20,372 nt of DNA. It comes from a virus. Position numbers and translations under genes: made by a program. The notes under the pieces are model-generated. The model saw only the letters and a list, made by a program, of their open reading frames with translations. It was not told the origin of the DNA and made no database searches. The DNA is taken from the IMG/VR virus record IMGVR_UViG_3300027714_000173, positions 1 to 20,372 of that record; one strand, written 5' to 3'. Positions 1 through 20,372 of the stretch are shown piece after piece. Position 1 is the first letter of the stretch, and each line of letters starts with the position of its first letter.

Positions 1-1
1 A

Positions 2-340
2 AGTGGTGGTAGAGCCCCAACATTCAACGCTAGTTCAGACTTGCAAATAGCTTATCAAACCGTAAATAACGGTACTAGAACAACTACAGCTTATAAACTA
101 GGCACAACAGAATTTAATGCAAGCAGAGATAGTAGAAAACTAATGACTTTTGAGCAATCTAAGGCGGTTGCTGTAGGAACTATTAATGCAGTACCAAAAT
201 CTTCTGTAAGAATTTCTCTTAGTGGTGGAATTGCAGATACAGGGGCAGGCGACTGTGATTTTTATTTACGAATGAGAGTAAAAAATATAGATTTCAATGA
301 CGACATAAAAAACAACTCGCAACTTATAACAATATCTTAA
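2..340 (+). CDS. C-terminal part of an unidentified virion-type protein (5' partial)
   Basis: The reading frame is open from base 2, so the gene begins before the window; the internal TTG at 41 is not needed as a start. The visible 112 residues are rich in Thr, Ser, Asn and Gly with short alternating hydrophobic stretches, which suggests a beta-rich fold. There is no signal peptide or membrane segment. The composition and the position directly upstream of the lysis genes fit the tail end of a late structural gene, such as a fibre or head-decoration protein. I cannot assign a family. The stop at 338-340 is followed by an A-rich leader to the next gene. Confidence 0.6.
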   Translation, partial: SGGRAPTFNASSDLQIAYQTVNNGTRTTTAYKLGTTEFNASRDSRKLMTFEQSKAVAVGTINAVPKSSVRISLSGGIADTGAGDCDFYLRMRVKNIDFNDDIKNNSQLITIS

Positions 341-351
341 AAATAAAAAAA

Positions 352-516
352 ATGAGTTTTGGAGACATAAAAATGTATTCTTTGAATATTGGTAGTTTAG
401 TAATTAGTATAAGTAATGTAGACGTAGGTTTAAAAATACTTTTACTACTACTAAGTATAGGTTATACTATAAATAAATGGGTTTTATTAAAACGTGATAA
501 TGAGAAAAATAAATAA
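352..516 (+). CDS. Small single-pass membrane protein, holin-like
   Basis: A 54-residue protein with one hydrophobic segment at about residues 27-40 (GLKILLLLLSIGYTI) followed by a basic, polar tail (KWVLLKRDNEKNK). Residues 9-26 are amphipathic. The ATG at 352 follows an A-rich leader (TTAAAAATAAAAAAA) with no Shine-Dalgarno; Met8 (373) is an alternative start. The gene overlaps the start of the amidase gene by 17 bases, so the two are probably co-translated. A short membrane peptide immediately upstream of an endolysin is typical of a holin or antiholin. No family is certain, and the function is inferred from size, topology and position. Confidence 0.6.
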   Translation: MSFGDIKMYSLNIGSLVISISNVDVGLKILLLLLSIGYTINKWVLLKRDNEKNK

Positions 517-922
517 AATCATTATACATTGCACAGCTACCCCAAAAGGTAGAGAGGTTAATGTAGCCACTATACGTAAATGGCACGTAGAAGATAACGG
601 GTGGCAGGATATAGGCTACCACTTTATAATATCTTTAGACGGCGAAGTAGAAGAGGGTAGGCCAATAGAAAAAACCGGAGCGCACACTTACGGCGAAAAT
701 TGGGATAGTATAGGTATTGCTTACGTTGGCGGTATGAATAGAGAAAACACCAAAGCAGAAGATACACGCACAGAGAGTCAAAAAGAAAGTTTAATAGACT
801 TAATATGTATGTTAAAAGACAGTTACGGCGGTACGGTTTACGGACATAGAGATTTTAGTAATAAAGAATGCCCTAGCTTTGACGCTAAAAAAGAATACGA
901 AAACATAAGTAATAGATACTAA
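500..922 (+). CDS. N-acetylmuramoyl-L-alanine amidase (T7 lysozyme-like endolysin)
   Basis: A 140-residue amidase_2/PGRP-type enzyme expected to cut the amide bond between N-acetylmuramic acid and L-Ala in peptidoglycan at the end of infection. It aligns by eye with T7 lysozyme over its full length. The Zn ligands would be His10 (IIIHCTAT), His116 (YGHRDF) and Cys124 (KECPSFD), with catalytic Tyr40 (IGYHF) and Lys122, matching the spacing of T7 H17, Y46, H122, K128 and C130. There is no signal peptide, so release depends on a holin. The ATG at 500 was chosen over an in-frame GTG at 494 because it gives the usual family N-terminus. Its stop overlaps the next ATG (TAATG). Confidence 0.93.
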   Translation: MRKINKIIIHCTATPKGREVNVATIRKWHVEDNGWQDIGYHFIISLDGEVEEGRPIEKTGAHTYGENWDSIGIAYVGGMNRENTKAEDTRTESQKESLIDLICMLKDSYGGTVYGHRDFSNKECPSFDAKKEYENISNRY

Positions 923-1071
923 TGAATATAAATTTAATAATGCTAGTACCTACGGGTTTTATGTTAGGGTTTCAATATTTTGAGCCTAGCAAAACGCAAG
1001 AGAAATTTAACTTTAACGAATTAAATATATACCTCTTATTTGTACAGTTTCAAATACAATGGAATGAATAA
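922..1071 (+). CDS. Small hydrophobic protein of the lysis cassette
   Basis: A 49-residue ORF whose ATG overlaps the amidase stop (TAATG) and whose end overlaps the next start by 8 bases, the signature of a coupled gene in this genome. The N-terminus has a hydrophobic stretch (LIMLVPTGFMLGF, residues 5-17) and the C-terminal half is amphipathic with aromatic residues. The position inside the lysis cassette suggests a role with the holin or outer-membrane disruption. It has no clear lipobox cysteine, so I do not call it a spanin. The family is unknown. Confidence 0.5.
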   Translation: MNINLIMLVPTGFMLGFQYFEPSKTQEKFNFNELNIYLLFVQFQIQWNE

Positions 1072-1462
1072 GATTTTAAAGTGGTTTAGCGGCAACGTAA
1101 TAGAGCAGGTAGGCAAGGTTATAGATAATTTATTTACTAGCGAAGAGGAGCGTTTAAAAGCCAAAAACGATATATTTAAAGTACTTAAAGAGCAGCAGCT
1201 AGAACTACAGAAATTACAAACCGAGGTAATATTAGCAGAAGCTAATGGTAATTGGCTGCAACGTTCGTGGCGACCTATACTTATGTTAGCTTTTGGTTTT
1301 ATAGTTATTTATGTTAAATTTATAGCACCTTTATTTAATTTACCAATACCCGAACTAGAAAATGAGTTTTGGAATCTACTACAAATAGGCATAGGAGGCT
1401 ATGTGGTGGGTCGTAGTGGCGAGAAAATGATAAAGACATACGCTAGCACCAAAACAAAATAA
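1064..1462 (+). CDS. Holin, 3TM type (GTA_holin_3TM-like)
   Basis: A 132-residue protein. Residues 1-60 are a charged helical region (about 12-55, rich in E, K and Q). A motif at 64-71 (WLQRSWRP) leads into a hydrophobic segment at about 72-92, and a second at about 103-117. This layout, with an N-terminal amphipathic helix and the W-x-x-R-x-x-RP motif before the membrane segments, is that of the holin family named for gene-transfer-agent release. It would permeabilise the inner membrane to let the amidase reach the wall. The ATG at 1064 was chosen over an upstream TTG at 1040 because it couples to the preceding stop. It is the last gene of the lysis cassette. Confidence 0.75.
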   Translation: MNKILKWFSGNVIEQVGKVIDNLFTSEEERLKAKNDIFKVLKEQQLELQKLQTEVILAEANGNWLQRSWRPILMLAFGFIVIYVKFIAPLFNLPIPELENEFWNLLQIGIGGYVVGRSGEKMIKTYASTKTK

Positions 1463-1621
1463 AAACGTCTTAAAACGTTTAATAGTATATTTCGTTATAG
1501 TAGTATATATATACAGTAGTATATATCTATATAGCAGTAGACTACTATATATTAGTAAAAAAACGACTATTAAAAACTACTAGCCTAATTTATTTACAAC
1601 TATTTTAAAATATTTTTATAT
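1463..1621. repeat. AT-rich intergenic repeat cluster
   Basis: About 160 bases without a gene. AGTAGTATATAT occurs at 1499-1510 and again at 1515-1526, a 16-base period. A near-perfect palindrome lies at 1528-1551, with TATATAG at its left end, CTATATA at its right end and one mismatched pair. A weaker hairpin (AAACG/CGTTT) lies at 1463-1480 just after the holin stop, but no T-run follows it. The cluster separates the late lysis genes from the early genes, so it could hold a replication origin, an operator or a weak terminator. The repeats are seen directly; the role is inference. Confidence 0.5.
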
Positions 1622-1630
1622 TACATTTGC
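1622..1630 (+). promoter_or_regulatory. Promoter -7 box for the NinG-like gene
   Basis: TACATTTGC matches the Bacteroidota -7 consensus TAnnTTTG exactly and ends only 3 bases before the ATG at 1634. Transcription would start at or next to the start codon, so the mRNA may be leaderless. The same nonamer recurs at 2048. No convincing TTTG -33 box is present. Confidence 0.5.
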
Positions 1631-1633
1631 TCT

Positions 1634-2041
1634 ATGGCAAAACTTAAAAAACCGACTGTATCTAGTCTAAAGAAAAAACTAGACATTATTTTTAGTAAAT
1701 ACATAAGATTAAAAGATGCAGACGCTTTAGGAAATGTAGCTTGCTATACTTGCGGAACTGTAAAAAAATGGGAAAAGGACGGTATGCAGGCAGGGCATTT
1801 TATGAGTAGAAAACATACAATAACTAGGTGGGACGAAAAGAACGTAAAGCCACAATGCTATACCTGTAATTGCCACTACTACGGGCGTCAATTTGAATTT
1901 AGTATAAACTTAAACAATGAATACGGCGAGGGTACGTCCGAAGCTCTATTGACTAAGAGTAGGCAGCTACAGAAAAACAACGTAGTAGACTTATTAAAAC
2001 TAATTGAAATTTTTACAAAAAAGCTAACAGAATTAAAATAA
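1634..2041 (+). CDS. NinG/Rap-like recombination nuclease
   Basis: A 135-residue protein resembling lambda NinG (Rap), a structure-specific nuclease acting on branched DNA in phage recombination. The visible signature is a Cys pair (CYTC, C37 and C40), the QAGHFMSR motif with His55, the stretch RWDEKNVKPQC with C75, and a second Cys pair (CYTCNC, from C75), together a zinc-bound HNH-like core. The N-terminus is a basic helix (residues 3-25). It is shorter than lambda NinG (about 200 aa) but keeps the central domain. It is the first gene after the lysis cassette and has its own promoter-like box. No SD sequence is present. Confidence 0.85.
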   Translation: MAKLKKPTVSSLKKKLDIIFSKYIRLKDADALGNVACYTCGTVKKWEKDGMQAGHFMSRKHTITRWDEKNVKPQCYTCNCHYYGRQFEFSINLNNEYGEGTSEALLTKSRQLQKNNVVDLLKLIEIFTKKLTELK

Positions 2042-2047
2042 TACTAT

Positions 2048-2056
2048 TACATTTGC
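2048..2056 (+). promoter_or_regulatory. Second copy of the TACATTTGC promoter box
   Basis: This is identical to the box before the NinG-like gene (shared core ATTACATTTGC). It lies 7 bases after that gene's stop and has no start codon close downstream. A start site would fall near 2062, giving a transcript of about 75 bases that ends at the terminator at 2110-2139. Confidence 0.4.
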
Positions 2057-2059
2057 ATT

Positions 2060-2139
2060 TCTAGTATTCATTTTTCGTAAGTGGGTATTTGTTTATATCG
2101 GTTCAAACGGCACTCTTAATCGGGTGCTTTTTGTTTTTT
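2060..2139 (+). ncRNA. Candidate small non-coding RNA between a promoter box and a terminator
   Basis: The interval lies between the promoter-like box at 2048-2056 and the rho-independent terminator at 2110-2139 and has no ORF of useful length. Its only clear structure is the terminator hairpin. If the box is active, a transcript of about 75 bases would be made. The alternative is that the terminator simply ends the NinG mRNA and the box is chance. No RNA family is recognised. Confidence 0.25.
2110..2139 (+). terminator. Rho-independent terminator
   Basis: The stem GCACTC / GGGTGC (one G-T pair) closes a TTAATC loop and is followed by TTTTTGTTTTTT. It closely resembles the terminator at 12578-12600 (GCACC, TTAACG loop, GGTGC). 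It separates the NinG-like gene from the following operon. Confidence 0.8.
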
Positions 2140-2150
2140 ATTTACTTTTA

Positions 2151-2183
2151 TTTGGTAGTTATAAACATTTATGTATATCTTGC
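2151..2183 (+). promoter_or_regulatory. Promoter for the 2207-3084 operon
   Basis: A TTTG at 2151-2154 and TATCTTGC at 2176-2183 are separated by 21 bases, matching the Bacteroidota TTTG-N19-21-TAnnTTTG arrangement with one change in the -7 box. TAGTTATAAACA at 2156-2167 recurs at 9953 and, with one change, at 5625. The leader to the ATG at 2207 would be about 20 bases. Confidence 0.55.
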
Positions 2184-2206
2184 GAACTAATTTAAAAACC
2201 GAGACA

Positions 2207-2350
2207 ATGGAAACCGCATTACATTTTTTGCACTACAGAGTAGAAGCTATGACTACAGAGATAGACAGGCTACAAAGTAAAAACGATTTTTTAATCGCAA
2301 ATAACCAAGTATTAACCCAAGAAATAAACCTTATTCGATATGAGCAGTAA
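2207..2350 (+). CDS. Small coiled-coil protein
   Basis: A 47-residue ORF with ATG at 2207 after the A-rich leader TTTAAAAACCGAGACA. From about residue 12 to 42 it is predicted helical with a heptad-like pattern (MTTEIDRLQSKNDFL), so a small dimeric coiled coil is likely. Its end overlaps the next start by 11 bases, supporting a real, coupled gene. It heads an operon that includes an SSB-tip protein. The function is unknown. Confidence 0.5.
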   Translation: METALHFLHYRVEAMTTEIDRLQSKNDFLIANNQVLTQEINLIRYEQ

Positions 2351-2762
2351 AGCAGTAATAAAAGATATAGTACCTAGCGGTCTATGGAATGGACTAACTA
2401 AATACAAAGTTACTTTTGAAAATGGCAAGCAATATACTTTTTTTGCTAAAGGCGATTTTAAATTTGCTGTAGGTAGTGAAATAAAATACGAGGTAACTAA
2501 CGAAGAGTATAAAAATGCTAGAGTACCTTTAGAGGAGTACCCAAAAGAGGGCGAGTCGAATTTAGTAAAACCTCTAGTAAACGAAGTAAGACGTAGTAGC
2601 TTAATTGATACTTATTTTGGTTATAAAACGCATTCGCCCGAAGACGAGCAGCTACGCCTAGAGTGTATAAAAGCGGCAGCTAATTTTAACCAAATGAAAA
2701 CCGTAGGCGCAGATACAGTAATTGAAGAGGCTAAACAATTTTTTAATTTTATAAAACAATAA
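2340..2762 (+). CDS. Conserved phage protein with beta-barrel-like N-terminus
   Basis: A 140-residue protein. Residues 1-60 alternate short strands (KYKVTFENGKQYTFF, GSEIKYEVTN) in a way that suggests a small OB or SH3-like barrel. Residues 85-140 are helical and include a HSPEDEQLRLECIKAAA stretch. I do not recognise the family. It is the second gene of a three-gene operon whose last gene ends in an SSB-type tip, so a role in handling single-stranded DNA or in replication is plausible but inferred. It starts at ATG 2340, preceded by CGAT, and overlaps the upstream gene by 11 bases. Confidence 0.7.
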   Translation: MSSKAVIKDIVPSGLWNGLTKYKVTFENGKQYTFFAKGDFKFAVGSEIKYEVTNEEYKNARVPLEEYPKEGESNLVKPLVNEVRRSSLIDTYFGYKTHSPEDEQLRLECIKAAANFNQMKTVGADTVIEEAKQFFNFIKQ

Positions 2763-2766
2763 CGAT

Positions 2767-3084
2767 ATGAATAGTAAATACGAGAGTGAATTTGTAAATA
2801 GTTTCGTTTGTAAAGACGAGCCAAAATATGATTGGATAGTAGCAAAGCTACATATTAAAACTAGCGAGTTTAAAGACTTTATTAAAAAGTATGAATCGCA
2901 TATAGAAGAGAACAACGGTTTTTTAAGTATTGACGTTTTAAGAGCGCAAAAAGACCCTAGCAAAATGTATGCTAAGTTTACTAAAATAAATAAGCAAGCC
3001 GGACAGCAAGAGGTTAAAAAAGTAGCAATGGCAGAATTTATGCCGGACAGAGAGGCTACAAAAGAGGACGATTTGCCGTTTTAG
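2767..3084 (+). CDS. Small protein with SSB-type C-terminal tip (putative ssDNA-binding protein)
   Basis: A 105-residue protein that ends in EDDLPF, almost identical to the C-terminal tip of bacterial SSB (DDDIPF/DDDLPF), which binds many replication and repair enzymes. The tip is preceded by a flexible, charged stretch, as in SSB. Residues 18-72 hold alternating strands and helices (YDWIVAKLHIK, GFLSIDVLRAQK, MYAKFTKIN). I cannot show a classical OB fold by eye, and the protein is shorter than cellular SSB (about 150-180 aa). Its start follows the leader AACGAT. A strong terminator downstream closes the operon. It is probably the phage SSB or a partner protein that borrows the SSB tip. Confidence 0.65.
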   Translation: MNSKYESEFVNSFVCKDEPKYDWIVAKLHIKTSEFKDFIKKYESHIEENNGFLSIDVLRAQKDPSKMYAKFTKINKQAGQQEVKKVAMAEFMPDREATKEDDLPF

Positions 3085-3092
3085 TAATTATT

Positions 3093-3109
3093 AAAGGGTA
3101 TTCCTTTTT
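3093..3109 (+). terminator. Weak terminator-like hairpin
   Basis: AAAGG-GTATT-CCTTT followed by two more T lies 8 bases after the stop at 3084. The stem has only about five base pairs, so it is at best partial. A stronger hairpin follows at 3139. Confidence 0.3.
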
Positions 3110-3138
3110 GGCGTAAATCTAAATAAACAAAACTGTTT

Positions 3139-3171
3139 AAAGGGTAGCTATATATGGTTGCCCTTTTTTTT
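3139..3171 (+). terminator. Rho-independent terminator
   Basis: The stem AAGGGTAGC / GTTGCCCTT (two G-T pairs) encloses an eight-base loop (TATATATG) and is followed by seven T (3164-3170, the first two shared with the stem). It ends the operon with the SSB-tip protein. Confidence 0.8.
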
Positions 3172-3231
3172 ACCTCTAAACTTAAAACGAGAGTAGAAAC
3201 TTTGTTTTTTTACCTCTTAACTTAAAACCGA
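3164..3231 (+). repeat. Direct repeat in the helicase leader
   Basis: A unit of about 26 bases occurs at 3164-3190 and 3205-3231, with 41 bases between starts. It consists of a T-run, ACCTCT, one variable base, AACTTAAAAC and GA; the second copy differs by one substitution and one added C. The first copy begins in the T-run of the terminator, and the second forms the leader of the helicase mRNA. It is probably a duplicated translation leader. Confidence 0.7.
3197..3204 (+). promoter_or_regulatory. Possible promoter -7 box for the helicase gene
   Basis: AAACTTTG matches seven of the eight positions of TAnnTTTG. It lies between the two direct repeats and 32 bases before the ATG at 3237. No clear -33 box is visible, so this is a weak call. 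Confidence 0.3.
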
Positions 3232-3236
3232 TATAT

Positions 3237-4142
3237 ATGTTAGTAAAATACAACGACGAGATAAAAACATTAATAAGCATACGAAAAGGCGAACTAGAGC
3301 AAGGCTTAAAATTAGACATACCGGAAATAGACGAGTACTTTAGATTTAAACCGCAAGACTTTGGTATATGGCTAGGACACGCAAACGTAGGTAAAACGTC
3401 TCTAACGCTTTATTTAATGCTTTTGTATAGTATACGCCACAATAAAAAATGGCTTATCTACAGTAGCGAAAACGAGCCTTACGAGCTAATACAAAAATTA
3501 CTAGAGTTTCTTATCGAAGAGCCTATAAATAGAATTATACCGGAAGACTTTAATAAGGGTATAGAATTTATTAGAACGCATTTTCAGTTTATAGATAATG
3601 GTAAACTGTATACTTACAAAGGTTTACTAGAAGAGGCAAAAAATCATAGAGTAGCTTTTAAGTATGACGGCTTTTTATTAGACCCTTATAACTCTTTAAT
3701 AAAAGATAAAGAAATGCTTAAAGGTTTAGGCGGACACGAATACGACTACGAGGCAACTACAGAAATGAGACTATTTTGTAAACAGAATAAAATTTCGCTA
3801 TGGCTATGTACACACGCAAACACCGAAGCAATTAGACAAATATATAGAGAGGGTCAATACGCAGGTTATCCAAAAGTACCCGAAAGCTCTAGCGTCGAGG
3901 GCGGGGGTAAATTTGTAAACAGGGCAGATTTTTTCGCAGTAGTACATAGGTTTATACAGCACCCTACGGAATTTATGGACTCGCAGCTACATATTAAAAA
4001 AGTTAAAAGTATTTCTAGTGGTGGTAGGTGTACCCCTTTAGACGACCCAATTAAAATGCGTGCAATTATTAACAACGTAGGCTACTCTATAAACAATGAA
4101 AGCATAGTAAAAAGTCTTAAATTAATTAATGCACCTTTTTAA
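3237..4142 (+). CDS. DnaB-like replicative helicase, RecA-fold domain only
   Basis: A 301-residue ATPase of the RecA/DnaB superfamily, expected to unwind DNA ahead of the phage replication fork. Walker A is GHANVGKTS at residues 47-55 and Walker B is GFLLDP at 145-150 (Asp149). SSENEP at 76-81 fits the catalytic glutamate region, and THANT at 192-196 corresponds to the polar sensor motif after the next strand. The C-terminal 220-275 holds a GGGKF... VNRADFF stretch typical of this family. It lacks the N-terminal hexamerisation/primase-interaction domain of DnaB (about 450 aa) and has no fused TOPRIM primase. No DNA polymerase or primase gene is seen in the window, so the host probably supplies these or they lie elsewhere. 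Confidence 0.85.
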   Translation: MLVKYNDEIKTLISIRKGELEQGLKLDIPEIDEYFRFKPQDFGIWLGHANVGKTSLTLYLMLLYSIRHNKKWLIYSSENEPYELIQKLLEFLIEEPINRIIPEDFNKGIEFIRTHFQFIDNGKLYTYKGLLEEAKNHRVAFKYDGFLLDPYNSLIKDKEMLKGLGGHEYDYEATTEMRLFCKQNKISLWLCTHANTEAIRQIYREGQYAGYPKVPESSSVEGGGKFVNRADFFAVVHRFIQHPTEFMDSQLHIKKVKSISSGGRCTPLDDPIKMRAIINNVGYSINNESIVKSLKLINAPF

Positions 4143-4158
4143 ATTTAATTTTTATTTA

Positions 4159-4166
4159 TAACTTGC
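4159..4166 (+). promoter_or_regulatory. Promoter -7 box for the sigma-like gene
   Basis: TAACTTGC is identical to the box at 5647-5654 and ends 5 bases before the ATG at 4172. It fits a TAnnTTGC variant of the Bacteroidota -7 element and predicts a leaderless or nearly leaderless mRNA. No TTTG is found at the -33 position. Confidence 0.45.
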
Positions 4167-4171
4167 TGTTA

Positions 4172-4759
4172 ATGAAGTCGGTATTATCAAAAGTTTTTGA
4201 AAAGCATAAGCAATGGCTAGAGATAGTCGGGAGCTTTAACGTCAATAAAGATACCGCAGCCGACATAGTTAGCGAAATGTATATAAATGTATCTAACCAT
4301 TTAGAGAAAAAAGATACTAGCATTATATATCAAAAGGACGAAATTAACTATTACTTTATCTACGTTACTCTTAGAAATTTAGTGTTTGATTTAAAGCGAA
4401 AAGAAAAAAAGGTAACATACGTAGGAACGGAATTTATAGAAGACACAGGGACAGAGGCATACGTAGAAACACCGGACACCTACAGCAAAGTTAAAGCTAT
4501 AAATGATTGGTACGAAAACCCCGAATACCTAAAGATGCTAGAGAATGAAACAAACCTAGACAGCTTTACAACTGAAAAAATGCATATCTATTATTTACGT
4601 AGAATTTTTAAAGAGGTTTACATAGATAAAAAGAAATTAATGCAATTTAGCAGGGAATCTAAAATAACCTATTGGAGTTTAAGAAATACTCTAAAAATAA
4701 TTAAGAAACAAATAAATTTAGAATATGAAACTAGGGACACTACTAGAAAAGATTTTTAA
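4172..4759 (+). CDS. Sigma-70-like RNA polymerase factor
   Basis: A 195-residue protein with the layout of a small (ECF-like) sigma factor. Residues 5-45 (HKQWLEIVGSF, DTAADIVSEMYINVSNHL) fit region 2.1-2.2, which binds the RNA polymerase clamp. The stretch NYYFIYVTLRNLVFDLKRKEKK fits regions 2.3-2.4, used for promoter melting and -10 recognition. An acidic linker follows, then a helix-turn-helix-like C-terminus (MQFSRESKITYWSLRNTLKIIKKQI), as in region 4. It would redirect host polymerase to phage promoters. The ATG at 4172 is preferred to the upstream TTG at 4163, which lies inside the promoter box. The gene overlaps the next one by 35 bases. Confidence 0.7.
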   Translation: MKSVLSKVFEKHKQWLEIVGSFNVNKDTAADIVSEMYINVSNHLEKKDTSIIYQKDEINYYFIYVTLRNLVFDLKRKEKKVTYVGTEFIEDTGTEAYVETPDTYSKVKAINDWYENPEYLKMLENETNLDSFTTEKMHIYYLRRIFKEVYIDKKKLMQFSRESKITYWSLRNTLKIIKKQINLEYETRDTTRKDF

Positions 4760-4880
4760 ATACACAGGCATTAAATGGCTAGTAAAAAAAATAGTAATTG
4801 ATTATCTAGGATATGAGAATTGCGGATGTGAAAAAAGACGAGATGCTTTAGATAATTTTAAATTCAAAAGAAATGGATAG
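4725..4880 (+). CDS. Small conserved basic protein with a CGC motif
   Basis: A 51-residue protein overlapping the end of the sigma-like gene (35 bases) and the start of the next gene (8 bases), all in different frames. It starts with an amphipathic helix (LLEKIFKYTGIKWLVKKIV, residues 6-24) and carries NCGCEKRRDALD at 32-43. Short proteins of this pattern recur in phages of Bacteroidota as far as I can recall, but no function is known to me. The paired cysteines could bind metal with another protein, since two cysteines alone are too few for a zinc site. The dense overlap supports a real gene. Confidence 0.65.
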   Translation: MKLGTLLEKIFKYTGIKWLVKKIVIDYLGYENCGCEKRRDALDNFKFKRNG

Positions 4881-5070
4881 CGACGACTTATTATTTTGGG
4901 AAGACTTTAGAGCTAGTAATGCAACTACAATTACCAACGAAGAGTTTAAAAGGATTTGCGCTATGTATAGTGTATATTTAAGTAAAAATTATACAGAGCC
5001 TTGCACCTGTAGCCCTAAAGCTATACAGCGTTTTATTACAGCTTTAAACAAAGTATATGACAATAGATAA
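4873..5070 (+). CDS. Small conserved protein with a CTCSPK motif
   Basis: A 65-residue protein with an acidic N-terminus (MDSDDLLFWEDFRAS), a helical middle and CTCSPKAIQRFITALNKVY near the C-terminus. It overlaps both neighbours. The CxC followed by a basic helix echoes the CGCEKRR motif of the preceding small protein, so the two may act together. I recognise the pattern as recurrent in Bacteroidota phages but know no function. It contains no membrane segment. Confidence 0.7.
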   Translation: MDSDDLLFWEDFRASNATTITNEEFKRICAMYSVYLSKNYTEPCTCSPKAIQRFITALNKVYDNR

Positions 5071-5524
5071 AGTACACGCTTTAGAAAAGGCGGTAATACA
5101 GATTTTGAATTTTGACGGGTGGAAATTAGTTTGGACGGGCGAGGGTAGCTCGCATTTCGACGCAGAGGGTTTAACACCTAAAGGCGAAAAGTGCGTACTA
5201 GAAATGAAGTTTAGAAATAAATACTACGACACTAAACTACTAGAAAAATACAAGTACGATAAATTAATGGCTATTGATAAAGACATAGTTAAATTATATT
5301 TCGTAGCAGACCCTAAAGGGAATTATTTATATTGGTTAAACAAAATGAATATGCCCGAACTAGAAAATAAGTCTATACGAAAAACTACGCTTTGGGATGC
5401 ACAGAAGACAAATAAAGAGATTTATATGCTACCCGAAAGCAAAGCGTCTATTATAAATAAAAACGACCCTAGCCGTACAGGTAAAAGCATTTGGGACGAA
5501 TACCACAAAAAAAATCTAAAATAA
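5057..5524 (+). CDS. Putative PD-(D/E)XK-type nuclease
   Basis: A 155-residue protein. HFDAEG (Asp35) followed 14 residues later by LEMKF (Glu49-x-Lys51) matches the D-(X)n-ExK core of PD-(D/E)XK nucleases, flanked by strands and an N-terminal helix with Glu10, as the fold requires. The family includes Holliday-junction resolvases and restriction-like enzymes, which suits the recombination genes nearby. No closer family is evident, and the second half (LYWLNKMNMPELEN, KSIWDEYHKK) is unassigned. It starts at ATG 5057, overlapping the previous gene by 14 bases. The fold is inferred from motif spacing alone. Confidence 0.5.
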   Translation: MTIDKVHALEKAVIQILNFDGWKLVWTGEGSSHFDAEGLTPKGEKCVLEMKFRNKYYDTKLLEKYKYDKLMAIDKDIVKLYFVADPKGNYLYWLNKMNMPELENKSIRKTTLWDAQKTNKEIYMLPESKASIINKNDPSRTGKSIWDEYHKKNLK

Positions 5525-5526
5525 AT

Positions 5527-5607
5527 ATGGGGCTAATAATATTTGTACTTTTTATAAACTTAGGAGTGCTTTTTATCGTATGGAATTTATGGCGAAAGAA
5601 TAAATAA
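5527..5607 (+). CDS. Tiny single-pass membrane peptide
   Basis: A 26-residue peptide that is almost entirely one hydrophobic helix (residues 2-19) capped by a basic tail (WRKNK), starting 2 bases after the preceding stop. The topology is N-out or N-in with a positive C-terminus. It could be an accessory lysis, superinfection or membrane-anchoring peptide. Its spacing and good topology support a gene, but such a short ORF could be chance. Confidence 0.4.
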   Translation: MGLIIFVLFINLGVLFIVWNLWRKNK

Positions 5608-5624
5608 TTTTTTACATTTCTAGC

Positions 5625-5654
5625 TAGTTATTAACAATATTTGTAGTAACTTGC
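5625..5654 (+). promoter_or_regulatory. Promoter for the 5659 operon
   Basis: TAGTTATTAACA at 5625-5636 matches the element at 2156-2167 with one change, and TAACTTGC at 5647-5654 is identical to the box at 4159. The box ends 4 bases before the ATG at 5659, predicting a leaderless transcript. It probably drives the genes from 5659 towards 8383. Confidence 0.55.
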
Positions 5655-5658
5655 GCAA

Positions 5659-5985
5659 ATGAAAAACCATATAAATAATACTACGGAAACTAGCGTACTA
5701 GACATTGAAGAGTTTAGCTACCTAGGACATTTTGAGGCGTGTACGAATATCATTGCAGAATGGAGCGACAGAGCCAAAGACAAAAAAACTTTATCCAACG
5801 AACTTACTACGGTAGCTAATTCCTTATATAGGATAGGCGTTTATGTTTCTATTATGCAGGAGAGGCAGCGTACTATAGATAGCTATACTACAAAGCTACG
5901 CAGGGCGACCCTAGAGGCAGAGGCTAAATTATTAGTACTAAAAACCGAAATAGCGGACAAAAACATAGATATATGTTTGGAATAA
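5659..5985 (+). CDS. Helical protein of unknown function
   Basis: A 108-residue protein, mostly helical. The C-terminal half (about residues 62-105, MQERQRTIDSYTTKLRRATL and beyond) has a heptad-like pattern and is likely coiled coil. There is no catalytic motif. It is the first gene after a promoter-like region with a leaderless arrangement, so it may be among the earlier products of this operon. It overlaps the next gene by 13 bases. Confidence 0.7.
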   Translation: MKNHINNTTETSVLDIEEFSYLGHFEACTNIIAEWSDRAKDKKTLSNELTTVANSLYRIGVYVSIMQERQRTIDSYTTKLRRATLEAEAKLLVLKTEIADKNIDICLE

Positions 5986-6158
5986 AAAAAAGATACGAAA
6001 TTGAATATTGGTACTACACAGCGTGGGGGTACGATAATGAGTACGTAGACATAGAGGCCTACGACGAGGAGCAAGCTATTAAATTAGCTAGGACTACAGG
6101 GCATAGCAGTAAAGGAATTAAACATAAAATTTATAGAAGATATGAGCAATACGATTAA
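5973..6158 (+). CDS. Small aromatic-rich protein of unknown function
   Basis: A 61-residue protein with a tyrosine-rich N-terminal half (YEIEYWYYTAWGYDNEYVDI), then an acidic helix (AYDEEQAIKLART) and a basic tail. The alternating N-terminus reads as a short beta-sheet, so a ferredoxin-like or small alpha/beta fold is possible. It overlaps both neighbours (13 and 17 bases), which is good evidence that it is translated. The family is unknown to me. Confidence 0.65.
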   Translation: MFGIKKRYEIEYWYYTAWGYDNEYVDIEAYDEEQAIKLARTTGHSSKGIKHKIYRRYEQYD

Positions 6159-6945
6159 ATTACTAGACGGTAAAAACTATAACAAAGCAGAGCTACTAGA
6201 GAAAATGGTAGACGACAATTTTTATTACGGCGAACTAAACAAACTCGCTCTAAGTAGTAGTAGTTTAAAACTAATGTTAGACAGCCCTAAAACTTATTAC
6301 TATGTTACGAAGTATGCTAAAAACGAAACAACACCCGCATTACGGGCAGGGCATTTATTTCACACGGCTATATTAGAGCCCGAAAAGTACGAGAAAATAA
6401 AATTTATAGACGTACAAAGTAGGAATACTAAAAAGTTTAAAGAGGCTAAAGAGCATTTCGGTAGCGAGGTTTTTACAGCAAAAGAACGTACAGAAAACGA
6501 AAGGCTAGTAGATGCAATGTATAAAAATCCTAAAGCTATAGAATTACTAGGCGACTGTAAAACAGAGGTAGCGGCAATAGGTACAATAATGGGTAAACCA
6601 TTTAGAGGCAAAGCGGACATATTAAAAAACCAAGGGGGCGGAATTGTAGATTTAAAAACTACAGTAGACGTACAAAATTTTAGCAAGAGTGCTTTTAGAT
6701 ATAAATACACTTTACAGGCGGCTATATATTGTGAGTTATTTAGCACACCCGAAAAGCAATTAACACACGAAGACTTTACGTTTTTATGTATTGACAAAGC
6801 AAACCTAGATATTGGTGTTTGGAAATGCAGCGAGGAGTTTTTAGAGTATGGCAAGCTAGAACTTAAAAGAGGTATAGAGAGGTACGAAACTTATATACGT
6901 CCGGACTTTGATATTAACGATTACACGATACAGGGAACACTTTAA
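6142..6945 (+). CDS. RecE-like PD-(D/E)XK exonuclease
   Basis: A 267-residue nuclease resembling the C-terminal nuclease domain of RecE (exonuclease VIII) and DUF3799-type phage exonucleases, which resect the 5' strand of double-stranded DNA to give 3' tails for annealing. The key elements are LSSSSLKLML (residues 37-46), ALRAGHLFHTAI (66-77), GKADIL (Asp159), GIVDLKTT (Asp170-x-Lys172) and YTLQAAIYCEL (Gln192, Tyr196), the QxxxY motif of this superfamily. The order and spacing agree well. The gene overlaps the previous one by 17 bases. A possible annealing partner lies at 7319. Confidence 0.87.
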   Translation: MSNTIKLLDGKNYNKAELLEKMVDDNFYYGELNKLALSSSSLKLMLDSPKTYYYVTKYAKNETTPALRAGHLFHTAILEPEKYEKIKFIDVQSRNTKKFKEAKEHFGSEVFTAKERTENERLVDAMYKNPKAIELLGDCKTEVAAIGTIMGKPFRGKADILKNQGGGIVDLKTTVDVQNFSKSAFRYKYTLQAAIYCELFSTPEKQLTHEDFTFLCIDKANLDIGVWKCSEEFLEYGKLELKRGIERYETYIRPDFDINDYTIQGTL

Positions 6946-6958
6946 AACAAAAAACGAT

Positions 6959-7141
6959 ATGATAATTGAAGACATAGTATGGGAAGCATTACGAAAGCAA
7001 ATAGAGCTACACGCAGGTAAAGATAAAAACATTACAGACGTAAGAATAAATTACCAACTTAGAGTACCAAAATACGGTACTAGAAATTACCTAGACTTAA
7101 CAGCGAAAATAGACGCAGACAAAGACGAGGGTAAATGTTAG
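6959..7141 (+). CDS. Small protein between exonuclease and annealing-like genes
   Basis: A 60-residue protein. The ATG at 6959 follows the leader CTTTAAAACAAAAAACGAT, shared with several other genes here, and is preferred to an in-frame start at 6908 inside the exonuclease gene. It has an acidic helix (MIIEDIVWEALRKQIELHAG) followed by two strands (TDVRINYQLRV, YLDLTAKID). The stop overlaps the next start. The function is unknown; its position suggests the recombination module. Confidence 0.6.
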   Translation: MIIEDIVWEALRKQIELHAGKDKNITDVRINYQLRVPKYGTRNYLDLTAKIDADKDEGKC

Positions 7142-7314
7142 TTAGTTATACCTTAGAAGTAAGAGATAGACGAGACGGGGGTAACTCTTATAGGATAATA
7201 AATAACAAAACGCAAAAGGCAGCACGTTTTTATATTACCCCTAGAATAAAAAAGAATGGTAAAATGTTTAAGTATTTACTTGACAGCGCAATTAATCGAA
7301 TAACTAAAATTTAA
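7135..7314 (+). CDS. Small basic protein of unknown function
   Basis: A 59-residue, strongly basic protein (many Arg and Lys) with two strands at the N-terminus (VSYTLEVRDRR, SYRIINN) and a helix at the end. It starts at ATG 7135, overlapping the previous gene by 7 bases. The basic charge would allow nucleic-acid binding, but no motif supports a specific role. Confidence 0.55.
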   Translation: MLVSYTLEVRDRRDGGNSYRIINNKTQKAARFYITPRIKKNGKMFKYLLDSAINRITKI

Positions 7315-7318
7315 AAAA

Positions 7319-7717
7319 ATGAATAGAGATAAACTTACAGAATTATATAAGCTATACAATTTAACAGCAGAAGATTTTTTCAAGCACCAACACTACACTA
7401 TTATTACTAGGAGTGGTATTGAGCGTATAATAGCAGCAGAGAATATAGAAATAAAATACGAGGTTATAAAGTGCGAATCTAATTTCGCAGTAATTAAAGC
7501 GGTAGCTAAACGAGCTTTTGTAAAAGACACAGAAACTATAGAAACATTCGGTAGTGCTTTAAAAGGCAATAGCTATGGAGAGGGTAGTACTAATACGTGG
7601 TATGTAATGGAAATGGCAGAAAAGCGAGCTATGAGTAGGGCGACCTTAAAGCTATGCGGTTTGTATAGTATGGGGGTATTTGGAGAAGACGAAAGCGAAA
7701 CTTTTAAACGTAAATAA
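7319..7717 (+). CDS. Possible single-strand annealing protein partner of the RecE-like nuclease
   Basis: A 132-residue protein. After an N-terminal helix it has GIERIIAAENI and alternating strands (IKYEVIKCE, FAVIKAVAKRAF, IETFGSALKG), then the helix MEMAEKRAMSRATLKLCGLY. The MAEKRAxxRA-type helix after a beta-sheet is reminiscent of Rad52- and Erf-like annealing proteins. The place just after a RecE-like exonuclease is where such a partner is expected. The match is by pattern only, and the protein is shorter than typical annealers (about 180-250 aa), so it may be a divergent or accessory form. The start follows AATTTAAAAAA. Confidence 0.4.
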   Translation: MNRDKLTELYKLYNLTAEDFFKHQHYTIITRSGIERIIAAENIEIKYEVIKCESNFAVIKAVAKRAFVKDTETIETFGSALKGNSYGEGSTNTWYVMEMAEKRAMSRATLKLCGLYSMGVFGEDESETFKRK

Positions 7718-7854
7718 TGAGACAAAAAAAACTTACACAGCAACAAAGAATAACAACCCTAGAGAGGGTAATAGCGCAGCTTTATTTAAGGGTACAAACT
7801 AATAGTAATATACTAGATAAAATCACAGAAGATGATAAACTACAAAGCAACTAA
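7717..7854 (+). CDS. Small helical protein
   Basis: A 45-residue ORF starting at a TAATG overlap with the previous stop and ending 23 bases inside the next gene. It is basic at the N-terminus (MRQKKLTQQQR) and otherwise a single predicted amphipathic helix. Coupling at both ends supports translation. The function is unknown. Confidence 0.5.
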   Translation: MRQKKLTQQQRITTLERVIAQLYLRVQTNSNILDKITEDDKLQSN

Positions 7855-8383
7855 ATTCCAACAAGTCGCAGATTTGGTAATAAATTATACAGGTACAGAT
7901 ATATTCAATCCACGCAAACAACAGGACTTTGTAGACTGTAGAGGTTTATTTGATACCATAATGCGAAACGAGTACGGTTTTACTTTAGAGGCTATAGCTA
8001 AATTCTACCAACGAAAAGGTTTTAGCAAACGCTCGCATTGCACGATTTTATATAGTGTAAAAAATTTCTCTAATGAAATAAAATACAGACGTAAAGATTT
8101 AAACGAATACCTAATAGAAATACTACAGACAGAGGTAACGCTAAGACAGTACGAAACGATATTTAATTTGATAATGAAAGTTAAAACACAAAAAGGTTTG
8201 CAGCAGATAAAATACCTAGCGCATAAAATCATAAACAACATAGACGTTAATAGTTCTAAGTTTGTGGGAAACTACCCCGAAATGGAAATAGTACCCGAAA
8301 ATCAACTAGACTTGCTTAGAGCTATAGAGAAGCAAGAGGTTATATTAAGTAAAGCAGCAGACGATATGCAGGCAAATTTTTAA
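7832..8383 (+). CDS. Protein with DnaA domain-IV-like DNA-binding region
   Basis: A 183-residue protein. Residues 25-90 resemble the C-terminal domain IV of DnaA: NPRKQQDFVDCRGLFDTIM, then GFTLEAIAKFYQRKGF and SKRSHCTILYSVKNF, where SHCTILYSV parallels the DnaA signature RDHTTVLHA that reads the DnaA box. The AAA+ ATPase domain is absent. The rest is helical (about 95-183) and may mediate oligomerisation. It sits at the end of the early block, just before the terminase genes. Possible roles are binding a phage origin, competing with host DnaA, or acting as a switch regulator. The domain is judged by motif, not by alignment. Confidence 0.6.
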   Translation: MINYKATKFQQVADLVINYTGTDIFNPRKQQDFVDCRGLFDTIMRNEYGFTLEAIAKFYQRKGFSKRSHCTILYSVKNFSNEIKYRRKDLNEYLIEILQTEVTLRQYETIFNLIMKVKTQKGLQQIKYLAHKIINNIDVNSSKFVGNYPEMEIVPENQLDLLRAIEKQEVILSKAADDMQANF

Positions 8384-8387
8384 ATAT

Positions 8388-8397
8388 AACGTTATAT
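8388..8397 (+). promoter_or_regulatory. Late motif AACGTTATAT before the terminase genes
   Basis: The 10-mer lies in the 18-base gap before the terminase small subunit and ends 4 bases before its ATG. The same 10-mer lies at 12623 (tail module) and 19738 (prohead protease). It may be a promoter element read by the phage sigma-like factor, or an operator. Confidence 0.5.
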
Positions 8398-8401
8398 AAG
8401 T

Positions 8402-8737
8402 ATGTTATACGACCAAGAGCAAAGCAAAGAGAGACTATTAGAACAACTAGAATATAACTTAGGTATAGTCTCTACTAGCTGTATTAATGTAAAAGTATCT
8501 AGGGCTACGCACTATAGGTGGATAAAAGAAGACCCCGAATATAAGCAAAGAGTTTCCGAAATTAACGAGTTTGCTATAGACTTTGTAGAGTCTCAACTTT
8601 ATGAAAAAATAAAACAATTAGATACCGCTAGCATTATATTCTACTTAAAGAGTAAAGCAAAGCACAGAGGGTATATAGAGAGGCAGCAGGTAGAAGTAAC
8701 AGACCTAAAAGAATTTACCGTCAAAGTTATTGAATAA
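8402..8737 (+). CDS. terS: Terminase small subunit
   Basis: A 111-residue protein with an N-terminal helix-turn-helix (about residues 20-43, including VSRATHYRWIKEDPEYK), followed by helices (FAIDFVESQLYEKI, DTASIIFYLKSKAKHRGY) that recall the phBC6A51-type small terminases, and a short C-terminal strand. It recognises phage DNA and loads it onto the large subunit. Its stop overlaps the large-subunit start (TAATG), so the two are probably translated together. The gene is preceded by the motif AACGTTATAT. Confidence 0.85.
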   Translation: MLYDQEQSKERLLEQLEYNLGIVSTSCINVKVSRATHYRWIKEDPEYKQRVSEINEFAIDFVESQLYEKIKQLDTASIIFYLKSKAKHRGYIERQQVEVTDLKEFTVKVIE

Positions 8738-9912
8738 TGAGCGAGATACAAACAAATGTAGTTTGGCGATATTTAGAGGACACAGACAAAAAAATAGTAA
8801 TTTTGCAAGGTGGGACGAGAAGCGGAAAAACCTACAACTCTATGCTATGGCTAATTTTTTCTTATTGCCAAAGACACACGGGTAAAACTATAACTATATT
8901 TCGTTCTACGTACCCCGCACTAAGGGCTACAGTTATGCGTGATTTTTTCGACATACTAAAAGAACACGATTTATACAAAGACCAAAACCACAACAAATCT
9001 AATAGCGAGTATAAACTAAACGGCAATCTTTTTGAGTTTGTAAGCGTAGACCAAGCTAGCAGATTAAAAGGACGTAAAAGAAATTTAGCATTTTTAAACG
9101 AATGTAACGAAATGACCTACGACGCCTTTACACAGATTATATTTAGGACTGTAGGTGTAGAGGGCGACCCTAGCGTAATAATGGACTACAACCCGTCGGA
9201 CGAGTATTCGTGGATATACACAAAGGTAAAGACTAGAGAAGACTCGCAATTTACTATTACAACTTACAAAGACAATAAATTTTTAGAGCAAACTTTAGTA
9301 GACGAAATCGAACGGCTAGAAGATACCGACCCCGACTATTGGCGAGTGTACGGGCTAGGGCAAGTCGGACGCAACAGGGCTACAATATTTAAAGTAAACG
9401 AGTGCGAAGAGATACCGCCCGAAGCAAAGCTAGTCTCAAAAGGTTTAGATTGGGGTTTTGTAAATGACCCGTCGGTGTTGGTAGAAACCTATGTACTAGG
9501 TAACTCGCTTTATATCAATGAGTTATTCTATGAGTACGGAATGACAAATAGAGACATACATAACAAATTACTAGACCTAGGACTTACTAGGCAAGACGAA
9601 ATTTTTGCAGATAGTAGCGAGCCTAAAAGTATAGACGAGTTACACCGTTTTGGTTGGAACTGTAAAGCAGCGACAAAAGGCAAAGACAGTATCTTAATGG
9701 GTATTGATTTAATGAAACGTTATAACATATACGTAACTACTCGCAGCTCTAATACTCTACAGGAATTTCGCAATTACAAATGGGTAGAAGACAAAAACGG
9801 AAATCTGTTAAATAAACCCGTCGATAAATTTAATCATAGCGTGGACTCTATTAGATATTCTATTTTTAAAAAGCTATCCAAACCCAACGTAGGACGCTAC
9901 GCAATACGTTAA
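8737..9912 (+). CDS. terL: Terminase large subunit (ATPase and nuclease)
   Basis: A 391-residue packaging motor of the PBSX/phage_terminase_3 type. The ATPase has Walker A GGTRSGKT (25-32), Walker B LAFLNECNE (117-125) and a coupling-type motif DYNPS (150-154). The RNase H-like nuclease has the acidic residues Asp238 (GLDWGF), Asp292 (FADSSEP) and Asp370 (NHSVDSIRY). It cuts concatemeric DNA and pumps it into the prohead. Its length is normal for the family. The portal gene, which usually follows, is absent; a 278-base non-coding leader comes next instead. Confidence 0.96.
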   Translation: MSEIQTNVVWRYLEDTDKKIVILQGGTRSGKTYNSMLWLIFSYCQRHTGKTITIFRSTYPALRATVMRDFFDILKEHDLYKDQNHNKSNSEYKLNGNLFEFVSVDQASRLKGRKRNLAFLNECNEMTYDAFTQIIFRTVGVEGDPSVIMDYNPSDEYSWIYTKVKTREDSQFTITTYKDNKFLEQTLVDEIERLEDTDPDYWRVYGLGQVGRNRATIFKVNECEEIPPEAKLVSKGLDWGFVNDPSVLVETYVLGNSLYINELFYEYGMTNRDIHNKLLDLGLTRQDEIFADSSEPKSIDELHRFGWNCKAATKGKDSILMGIDLMKRYNIYVTTRSSNTLQEFRNYKWVEDKNGNLLNKPVDKFNHSVDSIRYSIFKKLSKPNVGRYAIR

Positions 9913-10190
9913 TTACTACCACTAAAATCTTACTGTTAAAGTTTTGTTAAAATAGTTATAAACATAGCTGTAAATATCTATATATAATGTATATTTAGGT
10001 GTTGGGCGACACTACCCCTAAAAGACGTCCCTCTATTCTTTGACATATTGACTACTAATAAACGCTAGAAGTAAGCACAGTTTATGGCTACGACCATATA
10101 AATAACAGAGCTAGGTACGGTTAAAAAAGTAGGTTTTCGGCAAGTACAATAACAGGGCAATTAAGCCCGCAATAAAAACCATATAACAAA
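9913..10190 (+). promoter_or_regulatory. Long leader region of the late small-gene operon
   Basis: Two hundred and seventy-eight bases without a gene. TAGTTATAAACA at 9953-9964 is identical to the element at 2156 and is followed by an AT-rich stretch with TATATTTAG at 9990-9998, a promoter candidate. Downstream are a hairpin around 9999-10016 (GGTGT with ACTACC), a boxA-like element at 10036-10050, a 5-bp hairpin TATGG/CCATA at 10083-10098 and GGGC/GCCC at 10155-10168. The latter is 22 bases before the ATG at 10191. The arrangement suggests a structured, regulated leader RNA of up to about 185 bases. No known riboswitch or tRNA is recognised. Confidence 0.5.
10036..10050 (+). promoter_or_regulatory. 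boxA-like antitermination element
   Basis: TTCTTTGACATATTG resembles the boxA element of rRNA leaders (E. coli TGCTCTTTAACA), with the form I recall for Bacteroidota rRNA leaders. BoxA RNA binds NusB/NusE to make polymerase resist termination. In this position it would promote readthrough of the late operon. The match is by eye. Confidence 0.45.
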
Positions 10191-10511
10191 ATGAAAAATT
10201 TAAACGAAGTATTAGAAACAATGAAATTAAACGATAAATTAACCGTAGAATATACGATAGGCGACTGTTTAGACAGGACATACAACTACGTTATAGAGAA
10301 GTACAACAGCAACGAGGGCTTAAAAAACTTTATGATTGGTAAAGAGGGCTTAAACGGTATAAACTCTTACAATGTAGCAGGTATTACAAGAGGAGCTTTA
10401 AACCTCTATACGTTTGATATATTCAGTAATCCTATAAAAGTTAGAATTAAATTAAAAGATTTATCGCTAGTAAGTTTAGAGAGACATACACCTAAAGTAG
10501 ATAAAGCATAA
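10191..10511 (+). CDS. Unknown protein, first gene after the long leader
   Basis: A 106-residue protein with no recognised family. The N-terminal helix (NLNEVLETMKLNDKL) is followed by alternating strands (LTVEYTIGDC, ALNLYTFDIF, IKVRIKLKDLSLVSL) that suggest a compact, mostly beta fold. The ATG at 10191 follows the A-rich stretch AACCATATAACAAA. It heads a run of ten small genes of unknown function. These may be host-takeover proteins or small virion components, and I see nothing that decides this. Confidence 0.65.
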   Translation: MKNLNEVLETMKLNDKLTVEYTIGDCLDRTYNYVIEKYNSNEGLKNFMIGKEGLNGINSYNVAGITRGALNLYTFDIFSNPIKVRIKLKDLSLVSLERHTPKVDKA

Positions 10512-10519
10512 TAATAATC

Positions 10520-10535
10520 GGGGTGTAAAAACCCC
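10520..10535 (+). other. Intergenic GC hairpin
   Basis: GGGGT and ACCCC pair around a GTAAAA loop, 8 bases after the stop at 10511. The ACTAAAAT that follows has no T-run, so it is not a standard terminator. It may stabilise or process the mRNA. Confidence 0.5.
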
Positions 10536-10550
10536 ACTAAAATATACAGA

Positions 10551-10637
10551 ATGAAAAAAGACGAAATACTTTCAAATAAAATACACGCTGTAATAATGGT
10601 AATTATAGCAATAATATTAATAACGATAAATATATAA
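10551..10637 (+). CDS. Tiny membrane peptide
   Basis: A 28-residue peptide with a short charged N-terminus (MKKDEILSNK) and a hydrophobic helix filling the rest (VIMVIIAIILITI). The start follows TATACAGA. It is similar in design to the peptide at 5527. The function is unknown; the clear membrane segment and placement in a run of small genes give modest support. Confidence 0.4.
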   Translation: MKKDEILSNKIHAVIMVIIAIILITINI

Positions 10638-10655
10638 TAACTTAAAACCGATAAA

Positions 10656-10967
10656 ATGATAAACGATAAAGCAAGATTTTGGACAAGTAAAAAAGACAAC
10701 ACACCGTACTTTTGTATATTAAATAATTTCTTAGACGGCTACAGAGCCACAGACAAAGAAGTAAAAAGACGTAGGCTACTAGGCTTAAATGATTTTTTTG
10801 AGCTATACGACGGCGACGACATTAAATACTACAGCGGCTACGCTAACTTTGAGGCAATGTATGACAGAGAGTATGACGAGTTTACTATCTTAGATATAGC
10901 GACCCTAGACAGCGGATGCACTTATATAAAGACTAGAAATAAACTAGGTAAAATGGAAATGGTATAA
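10656..10967 (+). CDS. Unknown small protein with basic patch
   Basis: A 103-residue protein. The start follows AACTTAAAACCGATAAA, the leader type shared with the helicase gene. The N-terminus reads as strands (KARFWTSKK, TPYFCILNNF), then a basic helix (DKEVKRRRLLG), an acidic middle (FELYDGDDIKYY) and a last strand region. No family is recognised. Confidence 0.65.
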   Translation: MINDKARFWTSKKDNTPYFCILNNFLDGYRATDKEVKRRRLLGLNDFFELYDGDDIKYYSGYANFEAMYDREYDEFTILDIATLDSGCTYIKTRNKLGKMEMV

Positions 10968-10986
10968 ACCTTTAAAACTTAAAAAA

Positions 10987-11187
10987 ATGATAGACCCATA
11001 TACGGAGCAAGCAATACACAAATATTTTACAATGAATAACATAATGGGCGTAACCATAGTCTTTGAGGACGACGAAACGCAGGACGTAAACTATAACAAC
11101 CCCTACCACGTTATAGAGCTAATAAACGAACACCCCGAATACAGCGTATTTATGCCAATTCAAACTACAGACATTAACCAACTTTAA
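10987..11187 (+). CDS. Small acidic protein of unknown function
   Basis: A 66-residue acidic protein (GVTIVFEDDETQDVNY) with an N-terminal helix and alternating strands, about the size of a small alpha/beta domain. The leader is CCTTTAAAACTTAAAAAA. Together with the next two proteins it forms a group of small, acidic proteins. Such a charge could mimic DNA or simply reflect a small soluble domain; no motif decides. Confidence 0.6.
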   Translation: MIDPYTEQAIHKYFTMNNIMGVTIVFEDDETQDVNYNNPYHVIELINEHPEYSVFMPIQTTDINQL

Positions 11188-11197
11188 AACAAACACA

Positions 11198-11422
11198 ATG
11201 AGACAATTTGACGATTTATTATGGAAAGTACAGCAAGCAGTTAAGACAGATAAAGTAGGCACTAAAGAAATTTACTTTACTTACGAAACACCCGACGAAG
11301 TAGCTCATATAGAAGTTTACGACGTAGCAACAGAAAAGACCCTAGACAGTTATACAGGGTTTCGTCTTACTGTAGAGGTAATATCCGAAAAGTACCCGCA
11401 ATTTTTTGCAAACACAATATAA
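11198..11422 (+). CDS. Small acidic protein of unknown function
   Basis: A 74-residue protein. A helix (RQFDDLLWKVQQAVKT) leads into strands (TKEIYFTYETPDEVAHIEVYD) and a final helix region. The leader is ACTTTAAAACAAACACA. No family is recognised, and no catalytic residues stand out. Confidence 0.6.
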   Translation: MRQFDDLLWKVQQAVKTDKVGTKEIYFTYETPDEVAHIEVYDVATEKTLDSYTGFRLTVEVISEKYPQFFANTI

Positions 11423-11447
11423 TTTTTAACCTTTAAAAACAGACACA

Positions 11448-11732
11448 ATGAGTATAAGAATAAATTACGACTTAAAAAGCGAAAACGAAATTTTAAAAAG
11501 ACTAATTAAAGACTCTTACATTTTAATAAACTATGACGCTAGAGATTGCGACGGTTGCAGCACCTCTAAAGTTTTGAAGTTTACAAGCCTAGACGAGATA
11601 TACGAATCTATGGACGAAGCGGCAGAATGGGCAGACGGTAGCTTTAGTTATTCAATACCGACAATACACCCCGACGGTAGCCTAGAGTTAAACGAAGAGT
11701 TTACGGGCGGACAATGGGGCGACTTAATTTAA
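11448..11732 (+). CDS. Small acidic protein with a CDGC motif
   Basis: A 94-residue, acidic protein. It contains RDCDGCSTSKVLKFTSLDEIYESMDEA split as a strand-loop-helix, with two cysteines (DCDGC) that could bind metal or form a disulfide. The end is ELNEEFTGGQWGDLI. The leader is CCTTTAAAAACAGACACA. The family is unknown. Confidence 0.6.
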   Translation: MSIRINYDLKSENEILKRLIKDSYILINYDARDCDGCSTSKVLKFTSLDEIYESMDEAAEWADGSFSYSIPTIHPDGSLELNEEFTGGQWGDLI

Positions 11733-11744
11733 AAACAAAACGAT

Positions 11745-11918
11745 ATGATGAAATATAAACAAAATTTAAGAGTACTAGGCGATAAAGTATTTAGCTATAA
11801 CACACACGTAGCTACAATAGAAAATGACTTTTTATACCAACTAGGGTATTGGAGTATGACAACACAGAAACATATTAACTACGTAGCTAGTTTCTACGGC
11901 TTAACACTTAAAAAATAA
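11745..11918 (+). CDS. Small conserved phage protein (YNTHVA...TTQKHINYVA type)
   Basis: A 57-residue protein with FSYNTHVATIENDFLYQLG followed by YWSMTTQKHINYVASFYGL. I recognise this beta-strand plus helix pattern as recurrent in phages and plasmids (possibly DUF8033), where its function is not known. The start is the first of two adjacent ATGs (11745 and 11748) after TTTAAAAACAAAACGAT. Its stop overlaps the next start (TAATG). Confidence 0.65.
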   Translation: MMKYKQNLRVLGDKVFSYNTHVATIENDFLYQLGYWSMTTQKHINYVASFYGLTLKK

Positions 11919-12013
11919 TGAGAGACGAGCTAGAGAAGTGGAGCGCAGGCACTATAACCTACGCAGACGTAAACGGAAATATTTACACAGTAGAATACCA
12001 AGAGCAATTTTAA
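11918..12013 (+). CDS. Very small protein coupled to its upstream neighbour
   Basis: A 31-residue ORF starting at a TAATG overlap. It has an acidic start (MRDELEKW) and two strand-like stretches (GTITYADV, NIYTVEYQ), which would form a beta-hairpin. Its reality rests on the coupling; it could be a partner of the 57-aa protein. Confidence 0.4.
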   Translation: MRDELEKWSAGTITYADVNGNIYTVEYQEQF

Positions 12014-12032
12014 CCTTTAAAAACCTATAGAT

Positions 12033-12182
12033 ATGAAGATGATAATACAACCAAATGGCGATAGTAATATAGAAGAGATAAAGTGTTTCAATCCGGACGG
12101 ACTATCCTATCGTTATGCAGGAAAAAATGCAAAAGAATTAATAAAAAGTTTACACGAGGCATTAATAAACAACCCCCTTTAA
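12033..12182 (+). CDS. Small protein of unknown function
   Basis: A 49-residue protein with a likely strand-turn (IEEIKCFNPDGLSYRY) and C-terminal helix (AKELIKSLHEALINN). The leader is CCTTTAAAAACCTATAGAT. The stop is followed at once by the leader of the next gene (CTTTAAAACCTACCGAT), which reuses the bases of its own stop codon. Confidence 0.55.
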   Translation: MKMIIQPNGDSNIEEIKCFNPDGLSYRYAGKNAKELIKSLHEALINNPL

Positions 12183-12193
12183 AACCTACCGAT

Positions 12194-12493
12194 ATGACAG
12201 ATACAATGCAATTATTACAAGACTATGCAGCAAGCGGCGATAACGTTTGGCTACAGCACCAACTTAGAAAATTAAAAAAAGAAATTCTACAGGCAAGCCT
12301 AGTAGAGAATAACCTAAAACTAAAAGACCATTACGTACTAGAGACAATACCTAATGTAGTCTTCGAGGGAACTCGTAAGAAATGCCAAGAGTTTAGCGAT
12401 ACTTATTTACACGGCTATAGTAGTGTTATTAATTATTGGGACGTATCGGACGATTTAGACGCCGAGCATACCAAGGCCACCCTAGCCGACTAA
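12194..12493 (+). CDS. Unknown helical protein, last gene of the small-gene run
   Basis: A 99-residue protein. The ATG at 12194 after the CTTTAAAACCTACCGAT leader is preferred to an in-frame start at 12083 that would run through the preceding gene. Residues 5-50 are helical (LLQDYAASGDNVWLQHQL, LKKEILQASLVE), and the C-terminus is acidic (WDVSDDLDAEHTKA). No family is recognised. It is followed by a non-coding gap with a strong terminator. Confidence 0.6.
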   Translation: MTDTMQLLQDYAASGDNVWLQHQLRKLKKEILQASLVENNLKLKDHYVLETIPNVVFEGTRKKCQEFSDTYLHGYSSVINYWDVSDDLDAEHTKATLAD

Positions 12494-12577
12494 AACTCGC
12501 TTAGAAACAAAATTATAGCACTCTAGGCTTTGAATAGCAACACACAAGAGACACTATAAAAAAGAGAATATAACACA

Positions 12578-12600
12578 GCACCTTAACGGGTGCTTTTTTT
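12578..12600 (+). terminator. Rho-independent terminator
   Basis: GCACC-TTAACG-GGTGC followed by seven T lies 85 bases after the stop at 12493. It closely resembles the terminator at 2110. Genes further on need either a new promoter or antitermination, and the motif at 12623 lies just downstream. Confidence 0.85.
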
Positions 12601-12622
12601 GTTTACACAAGTTTGTAATTGT

Positions 12623-12632
12623 AACGTTATAT
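12623..12632 (+). promoter_or_regulatory. Late motif AACGTTATAT before the tail module
   Basis: This is the second exact copy, 23 bases downstream of the terminator and 15 bases before the ATG at 12648. Its spacing differs from the other two copies, leaving a short leader (TAGAAACGTAATAAA). Confidence 0.5.
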
Positions 12633-12647
12633 TAGAAACGTAATAAA

Positions 12648-13259
12648 ATGAAACTAAAGCTAGAAGTACCTACAACTTTACACGACATAACCTTAGACCA
12701 ATATAGTAGATTTGTAAAAGCGTTTGACAACGAAGACGACGCAAGCGAACAATACGCAGGACTAAAAATGCTAGAGATATTTTGCGGTGTAAAAACAGCA
12801 GAGGCTTTAACTATTAAAATTTCAGAGATACAAAAAATTACAACTGTATTAAATAAAGCACTAGACGAAAAGACACAATTAATAACTAGATTTTCTATGG
12901 GTGGTATAGAGTTCGGATTTGTACCGCAGCTAGACAATTTAACATTTGGCGAGTTCGTAGACATAGAAAACAACGTCGGCGATTGGGACACAATGTATAA
13001 GGCTATGGCAGTTTTATATAGACCCGTAGCTTTAAAAGCTAAAGGTAAATATACCTTACAAGATTACACAGGAGACAACTACCACGAAGCAATGAAAGTT
13101 ATGCCCGCCTCTATAGTTCTAGGAGCGTTACAGTTTTTTTTTCTTTTAGAGGCAGACTTACTGAAAGTTACGCTAGCCTCTTCACTAGCAGCGGAGACGA
13201 AAACACAACAGGACGAGCGGCCAATTTCAACAGTCAATGGGGGTGGTATCACAGTATAA
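12648..13259 (+). CDS. Tail assembly chaperone, short (G-like) product
   Basis: A 203-residue protein when read without frameshift. The N-terminus (LEVPTTLHDITLDQYSRFVK), GGIEFGFVPQLDNLTFGEFVDIE (in the middle) and MAVLYRPVALKAKG are typical of chaperone-like genes in the tail module of Bacteroidota phages as I recall them. Such proteins coat the tape measure before tail polymerisation. The last 39 residues after the T-run at 13134-13142 are of low complexity (LAAETKTQQDERPISTVNGG). An overlapping frame continues to 13399 and gives a longer product by -1 frameshift, as in lambda G/GT. Confidence 0.7.
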   Translation: MKLKLEVPTTLHDITLDQYSRFVKAFDNEDDASEQYAGLKMLEIFCGVKTAEALTIKISEIQKITTVLNKALDEKTQLITRFSMGGIEFGFVPQLDNLTFGEFVDIENNVGDWDTMYKAMAVLYRPVALKAKGKYTLQDYTGDNYHEAMKVMPASIVLGALQFFFLLEADLLKVTLASSLAAETKTQQDERPISTVNGGGITV

Positions 13260-13399
13260 TTAAATTAGCTAACCAAGATTTTCTACAGCTAGACGTAGTT
13301 ACTGAAAAGAATATACATAATTGTTTAACGTATCTAACATACACGAAGCAGCAGGACGAAATACAAAGCATAAACTTAAAAAGTAAATTTAAAAAATAA
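12648..13399 (+). CDS. Tail assembly chaperone, long (GT-like) frameshift product
   Basis: The -1 frame relative to the 12648 gene is open from 13049 to the TAA at 13397-13399 and has no usable start codon where it becomes protein-like. It encodes QWGWYHSIIKLANQDF and LQLDVVTEKNIHNCLTYLTY near its end, a conserved-looking C-terminal domain. Its stop overlaps the next ATG (TAATG), the coupling used throughout this genome. With a slip at 13136-13142 the fused protein is about 250 residues (165 + 85). In lambda and many siphophages the longer chaperone bridges the tape measure and the tail tube protein. The slip site is inferred; the open frame is seen. Confidence 0.75.
13136..13142 (+). other. 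Candidate -1 slippery heptamer (T TTT TTT)
   Basis: A run of nine T (13134-13142) reads TTT TTT TTT in frame and contains the canonical X XXY YYZ heptamer. It is the only such site I found between 13049 and the zero-frame stop at 13257-13259. Slipping back one base joins the two open frames. Confidence 0.65.
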
Positions 13400-13866
13400 T
13401 GGCAAATACAGGAGCAAGGGCATATTACACAATTTTAGAAATATTAAAAAACTCTTTACTAAAAAATGTAAATGTAAATACCGTTACGACGGGCGACATA
13501 AGCGACGTAGACCTAAGCAAGCAAACCATATATCCACTATCTCATTTAATTATAAACAGCGCAACTAACAGCGACCAAGTAATGACATTTAACGTAACGG
13601 TTATATGTATGGATAAAGTAAACCAATTAAAGACAGAGCAGATAAACCCGTTTAATAACGCAGCAGAGCAAACCGTTTTAAATACACAGCTAGCAGTTAG
13701 CAATAAATTATATAAAGAACTACGTAGCGGGCAATTAAGATTAGACGGTTTTCAAGTAGACGACGACGCCGCTATAGAGTTTTTCTTTGACAGGTTCGAG
13801 AATGTACTAGCAGGTGTAGCAATGACTGTAAACGTACAAATTAACAATGACCTAAATATATGTTAA
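13399..13866 (+). CDS. Conserved phage tail/neck-type protein
   Basis: A 155-residue protein of a pattern common in Bacteroidota phage structural modules: GARAYYTILEILKNSL, then NTVTTGDISDVDLSKQTIYP, LNTQLAVSNKLYKELRSGQL and a C-terminal RFENVLAGVAMTVNVQI strand region ending in NDLNIC. The alpha/beta layout would suit a tail terminator or head-tail completion protein, but I cannot prove it. It begins at the TAATG end of the chaperone frameshift frame and overlaps the next gene by 7 bases. Confidence 0.6.
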   Translation: MANTGARAYYTILEILKNSLLKNVNVNTVTTGDISDVDLSKQTIYPLSHLIINSATNSDQVMTFNVTVICMDKVNQLKTEQINPFNNAAEQTVLNTQLAVSNKLYKELRSGQLRLDGFQVDDDAAIEFFFDRFENVLAGVAMTVNVQINNDLNIC

Positions 13867-14429
13867 AGAGAGTAGTCGCAGAACTAGAGGCGTACGGTTT
13901 AAATGTAGTAAGCGCAGCAAGAGCAAACCTTAAAAAAAAGAAAAGCAACAGTAGCGGAACTTTAACAAACAGTATAACTTATAAGATAGAGAATAAAACA
14001 GGAGACAACCCAAGTATAGATTTTTACGCAGAAGAGTATGCTAAGTTTGTAGATAAAGGAGTGCAAGGTTTCAACCCCGCATTAATGCCTAACGGTTCGT
14101 TAAACAGATACAACAAAGCACCTAGCAGCCCGTATAAGTTTGGTAGCGGAAATTTTAGAGGCGGTAGTAGTTTACGAGGAGCTATTGATAGGTGGGTAAT
14201 ACAAAAAGGAATACCAAACGTAAGAGACGCAAAGGGTAGATTTATAAAACGTAAAACTATGGTTTATTTAATCACTAGAAGTATTTGGAATACAGGACTA
14301 CGTGCTACTAATTTCTTTACGGATGCACAGACAAAAGCAGATAAAAGCATAAGCACGAAGTTAGCAAAGGCAGCAGCTAGTGATATAGAATTACGATTTA
14401 GCGATAGTATAAAAAAGAAAATTAAATAA
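13860..14429 (+). CDS. Head-tail connector or neck protein, HK97 gp10-like
   Basis: A 189-residue basic protein. It has an N-terminal helix (MLKRVVAELEAYGLNVVSAA) followed by NSSGTLTNSITYKI, a strand region and YAKFVDKGVQGFNP, the FVDKGV/FVEFGT-type motif seen in HK97 gp10-like minor tail/neck proteins. Residues 95-189 are basic, with FGSGNFRGGSS and further helices. It would join head to tail or stabilise the tail end. The family link rests on this motif and position only. Confidence 0.55.
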   Translation: MLKRVVAELEAYGLNVVSAARANLKKKKSNSSGTLTNSITYKIENKTGDNPSIDFYAEEYAKFVDKGVQGFNPALMPNGSLNRYNKAPSSPYKFGSGNFRGGSSLRGAIDRWVIQKGIPNVRDAKGRFIKRKTMVYLITRSIWNTGLRATNFFTDAQTKADKSISTKLAKAAASDIELRFSDSIKKKIK

Positions 14430-15388
14430 TGGCAGATAAGAGATTTTTACGTAGTAGCATTACAATAGGCTATCAACACAACTCGGTATTACCTACAGCT
14501 AGCGCAGGTTTAGTAGTAGAGGTAGATTTAACCGGACAAGGGGGGCTAACGACAATCTATACTTTTAACAAAAACATTACACCACTACCAACAAACACGG
14601 CAGCATATTTTGAGACGTCAGAGGTTTTAAGAGATTATTTAACTATAGCTTTTAACGGAACAGCTACGAGTCAATCGTTACAAACTAGATTAACTTTTAG
14701 AATGTACGACCAATATAATTCTTTAGGTAATACGGTAGAGACTATACAATATGATTTTAGAGGGGTAGACGGTTATTCTTATTATGCGCAAGGGGCAAAC
14801 GTTATAGTTACGGGTACGCCGTCGGCTATATCTAATAGAGAAATATTTTTACCACAAAACACGACCGGTAAAATACCTACGTTTAGTACTACAGGATTTA
14901 CCTATAATAATATTACAGCGACGCAGCAAACTAAAACCATAGGCACAGACGTATATAAAATTAATAGAATATGCGAGCCTAAATTTACACCGTATAAAAT
15001 AACCTTTGTAAATAAGTTCGGAGCTTTGCAGGAGTTATGGCTAGGTTTATTAAGACGAGACAAAGTAGCTGTAAAAAGCGAAACCTTTAAAAGAAATATT
15101 ATAACGCCTACAGGTGGTTACGATATTAACCAACACAACCAAGCTACATTTAATGTAACAGGAAACGATAGCATAACTTTAAATACTACTTTTTTACCCG
15201 AAGAGTATAACGAGGTTTTAGAGCAATTACTTTTAAGCGAGCAAGTTTGGATATTAGAAAATGGTTTGTCTTTACCTATAGTATTAACTACAAAATCTTT
15301 AGATAAAAAGACACAATCAAATGACAATTTAATACAATATACTTTAGAATTTAAATATGCTAATAATAAAATAAACGCTATTAGGTAA
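14429..15388 (+). CDS. Tail structural protein, distal-tail/baseplate type
   Basis: A 319-residue beta-rich protein without catalytic motifs. The N-terminal half has many Thr/Asn-rich strands. The C-terminal part contains YKITFVNKFGALQELWLGLL, SETFKRNIITP and FNVTGNDSITLNTTFLPEEY, ending in QYTLEFKYANNKINAIR. This looks like a two-domain distal tail protein, but no known Dit signature is certain. It is coupled by TAATG to both neighbours, so it is made in step with the 832-aa protein that follows. Confidence 0.55.
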   Translation: MADKRFLRSSITIGYQHNSVLPTASAGLVVEVDLTGQGGLTTIYTFNKNITPLPTNTAAYFETSEVLRDYLTIAFNGTATSQSLQTRLTFRMYDQYNSLGNTVETIQYDFRGVDGYSYYAQGANVIVTGTPSAISNREIFLPQNTTGKIPTFSTTGFTYNNITATQQTKTIGTDVYKINRICEPKFTPYKITFVNKFGALQELWLGLLRRDKVAVKSETFKRNIITPTGGYDINQHNQATFNVTGNDSITLNTTFLPEEYNEVLEQLLLSEQVWILENGLSLPIVLTTKSLDKKTQSNDNLIQYTLEFKYANNKINAIR

Positions 15389-17886
15389 TGAGAGAACTAC
15401 AGCTATTTATAGAGGGCGAGCGCATAGACTTGTTTAACGACGAGACAGTATCTTTAACACAGACTATACAAAATGCTAAAGACATAGGCTCGATATTTAC
15501 AGATTTTTCTAAGTCGTTTTCTCTACCGGCAAGTTCTGCAAACAATAAGTTATTTAAACATTATTACGATTTTAATATTATAGGTGGTTTTAACGCTAAC
15601 GATAGGAAAAGCGCCGAAATACTTTTAAATTCATTTGTATTTAGAAAAGGCTTTATAGCTTTAGACGGTGTTTCTTTAAAAGATAATAGACCGCACACTT
15701 ATAGAGTTACATTTTTTGGCGAGACAGTTACTTTAAAAAATAGATTAAAAGAAGTTACGTTACAAAATATATATGAGTCTTCTACGAGTTTTGATACTGA
15801 CTATAACATTTCTACTGTAAAGACAGGCCTAACGTCAAGCCTTGCAAATGGTAATATAATATACCCTTTAATTTCACATACCGAAAGATTTTATTATGAC
15901 CCTACTACTAGCGGACAGAATACTAGAAATTTACATTATCAACAAGCAGGAACAGGTGCTAATAACAAAGGGGTAGATTTTACAGATTTAAAACCCGCAA
16001 TTAAATTATCTACTATAATAGACCAAATAGAAAACTATACCGCACAAAGATTTAACGGTAACGGATTGGTTTTTGAAAGAACAGGTAAAAGTTTTTTTAA
16101 TATTGATAGTACAAGCGCTGACTATAACGAGATTTACGATAATATGTTTCTTTGGTTGGCAAGAGAAAAAGGTTTAGCAGGTAAAGATTATACCGGCGAG
16201 CAAATTTATAGAATAGTAATAAACTCTATGACAGCACCGGCGTCTCAAAATTGGAGTCCATTCTGTTATACATACGACGACCAAAACGCAGGTGGGCAAA
16301 CAGGTGGCGGTAGTTGTTCTAATAGTGAAATAGTAAATGGTATTTGGACTATAAAACCTTTTAATGGCTATGTACGCGCTGCGTCTTTTGGTTATAATTT
16401 TAGGGTAACAGGTTCGGGTGGTGGTACTTTTAGTATTATCGTAGAAGATGTTACAGGACAAACAACAGTAATAAATTCAGCAGCAGATTTAGCAGCCGAC
16501 GGAACTACTGCGCATTTTATAAATGGTAATAATTTAGGTACAAATAATCAATTTAGTAGTTTTAGATTTGTAGTAGAGGCAACGTCGCCAAGTTTTTCGT
16601 TTACCTGTAGAATACAATTAAATTTAGACGAAACAATACCCGACCCGTTTTTTGAGCAAGACCCCGAATATAATAATTTTACGTCTTATATAACAACAGT
16701 AGCGCCGACACAAGTTTTAGACAGAATAATAGTAAGCGACCAACTACCCAAGATGCTAGTTTTACCATACCTTACAAGTCTATTTAAAATGTTTAATTTA
16801 ACCGCTTTTGTACAAGAGGACGGCAAAATAATGGTACAAACTTTAGACAGTTATTACGCAGGTGGTAATACAATCGACATATCCGAGTTCGTAGACACTA
16901 CAGCAGGTAGCGTAGATTTTGCACCGCCTTACCAAGAAATCGCATTTAGAAACCAAGTACCAAAAACATTTTTTGCAATTAATTTTTTAGAATTAAACAA
17001 TAGTACATTTGGTAATTTAGAAAATAGTACAAGTTCCGGTAACGTACAATCTACAGATAGGGGGTCTAAGTATGTAGTAGAAACAGGTTTTGAAAAGATA
17101 CTATATGAGCGTTTACCAAATACACCTATTCAGTGGGGTTGGAGTGTAGACGTAAACCAATTACCTATATTAACTGCGCCAATGATTTTTGTAAACCAAA
17201 GTACAAGCGCAACCTCTACCCCTATATCTTTTATAGACGGAATTTCTGACGGTACAGCAAGTCAAGTTACAACCTATAACAGGCCGTCAAATAGTATGAA
17301 TATAGAAACTATAAATTTTGGCGCAGAGATTGACGAATTTACAGGGTTGGTAAAAACCGAGAGTTTATTTGCTGAAAACTATCTTAATTATATTAGTGGA
17401 ATTTTTAACTATAACAGAAGATTAACTAAAGTAAAAGCATATCTACCCTTAAAAGTACTTATAAACTATTCTTTAGCAGATTTATTTGTAATTAATGGAA
17501 ACCAATTTAATATAAATAGTGTAAATACAAATTTACAAACAGGCGAAAGTAAACTAGAGTTATATAATTTAGTAGACTTAGCAGGTTCCGGCGGTGGTTC
17601 TACGCCACCTCTAACCGGTGTTGTAATATCTGTAAATGATTTAGGTACAAATTCAGTAGAAATTGACGTTGCCGATTATACAGGTGGCAATCAAATTGAT
17701 ATTTACGAGCCAAAAGTAAACGGCGTTAATAACCAAGATGATTTTAGCAAAACGGTTCAGTTTATGAGATACACATACAATAATTTAAATGCAAACACAA
17801 CCTATACGTTACAAATTATAGCAGTAACTAGTCAAGGCGTAAATGTAGCAGACTCAAACATTTTAACCGTTGTAACAAGTAATTAA
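15388..17886 (+). CDS. Large tail tip/baseplate protein with C-terminal fibronectin-III-like domain
   Basis: An 832-residue protein. The N-terminus (VSLTQTIQNAKDIGSIFTDF, KSFSLPASSANNKLFKHYYD) starts a conserved module to about residue 130. The middle is beta-rich and contains a Gly/Ser-rich region near 300-315 (GGQTGGGSCS). A linker GGGSTPPLTG precedes a domain of about 90 residues with the fibronectin-III pattern (VEIDVADYTGG, YTYNNLNANTTYTLQIIA). Such domains often mediate surface binding. The protein is likely the tail hub/tip or receptor-binding component. No enzyme motif is seen. It lies upstream of the tape measure gene, the opposite of the usual order. Confidence 0.65.
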   Translation: MRELQLFIEGERIDLFNDETVSLTQTIQNAKDIGSIFTDFSKSFSLPASSANNKLFKHYYDFNIIGGFNANDRKSAEILLNSFVFRKGFIALDGVSLKDNRPHTYRVTFFGETVTLKNRLKEVTLQNIYESSTSFDTDYNISTVKTGLTSSLANGNIIYPLISHTERFYYDPTTSGQNTRNLHYQQAGTGANNKGVDFTDLKPAIKLSTIIDQIENYTAQRFNGNGLVFERTGKSFFNIDSTSADYNEIYDNMFLWLAREKGLAGKDYTGEQIYRIVINSMTAPASQNWSPFCYTYDDQNAGGQTGGGSCSNSEIVNGIWTIKPFNGYVRAASFGYNFRVTGSGGGTFSIIVEDVTGQTTVINSAADLAADGTTAHFINGNNLGTNNQFSSFRFVVEATSPSFSFTCRIQLNLDETIPDPFFEQDPEYNNFTSYITTVAPTQVLDRIIVSDQLPKMLVLPYLTSLFKMFNLTAFVQEDGKIMVQTLDSYYAGGNTIDISEFVDTTAGSVDFAPPYQEIAFRNQVPKTFFAINFLELNNSTFGNLENSTSSGNVQSTDRGSKYVVETGFEKILYERLPNTPIQWGWSVDVNQLPILTAPMIFVNQSTSATSTPISFIDGISDGTASQVTTYNRPSNSMNIETINFGAEIDEFTGLVKTESLFAENYLNYISGIFNYNRRLTKVKAYLPLKVLINYSLADLFVINGNQFNINSVNTNLQTGESKLELYNLVDLAGSGGGSTPPLTGVVISVNDLGTNSVEIDVADYTGGNQIDIYEPKVNGVNNQDDFSKTVQFMRYTYNNLNANTTYTLQIIAVTSQGVNVADSNILTVVTSN

Positions 17887-17911
17887 TATTATACAATAAA
17901 AAACACAAAAT

Positions 17912-18052
17912 ATGTTAAACATAATTCTACAAATGCTAAAGGACGCAAACGGCGAAACCGAATTAATAAAAATAGCGCAAGGTAAAAACAAGTTACCCGA
18001 ATCTATTAAAGAGGGGTATAACCAACTTAAAACCGAAATAAAATGGCTATAG
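17912..18052 (+). CDS. Small helical protein upstream of the tape measure
   Basis: A 46-residue ORF after the A-rich leader CAATAAAAAACACAAAAT. It overlaps the tape measure start by 10 bases. Its sequence (MLKDANGETELIKIAQGK, then LPESIKEGYNQLKTEIKW) is helical and charged. The function is unknown; the coupling to the tape measure gene suggests a tail-assembly role. Confidence 0.5.
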   Translation: MLNIILQMLKDANGETELIKIAQGKNKLPESIKEGYNQLKTEIKWL

Positions 18053-19719
18053 AAAAAATTGGTATTGAGGTAGAAGTAAAAAGTAAAAAGGCCGAAAGTA
18101 GTTTAGACCAACTACAGAAAAAACTAGAGGGCGTATCAAAAGCAGGTAGAGACAATAGAGAGGGTTTTAAAGTATTAGACCAAGTTACAGACGGGTACGC
18201 TACCAAAATTAAAGGTTTAGCGGGTTCTGTAGGTGGTGCTATAAAAGGAGTTAAAGGTTTTGCTACAGGTTTAAAAGGTTTACGAGGTGCTTTAATATCT
18301 ACGGGTATCGGTGCGCTAGTAGTAGCTCTAGGTTTAATCGTGGCATATTGGGACGACATTATAGGTTTAGTTAGTGGTGTAAATAAAGAGACTACAGACT
18401 TACTAGCAACACAACAAAAAAGTGTAGCAGCTAGCGAGGCAGCAAATAAAGCAATTAGCGAGACGTCAAATACTTTAAAACTTTCGGGTAAAAGTGAAAG
18501 AGATATTTTAGACGCTAAAAAGCTACAGACTATAGAAACTATAAAGGCTTTAGAGGCACAACTTATAACGCAAGAGGCTATAAAAAAATCACAAACAGAA
18601 GCAGCAGAGCGAAACAAATCTATACTACAGGGTATTATACGTTTAATTACTTTACCTATTACTTTAATTCTAGGAACTATAGACGGAATAAGCGCAACAC
18701 TAGCAGCTCTAGGAGTTATAGAAGACGGCACAAATTTAGAAGAGAGTTTTAGCGGTGGTATAGCTAATTTAGTTTTTGACCCTAAAGACGTAGCCAAAAA
18801 AGGCGAGGAGACATTAAAAGAAACTAGAAACCAATTAACTAAACTAAAAAATACTAGAGACGGTTTTACATTACAGCAAAAGGCGCAAGACCAAAAAGCA
18901 GCAGACGAGAAAACGGCTAAAAACGAAAAAGAGGTAGAGGCTTTAAGGCTTAAATTAGAGAAAGAGGCAGAGGTTATAAGGGAAGCAAAAGAAAAGGCAG
19001 ACCAACTAGAAGCGGACGAAAAGGCTAAAGCACTAGAAGAGATAGCTAGACTAGAAGAGGAGTTCGCACTTAACCAACTTACAAAAGAAGAGCAGGAAAG
19101 AGTAAAAGTAATAGCTAAGTATGCGTTTGCTATAACGCAAGCTAAAAAGTTTGGCGAAGACACGATAATACTAGAAGCTGCAAAAGCTAAAGCATTAAAA
19201 GCAATAGCCGACAAATCAAATGCAGCAGAAATAGCTAGAGACGAACTATTAAAAAAACAAAAATTATCCTCTATAAGCGATACATTCGGACAGATAGCAG
19301 GAATACTAGGTAAAAATAGTGCAGCAGGAAAGGCAGCGGCTATAGCACAGGCAACTATAAACACCTACCAAGGTATTAGTGAGGTATGGGGTAATAAGTC
19401 TACGCTACCCGCACCATTTGACGTAATACAAAAAGGTGTAGCTAGTATAGCTGTATTAGCAGCAGGCCTAAAAACTGTAAAATCTATAAAATCTGTAAAG
19501 AAACCCGCAGGAGTAAAAGGCGGTGGCGATAGTGGCGGGGGTAGTGCGCCCGCATTTCAACCGCCCGCATTTAATATTGTAGGTAGTTCGGGTACAAATC
19601 AATTAGCCGACGTAATAGCAGACCAAACTAGCCAACCCGTGCGCTCGTATGTAGTGGCAGGAGACGTTTCTACAGCGCAGCAATTAGAACGTAATACAAT
19701 AAGTGCAGCAAGTATATAA
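18043..19719 (+). CDS. Tape measure protein
   Basis: A 558-residue protein that sets tail length and is threaded through the tail tube. It starts with a helical segment (VKSKKAESSLDQLQKKLEGV), then a Gly-rich region (55-82) and a hydrophobic segment at about 83-103. A second hydrophobic region lies near 205-225. A long charged helical/coiled-coil region spans about 275-400, and alanine-rich helices with AGKAAAIAQATINTYQGISE follow near 430-450. The tail ends in a Gly-rich linker and PVRSYVVAGDVSTAQQLERN. This layout is classical. On the known relation of about 1.5 angstrom per residue the tail would be roughly 80 nm, short for a siphophage. Confidence 0.88.
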   Translation: MAIEKIGIEVEVKSKKAESSLDQLQKKLEGVSKAGRDNREGFKVLDQVTDGYATKIKGLAGSVGGAIKGVKGFATGLKGLRGALISTGIGALVVALGLIVAYWDDIIGLVSGVNKETTDLLATQQKSVAASEAANKAISETSNTLKLSGKSERDILDAKKLQTIETIKALEAQLITQEAIKKSQTEAAERNKSILQGIIRLITLPITLILGTIDGISATLAALGVIEDGTNLEESFSGGIANLVFDPKDVAKKGEETLKETRNQLTKLKNTRDGFTLQQKAQDQKAADEKTAKNEKEVEALRLKLEKEAEVIREAKEKADQLEADEKAKALEEIARLEEEFALNQLTKEEQERVKVIAKYAFAITQAKKFGEDTIILEAAKAKALKAIADKSNAAEIARDELLKKQKLSSISDTFGQIAGILGKNSAAGKAAAIAQATINTYQGISEVWGNKSTLPAPFDVIQKGVASIAVLAAGLKTVKSIKSVKKPAGVKGGGDSGGGSAPAFQPPAFNIVGSSGTNQLADVIADQTSQPVRSYVVAGDVSTAQQLERNTISAASI

Positions 19720-19737
19720 AAGCAAATAATAAATAAA

Positions 19738-19747
19738 AACGTTATAT
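19738..19747 (+). promoter_or_regulatory. Late motif AACGTTATAT before the protease gene
   Basis: The third exact copy ends 4 bases before the ATG at 19752, the same spacing as before the terminase small subunit (8402). The two sites share AACGTTATATA. It suggests the head genes form a separate late unit. Confidence 0.5.
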
Positions 19748-19751
19748 AGTT

Positions 19752-20363
19752 ATGAGAATAGTAGAATTAATAATAGACGAAACGGACGAGTATTCGGGGG
19801 TAGACGCTATAAGTTTAGTAGAGTCGCCCGCAATTAGCGAAAATTGGGTAGCACTTAAAAACGAAAAAGAATATAAGTTTAAAGCAATAGACGAAGATAA
19901 AAAGATTTTAATAGGCGCACTTTTAGTACCTAATAGAATGATTTATAGACGAGACGGTAAAGACGAGTATTACATACACTTTACAAAGTCTACAGTAAAA
20001 CAAGCTAGCGAACTATATTTAAAAAACGGACACGCAAATAATGCGACATACGAGCATATACAAGAGGTGCAAAATGTTAGCTTAGTAGAATCGTGGATAG
20101 TCGAAGACAAAATAAATGACAAGAGCGCATTATATAATTTAGACCTACCTATTGGTACGTGGGTCGGGGCTGTAAAAGTAGAAAACGAGGAGCTTTGGAA
20201 AATGGCTAAAGTAGACGGGTCAATAAAAGGGTTTTCGATAGAGGGATTTTTTGAAGAAAAGGCACTAGCAAAAGCTAAAGACGCTAACCTAAATAAAGAA
20301 ATAAACGAAAGTTTAGGATTATTATTAAACAGACTTAAAAAAATAGAAAATGGCAAACTATAG
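19752..20363 (+). CDS. XkdF-like prohead protease
   Basis: A 203-residue protein of the XkdF-like putative phage serine protease type, which processes scaffold or capsid precursors during head assembly. The recognisable order is VDAISLVESPAISENW at the N-terminus, KILIGALLVPNRMIYR, YYIHFTKSTVKQAS, then QNVSLVESWIVEDKINDKS, LPIGTWVGAVKV and KGFSIEGFF. The first His after the VP..MIYR stretch (IHF) and the Ser in SLVESW are candidates for catalysis, without proof. Its place after the tail genes rather than after the terminase is unusual. Confidence 0.8.
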   Translation: MRIVELIIDETDEYSGVDAISLVESPAISENWVALKNEKEYKFKAIDEDKKILIGALLVPNRMIYRRDGKDEYYIHFTKSTVKQASELYLKNGHANNATYEHIQEVQNVSLVESWIVEDKINDKSALYNLDLPIGTWVGAVKVENEELWKMAKVDGSIKGFSIEGFFEEKALAKAKDANLNKEINESLGLLLNRLKKIENGKL

Positions 20364-20372
20364 ACAAAAGGG
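20350..20372 (+). CDS. Start of the next head gene (3' partial)
   Basis: An ATG at 20350 inside the end of the protease gene opens a frame, MANYRQK, that runs to the end of the window. The 14-base overlap with the preceding stop resembles other gene pairs here. Only seven residues are visible, so no product can be named; a capsid or scaffold protein would be expected next. Confidence 0.4.

Follow-up and report, generated by a model that had tools for sequence, protein, structure and literature searches.

The gene and its two frames

The window, which is the whole stretch of 20,372 nucleotides analysed here, contains a gene with two overlapping open frames (Table 1). The zero frame overlaps in part with a -1 frame that stays open between 13049 and 13399 and has no ATG, GTG or TTG. 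Joining the two frames gives a product of 250 amino acids. The sole run of nine T in the window lies inside the overlap of the frames. These features had been described in an earlier note made from the letters of the window, and that description was accurate: the zero frame ends at 13259, the -1 frame has the extent given and lacks a start codon, it ends in TAATG, and a T TTT TTT heptamer that could join both frames lies within the nine-T run at the position reported.

The AlphaFold model of the zero-frame product has a pLDDT of 91, and that of the T-like domain is only moderate (pLDDT 78). The two halves match the PHROG families phrog_32199 and phrog_38404, both of unknown function. An open -1 frame across the 39-codon overlap was not significant in itself (P = 0.09 from synonymous shuffles of the zero frame, window only). 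Thus, the argument must be carried by the relatives of this gene.

Table 1. Coordinates of the candidate frameshifted gene and associated features in the window.
Feature	Position	Strand	Remarks
Zero-frame product, G-like	12648-13259	+	ATG start at 12648; 203 aa; homologues found; phrog_32199
-1 frame, T-like domain	open 13049-13399; translated part would be 13142-13399	+	conserved FF-x-FR ... WGWY; relatives and alignment of 55
T9 tract, putative slip site	13134-13142	+	339 of 340 distinct homologues have 9 or 10 T and the other has 12
In-phase T TTT TTT heptamer within the tract	13136-13142	+	displaced one codon compared with most relatives
TAG in +1 frame	13147-13149	+	would terminate the product of a one-T deletion
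QWGWYH motif of T-like domain	13235-13252	+	conserved in alignment
TAATG	13397-13401	+	stop TAA of the fused frame overlaps the ATG of the following tail gene
Tape measure protein, presumed partner	18043-19719	+	phrog_24676, tail length tape measure protein, E 2.5e-16

Homologues and the frame of the downstream domain

Loci with the upstream domain were collected from IMG/VR scans, GTDB (Bacteroidota) genomes and phage records including the Nonlabens phages P12024L and P12024S, and 425 were obtained. Of these, 417 extend far enough to include the downstream domain, and each of them has it in the -1 frame; the remaining eight loci, which lack it, end at a contig edge. No fused downstream domain and no downstream domain in the +1 frame was found in the 417 loci. 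One query of one scan relied on a peptide pattern crossing the tract, which is a source of search bias; a further scan, with a pattern located well away from the tract, agreed with it. Two divergent queries of viral contigs identified nothing new.

A gene of the lambda G/GT type consists of a zero-frame protein and a C-terminal extension in another frame, reached through a conserved slip site. This arrangement was found in 417 of 417 loci, with the tract present in 340 of 340 distinct sequences. Because the downstream domain is in the -1 frame in every locus and fused in none, the reading of this gene as a frameshifted, two-product, G/GT-like gene is well supported by comparison of sequences. 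The domain in the -1 frame, which had looked conserved from the window alone, recurs in every locus covering the region, and the earlier proposal that the two frames form one conserved two-domain protein gains strong support from these loci and from the recurrent tract.

Named relatives include gp40/gp41 of P12024L and gp38/gp39 of P12024S, which are direct homologues and have the T9 tract and the -1 domain alike. In P12024L, the frameshifted gene is located at NC_018272.1 23946-24640 (locus L082 9001-9695). However, these records list the halves as two separate hypothetical proteins, and their identity to the window protein is about 32%. A T9 homologue also occurs in an 871-kb contig of the Galbibacter pacificus isolate CAA-3 (locus L086 6001-6731), presumably in a prophage. 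In one clade (loci L116 and L120-L148) the zero frame continues for about 85 codons beyond the tract, so that almost all of the T-like domain is encoded in both frames; in the other sequences the zero frame stops sooner.

Tract length and codon phase

Among the 340 distinct sequences the tract was T9 in 308, T10 in 31 and T12 in one, and no tract had eight or fewer T. The T12 outlier (locus L394) has one extra Phe codon. The scan with the pattern far from the tract gave 64 T9, nine T10 and one T12 in 74 distinct sequences, which behaved alike. Outside this site, approximately 1.27 Mb of related sequence contains no more than 44 T9 or T10 runs.

The tract occurs in all three codon phases. T9 and T10 between them show six combinations of length and phase, and on a tree of 340 tips, with a total of about 58 substitutions per site, parsimony requires 13 changes of configuration. 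In the usual layout, a pair of Phe codons supplies six T, the codon in front of the pair the first two and the next codon the last one. When the codon before the pair is not xTT, the following codon begins with TT: this was the case in all four such clusters compared with 4 of 85 others at 70% identity (Fisher P 3e-5), and in 3 of 3 compared with 1 of 24 at 50% identity (P 0.001). Thus, a T lost at one end is matched by a gain at the other, and the total stays at nine or more. In most relatives the first T of the heptamer is supplied by the codon before the two Phe codons. In the window this T has been lost (the codon is CAG) and a third Phe codon is present instead, so the run is still nine T long but the heptamer lies one codon away from its usual place. 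The tract length is clamped across the family.

Parts of T9 are explained by the amino acids encoded, namely a hydrophobic codon before the Phe pair and an aromatic codon after it. In addition, a stop in the +1 frame lies 6 nt after the tract in 235 of 268 sequences and 4 nt after it in 23 of 268. This TAG may simply follow from the overlap of two protein sequences.

Slippage by the polymerase or by the ribosome

As in lambda G/GT, a single start would give a common short form (the zero-frame product of 203 amino acids) and a rarer form of 250 amino acids that includes the T-like domain. If the slip is transcriptional, a host-type RNA polymerase would slip on T9 and add one U to a fraction of the mRNAs, and ordinary translation of these would run into the T-like domain. 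Messages one U short would instead stop at the TAG within a few codons. The insertion of one U and a -1 slip of the ribosome on the heptamer give an identical protein. Therefore, mass spectrometry cannot separate the two mechanisms, nor would the dual reporter suggested in the earlier note do so by itself.

Transcriptional slippage is expected to leave a conserved homopolymer of about 8-9 or more that is free of codon phase, and this is the pattern found here. In bacterial genomes, selection against slippage is usually seen at a length of nine A or nine T (PMC1088944), and the E. coli polymerase slips more on poly-T than on poly-A and makes insertions more than deletions (PMC6260861). A direction of shift that varies among orthologues is a supporting, though not required, sign of transcriptional slippage (PMC3711429); it was not seen, as the shift was -1 in 417 of 417 loci.

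The E/E' tail chaperone gene of phage P2 was used as a control. Its T-tract frameshift is reported as translational, at the site TTTTTTG, in PMC3091744, which cites Christie et al. 2002. The control set consisted of 18 P2-like E/E' sequences, from P2 down to about 32% identity. The run was T6 in 15 of these and T7 in one, always in one phase, and the other two had other heptamers. P2 E/E+E' (Peduoviridae) resembles the present family in its tail chaperone function, putative here, its T-tract slip site and the absence of a downstream hairpin. However, P2 has T6-T7 in a fixed phase, with other heptamers in some relatives, whereas the present family has T9-T10 in any phase. As far as these sequences indicate, a ribosomal T-tract site stays near its minimum length and keeps its phase, and the present family does the opposite. 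That only the heptamer and its phase should be constrained, as they are in P2, is a comparative criterion and not part of the formal definition of ribosomal frameshifting, and such a limited constraint was not found here. Since the tract is held at 9-10 T while the codon phase moves, unlike in P2, the comparison favours slippage by RNA polymerase.

The principal alternative is ribosomal -1 frameshifting at the in-phase heptamer of the window, as in lambda G/GT and P2 E/E', with the longer tract kept by the amino acids it encodes or by a greater efficiency of slipping. The earlier note had assumed a ribosomal slip of the lambda kind at this heptamer. An in-phase X XXY YYZ heptamer, which programmed -1 ribosomal frameshifting requires, is indeed present in the window and in every sequence, although this follows in any case from a tract of nine or more T, every one of which holds an in-phase T TTT TTT. 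Thus, a ribosomal slip is compatible with every sequence. The constant -1 direction is taken as a sign of ribosomal frameshifting by Antonov et al. (PMC3711429), a tail chaperone with a ribosomal T-tract shift is already known in P2 E/E' (PMC3091744), and the genomes are AT-rich, all of which speak for this alternative. However, a heptamer requires seven T, yet 340 of 340 sequences have at least nine, in varying phase; the P2-like sites remain at 6-7 T with their phase fixed; and the heptamer of the window has shifted by one codon with no change in tract length. The ribosomal part of the earlier proposal was therefore its weaker part.

Downstream RNA structure was not enriched over dinucleotide shuffles in 55 representatives (mean z +0.12, none of 55 below -2), a comparison that covers structures other than pseudoknots. 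A downstream stimulatory structure, which is not a universal criterion of ribosomal -1 frameshifting, was thus not found. The P2 site is also without one (PMC3091744), so its absence here is not diagnostic. Upstream, a hairpin with z below -2 was found in 5 of 55 representatives (mean -0.23).

When both mechanisms are weighed with the points against each included, the comparison of sequences favours programmed transcriptional slippage as the probable mechanism, and ribosomal slippage is a lesser possibility that deserves serious consideration. With somewhat less assurance, we lean toward the view that a whole family of Bacteroidota phage tail chaperones makes two products by RNA polymerase slippage on T9-T10.

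Comparison with known systems

Lambda gpG/gpGT shares several characteristics with the present gene: one start, a frequent short form and a rare -1-extended form, and a place among the tail genes, upstream of the one for the tape measure protein (PMC5009743 for lambda). It differs in that no sequence relation was found between the two, the short form is longer here (203 amino acids), and a T9-T10 tract takes the place of a short heptamer. In addition, the present gene and the tape measure gene have four genes between them.

Shigella mxiE and spa13, Thermus dnaX and some IS elements (T9 or A9-A10) likewise have a conserved homopolymer of 9-10 and a continuation in another frame (PMC1088944, PMC6260861, PMC5009743). 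These transcriptional slippage genes are cellular, plasmid or IS genes, unlike the phage gene described here. A phage tail chaperone that uses transcriptional slippage was not found in the open PMC literature, where reviews and frameshift surveys were found; subscription papers lie outside this scope.

Function and gene neighbourhood

Tail assembly chaperones are usually recognised as two-product genes with a -1 frameshift that lie in a tail module, upstream of the tape measure gene. In G/GT-type chaperones the short form binds the tape measure protein, the T domain binds the tail tube protein, and neither is found in the virion. The candidate frameshifted gene of the window lies upstream of the tape measure gene in the same direction, with four genes (13399-17886) between them, and the spacing in P12024L is comparable. 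The gene order is unusual for a siphophage in that a prohead protease gene of the XkdF type (19752-20363) follows the tape measure gene.

A tail assembly chaperone role is likely, mainly from the architecture of the locus, that is, its tail module position and two-product design. The chaperone label given earlier is plausible on this basis, but it is unproven, as no characterised chaperone was matched by sequence or by PDB fold. Searches of Pfam, NCBIfam, PDB sequences and PDB folds, with both domains used in the PDB searches, identified no characterised relatives. The sole named match was a weak predicted-fold match to BFVD A0A8S5V8Z8, which is named as a tail assembly chaperone (E 0.0085, TM approximately 0.37). 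Tail chaperone families often share no sequence, and a relation to a characterised one is not required (PMC3931495).

Alternatively, the gene could be frameshifted as described but serve another step of head, neck or tail assembly. The lack of a characterised chaperone match in these searches and the four genes before the tape measure gene would agree with such a role. However, the position and the two-product design are those usual for chaperones, and the BFVD fold match, though weak, points the same way, so this alternative is considered unlikely.

Flavobacterium phage 6H gp10, which also gave a weak predicted-fold match, was considered and set aside. It has a T6C run near its end, but a stop follows immediately in the -1 frame. 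Beyond gp10 (locus L346 9586-10927, minus strand) lies a stretch of about 300 nt that carries no annotation but contains an open frame; this open frame is possibly a differently expressed second domain or the result of a sequence error.

Sequence error or a separate downstream gene as improbable explanations

Two further explanations would remove the frameshift itself. First, the two frames could result from sequencing error or from variation of tract length at the DNA level (phase variation), with the real gene being fused. Long homopolymers are error-prone and mutable, but no fused consensus appears in 417 loci from many samples, and these loci include finished phage genomes and the Galbibacter pacificus isolate contig (coverage of 413 in its title). 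This explanation is very improbable.

Secondly, the downstream domain could be an independent gene whose own start is coupled to the stop of the upstream frame, as GenBank has it in splitting gp40/gp41 and gp38/gp39 with TAATG between them; this is the least probable of the explanations considered, given the lack of an ATG, GTG or TTG in the -1 frame of the window, the absence of an ATG from the 70 nt that follow the tract in 262 of 268 sequences, and the conservation of the -1 sequence directly after the tract. The earlier note had named homologues with an independently started downstream domain as evidence against a frameshift, and the relatives do not supply such evidence. In P12024L and P12024S, where the second half is annotated from the ATG in TAATG, the conserved -1 sequence FFLSFRERL begins before this codon and reaches back to the tract. 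Across the family, just 6 of 268 distinct sequences have an ATG in the first 70 nt 3' of the tract.

Significance for the phage family

Frameshifted tail chaperones are a textbook example of programmed ribosomal frameshifting. If the present family uses transcriptional slippage, it has reached the same outcome at another step of gene expression, as dnaX does in Thermus compared with E. coli. If the two frames are joined as proposed, the nameless families phrog_32199 and phrog_38404 would become halves of one protein. An annotation rule for these phages would then be to join the frames at the T9-T10 tract, which the records of P12024L and P12024S do not do. Lastly, if slippage is by the polymerase, the ratio of products used in tail assembly would be set by a property of the host RNA polymerase and not of the ribosome.
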